Positions 1 to 43,500 of a stretch of 43,500 nt of DNA are shown here, in pieces (the first letter of the stretch is position 1; each line of letters starts with the position of its first letter). Source of the stretch: Gammaproteobacteria bacterium SG8_30. Its GTDB lineage: Bacteria; Pseudomonadota; Gammaproteobacteria; Steroidobacterales; Steroidobacteraceae. The position numbers and the translations under genes are program-made. The stretch lies in contig LJNS01000006.1 in NCBI GenBank assembly GCA_001303245.1, positions 1 through 43,500 of the forward strand, written 5' to 3'. Under the pieces are notes generated by a model that saw nothing but the letters and a program-made list of their open reading frames with translations, did no database searches and was not told the DNA's origin.

Positions 1-178
1 CCGTGATCTCTGCCTCGTGCCGGCGAAGCGCCCGCTCGAGGCGTTCGAGTCGATCACGGCGCGTCGCCAGCGCCGGGTAAGGCTCGGCCATGAAAGCCGC
101 CCGCTGCAGTTCGAAGGTCCGCTCCAGCGTCTGTATGTCCGTGGCGGTGATCAGGGGGCCAATGCGTTCCGCGGCCAT
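1..178 (-). CDS. Aldehyde dehydrogenase family protein, N-terminal fragment (coniferyl aldehyde dehydrogenase-like)
   Basis: Only the first 59 codons are inside the window; the gene continues past the left edge on the minus strand. The ATG at 178 has an AGGA four bases upstream. The visible N-terminus contains the stretch LQRAAFMAEPYPALATRRDRL, which resembles the helical start of CalB-type (coniferyl) aldehyde dehydrogenases, enzymes that oxidise aldehydes to acids with NAD(P)+. The nucleotide-binding fold and catalytic Cys lie outside the window, so the family call rests on this N-terminal pattern alone and the substrate is unknown. It lies 78 bp downstream of the Lrp-type gene on the same strand and may be cotranscribed with it. 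Confidence 0.6.
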   Translation of the reverse strand, partial: MAAERIGPLITATDIQTLERTFELQRAAFMAEPYPALATRRDRLERLERALRRHEAEIT

Positions 179-256
179 GCCATATTCCTGTAGTCGATCT
201 CTGCGTGGTCCTGCGATGAAAGTATGCGCCCGGGTCGACTCTCGTGCATCCGGCAT

Positions 257-716
257 TCACTCGATGGGCAGCTCCGTCGAGCGACGGACTACACGCAGCG
301 CGAGGCTCGACTGGACGCGTGCGACACCCGGCAGGCGCGTCAGGTGCTGGCTGTGCAATCTCTCGAAGTCGGCCGGATCCCGGCAGGCAGGCGACGCGCA
401 CGAGATAGTCCGACTCGCCGGTCATGAGGTAGCACTCCATGACCTCGGGGACGCGCTTGACCGCTTCCTCGAAAGCCTGGAGGTCCTTCTGGTCCTGGCG
501 ATGCAGTGTGATGTTGACGAAGACATTGGTCGCGAAGCCGATCTTCTGGGCGTTCAGGAGGGCCACGTAGCGATGGATCAGCCCTGCTTCCTCCAGTGCA
601 CGGACGCGGCGCAGCGCGGCCGACTCCGACAAGTGGATGCGCTGCGCAAGCTCGACGTTCGACAACCGTCCGTCGCGCTGGAGTTCACGCAGGATGAGGC
701 GGTCTATACGGTCCAC
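257..716 (-). pseudogene. Lrp/AsnC-family transcriptional regulator, frameshifted (AldR-like position)
   Basis: Reading from the GTG at 716, the first ~110 residues are a clear Lrp/AsnC protein: an N-terminal winged HTH (DRIDRLILRELQRDGRLSN, ELAQRIHLSESAALRRVRALE) followed by the RAM/effector domain through GESDYLVRVAC. The frame then breaks at a tandem repeat (ggcaggcagg, 382-391). Removing one four-base unit restores RDPADFERLHSQHLTRLPGV and a stop at 257, giving 151 residues, the normal family length. Either this is a real disruption or a sequence/assembly error. The gene is divergent from ald, the arrangement typical of Lrp-family AldR regulators that control alanine dehydrogenase; that role is inferred from position. 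Confidence 0.85.
382..391. repeat. Four-base tandem duplication causing the frameshift in the Lrp-type gene
   Basis: The plus strand reads ggcaggcagg. One copy of the GGCA/GGCAGG unit is exactly surplus relative to an intact Lrp reading frame: deleting four bases joins ...YLVRVAC to RDPADFERL and gives the normal family length. Confidence 0.75.
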
Positions 717-732
717 GACGCAATAAACTTGC

Positions 733-746
733 TCAGACGCGTCTGA
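733..746. promoter_or_regulatory. Perfect 14-bp palindrome between the Lrp-type gene and ald
   Basis: TCAGACGCGTCTGA is a perfect inverted repeat located in the 152-bp divergent gap, 17 bp from the regulator's GTG and 122 bp from the ald ATG. Its position suits an operator for the divergent Lrp-type regulator. The sequence is not the textbook Lrp consensus, so the assignment is inferred from position and symmetry only. Confidence 0.4.
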
Positions 747-868
747 CGGCGAAATTATACTTCACCTGGAGGCCTGATGTGCCTTCGAACGCAAGACAGT
801 GCCGCGCTCGCCGGACTACCTTGGTTCCCGGTCCTGAACACCACGGCTTGCAGGGAGGGGGAGACGTC

Positions 869-1978
869 ATGAGGATCGGTTGCCCGAAGGAGATTAAGGT
901 TCACGAATATCGTGTCGGCCTCGTGCCCGCCGGAGTGCGCGAACTCGTTGCCGATGGCCACGAGGTGTACATGCAGACCTTGGCCGGGGCCGGAATCGGC
1001 ATCGAGGACGACGCCTACGTTGCTGCCGGCGCGAGGATCCTTCCCGACGCCGCGGCCGTATTCGACACCGCCGAGCTCGTGATCAAGGTCAAGGAGCCGC
1101 AGCTCGCGGAGTGCGACATGCTTCGCCAAGGGCAGGTGCTGTTCACCTATCTGCACCTGGCGGCAGATCCCAGGCAGGCCGAGGGTCTGGTCAGATCGGG
1201 CTGCACTGCAGTCGCCTACGAGACTGTCGCGGCTCCGGATGGCTCGCTGCCGCTGCTCACCCCGATGAGCGAAGTCGCCGGACGCATGTCCATACAGGTG
1301 GGCGCCACCGCACTGCAGAAGGCCCATGGCGGGTTCGGCGTGCTCCTCGGCGGCGTGCCAGGGGTGCAGCCGGCCAAGGTCGTGATCCTCGGCGGCGGGG
1401 TCTCGGGCACCAATGCGGCGCAGATGGCAGTCGGGTTGGGCGCGCACGTGACCATCGTGGATCGTTCGTTGAGGCGCCTCCGTGAGCTCGACGTGCAGTT
1501 CGGCAACTCCATTCACACGGCTTACTCGACTGCCGAGACGATCGAGAAACTGGTTGCCCAGGCCGATCTCGTCATCGGTGCGGTGCTCGTAGCCGGCGCG
1601 GCAGCGCCGAAGCTGGTCACGCGGGACATGGTGCGGACGATGGAGAAGGGCGGCGTCCTGGTGGACATCTCCATCGACCAGGGAGGTTGTTTCGAGACGA
1701 GCCGGCCCACCACGCATGCCGAGCCGACGTACGAGGTGGACGGGGTCATCCACTACTGCGTGACCAACATGCCGGGCGCCGTGCCGCGGACATCCACGTT
1801 CGCGCTGACCAATGCCACACTTCCGTACGTACGGGAAATCGCGCGGCACGGCTGGCGGAACGCGCTCACCCGCGACCCGGGTTTCGCAGCGGGCCTGAAC
1901 GTTCATGCCGGCCAGGTGACTCACGAGGCCGTCGCGCGCGACCTCGGATACGACTACAGTCCTGTCAGCCTTCCGTGA
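869..1978 (+). CDS. ald: Alanine dehydrogenase
   Basis: NAD-dependent alanine dehydrogenase, 369 residues (family about 371), which interconverts L-alanine and pyruvate plus ammonia in the cytoplasm. The start MRIGCPKEIK at 869 is the usual family N-terminus and has a purine-rich AGGGAGGGGGAG just upstream; the reading frame open from 779 has no supporting start signal. The residues known to be catalytic in the Mycobacterium tuberculosis enzyme fall at the same numbers here: K75 (KVKEPQ), H96 (TYLHL) and D270 (DISIDQGG). The Rossmann motif VILGGGVSG sits near residues 172-180. The gene is divergent from the Lrp-type regulator and followed by pdxH, 46 bp downstream. Confidence 0.97.
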   Translation: MRIGCPKEIKVHEYRVGLVPAGVRELVADGHEVYMQTLAGAGIGIEDDAYVAAGARILPDAAAVFDTAELVIKVKEPQLAECDMLRQGQVLFTYLHLAADPRQAEGLVRSGCTAVAYETVAAPDGSLPLLTPMSEVAGRMSIQVGATALQKAHGGFGVLLGGVPGVQPAKVVILGGGVSGTNAAQMAVGLGAHVTIVDRSLRRLRELDVQFGNSIHTAYSTAETIEKLVAQADLVIGAVLVAGAAAPKLVTRDMVRTMEKGGVLVDISIDQGGCFETSRPTTHAEPTYEVDGVIHYCVTNMPGAVPRTSTFALTNATLPYVREIARHGWRNALTRDPGFAAGLNVHAGQVTHEAVARDLGYDYSPVSLP

Positions 1979-2024
1979 CGTATAGGCCGACCTCCTCGGG
2001 CAGCCGGTATTCGGGTGACGCGAC

Positions 2025-2606
2025 ATGACGCATGAGGACCCGATCGTCCTGGCCCGGTCATGGATCGACCAGGCACGGGCCAGCGAGCCGGGCGATCCGG
2101 ATGCGGCCGCGCTGGCGACGGCCGACGCCGTGGGCATGCCCTCGGTGCGGATGGTCCTCGTCAAGGCAATCGACGGTCGGGGATTCGTCGTCTACACGAA
2201 CCTCGGCAGCCGCAAGGCGCGCGAGCTGGAAGCAAACCCGCGCGCGTCACTGTGTTTCCACTGGAAGACGCTCGAGCGGCAGCTGCGCGTGGAAGGACAT
2301 GTGGAGAGGGTTTCCGACGAAGAGGCCGATGCCTACTTCGCGAGCCGTGCCAGGGACTCGCGCATAGGCGCCTGGGCGTCGCGCCAGTCAGAGGTGATGG
2401 CGGGGCGATTCGAACTGGAAAAGCGGGTGGCGAAGTATCTGGCCCGGTTCGCCGTAGGCGAAGTGCCGCGGCCCCCGTTCTGGTCCGGGTTCCGGATCGT
2501 TCCCACCCGCCTCGAGTTCTGGCGGCAGCGCCCCTTCCGGCTCCACGAGAGGCTGGTGTACGTCCGTGACGGCGACGGCTGGCGCATGGAGCAGCTCTTC
2601 CCCTGA
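2025..2606 (+). CDS. pdxH: Pyridoxamine 5'-phosphate oxidase
   Basis: FMN-dependent oxidase (193 residues) that converts pyridoxamine- or pyridoxine-5'-phosphate to pyridoxal phosphate (PLP). Family signatures are visible in order: P(S)[19 protein letters not shown] (FMN/substrate strand), [31 protein letters not shown], and the C-terminal signature [30 protein letters not shown]. It ends in QLFP rather than the commoner RLxP. It starts 46 bp after ald and converges on the acyl-CoA dehydrogenase gene that ends at 2626. PLP is the cofactor of several enzymes encoded here (HisC, MetB, the LysA half of LysAC), but there is no sign of shared regulation. Confidence 0.97.
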
Positions 2607-2625
2607 GCCCCTGCGGCGTGACGGC

Positions 2626-4419
2626 CTAGAGCCAGGTCTCGTGCAAGGTCACCGTCGTGTCGTCGAGGCTCTCGAGCAGTGAGAGGAGGGGCTCGGTCCT
2701 GGGCAACTCGTAGCGGAAGAAGTAGCGGCAGGCAGCGAGCTTCCCCTGGTAGAAGTCGGCGTCGCTGCCGCTGGCGTCCTGAAGCGCCCGCTGCGCCACC
2801 CGTGCCGAGTCGAGCCAGCGCCAGGCCACCGTGAGATGGCCGAGGGCCTCGAGGTACAGGGTGGCGTTTGCCAGCGCGAGCTCGGCGCGTCCGCTTCCTG
2901 CCGTCCCGAGCAGCACCCGCGTGACGGCCTCGAAGCGCCGCGTGGCGACTGCAAGGCTGCGTGCGAACGGCGCGAGGGCCGGGATCGAGCCGGCCTGTTC
3001 GGCCGTACGCAACATTCTCTCCGCGAGCTCCGCCCATCCGGCACCCCCGTGCTGGGGCAGCTTCCGACCGAGAACGTCGAGCCCGTGGATTCCGTATGCG
3101 CCCTCGTGAATGTGGTTCAGGCGGTTGTCGCGGTACAGTCTCTCGACCGGATAGTCCCTCGTGTAGCCGTAACCCCCGAGCACCTGGATCGCGAGCTTGT
3201 TGGCCTCGAGACAGAACTCCGATGGCCACGACTTCGCGACCGGCGTCAGCAGCTCGAGCAGCTGTCCGGCTCTCCCGCGCGCCACGTCGTCAGTGGCAAC
3301 TGCCATGTCGTCGACGAGCCTCGCGCAATAGAGCACGAGCGCCAGTCCTCCCTCGGTCCAGGCTTTCTGTGCTAGCAGCATGCGGCGCACGTCGGCGTGC
3401 CGGATGATCGGTACCGGCGGACTGGCAGGGTCCTTGTCCCCGATCGGGCGTCCCTGCAGGCGTTCACGGGCGTACTCGAGCGACACCCGGTATCCGGCCA
3501 GCCCCAGGCCGACTGCGCAGACGCCGACGCCGATGCGGGCCTCGTTCATCAACCGGAACATGTAGGCGAGGCCGCGGTGTTCCTCGCCGACGAGATAGCC
3601 GGCACAGTCGCCGCGCTCGCCGAAGGACAGGACGGTGTTCACCGTGCCTCGCCAGCCCATCTTGTGGTTCACGCCGGCGAGGGCGACGTCGTTCCACTCC
3701 CCGAAGCTTCCGTCCGGCCGAATCCTGCGTCGCGGAACGATGAAGAGCGAAATGCCCCTGACGCCAGCGGGTCCCCCGGGTACGCGCGCAAGGACGAGAT
3801 GGACGATGTTCTCGGCGAGATCGTGCTCGCCCCCGCTGATCCACATCTTGTTGCCGGTGATGCGGTAGCTGCCGTCCTGCTGCGGCATCGCGATCGTGCG
3901 TACGTCGGCGAGCGACGACCCCGCGTGGGTCTCCGACAGGCACATCGTGCCGAAGTAACGACCCGCGAGCATCGGGCGCGCGTACAGCCGCTTCTGCTCC
4001 TCGCTGCCGAAGGCGAGGATCACGTTGGCGGCCCCCGCCGTGAGCATGGCGTAGGCATGAAACCCCACGTTTGCCGAGGCAAATACCGCGCTGCAGGCCT
4101 GCGCGACGGTCATCGGAACCTGGAGCCCGCCGTCCGCCGCATCGAAGGGTGCCGCAATGAAACTCGATTCGTTCAGTGCGGCCAGCGCCTCGCGGGTCTG
4201 GGGAATCATCTCCACGCGCCCGTCCACGAACCTCGGCTCCTGCAGGTCGGCGAGGGCCGCAAAGGGCAGGAACCGCTCCGCCGCGATTCGATAGGCAGCG
4301 TCCAGCACGCCGTCGAAGACGTCCCTGTCGTGGTCCGCGTAGCGAGGCTGCTCGCACAGCCGACCGGCGTCGAGAACCTCGTAGACCTGGAAATCGACCT
4401 CGCGGCGAGGGATGAGCAT
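2626..4419 (-). CDS. Acyl-CoA dehydrogenase, long DmdC-like type with C-terminal extension
   Basis: FAD-dependent acyl-CoA dehydrogenase of about 597 residues, the length of the family that includes 3-methylmercaptopropionyl-CoA dehydrogenase DmdC and FadE-like paralogs. Visible blocks are the N-terminal helical domain, the flavin-binding segment GTMCLSETHAGSSLADVRT with ITGNKMWISGGEHDL, the C-terminal helical domain with QVLGGYGYTRDYPVERLYRDNR, and HIHEGAYGIHGLDVLGRKL carrying the catalytic-base Glu region. A further ~130-residue C-terminal domain follows. The ATG at 4419 gives MLIPRREVDFQVYEVLD, a usual family start; the frame is open further upstream without family similarity. It is divergent from the SDR-led operon. 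Substrate unknown. Confidence 0.9.
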   Translation of the reverse strand: MLIPRREVDFQVYEVLDAGRLCEQPRYADHDRDVFDGVLDAAYRIAAERFLPFAALADLQEPRFVDGRVEMIPQTREALAALNESSFIAAPFDAADGGLQVPMTVAQACSAVFASANVGFHAYAMLTAGAANVILAFGSEEQKRLYARPMLAGRYFGTMCLSETHAGSSLADVRTIAMPQQDGSYRITGNKMWISGGEHDLAENIVHLVLARVPGGPAGVRGISLFIVPRRRIRPDGSFGEWNDVALAGVNHKMGWRGTVNTVLSFGERGDCAGYLVGEEHRGLAYMFRLMNEARIGVGVCAVGLGLAGYRVSLEYARERLQGRPIGDKDPASPPVPIIRHADVRRMLLAQKAWTEGGLALVLYCARLVDDMAVATDDVARGRAGQLLELLTPVAKSWPSEFCLEANKLAIQVLGGYGYTRDYPVERLYRDNRLNHIHEGAYGIHGLDVLGRKLPQHGGAGWAELAERMLRTAEQAGSIPALAPFARSLAVATRRFEAVTRVLLGTAGSGRAELALANATLYLEALGHLTVAWRWLDSARVAQRALQDASGSDADFYQGKLAACRYFFRYELPRTEPLLSLLESLDDTTVTLHETWL

Positions 4420-4541
4420 GCAGGCAGACCACTGCGCAGCCGGAGTTCGGATCATTCTAATCGCTCGCTGGCGCGCAGGATCCCCGTCCGGAGATTGCCG
4501 CTTCGTCGAGAACAAGGCAGGATGCGGCGACCGCGTGGCGC

Positions 4542-4591
4542 GGCACGGTCATCCGTGCCTGCGCGCAGGAATCGGGCCGTCGCAGGCACGG
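4542..4591. repeat. Inverted/direct repeat cluster in the divergent acyl-CoA dehydrogenase-SDR gap
   Basis: GGCACGG (4542-4548), TCAT, CCGTGCC (4553-4559) form a perfect 7-bp hairpin or operator-like palindrome, and a third copy GGCACGG lies at 4585-4591. The cluster sits in the 203-bp gap between divergently transcribed catabolic genes and is a plausible regulator site; no regulator gene is adjacent. Confidence 0.35.
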
Positions 4592-4622
4592 CCGCCGCGA
4601 TGCACCATCAGTGGAGCAGGGA

Positions 4623-5387
4623 ATGAAGGACGATTTGTTCAGTCTCGAGGGACGGGTTGCGCTGGTCACGGGAGCGAGCCGGGGGATCGGTCGGGCGGTT
4701 GCTCTGGCGCTCGCCGGACGAGGAGCCCACGTGCTGGTGAGCAGCCGCAAGCTGAATGCCTGTCGCGAAGTAGCGGACGAGATCAGCGGGCAGGGCGGCA
4801 GCGCCGAGCCTCTCGCTTGTCACATCGGGGACCCCGAGGGAATCGAGCGCGCGTTTCACGTCATCGACAAGCGCCACGGTCGACTTGACGTGCTCGTCAA
4901 CAACGCGGCGGCCAATCCGTACTTCGGGCCGGCGCTCGAGATGGACCTCGCCGCCTACCAGAAGACGGTCGACGTGAACATCCGTGGTTACTTCTGGGCG
5001 TCGGTGCAGGCGGGTCGGCGCATGCGGGAGCGCAAGCGAGGCGTGATCGTCAACGTGGCTTCGGTCAACGGCGTGCGTCCCATGGAGGGGCAAGCCGTCT
5101 ATTCCATGACCAAGGCGGCCATCGTCAACATGACGCAGGGACTCGCGAAGGAATGGGGTCGATTCGGAATCCGCGTGAACGCCCTTCTGCCGGGGATCAC
5201 CGAGACGAAATTCGCGGCCGCCCTGCACGAGGACCCACGAACCCGTGCCAGCGTCGAAAGAGTGCTGCCGCTCGGCCGCATCGCGCAACCCGACGAGATG
5301 GCGGGTGCCGTCGTGTATCTCGTCTCCGATGCTGCGTCGTACACGACGGGCTCGAGCATCACCGTCGACGGAGGCTGGCTGGCCTGA
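4623..5387 (+). CDS. SDR-family NAD(P)-dependent oxidoreductase
   Basis: Classical short-chain dehydrogenase/reductase, 254 residues. The nucleotide-binding motif TGASRGIG is at residues 16-23, the NNAA motif follows near residue 97, and the catalytic residues S147, Y160 and K164 have the normal spacing (YSMTK). The C-terminus TTGSSITVDGGWLA is typical of the family. ATG 4623 is preferred over GTG 4611 because GGAG (4613-4616) lies six bases upstream. It leads a plus-strand series with a histidine-phosphatase protein, an acyl-CoA dehydrogenase and an APH-type kinase, so it probably oxidises or reduces a hydroxyacyl/ketoacyl intermediate; the precise substrate cannot be read from sequence. Confidence 0.93.
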   Translation: MKDDLFSLEGRVALVTGASRGIGRAVALALAGRGAHVLVSSRKLNACREVADEISGQGGSAEPLACHIGDPEGIERAFHVIDKRHGRLDVLVNNAAANPYFGPALEMDLAAYQKTVDVNIRGYFWASVQAGRRMRERKRGVIVNVASVNGVRPMEGQAVYSMTKAAIVNMTQGLAKEWGRFGIRVNALLPGITETKFAAALHEDPRTRASVERVLPLGRIAQPDEMAGAVVYLVSDAASYTTGSSITVDGGWLA

Positions 5388-5436
5388 CCGGCAGACGGCC
5401 CTCCGGGGCGGTGGCCGGCTCGGGAACGTACTCAGG

Positions 5437-6123
5437 ATGAGCGCGCTCTACCTCGTGCGGCACGGTCAGGCGGCTTTCGGGACCGAGGACTACGACCGCC
5501 TGACTCCCCTGGGGGAGGAGCAGTGTCACGCTCTCGGCCGCCACTGGGCGGCCCTGGATCGGCCGTTGTCCGGAATTTACTCCGGCGCGATGCGGCGCCA
5601 GCGCCTCTCCGCGGAAATATTCGCCGCTGCGTCGGGCGTCCACGCGTCCACGAGGCCGGCGGTGAGGGTGGTCTCCGGGCTCGAGGAGTACGATCACGAG
5701 ATACTGCTGGAACAGTATGCAGGCGCGTCGGATGACGGCCTGCCGCCGGCTCTCGGTCAGGACCGCAGGACCTTTCATGAGTTGCTCACGAGGGCGCTGC
5801 GGGCCTGGCTCGACGGGCGGATACCGGGCCCCGAGCCGTTCACCGCGTTCCGCGCGCGTTGCGAGGCGGCGCTCGAGGAAGTGATCCACAGTGTCGGCCG
5901 CGGCGGGTCGGCCGTCCTGTTCGGCTCGGCCGGATCCCTCGCCGGGGCGATCCAGAGGATACTCGGCGTGGGCGACTGGGATCTGCTGCGACTGAAACTC
6001 AATTTCTACAACTCGGGCGTATCCAAGCTGCTGTTCAACGATCGGGACAGGGTGATCGAGTCGATCAACTCGATCGCGCACCTCGAGCAGCCCGCGACGC
6101 TACGCTTGATCACGCACCGCTGA
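5437..6123 (+). CDS. Histidine phosphatase superfamily protein (branch 1)
   Basis: Begins MSALYLVRHGQA, so R8-H9-G10 is the nucleophile motif of the phosphoglycerate-mutase/histidine-phosphatase fold; 228 residues. YSGAMRRQRLSAEI matches the second phosphate-pocket arginine region and LEEYDHE the acidic region. Where many members carry a second catalytic histidine (xHGG), this protein reads VLFGSAGSLAGAI, so that His is absent. The protein may still be a phosphatase of a divergent kind or have another role. It lies 49 bp after the SDR and 19 bp before the acyl-CoA dehydrogenase, in what looks like one operon with a kinase whose phosphoryl product it could act upon. Confidence 0.85.
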   Translation: MSALYLVRHGQAAFGTEDYDRLTPLGEEQCHALGRHWAALDRPLSGIYSGAMRRQRLSAEIFAAASGVHASTRPAVRVVSGLEEYDHEILLEQYAGASDDGLPPALGQDRRTFHELLTRALRAWLDGRIPGPEPFTAFRARCEAALEEVIHSVGRGGSAVLFGSAGSLAGAIQRILGVGDWDLLRLKLNFYNSGVSKLLFNDRDRVIESINSIAHLEQPATLRLITHR

Positions 6124-6142
6124 CGGCGGCTGGGGGCCATCG

Positions 6143-7339
6143 ATGGATTTTTCGCTCGACTCCGAGACCGAGGCGCTCGTCACACGGTACCGGGAATTCG
6201 TCGACGACCGGCTCGTTCCGCTCGAGCCGCAACTGCTCGAACAGGGCATCGAACCGCTGCTGGGGACGATCGCCGACCTGCGGGGCGAGGTGCAGGGGCT
6301 CGGTCTCTGGGGACCGAACTTGCCGCGGGAATACGGGGGACGGGGGCTCGATCTGCTGACCCACGGGCTCGTCTCCGAAGCCCTCGGGCGCTGCCCACTC
6401 GGACACTATGTCTTCGGCTGCAATGCCCCCGATGCCGGCAATGTGGAGCTGCTGCACCTATACGCGAACGAGGACCAGAAGCGTGCCTGGCTCGGGCCTC
6501 TCGCACGGGGCGAGATCCGCAGCTGCTTCGGCATGACCGAGTCCGACAACAGCGGCGCCAATCCGCTGATGCTCTCGACGACTGCCGAGCTCCGAGGCGA
6601 CGAGTGGGTCATCAACGGCAGGAAGTGGTTCACAACCGGTGCGGATGGCGCCGCCCTGTGCATCCTCATGGCGGTGACGGACCCGGAGGCGCCGCCACAC
6701 AGGCGCGCCAGCATGATCCTCGTTCCCACGGACACACCCGGCTACCGGCTGCGACGGAACACCCCGATCATGGGACACGTCGGCAAGGATCTCTTCTCAC
6801 ACGGCGAGATCGAGTTCGAGGACTGCCGCGTCCCGGCCGACAACCTGCTCGGTCCTCGGGAGGAAGGGTTCAAGCTCGCGCAGGCGCGCCTGGGTCCAGG
6901 GCGAATCCACCACTGCATGCGCTGGCTCGGGATCTGCCAGCGCTCCCTCGAGCTCATGGTCCGGCGCGCGGACAGCCGCGAGATTTCACCCGAAGGACGG
7001 AAGTTGTCGGACAGCGACCTGATCCGGGGATGGATCGCGGAGTGCGCGGCGGAGATCAAGGCGGCCCGGCTCATGGTGCTGCATGCGGCCTGGCGCATCG
7101 AGCATGCCGGAGCCCGGGCGGCGCGCGACGACGTGAGCATGATCAAGTTCTACGTGGCGGGCGTGCTTCAGCGCGTCGTCGACAGGGCCCTGCAGGTTCA
7201 CGGCGGGCTCGGGGTGACCGACTACACGGTCCTCGCGTGGTATTACCGTGAGGAACGGGCCGCACGGATCTACGACGGGCCCGACGAGGTGCACAAGCTC
7301 TCCGTCGCGCGCAGGCTGCTCAAGACGCTGGCCGGATGA
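6143..7339 (+). CDS. Acyl-CoA dehydrogenase, ACAD10/11-like
   Basis: FAD-dependent acyl-CoA dehydrogenase, 398 residues. The flavin segment FGMTESDNSGANPLMLSTTA and WVINGRKWFTTGADGA are visible. Near the C-terminus the motif IYDGPDEVHK (D378) replaces the IYEGT of ordinary fatty-acid acyl-CoA dehydrogenases; DGPDEVH is characteristic of the ACAD10/ACAD11 group. Its stop overlaps the start of the APH-type kinase by four bases (ATGA), implying translational coupling. In mammalian ACAD10/11 the same two domains are fused, and in the Pseudomonas putida levulinate pathway separate LvaA kinase and LvaC dehydrogenase act together on 4-hydroxyacyl-CoA. A similar role here is an inference. Confidence 0.9.
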   Translation: MDFSLDSETEALVTRYREFVDDRLVPLEPQLLEQGIEPLLGTIADLRGEVQGLGLWGPNLPREYGGRGLDLLTHGLVSEALGRCPLGHYVFGCNAPDAGNVELLHLYANEDQKRAWLGPLARGEIRSCFGMTESDNSGANPLMLSTTAELRGDEWVINGRKWFTTGADGAALCILMAVTDPEAPPHRRASMILVPTDTPGYRLRRNTPIMGHVGKDLFSHGEIEFEDCRVPADNLLGPREEGFKLAQARLGPGRIHHCMRWLGICQRSLELMVRRADSREISPEGRKLSDSDLIRGWIAECAAEIKAARLMVLHAAWRIEHAGARAARDDVSMIKFYVAGVLQRVVDRALQVHGGLGVTDYTVLAWYYREERAARIYDGPDEVHKLSVARRLLKTLAG

Positions 7340-8409
7340 CGACCGGGGAAGACACCTCGCCCTTGCGGGCAGGCGAAGGCCTCGATGTTGCTGCCCTTGC
7401 GCGCTACCTGGCCGAGACGATCGAGGGTCTCGTCGAGCCACTGACCGTGCGCCAGTTTCCCGCCGGGTTCTCGAACCTGACCTACCTGGTCCGGTCGGGT
7501 AGCTCGGAATGGGTATTGCGCCGCCCGCCGCACGGCACACGCCCGAGTTCGGGCCACGACATGGCACGCGAATTCCGTGTCCTCTCGGGCCTCCTGGGCC
7601 GCTACCCGTATGCGCCGGAACCCGTACTGCTGTGCGAGGACGTCTCCGTCATCGGGGCTCCTTTCTATCTGGCGCGCCGCATCCGCGGAGTCATCCTGCG
7701 ACGGGAGTATCCTCCCGGGCTGCCACCTTCGTCGACGCTGGTGCGTGCACAGCAGGAAGCGCTGGTGGATGCGCTCGCCGAACTCCATCGCGTGGACTTC
7801 GTGGAGGCGGGCCTGGCCTCGCTGGGGCAGCCGGTCGGCTACGTCGAGCGGCAGGTCCGGGGCTGGGGCAGCCGGTACGATCGTGCGCGCACTGACGATT
7901 CGCCTGACAGCGCCTCGCTGCTCGCCTGGCTTCAGGCAAACCGACCAGTCTCGGAGCACGCCGCAGCCCTCCTGCACAACGACTACAAGCTGGATAACGT
8001 CGTATTCGACGAGCGGGCGCCGGATCGACTGATCGGCGTGCTGGACTGGGAAATGGCGACGCTCGGTGATCCGCGCATGGACCTGGGTTGCTCCCTGGCG
8101 TACTGGATCGAGGCCGGGGATCCCGACTGGCTGGCCGCGACCCGAACCTTGCCGACGCACCTGCCCGGCTCGCTGACGAGATCGGAGGTGCTCGCGCGAT
8201 ACGAACGAGCCACGGGCCTGCCCCTGACGGACATGCGTTTCTTCCATGCATTCGGCCTGTTCCGGCTGGCGGTCATCGCCCAGCAGATCTACCTGCGGTT
8301 CGTGCGCGGCCAGACCCGGGATCAGCGTTTCGCGGTGCTCGGCCAGATGGTTCGGGCCCTGTTGCGCGCGGGCGAGCTCGTCGCTGCCGGGCGCTTCGGC
8401 CCGACCTGA
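7336..8409 (+). CDS. APH/ACAD10-11-type phosphotransferase (putative hydroxyacyl-CoA kinase)
   Basis: 357-residue member of the aminoglycoside phosphotransferase (APH) kinase fold. It has an N-terminal FPAGFSNLTYLV nucleotide loop, the catalytic loop LLHNDYKLDN with H214, D216 and N221, and the metal-binding LDWEMATLGDP with D237. This sequence style belongs to the phosphotransferases fused to or paired with acyl-CoA dehydrogenases (ACAD10/11, LvaA), rather than to antibiotic-resistance enzymes. The ATG overlaps the dehydrogenase stop. Likely role: ATP-dependent phosphorylation of a hydroxyl group on an acyl-CoA (for example 4-hydroxyacyl-CoA) before elimination and oxidation by its partner. 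The substrate is inferred, not shown. Confidence 0.88.
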   Translation: MTTGEDTSPLRAGEGLDVAALARYLAETIEGLVEPLTVRQFPAGFSNLTYLVRSGSSEWVLRRPPHGTRPSSGHDMAREFRVLSGLLGRYPYAPEPVLLCEDVSVIGAPFYLARRIRGVILRREYPPGLPPSSTLVRAQQEALVDALAELHRVDFVEAGLASLGQPVGYVERQVRGWGSRYDRARTDDSPDSASLLAWLQANRPVSEHAAALLHNDYKLDNVVFDERAPDRLIGVLDWEMATLGDPRMDLGCSLAYWIEAGDPDWLAATRTLPTHLPGSLTRSEVLARYERATGLPLTDMRFFHAFGLFRLAVIAQQIYLRFVRGQTRDQRFAVLGQMVRALLRAGELVAAGRFGPT

Positions 8410-8423
8410 CAGGGGCGAGGAGG

Positions 8424-9245
8424 TTGGAACAGGAACTGGTCGTACTGGCAGGCATCGTGGCCGCCGCCGGTGTCTTCGCAGGCTTGCTTGCGGGGCTCCT
8501 CGGCGTCGGGGGCGGGATCGTCATCGTTCCCGTGCTCGAGTTCGCCTTCGGGGTCGTCGGCGTACCCGAAGATCTCCGGATGCACCTTGCAGTCGGCACC
8601 TCTCTGGCCTCGATCGTGCCAACCGCCATCTCGTCCTCCCTGGCTCACCGGCGTCGAGATGGCATCGACGGTGCTGTGGCCCGGGCGTGGTCGGTCGCGA
8701 TAGCATTGGGGGCTGCATCGGGTGCCTGGCTGGCCTCCCGGGTCGGCGGCAGCGTGCTCGCGACCGTCTTCGCCGTGGTGGCGTTGGTCGTCGCCCTGCG
8801 GATGCTCACCGCCAGTGAAGTGCCTCGGCCCGTGTCGAGGGGCGACCCGGCCGCGCCGCGCTGGCTTCCGATACCCGTCGCGATCGGGGGCATATCCGCG
8901 ATGATGGGTATCGGTGGCGGCACGCTCAGCGTACCCGTGCTGTCGGCATTTGGGCTGCCCATTCACAGGGCCGTCGGCACCTCGGCGTGGTTCGGTTTCT
9001 GGATCGCCACGGCGGCCGCAACGGGCTTCGCCTGGCTCGGACGGGGTGTGAGCGGGTTGCCGCCCGGGAGCGTCGGTTACGTGAATCTCGTCACGCTGGC
9101 GGTCCTGCTTCCCACGACGGTGCTGACCGCTCCATGGGGTGCGCGGCTCGCACACAGCCTGAGCCGCCGGCAACTGCGCATCGCCTTCGGCGTGTTCCTG
9201 CTGATCACCGCGATCCGCATGCTGTACCGGGCGCTCTCGCTGTGA
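8424..9245 (+). CDS. TauE/SafE-family sulfite/anion exporter-like membrane protein
   Basis: Integral inner-membrane protein of about 273 residues with roughly eight hydrophobic segments. Two internally repeated glycine-rich motifs, GLLGVGGGIVIVPVLEF near residue 25 and AMMGIGGGTLSVPVLSAF near residue 160, mark the duplicated TauE/SafE (DUF81) fold. The listed start is a TTG at 8424 with AGGGG eight bases upstream; a GTG at 8457 would remove 11 residues and is also possible. It follows the kinase gene by 14 bp and is probably in the same operon. Family members move sulfite, sulfonates or other organic anions; the cargo here is unknown. Confidence 0.88.
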   Translation: MEQELVVLAGIVAAAGVFAGLLAGLLGVGGGIVIVPVLEFAFGVVGVPEDLRMHLAVGTSLASIVPTAISSSLAHRRRDGIDGAVARAWSVAIALGAASGAWLASRVGGSVLATVFAVVALVVALRMLTASEVPRPVSRGDPAAPRWLPIPVAIGGISAMMGIGGGTLSVPVLSAFGLPIHRAVGTSAWFGFWIATAAATGFAWLGRGVSGLPPGSVGYVNLVTLAVLLPTTVLTAPWGARLAHSLSRRQLRIAFGVFLLITAIRMLYRALSL

Positions 9246-9288
9246 GATTCACCTGGCGTTCAGGCTTCCCGGGCGAGGCTATCGGCTG

Positions 9289-9318
9289 AAGACAGGCCGT
9301 CGGGGACGGCAGTACACT
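9289..9318 (+). promoter_or_regulatory. Weak sigma70-like promoter candidate before the six-cysteine protein
   Basis: AAGACA (9289-9294) and TACACT (9313-9318) are separated by 18 bp and lie 37 bp upstream of the ATG at 9356. The -35 match is poor. Confidence 0.35.
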
Positions 9319-9355
9319 CGCGCCAAGGGGCTTCACGGTAACGGAGGGAGGTCGC

Positions 9356-9586
9356 ATGCCATCGAGACACGTCCGCCTGTCGGCTCTACGACTGTCCCTG
9401 TCCCTTGCGTTGTTGGCGGCGGGAACGCCGGCCCTCGCGTCGGAAGCGACTCCGCAGGCCGACGAGCAGTGCGTCATGCAGTGCGACGAGGCCTCCGACC
9501 GGTGCATGGCGGAAGCGGGCGCGGACGAGAAGAAGCAACAGGCCTGCGACGACGCGTACGCCGAGTGTCTCGAGCGCTGTAAGTAG
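9356..9586 (+). CDS. Small secreted protein with six symmetrically spaced cysteines
   Basis: 76-residue protein with a strong GGAGGGAGG ribosome site. Residues 1-28 are a Sec signal peptide (basic N-region, LSLSLALLAAG core, cleavage after ALA). The mature part is about 48 residues, acidic and helix-prone, with cysteines at 39, 43, 50, 64, 71 and 75. Their spacing is C-x3-C-x6-C-x13-C-x6-C-x3-C, exactly the same read from either end. This suggests a two-helix hairpin held by disulfides, or a metal/redox site, in the periplasm. I do not recognise the family. It lies 110 bp after the TauE-type gene and ends 18 bp before the DUF62 gene. Confidence 0.8.
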   Translation: MPSRHVRLSALRLSLSLALLAAGTPALASEATPQADEQCVMQCDEASDRCMAEAGADEKKQQACDDAYAECLERCK

Positions 9587-9604
9587 CTGAGCAGCCAGCC
9601 TCTC

Positions 9605-10438
9605 GTGCCCGAAGAACGACCTGGAGGTGGGGCACAGCCGGTCGTGACCCTCACGACGGACTTCGGCCTGAGTCAGCCCTTCGTGGCGCTGATGAAGGCG
9701 GTCATCCATCGCCGCTGCCCGGACGCCCGGGTGGTCGACCTGACCCACGACGTTGCGCCCTTCGCCGTGGCCGAGGGCGGCTTCTGGCTGGAGCGCTGTC
9801 ACGGCTATTTCCCGCCAGGCAGCCTCCACGTTGCGGTCGTGGACCCGGGTGTCGGCTCTTCCCGGCCGATCGTGGCACTCGAGTGGGCCGGGCACGTGTT
9901 CCTGGCACCGGACAACGGCCTCCTCGGACGGCTTGCCCGACGGCCGGGCGCGCGGGCGCGCCGGGTCACGGATGAGGTCCTGGCGCGGCACGGGCTGCCG
10001 CAGGTCAGCGCGACCTTCCACGGACGCGACCTGTTCGCGCCGCTGGCAGGCGACCTGGCGGCGGGCCGGCTGACCTGTGCGGATCTCGGACCGACGGTGG
10101 CCGATGTCCGGCCGTCACCTGTAGAAGCGGCTTCGCGGGAGGGCTCCACGTGGCGTGGCGAGGTCGTGCTGGTCGATCATTTTGGTAATTGTTTCAGTAA
10201 TGTGGAGCTCTTTCCTGATTCCGTATCGAGAATTAGAGAGGCCCGCTTCGGCAGCCGACGGTTGCCTGTCGTACGGACCTACTCTGACCGGCCAGCAGGC
10301 AGCGTCGTGGCGCTCGTCAACGCCTTCGGCGTGCTGGAGGCCGCCTGCGTCCAGGGCCGGGCCGACGCCGTGCTCGGACTGGCGGTCGGAAGCCCTGTCG
10401 AGGTGCTCGTCGTACCTTCGCCCGGAGGGTTCCCGTAG
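9605..10438 (+). CDS. SAM hydroxide adenosyltransferase / DUF62 (chlorinase-fluorinase superfamily)
   Basis: About 277 residues. Motifs in order are TLTTDFGLSQPFVALMKAVI, the DLTHDV segment, VVDPGVGSSR, LAPDNGLL, FHGRDLFAPLAGDLA and VDHFGNCFSNVEL. These define the DUF62 family, whose characterised members hydrolyse S-adenosylmethionine to adenosine and methionine, in contrast to halogenating relatives. The listed GTG at 9605 lacks a good ribosome site; a GTG at 9644 (13 codons later) lies behind GGAGGTGGGG and would begin MTLTTDFG, closer to the usual family start. A stretch at about 10175-10245 is noticeably AT-rich and codes for the conserved DHFGN motif. Confidence 0.92.
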   Translation: MPEERPGGGAQPVVTLTTDFGLSQPFVALMKAVIHRRCPDARVVDLTHDVAPFAVAEGGFWLERCHGYFPPGSLHVAVVDPGVGSSRPIVALEWAGHVFLAPDNGLLGRLARRPGARARRVTDEVLARHGLPQVSATFHGRDLFAPLAGDLAAGRLTCADLGPTVADVRPSPVEAASREGSTWRGEVVLVDHFGNCFSNVELFPDSVSRIREARFGSRRLPVVRTYSDRPAGSVVALVNAFGVLEAACVQGRADAVLGLAVGSPVEVLVVPSPGGFP

Positions 10439-10452
10439 GACGCGGGAAACAG

Positions 10453-10480
10453 TTGATCTGGCCAGCGGTTGGTATATATT
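10453..10480 (+). promoter_or_regulatory. Sigma70-type promoter
   Basis: TTGATC (10453-10458), a 16-bp spacer and TATATT (10475-10480) lie 65 bp upstream of the small gene at 10545. Both boxes are close to consensus and stand out from the GC-rich background. Confidence 0.7.
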
Positions 10481-10544
10481 CCGACGCCCGGAACGCGGCA
10501 GCCTGGGGCACGCAGGCATCTGAGTCGACACGGATTTTCCGCGG

Positions 10545-10754
10545 ATGAGCAATCGCGACGAGTTCAGCCTGGACGACGAGTTCGGAAGGGACGGGGAGGA
10601 CGACTCCGACCGGTTCATCGTCATTCCCGATGGCAAGAAGAAGATGGCTGGCCGGAAGCCCTCCCAGGCTGCCTGGAGCAGGCTCGAGGACGTGCTGGCC
10701 GAGCGCCGCCTCAAGCGCGAACTGAGCGACTACCTCGACGCGGACGACGCCTGA
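10545..10754 (+). CDS. Small charged protein of unknown function (PA3496-like?)
   Basis: 69-residue protein. It has an acidic N-terminal third (DEFSLDDEFGRDGEDDSD), a central IPDGKKKMAGRKPSQ basic patch and a C-terminal helix (WSRLEDVLAERRLKRELSDYLDADDA). The closing ERRLKRELSDYLDAD pattern resembles the short PA3496-type proteins of gammaproteobacteria, but this is an impression by eye. There is no signal peptide or membrane segment, so it should be cytoplasmic. It has its own good promoter (10453-10480). A hairpin-rich gap separates it from lysAC. Confidence 0.65.
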   Translation: MSNRDEFSLDDEFGRDGEDDSDRFIVIPDGKKKMAGRKPSQAAWSRLEDVLAERRLKRELSDYLDADDA

Positions 10755-10777
10755 CAGGCGGGCCCGGCCCGAGTCAC

Positions 10778-10811
10778 GCCGCTCGTGCGGACGAGCGTAC
10801 GGGCGAGCGGC
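10778..10811 (+). promoter_or_regulatory. Alternative hairpins upstream of lysAC
   Basis: GCCGCTCG (10778-10785) pairs perfectly with CGAGCGGC (10804-10811). A mutually exclusive inner hairpin GCTCGT (10781-10786) GCGG ACGAGC (10791-10796) uses the same 5' strand. No T-run follows either. The pair could end the small upstream transcript weakly or act as a switchable leader for lysAC. I do not recognise a lysine riboswitch. Confidence 0.4.
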
Positions 10812-10889
10812 GACACGCAGACGGGACATGACTCGCGCTGCAGTGCACAATCTCCCTTTGCCTGAAGTCGACCGCCAGGAGAGCGATCG

Positions 10890-13475
10890 ATGGTCCTGAC
10901 GCGCGGTACCCCGTGGGTGGTGCTCAAGTTCGGTGGCACGAGCGTTTCCTCGCGCCAGAACTGGGACCACATCGAGGGCATCGTCCGCACGCGCCTCGAT
11001 GCCGGAGAGGCCCCGGTCATCGTGCACTCCGCGCTCTCGGGCATCACCGATACGCTCGAGGCTCTGCTCCGTGAAGCCCTCGAGGGCCGGCACGCGGAAG
11101 TGCTGGCCCGGATCCGGGAGCGTCACGTAACCCTCGCCGAGGCACTCGAAGTCGAGGTTCCCCGGCACCTGCTCGAGCACCTCGCGGACCTGGAGAAGAT
11201 CGCAGGCGGCATCGCCCTCGTGGGGGAGGTCAGCGACCGGGTGCGTGCCCGGGTGATGGCCGCGGGGGAACTGATGGCGACGGAACTTGGCGCGGCGTTC
11301 CTGAACTCCCGTGGGACTCCCACCACGCTCGTGGACGCCCGCCAGATCCTGCGGGCCGAAGGACGGGTCGGCGTCACCGATCGCGCCTCCCTGCTGGCAG
11401 CCACCTGCAACTTCGATCCGGACCCGGACCTGAGCGAGGGGCTGGCCCGCCACGGCACCGTCATCCTGACCCAGGGATTCGTCGCCTCGAACGAGCAGGG
11501 GCAGACGGTCCTGCTCGGCAGGGGCGGTTCGGACACCTCGGCGGCCTACGTCGCCGCGAAACTGGCGGCTGCGCGCCTGGAGATCTGGACGGACGTTCCG
11601 GGGCTGTTCAGCGCGAACCCGCGGGCCGTGCCCTCGGCCCGACTACTGAAATCCCTGCACTACGACGAGGCGCAGGAGATCGCAACGAACGGGGCCAAGG
11701 TCCTGCACCCTCGTTGCATCATGCCGGTCCGGCGCCACCGGATCCCGCTGCACGTCTACGCGACACAGAGTCCCTCTACACCCGGCACCGTGATCAGTGC
11801 TGGACCCGCCGACAGCGGCGCCCAGGTCAAGGCGATCGCCATCCGCAAGGGCATCACGCTGGTGTCGATGGACAGCCCAGGGATGTGGCACCAGGTGGGC
11901 TTTCTCGCCGATGCTTTCCAGGTGTTCAAGCAGCATGGCCTGTCGGTCGACCTCGTCTCGACGTCCGAGACGAACGTGACCGTCACGCTCGATCCCCAGG
12001 CCAACACCCTCGACCAGGCAGTGCTCGCCGCCCTCGTGTCCGACCTGTCGGAGTTGTGCCGGGTTCAGATCATCGGTCCTTGCGCGTCGCTGTCGCTGCT
12101 CGGCCGCAACATCCGCGCCATCATCCACCAGCTCGGCGAGGCGTTCGAACTGTTCGAGGAGTACAAGATCTACCTCGTCAGCCAGGCGGCCAACGACCTG
12201 AACTTCACGTTCGTCATCGACGAGGCACAGGGCGACCGCCTCGTCTCCCAGCTTCACGACCTGCTCATCCGGGCTACCGAGGACGACCCGGTCATGGGTC
12301 CGACTTGGGAACAGCTCTATGCGCCGCAGAAGTTCGCCCGCGAGGCGCGCCCCTGGTGGCGGGAGCGCCGCGAGGACCTGCTGGCCACGCTCGGCGACGC
12401 CGATGCTGCCTACGTCTACGACCTGGCTACCATCGAGGCCCAGGCCAGCCGCCTGGCCGGCATGCGCTCGCTTTCGCGGGCGCTCTATGCCATCAAGGCC
12501 AATTCCAACGCGGGGGTGCTTCGGGAAGTGGCGAAGGCCGGCCTTTCCTTCGAGTGCGTCTCGCGTTCCGAAGTGGAGCGAGTACTCCAGGTCGTGCCCG
12601 GCCTCGACCGGGACCGCATCCTGTTCACGCCCAACTTCGCCCCCCGCGCCGAGTATGCCTGGGCGCTCGCGGAGGGAATCCGGCTGACCATCGACAACCT
12701 CTACGTCCTGCGGGCGTGGCCCGAACTCTTCGGCGACCGGGACCTGCTGGTCCGTATCGACACGGGTCTCGGCCACGGGCATCACCAGCACGTGCGCACG
12801 GCCGGAGTGCACTCCAAGTTCGGTGTACCGCTGTTCGAGATCGGCGATCTGGTCACCGCCGTAGACGATGCCCGGGCCCGGGTCGTGGGTCTGCACGCGC
12901 ACACCGGCAGCGGCAACTTCGACGTCCAGATGTGGATCGACACCGCGAAGACGCTGGCCGACGTGGCCAGGCACTTCCCGGCCGTCCGGTCCCTAGACCT
13001 CGGCGGCGGGCTCGGCGTGCCGGACCGGCCGGGACGGCCGCCGCTCGACCTCGCGGAGCTCGACGCTGTGCTAGGGCGCTTCCGCGAGTCGTTCCCTCAA
13101 TACGAGCTATGGCTGGAGCCCGGCCGATACCTCGTGGCCACCGCGGGCGTGCTGCTCGCACGGGTCACTCAGCTCAAAGGCAAGGGAGCGGTGCGCTACG
13201 TCGGCATCGCCACCGGGATGAATTCCCTCATCCGTCCCGCGCTCTATGGCGCCTACCACGAGATCGTGAACCTGACCCGGCTCGGGTCGCCGGCCGAGCA
13301 GCTATTCACCGTGGTGGGCCCCATCTGTGAAACCGGGGACGTCCTGGCGCATGACCGACTCATGCCTTGGAGCGAGGAGGGCGACGTGCTGCTGCTGGCC
13401 AATGCGGGTGCCTACGGCTATGTCATGAGTTCGCGGTACAACCTGCGCGAGCCGGCCCGGGAAATCGTGATCTGA
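10890..13475 (+). CDS. lysAC: Bifunctional aspartate kinase / diaminopimelate decarboxylase
   Basis: 861-residue fusion covering the first and last steps of lysine biosynthesis: aspartate to aspartyl-4-phosphate and meso-diaminopimelate to lysine. Residues 1 to about 460 are the aspartokinase, with K13 in KFGGTSV, the GRGGSDTSA substrate segment near 211-219 and two ACT-type regulatory repeats (VGFLADAFQVFKQHGLSVDLVSTSETNVTVTLD). Residues from about 485 are the PLP decarboxylase, with PLP lysine K536 in YAIKANSN, HTGSGNFD, LGGGLG, EPGRYLVATAG and CETGDVLA. Such fusions are known from Xanthomonas and relatives. AGGAGAG lies upstream of the ATG. The ACT domains imply feedback inhibition, probably by lysine. 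Confidence 0.96.
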   Translation: MVLTRGTPWVVLKFGGTSVSSRQNWDHIEGIVRTRLDAGEAPVIVHSALSGITDTLEALLREALEGRHAEVLARIRERHVTLAEALEVEVPRHLLEHLADLEKIAGGIALVGEVSDRVRARVMAAGELMATELGAAFLNSRGTPTTLVDARQILRAEGRVGVTDRASLLAATCNFDPDPDLSEGLARHGTVILTQGFVASNEQGQTVLLGRGGSDTSAAYVAAKLAAARLEIWTDVPGLFSANPRAVPSARLLKSLHYDEAQEIATNGAKVLHPRCIMPVRRHRIPLHVYATQSPSTPGTVISAGPADSGAQVKAIAIRKGITLVSMDSPGMWHQVGFLADAFQVFKQHGLSVDLVSTSETNVTVTLDPQANTLDQAVLAALVSDLSELCRVQIIGPCASLSLLGRNIRAIIHQLGEAFELFEEYKIYLVSQAANDLNFTFVIDEAQGDRLVSQLHDLLIRATEDDPVMGPTWEQLYAPQKFAREARPWWRERREDLLATLGDADAAYVYDLATIEAQASRLAGMRSLSRALYAIKANSNAGVLREVAKAGLSFECVSRSEVERVLQVVPGLDRDRILFTPNFAPRAEYAWALAEGIRLTIDNLYVLRAWPELFGDRDLLVRIDTGLGHGHHQHVRTAGVHSKFGVPLFEIGDLVTAVDDARARVVGLHAHTGSGNFDVQMWIDTAKTLADVARHFPAVRSLDLGGGLGVPDRPGRPPLDLAELDAVLGRFRESFPQYELWLEPGRYLVATAGVLLARVTQLKGKGAVRYVGIATGMNSLIRPALYGAYHEIVNLTRLGSPAEQLFTVVGPICETGDVLAHDRLMPWSEEGDVLLLANAGAYGYVMSSRYNLREPAREIVI

Positions 13476-14683
13476 CCGGCCTCCCTCAAAGCGGGAATGG
13501 GCTGTTCCTCGCGCGGGGAGCCCTGCCCCGTACCGTCATCGTCCTCGGTCTCGTCTCGCTGGCAAACGACGCGGCGAGCGAAATGATCACGCCCTTGCTG
13601 CCGGTGCTGCTGACCGCGACACTCGGCGCTGGCCCGGCGATCGTCGGCCTGGTCGAGGGCGTGGCGGAGGCCACGGCGAGCGTTCTCAAGGTGTTCTCGG
13701 GAAGGCTCGCCGACCGGGGTTTCGGTGCACGGCGCCTGGTGCTCGGCGGCTACGGTGCCTCGAACCTCGCGCGGCCGGCGATCGGCCTCGCCCTCGGGTG
13801 GACCTGGGTGCTCGGGCTGCGGTTCCTGGATCGTTTGGGTAAGGGTCTGCGGACGGCGCCGCGGGACGCGATGATCGCCGCGGCCGTGTCGCCCGGCCTG
13901 CGCGGCCGGGCTTTCGGATTTCACCGGGCCATGGACCATGCCGGCGCGGTGCTCGGCCCGTTGCTGGCTTTCGGGCTGCTGGCGATGGGCTGCTCCGTTC
14001 CGCAGGTGTTCGCCTGGTCCCTGGTGCCCGGGCTGGTCGTCCTGGCGCTGATCTGGAAGGGCCTCGAGCCCGACGAGCCGGCCAAGCCGATTCGGCCCCC
14101 GCCGATTGCGCTGCGGTCGCTCGACCCGCGTCTCAGGGGCCTGATCGGCGCGGCCGGCTTGCTGTCGTTGAGCGCGCTGCCAGAGGTGCTGATGGTGCTC
14201 TGGGCGACTTCCGGCGGGCTACCGGTCACGGGCGTGCCGCTGCTCTGGGCCGCAGCGAGCCTGGCCAAGATGGCCGTCGTCGTACCGGCAGGCGCCCTGA
14301 CCGACCGCCTCGGTCCCGTGCCGGTGCTCCTGGGGGGATGGTCCCTGCGCATCGTACTGCTGGTCGGGCTGGCAGTGACCGCGCCCGGTGCCACCGGGAT
14401 CTGGGCCGGGTTCATCGCCTATTCGGTTGCGCTGGCACTGACCGAGGCACCGGAGCGATCCCTGATCGGGGACGCGGCGCCGGCCGCGCTTCGCGGTACG
14501 GCATTCGGCGTGTACCACCTCGCCATCGGGCTCTTCGCGCTGCCGGGAGCAGTGCTGCTCGGCCTGTTATGGGAGCACGCAGGCTCCCGCGCGGCGTTCC
14601 TGGCGGCGGCGGGGCTGACCGCCGTCGCGGCCGGCCTGATGTTGTTCTCGGCTGGCCGACCCGCGGGCAGAACGAGCGGGTGA
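13472..14683 (+). CDS. MFS transporter (start codon uncertain)
   Basis: Major facilitator superfamily protein of about 400 residues with twelve hydrophobic segments. The N-terminal VSLANDAASEMITPLLPVLL, the loop RLADRGFGARRLVLGG and RFLDRLGKGLRTAPRDAMIA place it in the EmrD/UMF1-like group annotated as generic MFS exporters. The substrate is unknown. No ATG, GTG or TTG lies between the lysAC stop and TM1: the listed boundary is a CTG that overlaps the lysAC stop (CTGA), the next candidate is CTG 13502, and the only standard upstream codon is TTG 13367 deep inside lysAC. An out-of-frame ATG at 13497 leaves open a one-base error. Confidence 0.85.
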   Translation: MTGLPQSGNGLFLARGALPRTVIVLGLVSLANDAASEMITPLLPVLLTATLGAGPAIVGLVEGVAEATASVLKVFSGRLADRGFGARRLVLGGYGASNLARPAIGLALGWTWVLGLRFLDRLGKGLRTAPRDAMIAAAVSPGLRGRAFGFHRAMDHAGAVLGPLLAFGLLAMGCSVPQVFAWSLVPGLVVLALIWKGLEPDEPAKPIRPPPIALRSLDPRLRGLIGAAGLLSLSALPEVLMVLWATSGGLPVTGVPLLWAAASLAKMAVVVPAGALTDRLGPVPVLLGGWSLRIVLLVGLAVTAPGATGIWAGFIAYSVALALTEAPERSLIGDAAPAALRGTAFGVYHLAIGLFALPGAVLLGLLWEHAGSRAAFLAAAGLTAVAAGLMLFSAGRPAGRTSG

Positions 14684-14695
14684 CAGGCGATACGA

Positions 14696-14923
14696 TCAGT
14701 CGGCGCGCGGCTCCTCGGGAGGGCGCGCCGGACCCTCGCCGGCGTCGTCCTCCCGACGCCTTCGCCAGGCCGCGAACAGGAGGGTCAGCATCCCGAGCAG
14801 CAATTCGTCGAGGAATGGCAGGGGATCGGGGACGACCAGGCTCGCGACGAAGAGCAGCGCGGTCACGACGAGCAGCCAGGGGAAGCGCAGTCGCGAGGCG
14901 AGTCCGAGCAGGGTCGCCCGCAT
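14696..14923 (-). CDS. Small two-helix membrane protein, DUF6116-like
   Basis: 75 residues. It begins MRATLLGLASRLRFPWLLVVTALLFVASLVVPDPLPFLDELLLGMLTLLFAAW, giving two hydrophobic helices joined by a VPDPLPFLDE turn, followed by a charged tail. The RLRFP...VPDPLPFxDE pattern matches the DUF6116 family of short membrane proteins found near xanthomonad his genes, as I recall them. The ATG is one base past the hisIE stop, so it is the last gene of the his operon. Function unknown. Confidence 0.75.
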   Translation of the reverse strand: MRATLLGLASRLRFPWLLVVTALLFVASLVVPDPLPFLDELLLGMLTLLFAAWRRRREDDAGEGPARPPEEPRAD

Positions 14924-14924
14924 C

Positions 14925-15575
14925 TCAGTCTTCTGCCGGGCCCGACACCCGGCGTCCAGCGTGCCGAAGCTCGAGCTCCGCCGCGACCTCGGCCAGGGAC
15001 AGGCCGCGCTGCCGCAGCAGCAGGACGAGGTGATACAGGAGGTCGGCGGATTCACCGACGATCTTGGCGTCGTCCTGCCCGACGGCGGCCAGGGCAACCT
15101 CCACGCCTTCCTCGCCTATCTTCTGCGCGATGCGGCCCGGCCCCTGGGCGAACAGTTCGGCGGTATAGCTTCCCTCCGGCTTCTGCGCGATCCGTTCAGC
15201 AACGATGTGCTCCAGACGGACCAGGAACGCCAGGCGTCCGGCGGCGGTGCGCTCCGAGTCGGGAAAGCACGTGGGCGTGCCCTTGTGACAGACCGGGCCG
15301 GCCGGGTGGGCCTGGACCAGGATCGTGTCGGCATCGCAGTCGGTGCTCACGGAGGCGACCTCGAGGAAGTGACCGGAGGTTTCCCCCTTGACCCAGAGGG
15401 CCTGGCGGCTGCGGCTGAAGAAGGTGACCCGGCGGCTGGTCAGCGTGTCGCGAAGGGCCTGTCGATTCATGAATCCGAGCATCAGTACCGCGCCCGTGTC
15501 CACGTCCTGCACTACGGCGGGAAGCAGTCCCGAACCCTTGTCCCAGTCGAGCTCGCCGAGCTGCTCGAGCTTCAT
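14925..15575 (-). CDS. hisIE: Bifunctional phosphoribosyl-AMP cyclohydrolase / phosphoribosyl-ATP pyrophosphohydrolase
   Basis: 216 residues carrying steps 2 and 3 of histidine biosynthesis. Residues 1 to about 115 are HisI, with [19 protein letters not shown] and the metal-binding [26 protein letters not shown]. Residues about 118-205 are HisE, with [33 protein letters not shown] and [13 protein letters not shown]. Its start overlaps the hisF stop (ATGA). Fusion of HisI and HisE is usual in gammaproteobacteria. Confidence 0.97.
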
Positions 15576-16339
15576 GGTCTCACCTCGATGCCCTGGGCGC
15601 GGAGATAGGTCTTGAGGTCGTGGATGGCGATGGCGCCCGTGTGGAAAACGCTGGCCGCCAGCGCCCCGTCCACCTGCGCCTGCCCGAATACCTCTTTGAA
15701 GTGTTCCAGGGCGCCCGCGCCGCCGGAAGCGATCAGCGGCACCGTCGCGACCGACCGGACAGCCGCCAGCTGCGGGAGGTCGTAGCCCTGTCTCACGCCG
15801 TCCACGTTCATGCAGTTGAGCACGATCTCGCCCGCACCGCGGTCCTGCGCTTCGCGCACCCAGTCGAGTGTCCGCCGCCCGGAGCCTACGGTGCGGTCGG
15901 GATCACCCGTGTACTGGTACACGTGCCAGGTCTCCCCCGAGCGCTGGCTGTCGACGCCGAGTACGACGCATTGCGACCCGAAGCGCCGCGCCAGTTCGTC
16001 GATCAGCGCCGGATTCTCGAGCGCAGGCGAGTTGATGGAAATCTTCTCGGCGCCTTCTGCCAGGACGGCCTCGCCGTCGGCAATGCTGCGGATGCCTCCG
16101 GCCACGCAGAACGGGATATCGAGCACGCGGCCGACCCGGGCAATCCAGCTGCGATCGACGGAACGCCCCTGCGGGCTCGCCGTGATGTCGTAGAAGACGA
16201 GTTCATCGGCGCCTTCGTCCCGGTACCTCGCCGCGAGTTCCAGGATGTCGCCGACGACACGGTGGTCGCGAAAGCGGACGCCCTTGACGACCTGGCCGTC
16301 GCGGACGTCGAGGCAGGGGATTATGCGCCGGGCAAGAAT
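15572..16339 (-). CDS. hisF: Imidazole glycerol phosphate synthase, cyclase subunit (ATT start)
   Basis: TIM-barrel cyclase subunit that, with HisH, turns PRFAR plus ammonia into imidazole glycerol phosphate and AICAR; 255 residues. The catalytic Asp pair is in IPCLDV near the N-terminus and in VVLGVDSQR; other family blocks are [22 protein letters not shown] and IASGGAG. There is no ATG, GTG or TTG in frame near the N-terminus. The codon aligned with the usual [12 protein letters not shown] start is ATT (16339-16337), eight bases after GAGGAG (16353-16348). It overlaps the end of hisA by 19 bp. A rare ATT initiation codon is the simplest reading. Confidence 0.95.
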
Positions 16340-17061
16340 GGCTCGAGCTCCTCTGGCTTCATGCGACCTTCCAGCAGGGCCTTCCCGCTGACCGCAGCCG
16401 CGACGCCGGTCTCCGCCAGAGCCTGCAGGTCCGCAGCGTGCCGTACACCTCCGGAAGCCTGCCACCGGATCCACGGAAAGCGCGCCACGGCCTCGCCGTA
16501 GAGACGGAGATTCGGGCCGGCCAGGGCGCCGTCGCGTGCCACGTCGGTGCACAGGACATGCGTCAGTCCAGAGCCCTCGTATCCATCCAGCACGTCCCAC
16601 AGGGCCAGCGCCGACTGCTCGCGCCAGCCGTGGGTCGCGACCCGCGGGACACCGTCGGCGCCGAGCCTCACGTCGAGCGCAAGAACCAGCCGGTCGGCCC
16701 CGAACTCGTCGAGCCACACGCGCACCTCGCCGGGCTCGGTGACGGCGAGGCTGCCGATCACGGCTCGATGAACGCCGACCGCCAGCAGGGCCTGGACCGC
16801 AAGCGAGGACCTCAGACCGCCACCGCACTGGATGGCGAGCGTACCCAGGTCCGCGAGCTCGGCCACGAGGGCGCGGTTGCCCGCCTGCCCGTCGCGCGCG
16901 CCGTCGAGGTCGACGACGTGCAGGTGTCTGGCCCCGGCACGCGCGTACCGGACGTAGAGATCGGCCGGGCCAGGGTCATAGACGGTCTCGGCGTCGAAGT
17001 CGCCCTTGAACAGACGTACGACGCGACCACCCCTCAGGTCGATGGCGGGGATGAGCTCCAT
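16321..17061 (-). CDS. hisA: ProFAR isomerase (1-(5-phosphoribosyl)-5-[(5-phosphoribosylamino)methylideneamino]imidazole-4-carboxamide isomerase)
   Basis: 246-residue TIM-barrel isomerase that supplies PRFAR to HisHF. The N-terminus [17 protein letters not shown] carries the first catalytic Asp; the second is in [27 protein letters not shown] and ASGGV are the phosphate-binding loops. The ATG shares one base with the hisH stop (TGATG). The 3' end overlaps hisF. Confidence 0.97.
16348..16353 (-). promoter_or_regulatory. Shine-Dalgarno that supports the ATT start of hisF
   Basis: The minus strand reads GAGGAG, inside the last codons of hisA, with an eight-base spacer to ATT at 16339. It is the only good ribosome site near the hisF N-terminus. 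Confidence 0.7.
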
Positions 17062-17657
17062 CACGCCAGCTCCAGAAAATTCTGCAGCACCGTCGCGCCG
17101 ACGCCGGCCGATCGTTCGGGATGGAACTGGGTGGCATGGAAGTTCCGGTGGCTGACCGCCGCAGATAAGGACTGACCGTACTCGCAGGTGGCGATCGTGG
17201 CTGCCCCGGCCGGCAGCGCGTAGCTGTGAACGAAATAGGCGTAATCTCCATCCTTCACCCCGCGCATCAAGGGGTGAGGACGGGTGGATTCCAGCTGGTT
17301 CCAGCCCATGTGCGGGACGGGCCGTCCGGGTGCTGCAGCGAGGCGCCGCGCTCGGCCGGAAATGACCCCCAGACACGACGTATCCCCTTCCTCGCTCGAG
17401 TCGAACAGCAGCTGCATGCCCAGGCAGATTCCCAGCAAGGGCTGCGTCAGCGTCGGGATCACCTCGGCGAGCCCGGAAGCGCGCAGGCGCTGCATGGCAT
17501 CGGCGGCCGCGCCGACACCCGGCAGGAGGACACGTCCTGCGGTACGGACGACGTCTGGGTCACGCGTGAGCGTGGCATAGCAGCCGAGCCGCTCGAGCGC
17601 ATACCGGAGCGATGCGATGTTGGCCCCGCCGCTGTCGATGATCGCGAGCGCGGTCAC
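17061..17657 (-). CDS. hisH: Imidazole glycerol phosphate synthase, glutamine amidotransferase subunit
   Basis: 198-residue class I glutamine amidotransferase that feeds ammonia to HisF. The triad is visible: C78 in GICLGMQLLF, and H179 and E181 in QFHPE. Family segments LLPGVGAAADAM and HMGWNQL are present. The GTG start overlaps the hisB stop (GTGA). Confidence 0.97.
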   Translation of the reverse strand: MTALAIIDSGGANIASLRYALERLGCYATLTRDPDVVRTAGRVLLPGVGAAADAMQRLRASGLAEVIPTLTQPLLGICLGMQLLFDSSEEGDTSCLGVISGRARRLAAAPGRPVPHMGWNQLESTRPHPLMRGVKDGDYAYFVHSYALPAGAATIATCEYGQSLSAAVSHRNFHATQFHPERSAGVGATVLQNFLELA

Positions 17658-18736
17658 AGAACGCCCTTGCTGCTCGGCAACTCGCGGCCCTCGATCCGTA
17701 TGGCCTGCCGCAGCGCACGCCCCACGCCCTTGAAGCAGGCCTCGATCATGTGGTGGTTGTTGTCGCCGCGGACCTGCACGTGGATGGCGGCCCCCAGGGC
17801 CTCGCCCAGCGAGCGGAAGAAGTGGGGCACCAGCTCCGTCGGCAGCTCGCCGACGCGCTCGCGGGTGAATCGGCCCTCGAATACGGCGAAGGGGCGGCCC
17901 GACAAGTCGAGCGCGACCTGGGCCTGTGACTCGTCCATGGGCAGCAGGAAACCGAAACGCGCGATGCCTCGCTTCTCGCCGAGCGCCTGCCTCAGCGCCT
18001 GGCCGAGGGCAAGGGCACAGTCCTCGACCGTGTGGTGCTCGTCCACGTTCAGGTCCCCGTTGCACTCGAGCTCCAGGGCAAAGCCGCCGTGCCGGGCGAT
18101 CTGCTCCAGCATGTGGTCGAAGAATCCGAGGCCGGTGGAAATGCCCACTGGCGACTCGCTGTCGAGGTTCAAGCGGACCGAGATGTCGGTCTCCCGCGTG
18201 GTCCTGCGTGTTTCTGCCCGGCGTGGAGGCGTCCCGGTGAGGCGGGCGACGATTTCCGGCCAGGTGGCCTCGTCGTCGCCGCCGCGCAGCACCCGGAGCG
18301 CAGCGATGCCCAGGTTGGCGCCGAGCTCGAGATCGGTGTCGCGATCGCCGATCACGTAGCTGCGGGCGGCATCGATCGGCGAGCGGCCGACGTACTCGTC
18401 CACGAGTGCGGTCCGGGGCTTGCGACAGTCGCAGCCCTCCTGCGGGAGGTGCGGGCAGATGAGCACCGCGTCGAAGTGCACCCCCTGTGAGTCGAGCACC
18501 TGCATCATCAGCGAGTGCGGTCCCCTGAACGACTGCTCCGGAAAGCGATCCGTTCCGAGCCCGTCCTGGTTGGTGATCATCACGAGTCGATAGCCGGCCG
18601 CCTGCAGCGCCAGCAGGGCGGGAATGACGCCAGGCATGAAGCGGAGCTTTTCATATGCGTCGACCTGCTCGTCGGCCGGCTCCTCGATGAGGGTACCGTC
18701 CCGGTCGATGAACAGCGTCGGCTGCGGAGCGTTCAC
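17654..18736 (-). CDS. hisB: Bifunctional histidinol-phosphatase / imidazoleglycerol-phosphate dehydratase
   Basis: 360-residue gammaproteobacterial fusion. The N-terminal HAD phosphatase has DRDGTL near residue 12, ITNQDGLG and the zinc-type loop CPHLPQEGCDCRKP. From about residue 180 it is the dehydratase, with the two metal-binding His motifs HMLEQIARH and DEHHTVEDCALALGQAL, and later NNHHMIEACFK. The start overlaps the hisC stop by four bases. Confidence 0.97.
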   Translation of the reverse strand: MNAPQPTLFIDRDGTLIEEPADEQVDAYEKLRFMPGVIPALLALQAAGYRLVMITNQDGLGTDRFPEQSFRGPHSLMMQVLDSQGVHFDAVLICPHLPQEGCDCRKPRTALVDEYVGRSPIDAARSYVIGDRDTDLELGANLGIAALRVLRGGDDEATWPEIVARLTGTPPRRAETRRTTRETDISVRLNLDSESPVGISTGLGFFDHMLEQIARHGGFALELECNGDLNVDEHHTVEDCALALGQALRQALGEKRGIARFGFLLPMDESQAQVALDLSGRPFAVFEGRFTRERVGELPTELVPHFFRSLGEALGAAIHVQVRGDNNHHMIEACFKGVGRALRQAIRIEGRELPSSKGVL

Positions 18737-19790
18737 GCTGCCCCCAGGCTCTCGAGGAGGCGGTCGTTCTGTTCGGGGCTGCCGATCGTGATGCGCAGGC
18801 AGCGCTCCAGGGCCGGCTGGCGCCTGACGTCGCGGACGAGGAGACCGCCGCGGATCCCCGCCTGCAGGAGTCGCCCGGCATCGCGGCTCGAGACGAGCAG
18901 GAAATTGGCCTGGCTGGGCCAGACCTGCTCCACGAGAGGGATCCGGGCGAGTCCTTCGAGCATTCTGGTGCGCTCGGCGCGGATCGCAGCGACCCGCGCG
19001 CGAACGGCCTCGAGTCGATCCGGATGCAGTGCGTCGAGGACTGACTCGATCGACTGGACCGATAGCGCGTAGGGCGGGATCACCCGCCGGAGGAGTCCGA
19101 TCACGTCAGCAGCGGCGAGCACCGCACCGCAGCGTGCGCCGGCAAGGCCATAGGCCTTGGAGAGCGTCCTGAGAATGACGAGGTGGGGATACGCCGCCAG
19201 CCAGTCCACGAGGCTCGGTCCCTCGGCGAACTCGACGTAGGCCTCGTCGACGACCACGATCGCTCGACCCGCCAGCGCGTCGAGCACTTCGCGCACGGCA
19301 TCATCCGGGAATCTGTTGCCGGTCGGATTGTTGGGCGAGCACAGGAACACGAGCTTGACCGTCGGATCGCAGGCGGCCTTCAAGGCGGTCACATCCAGAT
19401 CGAATCCCCGGGCGGCATCGAGCGGCACTTCGGAAACCGCAGCTCCCTGGACGTCCGCCGCGAATCGGTACATTGCGAACGTGGGCGGGCAGACGACGAC
19501 GCGGTCTCGTCCTGCGGCGCAGAACGTCCGCACCAGCAGGTCGATGCCCTCGTCGCTGCCGCGCCCGACGAGCACCCGGTCGGGCTCGACGCCGTACAGG
19601 CACGCGAGCCGCTGGATCAAGGCCGACGACTGCGGCTCCGGATAGCGGTTCAGGCCGTCGCGGGAGCGGTCGGCCTCGCTGCGCCACGGGTTCTCATTGG
19701 CGTGCAGCCGCACCAGCGCCGGGTCCCATTCGGCGTGCGCGTAGGGCGCGAGAGCGAGGATCTCGGGTCGGGCCAGGTGGAGCGCGCCGG

Positions 19791-19794
<4 letters not shown>
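18733..19794 (-). CDS. hisC: Histidinol-phosphate aminotransferase
   Basis: 353-residue fold-type I PLP aminotransferase that converts imidazole acetol phosphate to histidinol phosphate with glutamate. Motifs are LHANENPW, NRYPEPQ, GRGSDEGIDLL, CSPNNPTGN, VVDEAYVEFA and the PLP lysine K213 in TLSKAYGLAGARCG. The GTG start overlaps the hisD stop (GTGA). Confidence 0.97.
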
Positions 19795-21112
<1,318 letters not shown>

Positions 21113-21116
<4 letters not shown>

Positions 21117-22018
21117 GCCAGCATCTTCTCCACGGGCAGCACCAGGATCGCCGAGGCGCCGGCCGCCTTCAGGCTCTCCAGTGTCTCCCAGAATACGTTC
21201 TCGCGACACACGGCGTGAACCGCGACTTTCTCGTCGGTGCCTTCGAGCGGCATGATGGTTGGATGCTCGCTGCCGGGCAGCAGCGCGGCGATCTCGGCCA
21301 GGGCCGAGCGGGGCGCATGCAGCATGATGTACTTGCTCTCCCTGACCTGCTGCACGCCGTCCATGCGCTTGAGCAGCTTGTTCATCCAGCTGACCTTTTC
21401 CGCAGCCACGGGCACGGGCGTGCGGATCAGGACAGCCTGGCTCTCGAGCACGGTCTCGACCTCCCTGAGGTGGTTGGCGGCCAGGGTGCTTCCGGTCGAG
21501 ACCAGGTCGCAGATCAGCTCCGCCCGGCCGAGGCGCGGGGCAATTTCGACGGCTCCGGAGAGCGTGACCACCTCGGCCGCGATCTGCTCTTCGGCCAGCC
21601 AGCGCTCGAGAATGTTCGGATAGGTCGTGGCGATGCGCTTGCCGGCGAGCGAGCTGCGTCCCTGGTACGAGAACTCCTCGGGTACGGCGATGCTCATCCT
21701 GCACCGTCCGAAGTCCAAGGTCATGACCTGCTCGAAGAGCGGGGCGATTCCGGCCGCAAGGAAGCCGAGGCGCTTCTCTTCCACGACGTTCAGACCCACG
21801 ACACCGAGCTCGCAGACGTCCTCCTGCACCAAGCTCGGGATGTCGTCGTCGCGCACCAGCAGGACGTCGAGCGGCATGTTTTCGCCGAAGCAGACGAGCT
21901 GGTCCTTGCCGCGGCTGTACTTGAGTCCGCAACGCCCGAGGAGGTCGAGCGAATTCTCCGTGAGGCGACCGGACTTCTGCACGGCCACCTTGATCCGGGT
22001 TCCCGACTCCACACTCAC
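21113..22018 (-). CDS. hisG: ATP phosphoribosyltransferase (long form)
   Basis: 301-residue hexameric-type enzyme of the first committed step, ATP + PRPP to phosphoribosyl-ATP. Segments are IKVAVQKSGRLTENSLDLL, LLVRDDDIPSLVQEDVCELGVVGLNV, RIATTYPNILERW and SGAVEIAPRLGRAELICDLVSTGSTLAANHLREVE (PRPP loop), followed by the C-terminal ACT-like domain that binds histidine for feedback inhibition. The first GTG (22018) overlaps the stop of the upstream TrpR-like gene; a second GTG two codons later is also possible. Confidence 0.96.
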
Positions 22019-22332
22019 GGCTGGCGTCCCGGATGCATGCGCTGGGCCGCGAGGCGGTAGCCGCCGTTTCCGGCTGTCAGGTAACGCGCGACACGACCGA
22101 TAGTCGTGACACTGACTCCGGTGAGCCGGTGGATCTCGCGATAGGGCAGGCCCTTCTCCAGCAGTTCTACCACGGCCCACCGGTCGGCCATGGCCTGCAG
22201 CTCCGCCGGTGTGCACAGGTCGCGGAAGAACGCCCGGGCTTCCTCGGGTGTTGCCAGGCCGAGGATGGCCTGGTACAGCGCCCGCTCGTGGAGCGCTTCC
22301 TGGCGCGGGGTCAGGGGCCGGTGGATCTTCAT
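22015..22332 (-). CDS. TrpR-like (YerC/YecD family) transcriptional regulator, probable his operon repressor
   Basis: 105-residue protein of the TrpR superfamily. The helical core ALYQAILGLATPEEARAFFRDLCTPAELQAMADRWAVVELLEKGLPYREIHRLTGVSVTTIGRVARYL ends in the helix-turn-helix (GLPYREI...SVTTIGRV). It is the first gene of the his operon and its stop overlaps hisG (GTGA). Its own promoter contains an 18-bp palindrome built like the E. coli trp operator, which suggests an autoregulated histidine repressor. TrpR-family HisR/YerC regulators of histidine genes have been proposed in other bacteria. The ligand (histidine?) is inferred. Confidence 0.88.
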   Translation of the reverse strand: MKIHRPLTPRQEALHERALYQAILGLATPEEARAFFRDLCTPAELQAMADRWAVVELLEKGLPYREIHRLTGVSVTTIGRVARYLTAGNGGYRLAAQRMHPGRQP

Positions 22333-22352
22333 GTGCCCAGCAGTGTTATAAC

Positions 22353-22370
22353 GTATTAACACACTAATAC
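22353..22370 (-). promoter_or_regulatory. TrpR-type operator of the his operon
   Basis: GTATTAACACACTAATAC is a perfect inverted repeat of six bases around a six-base centre. Total length and half-site pattern match the trp operator style (GTACTA-N6-TAGTAC). It covers the -10 box and most of the spacer of the his promoter, so bound repressor would block RNA polymerase. An overlapping repeat GTGTTA-N8-TAACAC lies at 22343-22362 and might be a second register. Confidence 0.75.
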
Positions 22371-22380
22371 ATTCATACAA
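22353..22380 (-). promoter_or_regulatory. his operon promoter
   Basis: On the minus strand TTGTAT (22380-22375), a 16-bp spacer and TAATAC (22358-22353) lie 20 bp before the ATG of the TrpR-like gene. The predicted leader is only about 14 nt, too short for a his attenuator, so control by the operator is the likely mode. Confidence 0.7.
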
Positions 22381-22425
22381 GCGCCGCAACCCTTCGACGC
22401 ATCCACGACTGACTGCGCGTGATTC

Positions 22426-22455
22426 TTGACCGCCCTGCCCGGAGCACCCTAGACT
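22426..22455 (+). promoter_or_regulatory. metX-metB promoter
   Basis: TTGACC (22426-22431), an 18-bp spacer and TAGACT (22450-22455). The predicted transcription start falls right at the first stem of the SAM riboswitch (22461). Confidence 0.7.
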
Positions 22456-22460
22456 GGCCC

Positions 22461-22579
22461 GGCTCATCGAGACCGGCCGAGGGACGAGGCCCTTTGACGC
22501 CGGGGCAACCGCCGGGCCCAACCAACCCGGAAAGGTGCCAACTCCTGCGGAGGGCTGCGAGCCCGCCGGCAGATGAGCC
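22461..22579 (+). ncRNA. SAM riboswitch of the S-box (SAM-I/IV) clan
   Basis: The P1 stem GGCTCATC (22461-22468) pairs perfectly with GATGAGCC (22572-22579). Between them are the S-box core blocks in order: GAGGGACGAGGCCC (P2 and pseudoknot arm), GCCGGGGCAACC, the P3 hairpin GGGCCCAACCAACCC, and GGTGCCAACTCCTGCGG, ending at AGATGAG. This is the standard SAM aptamer arrangement, sitting directly after the promoter and upstream of metX. SAM binding should lower metX-metB expression. Whether it is SAM-I proper or an SAM-I/IV variant needs a covariance model. Confidence 0.88.
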
Positions 22580-22585
22580 GCCGCG

Positions 22586-22643
22586 CAGGCGGGTGGCACG
22601 GCCCGCAAGGGCGCCGGCAGGCCCGCCCAGGCGGGCTTCTCCG
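22586..22643 (+). promoter_or_regulatory. Candidate expression platform of the SAM riboswitch
   Basis: GCCCGCC (22621-22627) can pair with GGCGGGC (22630-22636), followed by TTCT, as a terminator-like hairpin with a poor T-run. The upstream GGCGGGT (22588-22594) offers a competing partner for the same strand. TTCTCC (about 22638-22643) could also pair with the ribosome site GGAGAG (22671-22676). The mechanism is uncertain. Confidence 0.4.
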
Positions 22644-22682
22644 CAGGACCCCGGTGATGCGTTCCTGTCAGGAGAGCCTTCG

Positions 22683-23750
22683 ATGATCCCAAGTTGCGAC
22701 GCCCGGTGCGCCCCGGCCGAGCCCCTCGTGACCCGTCGACCCGCAGCCGAGACAAGCGGTGCGCAAGAGGCGTCCGAGGGCATCTTGCGGCTGCCCGGGG
22801 AATTTCGGCTGCACCACGGCGGCTCACTGCGTGACGTGGAGGTCGCGTGGCGTCTCGAGGGCGCCCGCGGTGCCCCGGTGGTCGTGGCCCTCGGGGGGAT
22901 TTCCGCGCATCGTCGGGTCTTCTGCGTCGAGGATCGGCGAGCCGGATGGTGGTCCGAGCTGGCCGGACCGGGTCTCCCCCTGGACGCCGGCTCCTACCGC
23001 CTGCTCGGCTACGACTTTCTCGGAGGCAGCGGGCAGAGCACGGCTCCCGTGCGGGGAGCAGCTGCGTTCCCGCCCGTCAGCTCCTTCGACCAGGCGGACC
23101 TCTTGAGGGTACTCTGCGACGGACTCGGTATCGGCCGGCTGCACGCGATAGCCGGCGCGTCGTACGGCGGGATGGTTGCCCTGGCCTTCGGCCAGCGTTA
23201 CCCGGATCGGGTCAAACGCCTCCTCGTGATCAGCGCGTCGCACACCGCGAACCCACTGGCGACGGCCTGGCGGAGCGTCGAGCGGGAGTGCGTCCGCTTC
23301 GGGCTGGCACGGGGCGACGGGCCGGGCGGGCTGCGCCTCGCACGGGCGCTTGCGATGGCAACCTACCGTACGCGGGCCGAGTTCGACCAGCGGTTCTCGC
23401 GCGAGGCGCGCCGTGTCGACGATCGCATGCTCTTTCCCGTGGAGGAATACCTGTTCGCGCGCGGGGACGCCTACGCAGGCCGTTATGCGCCGGAGTCGTT
23501 CCTGTGTCTCTCGGAATCGATCGACTTGCATCGCGTGGACCCGGAACGGGTCGCGGTGCCCGCGACACTGGTCGGCATCACCGGGGACCAGTTGGTCACG
23601 ATCGAGGAGATGCGGGAACTCGAATGCCGGCTCGCCGGTCCCGCGAGGCTCTACGAGCTGGACTCCCTGTTCGGACACGACGCGTTCCTGAAGGAGCGGG
23701 AGCGGCTGGCGCCGATCTTCCGCGAGGGACTCGAGGGAGGTGCCTCGTGA
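22683..23750 (+). CDS. metX: Homoserine O-acyltransferase (MetX; probably O-succinyltransferase)
   Basis: 355-residue alpha/beta-hydrolase that acylates homoserine in methionine biosynthesis. The nucleophile is S160 in GASYGGMVALAF, with D302 (ITGDQLV) and H332 (LFGHDAFL) completing the triad. The ATG at 22683 has AGGAGAG six bases upstream. MetX enzymes of Xanthomonas-type gammaproteobacteria are reported to use succinyl-CoA; the partner downstream is a cystathionine gamma-synthase, which prefers O-succinylhomoserine, so succinyl transfer is favoured but not provable by eye. Regulation is by the SAM riboswitch. Confidence 0.9.
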   Translation: MIPSCDARCAPAEPLVTRRPAAETSGAQEASEGILRLPGEFRLHHGGSLRDVEVAWRLEGARGAPVVVALGGISAHRRVFCVEDRRAGWWSELAGPGLPLDAGSYRLLGYDFLGGSGQSTAPVRGAAAFPPVSSFDQADLLRVLCDGLGIGRLHAIAGASYGGMVALAFGQRYPDRVKRLLVISASHTANPLATAWRSVERECVRFGLARGDGPGGLRLARALAMATYRTRAEFDQRFSREARRVDDRMLFPVEEYLFARGDAYAGRYAPESFLCLSESIDLHRVDPERVAVPATLVGITGDQLVTIEEMRELECRLAGPARLYELDSLFGHDAFLKERERLAPIFREGLEGGAS

Positions 23751-24910
23751 CTGACCACCCGGATCCCAGAACCGTCGCAGTCAGGGCCGGCCTCGACTCG
23801 GACGCCGAGCACGGTGCCGTCGTGCCGCCCATCTACCTGTCCTCGACATATACGTTCGAGGGGCTGAACCGCCGACGACGCTACGACTACTCGCGCTCCG
23901 GCAACCCTACCCGTGATGCGCTCGGAGAAGCGCTGGCCGCGCTGGAGCACGGCGCAGGCGCGGTCGTCACGGCGACCGGCATGGCTGCGGTCAACTTGGG
24001 GGTCGTGCTGGCACGCCCCGGGGAACGGATCGTGGCGCCGTACGACTGTTACGGAGGCACCTACCGGCTGCTGGCGGCCCTGGACCGGACCGGGCGCGTC
24101 CACGTCGATTTCATAGACCTGACCGACCCCGCGGCGCTTGCGGGAGCTCTCGATCACAAGCCCCGGATCGTGTGGATCGAGACGCCGAGCAACCCGCTGC
24201 TGCGCATCACGGACATCGACACTGTCGCCAGGGCGGCGCACGAGGTCGCGGCGCTGGTAGTCGTCGACAACACGTTCCTGAGCCCCGGATGGCAGAACCC
24301 GATCGACCTGGGGGCGGATCTCGTGGTGCACTCGACGACGAAGTACATCAACGGTCACAGCGATGTCGTCGGCGGTGCAGTAGTCTCCCGCGACGAGGGC
24401 CTGTACGAGGAACTGGCCTGGTGGGCCAACTGCCTCGGCATCACCGGCGGCGCCTTCGACGCCTTCCTCACCCTGAGAGGCCTGCGCACGCTTCACGCGC
24501 GCCTGCGGTTGCACGAGGAGAACGCAGCCGCCGTGGCCCGGCTCGTGTCCACGCACCCGGCGGTCAGCCGCTCGTACTACCCGGGTCTGCCCGGGCATCC
24601 CGGCCACGCGCTGGCGGCCCGCCAGCAGAGCGGTTTCGGGGCCATGGTGAGCTTCGAGCTGGCAGGCGGAGTTCGCGCGGTCGCCCGTTTCCTCGACGGG
24701 CTGCAGCACTTCTCTCTCGCGGAATCTCTCGGGGGAGTCGAGAGCCTCATCGCTCATCCCGACACCATGACCCACGCAGCCATGGACCCGGCGGCAAGGG
24801 CCGAGGCGGGCATTACCCCCGGACTGCTGCGCCTGTCGGTGGGAATCGAAGCCACCGAGGATTTGCTCCGCGACCTCCAGGCCGCGCTCGACCGGGCTGT
24901 GGCGGGCTGA
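23747..24910 (+). CDS. metB: Cystathionine gamma-synthase
   Basis: 387-residue PLP enzyme of the Cys/Met metabolism family that joins O-acylhomoserine and cysteine to cystathionine. Motifs are YDYSRSGNPTRDALGEALAALEHGAGAVVTATGMAA, PYDCYGGTYRLL, IWIETPSNPLL-like IVWIETPSNP, and the PLP lysine K199 in HSTTKYINGHSDVVGG. The GTG start overlaps the metX stop (GTGA) behind GAGGGAGG. Family members are hard to separate; the metX neighbour and the GITGGAFDAFLTLRGLRTL segment favour gamma-synthase over O-acylhomoserine sulfhydrylase or beta-lyase. It converges on leuB. Confidence 0.9.
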   Translation: MTDHPDPRTVAVRAGLDSDAEHGAVVPPIYLSSTYTFEGLNRRRRYDYSRSGNPTRDALGEALAALEHGAGAVVTATGMAAVNLGVVLARPGERIVAPYDCYGGTYRLLAALDRTGRVHVDFIDLTDPAALAGALDHKPRIVWIETPSNPLLRITDIDTVARAAHEVAALVVVDNTFLSPGWQNPIDLGADLVVHSTTKYINGHSDVVGGAVVSRDEGLYEELAWWANCLGITGGAFDAFLTLRGLRTLHARLRLHEENAAAVARLVSTHPAVSRSYYPGLPGHPGHALAARQQSGFGAMVSFELAGGVRAVARFLDGLQHFSLAESLGGVESLIAHPDTMTHAAMDPAARAEAGITPGLLRLSVGIEATEDLLRDLQAALDRAVAG

Positions 24911-24955
24911 TCGCCACGGGCGAGGCGGCTAGGTCCGCGGCGGGTCACGCGTCCG

Positions 24956-26017
24956 TCATGCGATCCGATCGACGACTGCCGTGCCGGCTTCCCGGCAGGT
25001 CGCGGGCGCGGCGCCCTGCCGCGCCAGGTCCGAGGTGAGCACGCCGGCCGCGAGGGCACCGGACACCGCACGCTCTACGGAAAGTGCCTCGGTCTCGAGA
25101 CCGAGCGAATGACGCAGCAGCATCGCTGCGCTCAGGATCGCTCCATACGGGTTTGCGATGCCCCTGCCGGCGATGTCGGGCGCGGAGCCGTGGATGGGCT
25201 CGTAGAGGCCGCCTCTGCCGCTGCCGATCGATGCCGAAGGACAAAGTCCGAGGGAGCCCGGCAGCATCGCCACCTCGTCGGTCAGGATGTCCCCGAACAT
25301 GTTCTCGGTCACGACAACGTCGAATTCGGCCGGCCGGCGCAGCACGTGCATGGTCGCGGCGTCGATGTACATGTGCTCGACGGCGACGCCCGGGAACTCC
25401 TGCGGAACGACACGGTTCACGATGCTTCGCCAAAGTCTCGATGTTTCGAGGACGTTCGCCTTGTCGACCGAGGTCAGGCGGCCGCGCCGGCCTCGGGCAA
25501 GCCCTGCCGCGAGCCGCACGACGCGCTCGATCTCGGCCGCGGAGTAGCTGCAGAGGTCTGACGCAGAGTCCTCGGTACGGGTCTTGTCGCCGAAATAGAT
25601 GCCGCCCGTCAGTTCGCGCACGACCAGGATGTCTACGCCGCCCAGGAGGTCAGGCCGCAGCGGGGATGCGTGGTACGCGGCGGGATGGGTCACCGCCGGG
25701 CGCAGGTTCGCGAACAGCCCGAGCTCGCGCCTCAGGCCCAGGATGCTCTGCTCCGGCCGCACCTTCAGGGAGGGGTCGGAGTAGCGCGGATCGCCGATCG
25801 CGCCGAACAGCACCGCATCCGCACGCCTGGCCAGGTCCAGCGTCGCCGGGGGAAGCGGATCCCCGGCTCGGTCCATCGCGGCCGCCCCGACCGGGGCCTG
25901 CTCGAGCACGAAATCGTGTCCGAAAATCGCCGCCACGCGCTCCAGGCAGCGCACGGCCTCGGTCGTCACCTCGGGACCGATGCCATCGCCCGGCAGGACC
26001 GCGACGAACGCTCTCAT
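24956..26017 (-). CDS. leuB: 3-isopropylmalate dehydrogenase
   Basis: 353-residue NAD-dependent oxidative decarboxylase of leucine biosynthesis. It begins [26 protein letters not shown]; other blocks are [86 protein letters not shown] and [18 protein letters not shown]. The ATG overlaps the leuD stop (ATGA). It is the last gene of the ilvC-leuACDB operon. Confidence 0.98.
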
Positions 26018-26592
26018 TTGGCGTGCGTGCGCTCGTAGTGCTCGATGTCCTCCTTGCGGGACAGCAGGAACCCGAGCTCGTCGACCCCGTTCATCAGGCA
26101 ATAGCGCGCGAAGGGTTCCAGCGGGAAGCTCACCTCGCGACCATCCGCAAGGGCGACGGTGCACGTCTCCAGGTCTATGGCGATCTCGGTGCCCGGGTGA
26201 GCCAGCAGCCAGGCGTGGGTCTCCTCGTCCACAGTGACCGGCAGGAGCCCGTTCTTCAGGGAATTGTTGCGGAAGATGTCGGCGATCTCGGTGCTGATGA
26301 CTGCGCGGAACCCGTAATCGATGAGCGCCCAGGGCGCGTGCTCCCGAGACGAGCCGCAGCCGACGTTGCGCCCTGCAACCAGCGCCTGGCAGCCTGCAGC
26401 CTCGGGCCGGTTGAGGATGAAATCGGGCCGTGGGTTGCCCGCGGCATCGTAACGCCAGTCCGCGAAGAGCGCCTTGCCCAGGCCCTCACGCGTGGTGGTG
26501 GTCAGGAACCTCGCGGGGATGATCTGGTCGGTGTCGATGTTGGTCGACGGCATCACGACCGTGCGCGACCGGAGTTGTGTGATAGGTTCCAT
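26014..26592 (-). CDS. leuD: 3-isopropylmalate dehydratase, small subunit
   Basis: 192-residue swivel-domain partner of LeuC. Segments [42 protein letters not shown] and [14 protein letters not shown] are diagnostic. It begins 18 bp after leuC and overlaps leuB. Confidence 0.98.
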
Positions 26593-26610
26593 GCGCTCCT
26601 CCCGCCGGCC

Positions 26611-28011
26611 TCAGCCGAGGAATTCCCGTGGATCGGTGACCCGGCCGGTCACCGCCGCCGCCGCAGCCGTCAGCGGGCTGGCCAGCAGCGTGCGCGCTCC
26701 GGTGCCCTGGCGGCCCTCGAAATTGCGGTTGCTGGTGCTGACCGCGTACTTGCCGGCCCCGACGGTGTCGCCGTTCATGCCCAGGCACATCGAGCACCCG
26801 GACTCGCGCCACTCCGCACCGGCCTCTACGAAGATGCGGTCGAGCCCCTCGGCTTCGGCCTCCTTCTTCACCTGCTGCGAGCCGGGCACGACGAGCATGC
26901 GGACTCTGCGCGCCACCTTGCGACCATCCATCACCCGCGCCGCGGCGCGCAGGTCAGAAATCCGGGCGTTCGTGCAGCTGCCGACGAACACGACGTCGAT
27001 GGCCTTGCCGGCGACGTGCTCGCCGGGCTCGAAACCCATGTAGCGGAGTGCCTTGCGGAAGACCTCGTCGCCGGACGAAGGGATCGCGCCGGAGAGGGGC
27101 AGTACCATGCCGGGGTTCGTGCCGTAGGTAATCATCGGCTCGACGTGGCCGGCATCCAGGACCACCTCCCGGTCGAAGCGTGCGCCGGGATCCGACGGCA
27201 GCTGCCGCCAGGTGTCGACCGCGCGTTCCCACAGCTCGCCCGCGGGGGCCCTTGGCCGACCCTCCAGGTAGGCGAAGGTGGTCTCGTCCGGCGCCACCAT
27301 GCCGGCCCGGGCACCCGCCTCGATCGACATGTTGCAGACGGTCATCCGTTCTTCCATGGACATGGCGCGGATTGCCTCGCCGCGGTACTCGAGCACGTGC
27401 CCGGTGCCTCCGGACACCCCGATGCGCCCGATGATGGCCAGGATCAGGTCCTTCGCGGTGACCCCCGGACCGAGCCGGCCCTGGACCTCGACCGAGAACG
27501 TCTTCGGCTTGCGCTGCAGGAGACACTGCGTCGCCAGCACGTGGCCCACCTCGGTCGTGCCGATCCCGAAGGCAAGCGCCCCGAAGGCGCCGTGGGTGCT
27601 GGTGTGGCTGTCGCCGCAGACGACGGTCTTGCCGGGCTGCGTCGCCCCGAGCTCGGGCCCTATGATGTGGACGATGCCGCGCTGCGGGCTCTGCAGTCCG
27701 ATCAGCTCGACCCCGAACTCCGACGTATTCCTCTCCAGCTGCTCAACCTGCTTGCGCGCCGACTCCAGCCTGATGGGCACGCCGCCGAAGATCTGGTCGT
27801 GATCGGTCGGTGTGGAGTGGTCCATCGTTGCGAGCGTCCTGTCCAGCCTCCGGACGGGGAGCCCCCGCTCGCGCAGCACGGAGAAGGCCTGCGGGGAGGT
27901 GACCTCGTGCGTGAGGTGCAGGTCGATGTACAGGATCGCCGGCGTGTCGGACGTCTCCGGCACGACCTCGTGTGCGCTCCACACCTTCTCGAACATCGTC
28001 AATGCGGCCAT
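26611..28011 (-). CDS. leuC: 3-isopropylmalate dehydratase, large subunit
   Basis: 466 residues, the same length as E. coli LeuC. The 4Fe-4S cluster ligands are visible in [14 protein letters not shown] and the CxxC of [44 protein letters not shown] is the family signature. The ATG at 28011 is chosen because GGAG lies five bases upstream and the product begins like other LeuC proteins; the frame is open further upstream. Confidence 0.98.
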
Positions 28012-28036
28012 GTTTTCTCCAGTCGGGCGTCCGCGG

Positions 28037-29620
<1,584 letters not shown>

Positions 29621-29700
29621 CGCACAGTACCTCGGTCAGCGCCGGCCTCGCCGGCTCGGTGTCCCTGGACGCGGGCTCGCGGAGCCCGGTCCGCTTGGCC

Positions 29701-30693
29701 TCAGCCGGTGCCTTCCTGGAGCCACGGCATGCGGGCGCGGAGCTTCCTGCCGACCTTCTCGATCGGGTGAGCCAGGTCCTTCTCCAGAAGTTGCCGATAC
29801 TTCTTCCGGCCGCGGCGGTTCTCGCTGATCCACTGCCGGGCGAACTTGCCCGACTGGATCTCCTCCAGGATCTTCTTCATCTCCCGCTTGGTGTGCCGGT
29901 CCACGACTCGCGGCCCGCGGGTAAGATCGCCGTACTTGGCCGTCTCGGAGATGAACTGGTGCATCTTCGCGATGCCGCCCTCGTGGAGCAGGTCGACGAT
30001 GAGTTTCAACTCGTGCAGGCACTCGTAGTAGGCGACCTCGGGCTGGTAACCCGCCTCGGTGAGGGTCTCGAACCCCTTCAGGACGAGTTCGGTGGCTCCC
30101 CCGCACAGCACGGCCTGCTCGCCGAAAAGGTCGGTCTCGGTCTCCTCGCCAAAGGTCGTCTCGAGCACGCCGCCCCGCGTTCCGCCGATTCCGTCCGCGT
30201 AGGCCAGCGCCTTGGCGTGCGCCTTGCCGCTCGCATCCTGGGCCACGGCGATGAGGCAGGGAACGCCCCGTCCCTGCTGGTACTGGCGCCGGACGAGATC
30301 GCCCGGTCCCTTCGGGGCGATGAGCACCACGTCGAGGTCCTTGCGCGGCTTGATCTGGCCGAAGTGGACGTTGAAGCCGTGGGCGAACAGGAGCGTCGCG
30401 CCTACCTTGAGCGACGGCAGGACTTCCTTGTACAGCCCCGCTTGCGCGAGGTCCGGCGCCAGCATCGCGACGAGGTCTGCGCCCGCAGCGGCCTTCGCGG
30501 GCTCCGACACGGCCAGTCCGTCGCGCTTGGCTTTCCGCCAGCTAGGACCCTTGCGGACACCGACCACCACGTCGTAGCCGCTGTCCTTGAGGTTCAGCGC
30601 GTGGGCGCGGCCCTGGCTGCCGTAGCCCAGGACACAGATCCGTGCCCCCTTCAGCGCCTTTCGGTCGACGTCCTTCCTCGAGTAGATCCGCAT
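29701..30693 (-). CDS. ilvC: Ketol-acid reductoisomerase (class I)
   Basis: 330-residue enzyme of valine/isoleucine/leucine synthesis that isomerises and reduces acetohydroxyacids. The Rossmann motif [19 protein letters not shown] is near residues 22-40 (Arg where most have His), followed by [13 protein letters not shown] (NADPH phosphate contact), [22 protein letters not shown] and the C-terminal metal site with [22 protein letters not shown] and [21 protein letters not shown] precedes the ATG. Unlike many operons there is no ilvG, ilvM or ilvA between ilvC and leuA. Expression is expected to be controlled by the leucine attenuator just upstream. Confidence 0.97.
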
Positions 30694-30761
30694 CGGTGTT
30701 CCCCTGTGTCAGTCCGGTGGCCTGTCTCTTGCCGGGCGCGCCCGCTGGCCGCCCTCCCATA

Positions 30762-30801
30762 AACGAAAAACCCCGCCTCGGAGCCGGTCCGGTGCGGGGT
30801 T
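30762..30801 (-). terminator. Attenuator terminator upstream of ilvC
   Basis: On the minus strand AACCCCGC (30801-30794) pairs with GCGGGGTT (30776-30769), followed by TTTTTCGTTT. It lies about 70 bp before the ilvC ATG and after the Leu-rich leader peptide, so it is an attenuator and not an operon end. Its 5' arm overlaps CCCGCACC, which can alternatively pair with a leader segment. Confidence 0.85.
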
Positions 30802-30829
30802 CCCTTGTTGATCCGTTTCTATTCCGGTC

Positions 30830-30961
30830 TCAGCCCAGGCACCCGCACCTCTGCCTCAGGAGCAGGAGGTTCAGGTCAAGAAGGCCGGCGAGCACCGCGC
30901 AGCCACCCGCACCGCGTGTGTCCGTGAACCGGGCCTGGTCGCATTGATTCGCGTGCATCAT
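30830..30961 (-). CDS. leuL: Leucine-rich leader peptide of the ilvC-leu attenuator
   Basis: 43-codon reading frame starting with two ATGs (30961 and 30958). Near its end it reads LLDLNLLLL: seven leucine codons in nine (30883-30857), then RQRCGCLG and the stop. It lies about 20 nt after a strong promoter and 30 nt before the terminator arm. This is the classical leader-peptide arrangement for leucine-responsive transcription attenuation. A longer upstream reading frame in the same phase exists but crosses the promoter and the aminopeptidase gene and is not considered real. The ribosome site is weak. Confidence 0.82.
   Translation of the reverse strand: MMHANQCDQARFTDTRGAGGCAVLAGLLDLNLLLLRQRCGCLG
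30842..30849 (-). promoter_or_regulatory. Antiterminator segment of the ilvC-leu leader
   Basis: GGTGCGGG on the minus strand, within the last codons of the leader peptide, is perfectly complementary to CCCGCACC (30798-30791), the 5' side of the terminator. It begins eight bases after the last codon of the leucine run, so a ribosome stalled on Leu codons leaves it free, whereas one at the stop codon (30830) covers it. An identical GGTGCGGG is at 30913-30906. Confidence 0.7.
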
Positions 30962-30987
30962 CGCTTGGTGCGGTGCAAGATGCACGG

Positions 30988-31017
30988 ATATCAGCACAGC
31001 GTGCGCGTGGCTGTCAA
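30988..31017 (-). promoter_or_regulatory. Promoter of the ilvC-leuACDB operon
   Basis: On the minus strand a perfect -35 TTGACA (31017-31012), an 18-bp spacer and TGATAT (30993-30988). The predicted start, near 30981, is about 20 nt upstream of the leader peptide. It lies in the divergent gap with the M17 aminopeptidase. Confidence 0.8.
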
Positions 31018-31070
31018 CCAGCGGCCGGGTCCGCGACGACGCAAGGTCGGCTGCCCGCGGGGGGAAATCG

Positions 31071-32486
31071 ATGAACGAAGGATTCACGCTCGGGCGCGAA
31101 AGCGGTTCGCGGCCCGTCTGGCTCCTCACGGCAGGCCAGGTCGAGCACTGGCGGGACACGCTCGAGCCCGCTACCGCGAACTGGGCGAGGGTTTCGGGCT
31201 TCGGGGGTGAGAAGCACCGGCTGCTGCTTCTGCCCGGTGCGGACGGAAGCGTCCGCGGGGCGGCATTCGGTCTCGGCGACGTCGACTTCCCGCAAGGCAT
31301 TGCGCCGCTCTCGGTTGCACCGCTGGCCGACAAGCTTCCGCAAGGTCACTGGCATGTCGAAGCGTCGCTCGAGCCGGAGGTCGCGACCCGCGTGCTGCTC
31401 GGATGGATGCTCGGTCGCTACCGCTTCGACCGCTATCGGACCCGCGGGGGCAACTCGCTGCGCTCGGTGAGCCTAGCCGCGCCTCCGGGCGCCGACGTCG
31501 ACTTCGTGCGTCGCGCCGCCGCGGCGGACGCGCTGGCGCGTGACCTGATCAATACACCTGCGGCAGACATGGGTCCCGCAGAGCTCGGATCTGCAGCCGC
31601 ACAGCTCGCGACGCGCCACGGCGCCGAGTTCAGCCAGCTCGTCGGGGACGCGCTGCTCGAGCAGCGTCTCGTGGCCATTCACACCGTCGGGCGCGCCGGG
31701 CCACAGGAGCCGCGCCTGCTGGATCTTCGCTGGGGTGACCCGGACCGGCCGCGGCTTGCGCTCGTGGGGAAGGGCGTCTGTTTCGACACGGGCGGGCTGG
31801 ACATAAAGCCGTCGCAGAGCATGGCCCTCATGAAGAAAGACATGGGTGGCGCTGCCTGTACCCTCGGACTCGCCCACATGATCATGGACGCGGGCCTGCC
31901 CGTTAACCTCCGGGTGCTGGTGCCGGCGGTCGAGAACAGCGTGGACCGGCGAGCCTTCCGGCCCGGCGACGTGATCCACACCCGCAAGGGGCTGACCGTG
32001 GAGGTGGGCAACACGGATGCAGAGGGCCGCCTCATCCTCGCCGACGCGCTCGCCCTGGCCGACGAAGAGGGCCCCGACCTCGTTCTCGACATGGCCACCC
32101 TGACCGGAGCGGCGCGCACCGCCCTCGGACCGGAAGTGCCGGCCATGTACAGCAACGACGAGAAACTGGCTGTCGCGCTGGCCGCCGCATCGCGGCGGGA
32201 GTGCGACCCGCTCTGGCGCATGCCCCTCTGGCAGCCCTACGACGAGGACATCAACGGCAAGGTCGCCGACCTCAACAACATCTCGGGGCACGGTTTCGCG
32301 GGCTCGGTCATCGCGGCATTGTTCCTGCAGCGCTTCCTGTCCGCAGGTCGGTCCTGGGCCCACATCGATCTGTATGCCTGGAACGGGCGGGACAGGCCCG
32401 GGCGCCCCGTCGGCGCCGAAGCACAGTGTATCCGCGCCTGCTACCGGGCGATCGAGCAGCGTCTGGAGACGTCACCCCGCATATGA
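31071..32486 (+). CDS. Leucyl aminopeptidase family protein (M17)
   Basis: 471-residue M17 metallo-aminopeptidase. The two-metal active site is encoded in LVGKGVCFDTGGLDIKPSQSMALMKKDMGG and the signature NTDAEGRLILADALA; AMYSNDE, GKVADLNNISG and AHIDLYAW follow in the conserved catalytic half. The N-terminal domain is divergent, as in the PepA-like paralogs of xanthomonads. GGGGGAAA precedes the ATG. It is divergent from the leucine-controlled ilvC-leu operon and coupled by a four-base overlap (ATGA) to the EamA gene. Role: release of N-terminal residues from peptides in the cytoplasm. Confidence 0.93.
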   Translation: MNEGFTLGRESGSRPVWLLTAGQVEHWRDTLEPATANWARVSGFGGEKHRLLLLPGADGSVRGAAFGLGDVDFPQGIAPLSVAPLADKLPQGHWHVEASLEPEVATRVLLGWMLGRYRFDRYRTRGGNSLRSVSLAAPPGADVDFVRRAAAADALARDLINTPAADMGPAELGSAAAQLATRHGAEFSQLVGDALLEQRLVAIHTVGRAGPQEPRLLDLRWGDPDRPRLALVGKGVCFDTGGLDIKPSQSMALMKKDMGGAACTLGLAHMIMDAGLPVNLRVLVPAVENSVDRRAFRPGDVIHTRKGLTVEVGNTDAEGRLILADALALADEEGPDLVLDMATLTGAARTALGPEVPAMYSNDEKLAVALAAASRRECDPLWRMPLWQPYDEDINGKVADLNNISGHGFAGSVIAALFLQRFLSAGRSWAHIDLYAWNGRDRPGRPVGAEAQCIRACYRAIEQRLETSPRI

Positions 32487-33361
32487 CCACGGTCTCGCGG
32501 CGGGACCTCCTCCTGCTCGTCGGCATTTGTGCGATCTGGGGCTTCAACCTGGTCGCCATCAAGGCCGGCGTGGAACGCATGCCGCCGGTGTTCTTCTCGC
32601 TCCTCCGATTCATCGTGCTCGCGATCGCGGTGGCACCGTTCCTGCGGCCGAGGCGCGGCGCAGTAGGATGGCTCCTGCTTGCATCCGTCTGCAGCGGCGG
32701 CCTGCAGTTCGCGCTGATGTTCATCGGCATTTCCATGTCCGACAGCATGTCCTCGGTCGCCATCGTCGGCCAGCTGGGGGTGCCCTTCACGACGATATTG
32801 TCCATCCTGCTGCTGGGCGAGACGGTCCGCTGGCGACGCTGGTCGGGCATCCTGCTGTCATTCGCCGGGGTGATGGTGCTCGGGTTCAACCCCATCGTGT
32901 TGCAGTCGCTCGGCGGACTCGGGCTCGTCGTGCTGGCCGCCCTCGTCGGCGCTATCGGCCTGGTCGCCATCAAGCGCGTACCGGCCATCCGTCCTCTGGA
33001 GCTGCAGGCCTGGTTCACCTGGACCAGCCTGCCGGTGCTGCTCGCGCTCACGTGGATCCTCGAGGACGGCCAGCTCGAGAGCATGCGGACGCTGGACCTG
33101 ACCGGCATCGGTGCGGTCCTCTTCACGGCGCTCGCCTCGAGCCTCGTCGGGCACACGACCTTCTTCTGGCTGGTGCAGCGCTACCCCGTGACCAGCGTGG
33201 CGCCGGTGACGGTGCTGGCGCCGCTGTTCAGCGTAGTCTTCTCGGTTCTGCTGCTCGGCGACGTCATCGACTGGCGAATCCTGGCCGGCGGCGCCATGAC
33301 GCTCGCCGGGGTGGCCATCATCTCTATGCGGGAGCGGGAACTGCGGGATACCGCGACGTGA
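32483..33361 (+). CDS. EamA-family (DMT) transporter
   Basis: 292-residue integral membrane protein with ten predicted helices and the two-fold EamA repeat: an N-terminal [35 protein letters not shown] and a second unit ending [33 protein letters not shown]. Members export amino acids and other metabolites. The ATG overlaps the aminopeptidase stop. Its place between a peptidase and ilvD hints at amino-acid export, but the substrate cannot be told. Confidence 0.92.
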
Positions 33362-33413
33362 CGGAAGGGGCGGGCGTGGCGAGAATGCCCGTATCGACGT
33401 TCAAGGGGTAGCC

Positions 33414-35114
33414 ATGAAGACCAGACGCAAGCGCAGGCAGGCGGATGCTCGGCCGCATTCGAGCGTCGTCGTCGACGGGGTGGAGCATGCGCCGAGCAGG
33501 GCGATGTTGCGCGCCGTAGGCTACGCAGACGCGGACTTCGCGAAGCCCGCCATCGGCATCGCGAGTACCTGGAGCCGGCTCACGCCATGCAACATGCACA
33601 TCGACCAGCTGGCGAGGCGGGTGGCCGAAGGTGCGGACCACGCCGGCGGCAAGAGCACCGTGTTCGGCACCATCACGGTGTCGGACGGCATCTCGATGGG
33701 CACCCCGGGCATGCGCTACTCGCTGGTGTCGCGGGAAGTAATAGCCGACTCGATCGAAACGGTCGTGGGAGCGCAGGGTTTCGACGGGCTGGTGGCGATC
33801 GGCGGCTGCGACAAGAACATGCCCGGCTGCATGATGGCGATAGCGCGTCTGAACCGGCCGGCGGTGTTCGTCTACGGCGGCACCATTCGTCCGGGCGCCG
33901 GCCACACCGACATCATCTCGGTGTTCGAGGCCGTCGGCGGGCATGCCCGCGGCGCGGTGTCCGACGACGAGCTGCATCGCATCGAGTGCAAGGCCATACC
34001 GGGCCCGGGAAGCTGCGGCGGGATGTATACGGCGAACACGATGGCTTCGGCCATCGAGGCGATGGGGATGAGCCTCCCGAACAGCTCGGCACAGGAAGCC
34101 GTTTCGCGTGCGAAGCGTGACGACAGCCGCCGCGCCGGAGAGGCCGTGGTCAGCCTGCTGCGGCTCGGCATCAGGCCTCGGGACATCATGACCAGGCGCG
34201 CCTTCGAGAACGCCATCGCGACGGTCATCGCCCTCGGCGGAAGCACCAACGCGGTGCTGCACCTGCTGGCCATCGCGCACTGCGCCGGCGTCAGGCTGAA
34301 GCTGGACGACTTCACGCGGATCGGGCGCAGGGTGCCCGTCCTCGCGGACCTGCGTCCGAGCGGACGCTACCTAATGTCGGAGCTGATCGCGATCGGCGGC
34401 ATCAGGCCACTCATGCGGACCCTGCTTGAGGCGGGGCTGCTGCATGGCGAGTGCCTCACCGTGAGTGGACGGACGATGGCGGAAGAATTGAGCGATGTCG
34501 CTCCCTACCCCGACGGGCAGGACGTCGTCCGTCCGGTGGAAGCACCGATCAAGCCGGACAGCCACCTGGTCGTGCTCTACGGCAACCTAGCCCCCGAAGG
34601 CGCCGTGGCTAAGATCACGGGCAAGGAAGGACTCGCTTTCTCCGGCAAGGCCCGGGTCTTCGATGGCGAGGAGCGTTGCCTGCAGGCGATCCTCGACGGG
34701 CGGGTGCGGGAAGGCGACGTCGTCGTGATTCGCAACGAAGGGCCGGTCGGCGGTCCGGGAATGCGCGAGATGCTTTCGCCGACCAGCGCCATCATGGGAC
34801 GTGGCCTGGGGGACAAGGTGGCGCTGATCACCGACGGGCGTTTCTCCGGCGGCAGCCACGGCTTCGTGGTCGGGCACGTGACTCCCGAGGCCGCCGTCGG
34901 CGGCCCGATCGGCCTCGTGCGCAACGGCGACCGGATCACGATCGACGCGCGATCGAGGCGGGTGGTGCTCGAGGTAGACGCACGGGAGCTTGCCCGACGG
35001 CGCAAGGCCTGGCGTGCGCCGCGGCCATATGCGCGCCGGGGCGTCCTCGCTAAGTACGCGCGTAGCGTCAGCAGCGCGTCGCTGGGAGCCGTGACGGACC
35101 TTCACGAAGATTGA
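33414..35114 (+). CDS. ilvD: Dihydroxy-acid dehydratase
   Basis: 566-residue Fe-S enzyme of branched-chain amino-acid synthesis that produces the 2-ketoacids. The three cluster cysteines are in [19 protein letters not shown] and [42 protein letters not shown] and [26 protein letters not shown] are further signatures. The short type with this Cys pattern often holds a 2Fe-2S cluster. AAGGGG is upstream of the ATG. It is physically separate from the ilvC-leu operon and not behind that attenuator. Confidence 0.97.
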
Positions 35115-35142
35115 CCCGGAGCCGGGCTCCGGGTCGTTTATT
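35114..35142 (+). terminator. Rho-independent terminator after ilvD
   Basis: ACCCGGAGC (35114-35122) and GCTCCGGGT (35126-35134) form a perfect 9-bp stem with a CGG loop, followed by CGTTTATT. The first base is the last base of the ilvD stop. Confidence 0.8.
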
Positions 35143-35193
35143 GGACCGGGCAGAGCGCGTGCTCGGCCGGCGCGTCGAGACTGCATGCAACGC

Positions 35194-35222
35194 TTGCAGT
35201 TGCAATGCGGGGCGGCTATGGT
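35194..35222 (+). promoter_or_regulatory. tonB promoter candidate
   Basis: TTGCAG (35194-35199), a 17-bp spacer and TATGGT (35217-35222), about 110 bp before the tonB ATG. No Fur box is evident by eye. Confidence 0.5.
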
Positions 35223-35330
35223 TTCGCCCTGCCGCGGCCGAGCGCGGGGCGTGTTTATGCCCGCTTCACCGTCAGGCGGGGTCCGATTCCCGGCTTTAAT
35301 CGGCCCAAATTACGGGGGATCGTCTGAGTT

Positions 35331-35978
35331 ATGGCGAATATCTACGCAGGGGGTGGCGGGTCCAGGCGCACGGCGGTCTTCGTCGGGATCATCGGCTTGC
35401 ACCTGCTGTTTTACCTGGCCCTGGTGAGCGGCCTGGCCCGGGAAGCCATGCTGATCGTGCAGGACATCGGCATCGTCGATCTGCCGCCGCCGCCGCCACC
35501 ACCACCGGATGACCTGAAGGAGCCGCCGCCGCCGCCGCCGACGGACTTGCCGCCGCCGGTCGTGCCGCCACCGCTCGTGGACCTGCCGGCCTTCACCGGG
35601 CCCACGACCGCCATCACCGCGAAGGTCACCGACAAGCCGCCGGCGCCTGCGCCGAAGGTGGCACCACCGCCGCCGAGACCTGTCGAGATCACGCCGCCGA
35701 GTCCGGCCTACAACTCGCGCGCCCTGGCGAGCGCGCTCAACTCCTGCTACCCCTCCGCATCGCGTCGTCTCAACGAGGAGGGCCGCGTGCTGGCCGTCGT
35801 CACGATCGGCACGAACGGCCGCATGACGGACATCAGGGTGGCGCAGAGCAGCGGTTTCGAGCGGCTGGACGGCGCAGCCGAGTGCGTGGTTCGCAAGCTC
35901 AAGTTCAACCCTGGCAAGCGTGATGGTCAGGCGGTGGAGGCGCAGGCCTCGCTGCCAATCACGTTCCGCCTCGAGTGA
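35331..35978 (+). CDS. tonB: Energy transducer TonB
   Basis: 215-residue periplasm-spanning protein that passes proton-motive force from ExbBD to outer-membrane receptors. One N-terminal membrane helix (residues about 14-36, AVFVGIIGLHLLFYLALVSGLA), a long proline-rich linker (about residues 50-125, runs of PPPPPPPP) and a C-terminal TonB domain (YPSASRRLNEEGRVLAVVTIGTNGRMTDIRVAQSSGFERLDGAAECVVRKLKFNP). It is followed by exbB and exbD. The helix carries the expected His (LHLL) implicated in coupling in other TonB proteins. Confidence 0.95.
   Translation: MANIYAGGGGSRRTAVFVGIIGLHLLFYLALVSGLAREAMLIVQDIGIVDLPPPPPPPPDDLKEPPPPPPTDLPPPVVPPPLVDLPAFTGPTTAITAKVTDKPPAPAPKVAPPPPRPVEITPPSPAYNSRALASALNSCYPSASRRLNEEGRVLAVVTIGTNGRMTDIRVAQSSGFERLDGAAECVVRKLKFNPGKRDGQAVEAQASLPITFRLE
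35483..35575 (+). repeat. CCG/CCA trinucleotide tract in tonB
   Basis: Runs of CCG and CCA codons encode the proline-rich linker (35483-35506 and 35522-35537 are the densest). This is low-complexity coding sequence whose length may vary between strains. Confidence 0.7.
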
Positions 35979-36060
35979 CCGGTTTTCGAGTGGTAGGTCG
36001 GGCTAGTGGCCGGATGCCGGCCGGGCCCGGGATGTTTGCTTCAGTCAGAGGTAACTAGAA

Positions 36061-36762
36061 ATGGGCAGTGACAACCCGTATGGCATTCAGGCGCTCTGGA
36101 CCCAGAGCGACTATGTCGGCAAGGGCGTATTCGTGATCCTCGGCGTCATGTCGCTCTGGTCGTGGTGGGTGATGATCAACAAGTGGCTGGACCACCGCAG
36201 CCTGAAGAAGATCGCCGCCGACGCCGAAAAGAACTTCTGGAACTCGGCGTCGATGCAGGAGGGGATCAGCAAGCTCAAGGGCAAGGTGAACCCGTTCCGT
36301 GACATCGCCGAGGACGGCCTGCGGGCGGTCGAGCACCACAAGAAGCAGGTGAGGGACGTCACCGCGCAGATCGAGCTCGGCGACTGGATCGAGACGCACG
36401 TGCAGAAGCGCACCGACATGCTGCAGTCGAGCCTGCAGAGCGGCATGGTGGTGCTGGCGTCCGTCGGCGCGACGGCGCCTTTCGTCGGACTGTTCGGCAC
36501 CGTCTGGGGCATCTACCACGCGCTGATCAGCATCTCCATCGCCGGCCAGGCCTCGCTCGACAAGGTCGCGGGCCCGATCGGCGAGGCGCTGATCATGACG
36601 GCCATCGGTCTTGCCGTGGCCGTGCCGGCCGTGCTCGGCTTCAACGCGCTGACCCGCGGCAACAAGTCGCTCATCGAGCGCGTCAACTACTTCTCGCACG
36701 ACGTGCAGGCCGCGCTCGTGGCCGGCTCGCGTGTCGATGCGGGTGCGGCAGGGAGGAAGTAA
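36061..36762 (+). CDS. exbB: MotA/TolQ/ExbB proton channel family protein
   Basis: 233 residues with three membrane helices: one near residues 20-40 (KGVFVILGVMSLWSWWVMINKW), and two in the conserved proton-channel domain (GMVVLASVGATAPFVGLFGTVWGIYHAL and IGEALIMTAIGLAVAVPAVLGFNAL). ExbB forms the pentameric channel that energises TonB. AGAGGT precedes the ATG. It is separated from exbD by three bases and belongs to the tonB-exbB-exbD operon. Confidence 0.95.
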   Translation: MGSDNPYGIQALWTQSDYVGKGVFVILGVMSLWSWWVMINKWLDHRSLKKIAADAEKNFWNSASMQEGISKLKGKVNPFRDIAEDGLRAVEHHKKQVRDVTAQIELGDWIETHVQKRTDMLQSSLQSGMVVLASVGATAPFVGLFGTVWGIYHALISISIAGQASLDKVAGPIGEALIMTAIGLAVAVPAVLGFNALTRGNKSLIERVNYFSHDVQAALVAGSRVDAGAAGRK

Positions 36763-36765
36763 GCC

Positions 36766-37182
36766 ATGGCAGTCTCGGTTTCCGGCGACAGCTCGGACCC
36801 GATGGTCGAGCCGAACGTCATTCCGCTCGTCGACATCATGCTGGTGCTGCTGATCATCTTCATCATCACCATCCCGGTGATGACCCACGCCGTGAAGATC
36901 GATCTGCCGCGCGAGACCAACCAGCCGACCGTGACGAAGCCGGAGAACATCAATCTCTCGATCGACTTCGACGGCACGATCTACTGGAACGAGAGCATGA
37001 TCGATCACTCGACCCTGCTCAATTACATCCTCCAGGAGGCCGTGAAGGACCCGCAGCCGGAGGTTCACATCCGCGCCGACAAGCGCGTCCGCTACGAGTA
37101 CGTGGCCGACGTGCTTTTCAACCTGCAGCGAGGCGGCCTGATGAAAATCGGCTTCATCGCCGAGCCTCCGCCGTCCGGCTGA
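36766..37182 (+). CDS. exbD: ExbD/TolR biopolymer transport protein
   Basis: 138 residues. The single membrane helix NVIPLVDIMLVLLIIFIITIPVM carries the essential Asp in PLVD; the rest is a periplasmic domain (VHIRADKRVRYEYVADVLFNLQRGGLMKIGFI). AGGGAGGAAG lies upstream. There is only one exbD, whereas Xanthomonas has exbD1 and exbD2. The strong terminator at 37219 ends the operon. Confidence 0.96.
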   Translation: MAVSVSGDSSDPMVEPNVIPLVDIMLVLLIIFIITIPVMTHAVKIDLPRETNQPTVTKPENINLSIDFDGTIYWNESMIDHSTLLNYILQEAVKDPQPEVHIRADKRVRYEYVADVLFNLQRGGLMKIGFIAEPPPSG

Positions 37183-37218
37183 GTTCCGCCGGCCGTTACG
37201 CAAACATCCCTACTCGAT

Positions 37219-37246
37219 GGGCCCGCTCCAGCGGGCCCTTTTTTTT
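37219..37246 (+). terminator. Rho-independent terminator after exbD
   Basis: GGGCCCGC (37219-37226), loop TCCA and GCGGGCCC (37231-37238), followed by eight T residues (37239-37246). One of the clearest terminators in the window. Confidence 0.92.
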
Positions 37247-37381
37247 CGTTCATGCGGACCGGTGCGACGGCGCGGGAATCCCGGCTGAACGGCAGCTGAA
37301 CGGCGGCGCATGTGAGGGGTATTTCTGGAGTTCCGGAACCTTCGGGAGTCGGCCCGGTCTTCCGACAGTACGGGGACGCAG

Positions 37382-37411
37382 AAGACACGAGGGGGTCTTA
37401 TGGGGTATAAA
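37382..37411 (+). promoter_or_regulatory. Promoter of the first TPR gene
   Basis: AAGACA (37382-37387), an 18-bp spacer and TATAAA (37406-37411), 58 bp before the ATG at 37470. The -10 box is strong and the region after the upstream terminator is otherwise empty. Confidence 0.6.
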
Positions 37412-37469
37412 AGTGGGTTTACGTTTTCGGGCCGGATCGAAGCCGGCACATCTGCGAGGTGACCAAGAC

Positions 37470-38756
37470 ATGACCTATCCGACGAGGCTGTCGGCGATCC
37501 TGCTCGGCGTGGCGGTGTGCCTCGGCGCACAGGTGGCGATCACGCCTGCGAAGGCGGCCGAGTCCGGCGAGGAAGCACAGCGCGAGCCTGAGTACAGCAA
37601 GGCATTCCGGAAACAGGCCGGCAAGATCCAGAAGAGCGTCCAGGACCAGGACTGGGAACAGGCCCTCGAAGGCATCGACAAGCTGATGCAGGAAGAAGGC
37701 CTGACGCCCGACGACTTGCAGGTGCTCTATAGCTGGCGCCTCGCGGGGCTGCAGGCCACGGGCCAGCGGGAGGCTTTCATGGCCGCCATCGAGTCGTATC
37801 TGGACGGCGGACACGCCCGGCCGGACCAGATCGGCCCGATGAACCAGCAGCTAGCGGCCTGGTACAACAGTCAGAAGGACATGGAAAAGACGCTGCTGCA
37901 CTACCGCCGGTTCGTGGATGCGACCGAGGACCTGACCGCCCAGGAGATGGACACGATGGGGCGCCTGTACCTGCAGGCAGGCGACGAGCCGCAGGGCGTG
38001 GAGTGGCTGCAGCGGGCGATCGACACGGCCAAGGCGGCGGGGGAGAAACCCGCGGAGGTCTGGTTCCAGCTGCTCGATCGGTCCTTCGTGGACATGGAAG
38101 ACGGCACGAGGCGTCTCGCCAACCTGGAGAGGTTGGTCGCCTACTACCCGAAGCCCGAGTACTACAGCCGCGTTCTGGCGCTCTACTCGCAGGCAACCGA
38201 CGATGACCGGCTCGTCATGTTGAACGCCTACCGCCTGGCGCTCGAGGATGCCGGCCTCGAGACGGTCGGGCAGTACCTGAACTACGCCGATCACGCCCTC
38301 GTGCTCGGGAGTCCGGGCGAGGCGGCCCGCGCGCTGCAGCACGGCATGGACGCGGGCATCGTCCCTTCCGAGGGCTCCAACCAGCAGACCCTCAAGGACG
38401 CACAGACCGCGGCCGCCACGGATCGGAAGAACCTGCCGAAGGACGCCGAGACGGCGGCCAAGAATGCCAAGGGAGAGATCGCCGTCAAGGTGGGCCTGGG
38501 CTTCTACAGCGTCGGAGACTGGGAGCGGGCCGTCGAGCTGGTCAGGCTGGGCCTGGAGAAGGGAGGGGTCCAGCGCCTCGATGATGCGAACCTGCTGCTC
38601 GGTGCAGCGCTCGTGCAGCTCGGTCGCTACGACGAGGCGCGGGACGCGTTCGCAGCAGCCGCTGCGGCATCCGGCAGCAGTGCCTACATGGCCCGGGTGG
38701 CCGGGCTTTGGGCGGCTTATGTCGACCGCAAGGCAGGCGGCACCGCCGAGGGCTGA
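37470..38756 (+). CDS. Secreted tetratricopeptide-repeat protein (TPR paralog 1)
   Basis: 428 residues. Residues 1 to about 29 are a Sec signal peptide (LSAILLGVAVCLGAQVAITPAKAA). The mature protein is almost all helical TPR-like repeats: WEQALEGIDKLMQEE, KTLLHYRRFVDA, LYLQAGDEPQGVEWLQRAIDTAK and, at the end, DWERAVELVRLGLEKGG...LLLGAALVQLGRYDEARDAFAAAA. It should act as a periplasmic scaffold. The ATG has GAGGTGA upstream. It follows the tonB-exbBD terminator with its own promoter and is paralogous to the next gene. A link to TonB-dependent transport is inferred from position. Confidence 0.87.
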   Translation: MTYPTRLSAILLGVAVCLGAQVAITPAKAAESGEEAQREPEYSKAFRKQAGKIQKSVQDQDWEQALEGIDKLMQEEGLTPDDLQVLYSWRLAGLQATGQREAFMAAIESYLDGGHARPDQIGPMNQQLAAWYNSQKDMEKTLLHYRRFVDATEDLTAQEMDTMGRLYLQAGDEPQGVEWLQRAIDTAKAAGEKPAEVWFQLLDRSFVDMEDGTRRLANLERLVAYYPKPEYYSRVLALYSQATDDDRLVMLNAYRLALEDAGLETVGQYLNYADHALVLGSPGEAARALQHGMDAGIVPSEGSNQQTLKDAQTAAATDRKNLPKDAETAAKNAKGEIAVKVGLGFYSVGDWERAVELVRLGLEKGGVQRLDDANLLLGAALVQLGRYDEARDAFAAAAAASGSSAYMARVAGLWAAYVDRKAGGTAEG

Positions 38757-38777
38757 TGGCTTCGTTCGACGGCTATC

Positions 38778-38786
38778 TGGTATAAG
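38778..38786 (+). promoter_or_regulatory. Extended -10 promoter of the second TPR gene
   Basis: TGGTATAAG carries a TGn extension before TATAAG (38781-38786). The -35 region 18 bp upstream (TGGCTT) is weak, as is common for extended -10 promoters. It lies 58 bp before the GTG at 38845. Confidence 0.5.
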
Positions 38787-38844
38787 TTTGGCCGCGGGAA
38801 CCGCGCCGCCAGGAGCGGTCCGGCATGCGAAGGAGACCGACAAG

Positions 38845-40092
38845 GTGTTGATTCGTAAATTGAGTGCCCCATTGCTGGCTTCGGCGTTGGCGCTGGCGAC
38901 GGGTGCAATCGTGACCGCCCTTCTGCCCGCGCCCGCCGTGGCTCAGGAGCGGCAGAACGGCTGGCGCAAGGAGACGGCCGAGAAGGCTCAGGCCGCCCAG
39001 GCGGCGGGCCAGAAGGGCGACTTCAAGGAAGCGATCCGCCTCATCAAGGAGGCCAAGGCGATGGGTTCGCTCTCCCCGCAGGAGGAGCAGACCCTCAATG
39101 AGCTGTTGATCTGGGCCGCGAGCAGCGCCCGGGACTACCAGCTGCTCGAGAAGACCATCGAGGAGCGCATCGCGACCGGCCGCGTCAAGGGTGCGGACCT
39201 GGTCAAGAAGCTCGATGTCCTGTCCAAGACCTATTTCACGACGCGTGACTACGCCAAGGCGGCCGACGCCGCCGAGCGCCTGATCCAGGCCCGCGGCTCG
39301 GCGACCGCTGACGACCTGGTGCTACTGGGCCAATCGCAGTTCCTCGTGAAGAACTACGCTGGTGCCGCGAAGACGCTGGAGATGGCCTATCCGGCCGCGC
39401 GCCGTGCGGGGAAGCCGGTCAAGACGCAGGTCCAGATCCTCGAGACGCTCAATGCGGCGCACTACGAGCTCGGCAACGAGCGCAAGCGGGTCGAGACCCT
39501 CCACCAGCTCATGCTGGTGCAGCCCAAGACCAGCGTCTTCGAGCAGCTCGTGAGCCAGTACCAGAAGGAGCAGCTCGATTCCGTCGGCATGATCAACCTG
39601 TTCCGCCTCGGGGCGGAAGAGAACGTATTGGCCAAGGACCACTACGGCAAGTACGCGGACGCCGCCCTCGACCTGCTGAGCCCTGGCGAGGCAGTGGCCA
39701 TGATCGAGAAGGGCATGGCAGCCGGCGGCATCAAGAACGACGATCGGAACAGCCGCCTGCTCGCCGACTCGAAGAAGCAGGTGGAGAGCCTGAGGGCCAA
39801 CCTGTCGCAACAGGAGGCAGAGGCCAGGGCAATTCCGACGGGCGAGTCGGAGGCCAAGCTCGCGACGACGCTGTACACGCTCGGTGAGTACCAGAAGGCT
39901 GTGGACGCGGCCAAGAGGGCGCTCGACAAGGGCAAGCTGAGCCGGCCCGACAGCGTTCAAATGCTACTCGGCGTCTCGCTGATGAAGATCAAAAAGAAGC
40001 AGGAGGCCAGAACGGCCTTCCAGGCCGCCGCCAAGTCGAACCCGAAGATCGAGGGCGTGGCTGACTTGTGGGACGACTACGCGGCGAGCTGA
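38845..40092 (+). CDS. Secreted tetratricopeptide-repeat protein (TPR paralog 2)
   Basis: 415 residues from a GTG with AGGAG nine bases upstream. Residues 1 to about 34 form a signal peptide (LLASALALATGAIVTALLPAPAVAQ). The rest is TPR-like: GDFKEAIRLIKEAKAMG, RDYAKAADAAERLIQARG, KNYAGAAKTLEMAYPAARRAG and GEYQKAVDAAKRALDKGKL...MLLGVSLMKIKKKQEARTAFQAAAKSNP. Its C-terminal third aligns block by block with TPR paralog 1 (SPGEA..., GDW/GEYxxAV, LLLGxxL, VAxLWxxY), so the two arose by tandem duplication. The terminator at 40120 follows. Confidence 0.87.
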   Translation: MLIRKLSAPLLASALALATGAIVTALLPAPAVAQERQNGWRKETAEKAQAAQAAGQKGDFKEAIRLIKEAKAMGSLSPQEEQTLNELLIWAASSARDYQLLEKTIEERIATGRVKGADLVKKLDVLSKTYFTTRDYAKAADAAERLIQARGSATADDLVLLGQSQFLVKNYAGAAKTLEMAYPAARRAGKPVKTQVQILETLNAAHYELGNERKRVETLHQLMLVQPKTSVFEQLVSQYQKEQLDSVGMINLFRLGAEENVLAKDHYGKYADAALDLLSPGEAVAMIEKGMAAGGIKNDDRNSRLLADSKKQVESLRANLSQQEAEARAIPTGESEAKLATTLYTLGEYQKAVDAAKRALDKGKLSRPDSVQMLLGVSLMKIKKKQEARTAFQAAAKSNPKIEGVADLWDDYAAS

Positions 40093-40119
40093 CGACGCGG
40101 CGTCGACTGAAACGACCCG

Positions 40120-40155
40120 ACGGCCGGGCGCGTGCGCGACCCGGCCGTATTTTTG
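40120..40155 (+). terminator. Rho-independent terminator after the TPR genes
   Basis: ACGGCCGGG (40120-40128) and CCCGGCCGT (40140-40148) form a 9-bp stem with an 11-base loop, followed by ATTTTTG. Confidence 0.85.
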
Positions 40156-40181
40156 TCCGACCCGGCGGCGCCGGTGCGGTT

Positions 40182-40535
40182 CTAGCCCTGCTTGAGTTCG
40201 GCGATGATCCGGGTGATTTCAGGCATGTCGGCGGCCGGGGCCAGCGACGTGCCCTCCGGGGTCAGCACGCGGAACAGTCTCTCGATCGTCCCGCGGCGCC
40301 GCGCCGCGCGCTCGGCCGTTGCGGCTTCGTCAGGAACGAAGCCCGCCACTTCCCCGGGTGCCAGGATGTCACGAGCGACCAGCAGGCGCTCCAGTGCATC
40401 GATGCGGTCCCATGCCACGGACAACTCGCCGGCCAACGCCAGGAGCACGGCGTACAGCTGATCGATGGCCGGGTCGTCGAAGAAGTAGGGCCTCTCGCCG
40501 CTCGCGCGCCGCGGAATGTCGTCTGGCGTGCCCAT
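40182..40535 (-). CDS. Hypothetical protein, small, all-helical
   Basis: 117 residues from the ATG at 40535 (GGGGGG nine bases upstream; an in-frame ATG at 40544 is the alternative). It begins MGTPDDIPRRASGERPYFFDDPAIDQLYAVLLALAGELSVAWDRIDALERLL and ends ADMPEITRIIAELKQG. It appears helical and cytoplasmic, without signal peptide or membrane segment. The pattern VAWDRIDALERLL suggests a coiled-coil pairing helix. I do not recognise it. It starts 19 bp after the isochorismatase-family gene on the same strand and probably shares its transcript with the CoA-transferase gene upstream. Confidence 0.75.
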   Translation of the reverse strand: MGTPDDIPRRASGERPYFFDDPAIDQLYAVLLALAGELSVAWDRIDALERLLVARDILAPGEVAGFVPDEAATAERAARRRGTIERLFRVLTPEGTSLAPAADMPEITRIIAELKQG

Positions 40536-40554
40536 TCGTTCCATCCCCCCGATG

Positions 40555-41214
40555 TCAGCCGTGCGACTGGCCGGCCGGCAGCGCGCCGAGATAGGACTCG
40601 GCGTCTTCCAGAGCGACGACCTCCGCGTACTTGGCCTGAAGGTCGAACAGGTTCGCCTCGTGCGGCTCGGGCGCCCGATCGCCGACCGCCTCGCGAACCA
40701 CGAGCGGGACGAACCCGTGCTGACAGCAGTCCACGGCACTGGCCCGGATGCATCCGCTGGTGGAGACGCCGGCGATCAGCAGCGTGTCACGTCCCAGCGC
40801 AGTCAGGGTCGAGGCCAGGCTCGTGCCGAAGAACGCGCTCGCGTACTGCTTGGTGATCACGGTTTCGCCTTCGGCCGGCTCCAGGCCCTCGGCAAACGCA
40901 GCCAGTTCAGGATGTCGTCCGCGCTCGAAGCAGGCGAGCGCCGGCACCTTGCGGAAGAACACGCCACCGTTGCGCCCACCGACGTCGAACTCGACGTTGG
41001 TGTGCAGCACCGGGATGCCGGCTTGCCTCGCGGCGCGGAGCAGCCGGACCGCTGCGCGACGAGCGTTCTCGCAACCGGTGCCCCCGTAGAGTGGCGAGTC
41101 CTCCACCAGATAGGCACGGACGAAGTCGATCACCAGCAGGGCAGGACGCAGGCCCGGTGCCAGCCGCCGCGTAAAGCCACCGCGCGCGTAGTTGTCGGTC
41201 AGGGACTCACTCAC
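40555..41214 (-). CDS. Isochorismatase-family hydrolase (N-carbamoylsarcosine amidase-like)
   Basis: 219-residue cysteine hydrolase. The triad is visible as D30 (LLVIDFVRAY), K122 (VITKQYASAFFGT) and C155 (VSTSGCIRASAVDCCQHGF), the last preceded by the usual cis-peptide region. The SGCIRASAVD form and VRAYLVEDSPLYGG are closest to N-carbamoylsarcosine amidase and related amidohydrolases. The GTG at 41214 lies 10 bp after the CaiB-type stop. Substrate probably an amide or ureido compound; not determinable from sequence. Confidence 0.9.
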   Translation of the reverse strand: MSESLTDNYARGGFTRRLAPGLRPALLVIDFVRAYLVEDSPLYGGTGCENARRAAVRLLRAARQAGIPVLHTNVEFDVGGRNGGVFFRKVPALACFERGRHPELAAFAEGLEPAEGETVITKQYASAFFGTSLASTLTALGRDTLLIAGVSTSGCIRASAVDCCQHGFVPLVVREAVGDRAPEPHEANLFDLQAKYAEVVALEDAESYLGALPAGQSHG

Positions 41215-41224
41215 GGCGTGCCAC

Positions 41225-42433
41225 TCATATCACCTTGCGCGAGCGCAACTGTTCGTAGCGCTCGCGGTCGATACCGAGCAGCTGGAGGTACACCTCCTCG
41301 TTGTGCTGCCCCAGCGCCGGCGATGCGGCGCGGATGGTTCCCGGGGTCTCGGACAGCTTCGGCGCGATGTTCTGCATGCGGAGCTTCCCGAAGTGCGGAT
41401 GGTCAATGGTGACGATCGCATTGCGGGCCGAAAAGTGCGGGTCCTCCAGCATCTCCGGGGCCCGGTAGATCTGCCCGGCGGGAACGCCGTGCTTGTCCAT
41501 CAGGTCCAGCACCTGCCTCGTCGTCAGCGTCCGGGTCCAGTCGCCGATCAGGTCGTCCAGCTCCCGCTGGTTGGCGCCGCGCGCCTGATGACTGTCGTAA
41601 CGGGGGCTGGCTGGCAGTTCGGGCCGCTGCATGGCCTCGCAGAGCCGGCCGAAGACCGTGTCCTGGTTCGCGGCGATGAGCACCAGCCCGTCCTGCGTCG
41701 GGTAGACGTTCGAGGGCGCCACGTTGGGCAGGATGGCCCCGGTTCGCTCACGGATGTGACCGGTCTTGTCGTACTCCGTAATGAGCGACTCCATCATGTT
41801 GAGGACCGCCTCGTAGATCGCCGAGTCGACCACCTGGCCACGACCGGTCTTCTCGCGATAATGAAGCGCCGACAGCGCTCCCACGGCTGCAAAGGTCGCC
41901 GCCAACGAATCACCGATGGAGATTCCCATGCGCGAGGGGGCTGTCGACGGGTCACCTACTACGTAGCGCAATCCCCCCATGGCCTCTCCGATGGCACCGA
42001 AGCCCGCCTGGCGAGAATACGGCCCCGTCTGGCCGAATCCGGAGACCCGAATCATGATCAGCCGGGGATTGATGGACGACAATTCGCTCCAGCCGAGGCC
42101 CCACTTCTCCATGGTGCCGGGGCGGAAGTTCTCCAGCACGAAGTCGGCCTTCTTCACCAGGTCCCGCAGGAGCTCCTGCCCCTCCGTCTGGCGCAGGTCC
42201 AGCGTGACCGCCTTCTTGTTGCGGGCGACCACCGGCCACCATAGCGACGGCTCGCCCTGCTTCTGCCGTCCCCAGACTCTCATCGGGTCGCCCTGGTTCG
42301 GCGGCTCCACCTTGATGACCTCCGCGCCCATGTCCCCCAGGATCTGTCCGCAGAAGGGCCCGGCCAGCAGCGTGCCCATCTCGATCACGCGCAGGTCTGA
42401 CAGAGGCCCGTTCTTGAAACTGGTGTCGGCCAT
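41225..42433 (-). CDS. CaiB/BaiF (class III) CoA-transferase
   Basis: 402 residues. Features of formyl-CoA transferase-like enzymes are LRVIEMGTLLAGPFCGQILGDMGAEVIKVEPP, the KKAVTLDLR segment, FVLENFRPGTMEKWGLGW and the catalytic Asp D175 in GISIGDSLAATFAAVGAL. It moves CoA between a carboxylic acid and an acyl-CoA. AAGGAAG lies upstream of the ATG. Divergent from the HMG-CoA lyase-type gene across a gap with two identical palindromic sites, so the two are probably co-regulated in catabolism of an organic acid. Confidence 0.94.
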   Translation of the reverse strand: MADTSFKNGPLSDLRVIEMGTLLAGPFCGQILGDMGAEVIKVEPPNQGDPMRVWGRQKQGEPSLWWPVVARNKKAVTLDLRQTEGQELLRDLVKKADFVLENFRPGTMEKWGLGWSELSSINPRLIMIRVSGFGQTGPYSRQAGFGAIGEAMGGLRYVVGDPSTAPSRMGISIGDSLAATFAAVGALSALHYREKTGRGQVVDSAIYEAVLNMMESLITEYDKTGHIRERTGAILPNVAPSNVYPTQDGLVLIAANQDTVFGRLCEAMQRPELPASPRYDSHQARGANQRELDDLIGDWTRTLTTRQVLDLMDKHGVPAGQIYRAPEMLEDPHFSARNAIVTIDHPHFGKLRMQNIAPKLSETPGTIRAASPALGQHNEEVYLQLLGIDRERYEQLRSRKVI

Positions 42434-42495
42434 GGCGGTCTTCCTTGCAGCAGAGGAAACACAGGTTCCCCGGAGCCGGGGACTGCGGCATTTCG

Positions 42496-42506
42496 TGTAT
42501 ACAATC
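42496..42506. promoter_or_regulatory. Operator candidate 1 (GntR-type)
   Basis: TGTATACAATC, containing the perfect palindrome TGTATACA; the minus strand reads GATTGTATACA. The form N-TGTnnACA-N matches GntR/FCD-type sites. It overlaps the -10 of the CoA-transferase promoter. Confidence 0.6.
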
Positions 42507-42524
42507 GCCCCTTGGGGGCGTCAA
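42496..42524 (-). promoter_or_regulatory. Promoter of the CoA-transferase operon
   Basis: On the minus strand TTGACG (42524-42519), a 17-bp spacer and TATACA (42501-42496). The -10 box lies inside a TGTATACA palindrome, so a bound repressor would block it. The spacer also holds a GCCCC-TTG-GGGGC inverted repeat. Confidence 0.7.
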
Positions 42525-42558
42525 GGAGCCTGGCAAGGGTGGGAAAGGAAGGTCGGGC

Positions 42559-42569
42559 TGTATACAATC
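42559..42569. promoter_or_regulatory. Operator candidate 2 (GntR-type)
   Basis: A second identical TGTATACAATC, 63 bp from the first and 36 bp before the HMG-CoA lyase-type start. It overlaps a possible TATACA -10 box for that gene, whose -35 is not clear. Confidence 0.6.
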
Positions 42570-42604
42570 TGGACATACCGTCACTGACGCCGGAGAACCC
42601 GATC

Positions 42605-43500
42605 GTGCGGCCGGAGCAGGTGGAAATCGTCGAGGTCGGTCCCCGCGACGGACTGCAGAACGAGTCGACCGTCTTCCCGACGGAGGCCAAAGTCGAGTTC
42701 ATCGAGCGCGTGGTGGCCGCGGGAACGCGGCGGGTCGAGGTCACGAGTTTCGTCAACCCCAAGCGTGTCCCGCAGATGGCCGATGCGGAGGAGGTGCTCA
42801 AGCGCCTGCCGCGGTCTCAGGGCGTCTATTACGTAGGCCTGGTGCTCAACCGTCGCGGGTTCGACCGCGCCGCCGCAGCGGGCTGCAACGAGATCGGGAT
42901 GGCGGTCGTCGCAAGCGACACCTTCAACCAGCGCAACCAGGGCGTCACGACGGAGGAGTCCGTCAAGGCGTGGCTGGACATCGCGGCGGCGGCGCATGCG
43001 GCGGGAATCCGGCCGCAGGTCACGGTGTCGGCGGCGTTCGGCTGCCCGTTCGAGGGCGAGATCGCCCCGGAGAGGGTCGTCGAGGTAGCGCTGCGGGTGG
43101 CGGACGGCAGTCCGTGCGAGATCGCCATCGCGGACACCATCGGAGTGGGAGTGCCCAGTCAGGTCACCGACCTTCTGGGGCGACTTCGCCAGGCCCTCCC
43201 GGGCATGCCTCTGCGTTGCCACTTCCACAACACCCGCAACACGGGCCTGGCCAATGCCTACGCGGCGGTCGAGGCGGGGGCAACCGTGCTCGACGCAAGC
43301 GTGGGCGGCATCGGCGGATGCCCGTTCGCGCCCGCTGCGACCGGCAACATCCCGACGGAGGACCTGCTGTACATGCTGGAGAGGATGGGGGTCCGGACGG
43401 GCGTCGACCTCGAGCAGACGATCGCCACCGGTCGCTGGCTCCAGGACCGCCTCGGGCGCCCCGTTCCCGGGATGCTGGTGAAGGCAGGATCGTTTCCAGC
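42605..43500 (+). CDS. Hydroxymethylglutaryl-CoA lyase-type protein, C-terminus outside the window
   Basis: 298 codons are visible from a GTG at 42605 with GGAG nine bases upstream; no stop occurs before the right edge, where the family (about 300 residues) should nearly be complete. Segments VEIVEVGPRDGLQNE, VTSFVNPKRVPQMADAEEV, CHFHNTRNTGLANAYAAVEAGATVLDASVGGIGGCPFAPAATGNIPTEDLLYML are those of the HMG-CoA lyase family, including the metal-binding HFHNT and the active-site Cys loop GIGGCPFAPAATGN. Such enzymes cleave HMG-CoA at the end of leucine catabolism, or related 3-hydroxy-3-methylacyl-CoAs. The neighbouring CoA-transferase fits a route for activating such acids. Confidence 0.92.
   Translation, partial: MRPEQVEIVEVGPRDGLQNESTVFPTEAKVEFIERVVAAGTRRVEVTSFVNPKRVPQMADAEEVLKRLPRSQGVYYVGLVLNRRGFDRAAAAGCNEIGMAVVASDTFNQRNQGVTTEESVKAWLDIAAAAHAAGIRPQVTVSAAFGCPFEGEIAPERVVEVALRVADGSPCEIAIADTIGVGVPSQVTDLLGRLRQALPGMPLRCHFHNTRNTGLANAYAAVEAGATVLDASVGGIGGCPFAPAATGNIPTEDLLYMLERMGVRTGVDLEQTIATGRWLQDRLGRPVPGMLVKAGSFP

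Follow-up and report, generated by a model that had tools for sequence, protein, structure and literature searches.

A predicted leucine attenuator over an ilvC-leuACDB operon in Steroidobacteraceae and sensor codons that follow leuA among its relatives

In S. aureus, a leucine-rich attenuator precedes the ilvDBNCleuABCDilvA operon and subjects ilv and leu genes to leader-peptide attenuation, and in B. subtilis a leucine T-box governs the ilv and leu genes of the ilv-leu operon (PMC5794164). The Salmonella leu leader contains rare Leu codons (PMC1183508), the Shewanella leuA attenuator has an anti-antiterminator stem (PMC2659441), and in Actinobacteria leaders with a Leu run, the LEU element, lie before leuA (PMC1262725). 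Sensing systems have also been described to switch at syntenic genes (PMC2965389). What we say here of these papers holds for their accessible excerpts.

Here, we present an analysis of a 43,500-nucleotide stretch of DNA (the window) from Gammaproteobacteria bacterium SG8_30, in which a predicted attenuator sits on the minus strand between the ATG of ilvC at 30693 and a divergent aminopeptidase gene that begins at 31071. Judging from the sequence, we are confident that a ribosome-mediated leucine attenuator sets the transcription of ilvC-leuA-leuC-leuD-leuB from one promoter. The sequence lends good support to the predicted leucine attenuation of ilvC-leuACDB, and ribosome stalling is very likely the mechanism at the window leader. 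The mechanism, which the leu and trp attenuators share, and the leucine attenuation of ilv genes are known; the newer part is the comparative pattern in which the sensor codons follow leuA.

The locus shares with the S. aureus attenuator the leucine attenuation of ilv and leu genes together; as far as the excerpts go, S. aureus differs in that CodY is also involved, in the three Ile of its leader and in having more ilv genes in the operon. Similarly, leucine governs ilv and leu genes within one operon in B. subtilis; however, the T-box is a tRNA-sensing riboswitch without a leader peptide, unlike the window leader, and no match to a T-box covariance model was found in the window. Because leucine-responsive ilv-leu operons are described in these two organisms, leucine control of ilvC is less remarkable than had been held in a preliminary description of this DNA. 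According to the same excerpts, the leu attenuators of Salmonella, E. coli and Shewanella have in common with the window a Leu-rich leader, an antiterminator and a terminator, and the protector (anti-antiterminator) stem is common to Shewanella and the window. The window differs from all three in that ilvC comes first, in the order leuA-leuC-leuD-leuB and in lacking a Shine-Dalgarno sequence before the leader, and the favored uncommon Leu codon is CTT in its group and CUA in the Salmonella leader.

Rfam presumably represents the enterobacterial leucine leader as RF00512; a scan of the whole window at the gathering score returned only a SAM riboswitch, and at E values up to 10 the region 30600-31100 gave only three unrelated weak matches. 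The former is a SAM-I riboswitch on the plus strand (22461-22579; 73.3 bits), followed by metX (22719-23747) and a cystathionine gamma-synthase gene (23744-24907). In Xanthomonas campestris, a SAM-I riboswitch in the met operon reportedly also senses uncharged initiator tRNA (PMC7270179). Among the matches listed in the open-licence attenuation literature, Steroidobacter was not mentioned, and Steroidobacteraceae together with leader peptides led only to the lasso peptide topic in open-licence papers. Judged by titles and the beginnings of abstracts, none of the matches listed in that literature treated a change of sensor with leuA.

For comparison, 150 genomes of the family, evenly drawn from a larger group, were searched. 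ilvC was found in 136, and 129 gave usable upstream regions after six partial matches and one without a gene start were left out. A leader rule delimited an attenuator set of 87 genomes, 77 with Leu and 10 with Ile/Val leaders. In the window, the putative promoter comprises a −35 element TTGACA (31017-31012, minus strand) and, after N18, a −10 element TGATAT (30993-30988, minus strand) in the extended form TG-C-TGATAT. Of the 87 relatives, 82 likewise have TTGACA at the site chosen, and 79 have an extended −10-like TGnT..AT. TGATAT matches TATAAT at only three of six positions, and a consensus promoter scan of the window did not call this promoter. The leader peptide ORF has 43 sense codons followed by TGA and extends from ATG 30961 to TGA 30830 on the minus strand. 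Its sensor, codons 27-35 (30883-30857, minus strand), reads LLDLNLLLL (CTT CTT GAC CTG AAC CTC CTG CTC CTG), with Leu at seven of nine codons and neither Ile nor Val. The preliminary description was thus right about the promoter and about the leader, both in its length of 43 codons and in its Leu content. The true start may be a second ATG at 30958; in the alignment, the congeners G073, G084 and G042 have only this second ATG, and G025, from another genus, only the first. A longer ORF (30830-31333) was rejected as the full-length leader, since it extends into the divergent aminopeptidase gene.

Three hairpins of the leader transcript, namely, protector, antiterminator and terminator, are predicted to compete; the segments that build them all lie on the minus strand. 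Segment 1 (30876-30861), within the Leu run, pairs with 30855-30841; segment 2 (GGTGCGGG, 30849-30842), located in codons 38-40, is the 5' arm of the antiterminator; and segment 3 (CCCGCACC, 30798-30791) is its 3' arm and overlaps the 5' arm of the terminator. The intrinsic terminator (30802-30766, minus strand) consists of a 9-bp stem (30802-30794/30776-30768) with an inner hairpin and a T-run (30770-30766). The predicted folding energies are −19.8 kcal/mol for the protector hairpin 1:2 (30886-30838), −27.7 kcal/mol for the antiterminator 2:3 and −23.6 kcal/mol for the terminator 3:4 (30803-30768), and the antiterminator and terminator are predicted to be mutually exclusive via the shared segment 3. 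Compared with shuffles, the whole window leader folds only slightly better (z −1.73). A second exact copy of GGTGCGGG (30913-30906, minus strand), overlooked previously, precedes the Leu run within the leader ORF and could compete for segment 3; it is missing from the aligned congeners, and we rejected it as a conserved part of the switch.

We folded the window leader with all RNA masked by the ribosome as far as 12 nt beyond the A-site codon's first base, 12 nt being an assumed footprint. Before segment 4 is made, A sites at codons 28-34 gave an antiterminator pairing of 0.93; the value dropped to 0.64 at codon 35, where the Leu run ends, to 0.24 at codon 36 and to 0.00 from codon 37 on; the upstream edge is blurred, codons 19-26 still giving 0.83-0.92. 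In the full-length leader at equilibrium, only stalls at codons 33-34 favor the antiterminator (0.84-0.85), codons 29 and 32 come close to a tie, and the terminator reaches 0.77-0.97 for stalls at codons 27, 28, 30, 31 and 35. Stalls at these last five codons would therefore need the antiterminator to form first. Without a ribosome, folding of the full leader gives 0.99 for the terminator, with segment 2 on the Leu run at 0.85; before segment 4 is made, it is mixed, with 0.57 protector and 0.30 antiterminator. Of the structural claims made earlier, the pairing of 30849-30842 with 30798-30791 holds with perfect complementarity, the GC-rich terminator with a T-run is present, and footprint folding lends support to the proposed geometry, in which a stall on Leu would free segment 2 and a ribosome at the stop codon would cover it.

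Based on these models, a ribosome with its A site on the Leu codons would leave segment 2 free to capture segment 3 before segment 4 exists; with segment 3 taken, the terminator would be blocked and the RNA polymerase would continue into the operon. A ribosome one or two codons past the Leu run, or at the stop codon, would cover segment 2, and the terminator would form. On a full leader free of ribosomes, segment 2 would fold onto the Leu run and the terminator would win as well. The stall is presumably caused by scarce leucyl-tRNA, in which case leucine shortage would raise all five enzymes, the ilvC product included.

Among the family relatives, a hairpin of the pattern ACCCCGC...GCGGGGT precedes ilvC in 117 of 129. 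Leader and segment were evaluated jointly in 116 of them (the contig of G012 ends too near): at least six Leu, Ile or Val codons in nine together with an antiterminator duplex of −16 kcal/mol or better were found in 67 of the 116, versus 0 of 1160 dinucleotide shuffles. Across the 87 relatives of the attenuator set, pairing between the terminator arm and the RNA upstream of it averaged 0.87, 0.84, 0.42 and 0.25 at codons −1, 0, +2 and +3 relative to the last sensor codon, which puts the mean switch where the window has it; when the sequence downstream of the sensor was shuffled, it was flat at 0.50-0.59 throughout. In 59 of the 87, upstream pairing was gone at most two codons from the last sensor codon; in the other 28, it stayed above 0.5 at three codons or further beyond the sensor.

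In 80 of the 87 relatives, segment 2 occurs with no more than one mismatch (53 exact); 72 of these read it in one codon phase, and five and three in the two others, which argues that it is conserved as RNA and not as peptide. This bears on the reading that the leader ORF encodes a functional small hydrophobic protein and that the hairpins are incidental. While the Leu-rich stretch is kept in 77 of 93 leuA-linked relatives, as such a protein would have it, the leader peptides share little beyond the Leu run and the segment 2 codons, the three phases are at odds with a conserved peptide, and the spacing from sensor to structure is conserved. We therefore regard a functional peptide as extremely improbable and favor ribosome-mediated attenuation.

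An in-frame leader start was found in 85 of the 87 relatives (73 ATG and 12 GTG; none for G072 and G139), at a median of 21 nt from the predicted transcription start. A Shine-Dalgarno-like sequence precedes it in only two of the 85, and because the window leader has none, we infer its translation. Codon usage is also distinctive. CTT makes up 149 of 564 Leu codons in the leaders compared with 429 of 10081 in ilvC, leuA, leuC and leuB stretches of the same 77 genomes (6-fold), whereas the T-ending codons of Ala, Gly, Pro, Thr and Val are raised merely 1.1-2.5-fold. Other uncommon codons (CTA, GTA, ACA and GGG) are raised 3.5- to 5.6-fold, so that part of the bias may reflect composition or structure. 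If the leader were hardly translated for want of a Shine-Dalgarno sequence, the terminator would be a constant brake rather than a sensor, and the favored terminator in ribosome-free folding would fit this. However, in-frame starts in nearly all relatives, the rare-codon enrichment and the spacing between codons and structure would be pointless without translation, making a constant brake very unlikely in comparison with a translated, leucine-sensing leader.

The core of the antiterminator arm is identical in 72 of the 87 relatives. When arms were swapped, native pairing was better than pairing with swapped arms in 77 of the 87; in ten (G025, G026, G065, G097, G108, G125, G131, G137, G148 and G149), it was weaker than with the arms of other genera. 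G051 and the four members of genus g16 pair better with their own odd arms. Because one core is found in 72 of the 87, the swap test mostly mirrors common versus rare arms, and we rejected its result as covariation; covariation of the alternative helices across the 87 relatives is only weakly suggested by these alignments.

Behind the attenuator, on the minus strand, follow ilvC (ketol-acid reductoisomerase, 29701-30693, TIGR00465), leuA (2-isopropylmalate synthase, 28037-29620, TIGR00973), leuC (isopropylmalate dehydratase large subunit, 26611-28011, TIGR00170), leuD (isopropylmalate dehydratase small subunit, 26014-26592, TIGR00171) and leuB (3-isopropylmalate dehydrogenase, 24956-26017, TIGR00169), each identified with an NCBIfam profile over the family cut-off. 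The intergenic distances in this order are 80, 25 and 18 nt, and leuD and leuB overlap by 4 nt. A pattern scan found neither a terminator nor a promoter in the 80-nt gap between ilvC and leuA, and one weak terminator pattern inside leuB (25261-25248). No promoter pattern was found in 24700-30800, a negative result that is weak because the same scan also misses the leader's own promoter. The source genome, with an assembly that is 74.6% complete, has a single ilvC, and an acetolactate synthase over the family cut-off is encoded on another contig. As a single-copy gene that is first behind the attenuator, with no internal promoter pattern, ilvC is expected to be under the same predicted control, and the earlier proposal that ilvC, too, responds to leucine is upheld as a prediction. 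It can be argued that the attenuator works but that a second promoter between the terminator and the ATG, or an overriding protein control, acts on ilvC, and that leucine sets its expression only in part. ilvC is also required for valine and isoleucine, which would make a bypass of leucine control sensible, and the stretch from the T-run to the ATG was covered by the pattern scan only. On the other side, besides the scan itself, a second promoter would serve the leu genes too, since these lie behind ilvC. We consider this scenario unlikely and prefer transcription of the five genes from the attenuated promoter.

Operon content differs among the genomes of the family. In a tally of 128 genomes, leuA is linked to ilvC in 93 and absent from the ilvC operon in 31, with four unclassed. 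With leuA linked, 77 genomes have a Leu leader, none an Ile/Val leader, five a weak one and 11 none; with leuA absent, none has a Leu leader, 10 have an Ile/Val leader, one a weak one and 20 none. Two of the 11 leuA-linked genomes scored as having none (G099 and G144) have visible Leu leaders that the terminator pattern missed. Genomes with leuA and no clear Leu leader are the four g17 members, G017, three of the five leuA-linked g22 members, G003, G060, G095, G023, G089 and G090; together with G099 and G144, they account for the 16 leuA-linked genomes outside the Leu rule. Within genus g15, the sensors of three leuA-linked members read LLPLVLLLL or LLPLALLLL, the sensor of the member without leuA reads VPTIVPLVP, and in G090, which has leuA, the rule finds no leader. 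The best IlvC tree, a quick tree of this one family with 47 of 122 inner branches open, requires at least nine changes of leuA linkage, 11 of the Leu sensor and four of the Ile/Val sensor. Five pairs fall on starred branches; on average, 3.3 of these show the Leu sensor together with leuA and 1.7 show no difference, and the reverse never occurs. With these five pairs, the test of sensor against leuA linkage did not reach significance (p 0.125-0.5).

Two other arrangements upstream of ilvC were seen in the family. In loci of the genera g7 and g3 (L112, L117, L105, L120, L153 and others), where leuA is absent and leuCDB directly follows ilvC, a conserved promoter-like element and an inverted repeat, GCATCATA-N8-TGTGGTGC, replace the attenuator; the pattern occurs in six genomes, and from its sequence the repeat looks like an operator. 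In the g22 members G082 and G103, whose operons lack leuA, a TTGACA element and a terminator hairpin precede ilvC with no recognizable leader peptide, possibly as attenuator remnants.

leuA was sought elsewhere in 32 genomes, namely, the 31 without a linked leuA and G123. Four have a close leuA away from ilvC (E up to 1e-60). In all three readable cases (L231-L233), the separate leuA is immediately preceded by a Leu leader and a terminator; the fourth locus ends at the contig edge. In 27 of the other 28 genomes, there is a match to a divergent, TIGR00970-type leuA, 24 of them over the cut-off. At these loci (L240-L264), a Leu-rich ORF ends 110-190 nt upstream of the divergent leuA in 23 of 27, as a raw count, and 20 of the 23 ORFs end in Arg-Arg-stop; a terminator of the attenuator pattern was not found between ORF and leuA at any of the 27. 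Perhaps these ORFs are another kind of leucine leader. The Actinobacterial LEU element, for which the excerpted account proposes a pseudoknot with the Leu run pairing with the leuA Shine-Dalgarno sequence, unlike in the window, is perhaps nearer to these leaders than to the window leader.

Outside the family, we analyzed 40 loci hand-picked from 94 genomes of the order, mostly with a nearer IlvC. leuA is in view in 26, of which 23, all but G209, G240 and G203, carry a Leu/Ile/Val leader. None of the 12 loci with enough sequence and no window-type leuA has a leader with a terminator; in G214 and G152, which lack such a leuA, there are stray ORFs without a terminator, and two of the 40 loci were not classed. 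Among 70 named loci outside the family, a leader and terminator precede ilvC in four (L029, L031, L035 and L036), which belong to Lysobacter, Thermomonas and other MAGs. The main proteobacterial survey, by Vitreschak et al. in 2004, reportedly includes an ilvC-led operon with an attenuator in Xanthomonas.

The leader of the ilvGMEDA attenuator contains Ile, Val and Leu codons. Five genomes of the families f9 and f14 resemble this type: acetolactate synthase directly follows ilvC, then ilvA-leuA-ilvE, and the sensors are mixed Leu/Ile/Val (e.g., VVVLLGLIILILVI), with a similar terminator in three of the five. In contrast, the window operon lacks ilvA, ilvE and acetolactate synthase, and its sensor is leucine only. 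Across 110 leaders, the mean Leu share of the sensor is 0.85 for operons with leuA-leuCDB only (n = 46), 0.74 with ilvE added (n = 27) and 0.57 with ilvA added (n = 9), and 0.19, 0.17 and 0.35 in the small groups without leuA (n = 6, 1 and 3); 18 leaders with unclassed operons were left out of the trend. Thus, the Leu share falls as ilv genes join the operon (Spearman −0.68, p 0.00025, on 24 genus or family means, by which kinship is only partly removed). In G022, whose operon includes ilvA, the share is still 0.90, and among leuA-leuCDB operons it goes down to 0.43. The mixed sensors in relatives with ilvA in the operon could be taken to mean that the window switch senses all three branched-chain amino acids instead of leucine alone; given that the window's nine sensor codons include seven Leu and zero Ile or Val, we find this highly improbable and retain leucine as the amino acid sensed.

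The relatives suggest that the leucine sensor is tied to leuA, which encodes the first enzyme committed to leucine, and that ilvC would be drawn under leucine control by sharing an operon with leuA. We lean toward the view that, in this order, the attenuator is a modular element that takes on a new specificity whenever the gene list of the operon changes, such that the Leu share reads out operon content. According to this model, the Leu sensor belongs to leuA and goes with leuA when it lies elsewhere, the divergent replacement leuA has its own Leu-rich leader, and an ilvC attenuator left without leuA is dropped or recoded to Val/Ile. The fixed distance from the last sensor codon to the structure may aid the annotation of such leaders. 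The locus provides a testable leucine attenuator in a little-studied group, together with a natural series of operons for setting sensor codons against gene content and for studying how the amino acid that an attenuator senses can change. It is the pattern of a sensor that follows leuA that deserves the attention of specialists.
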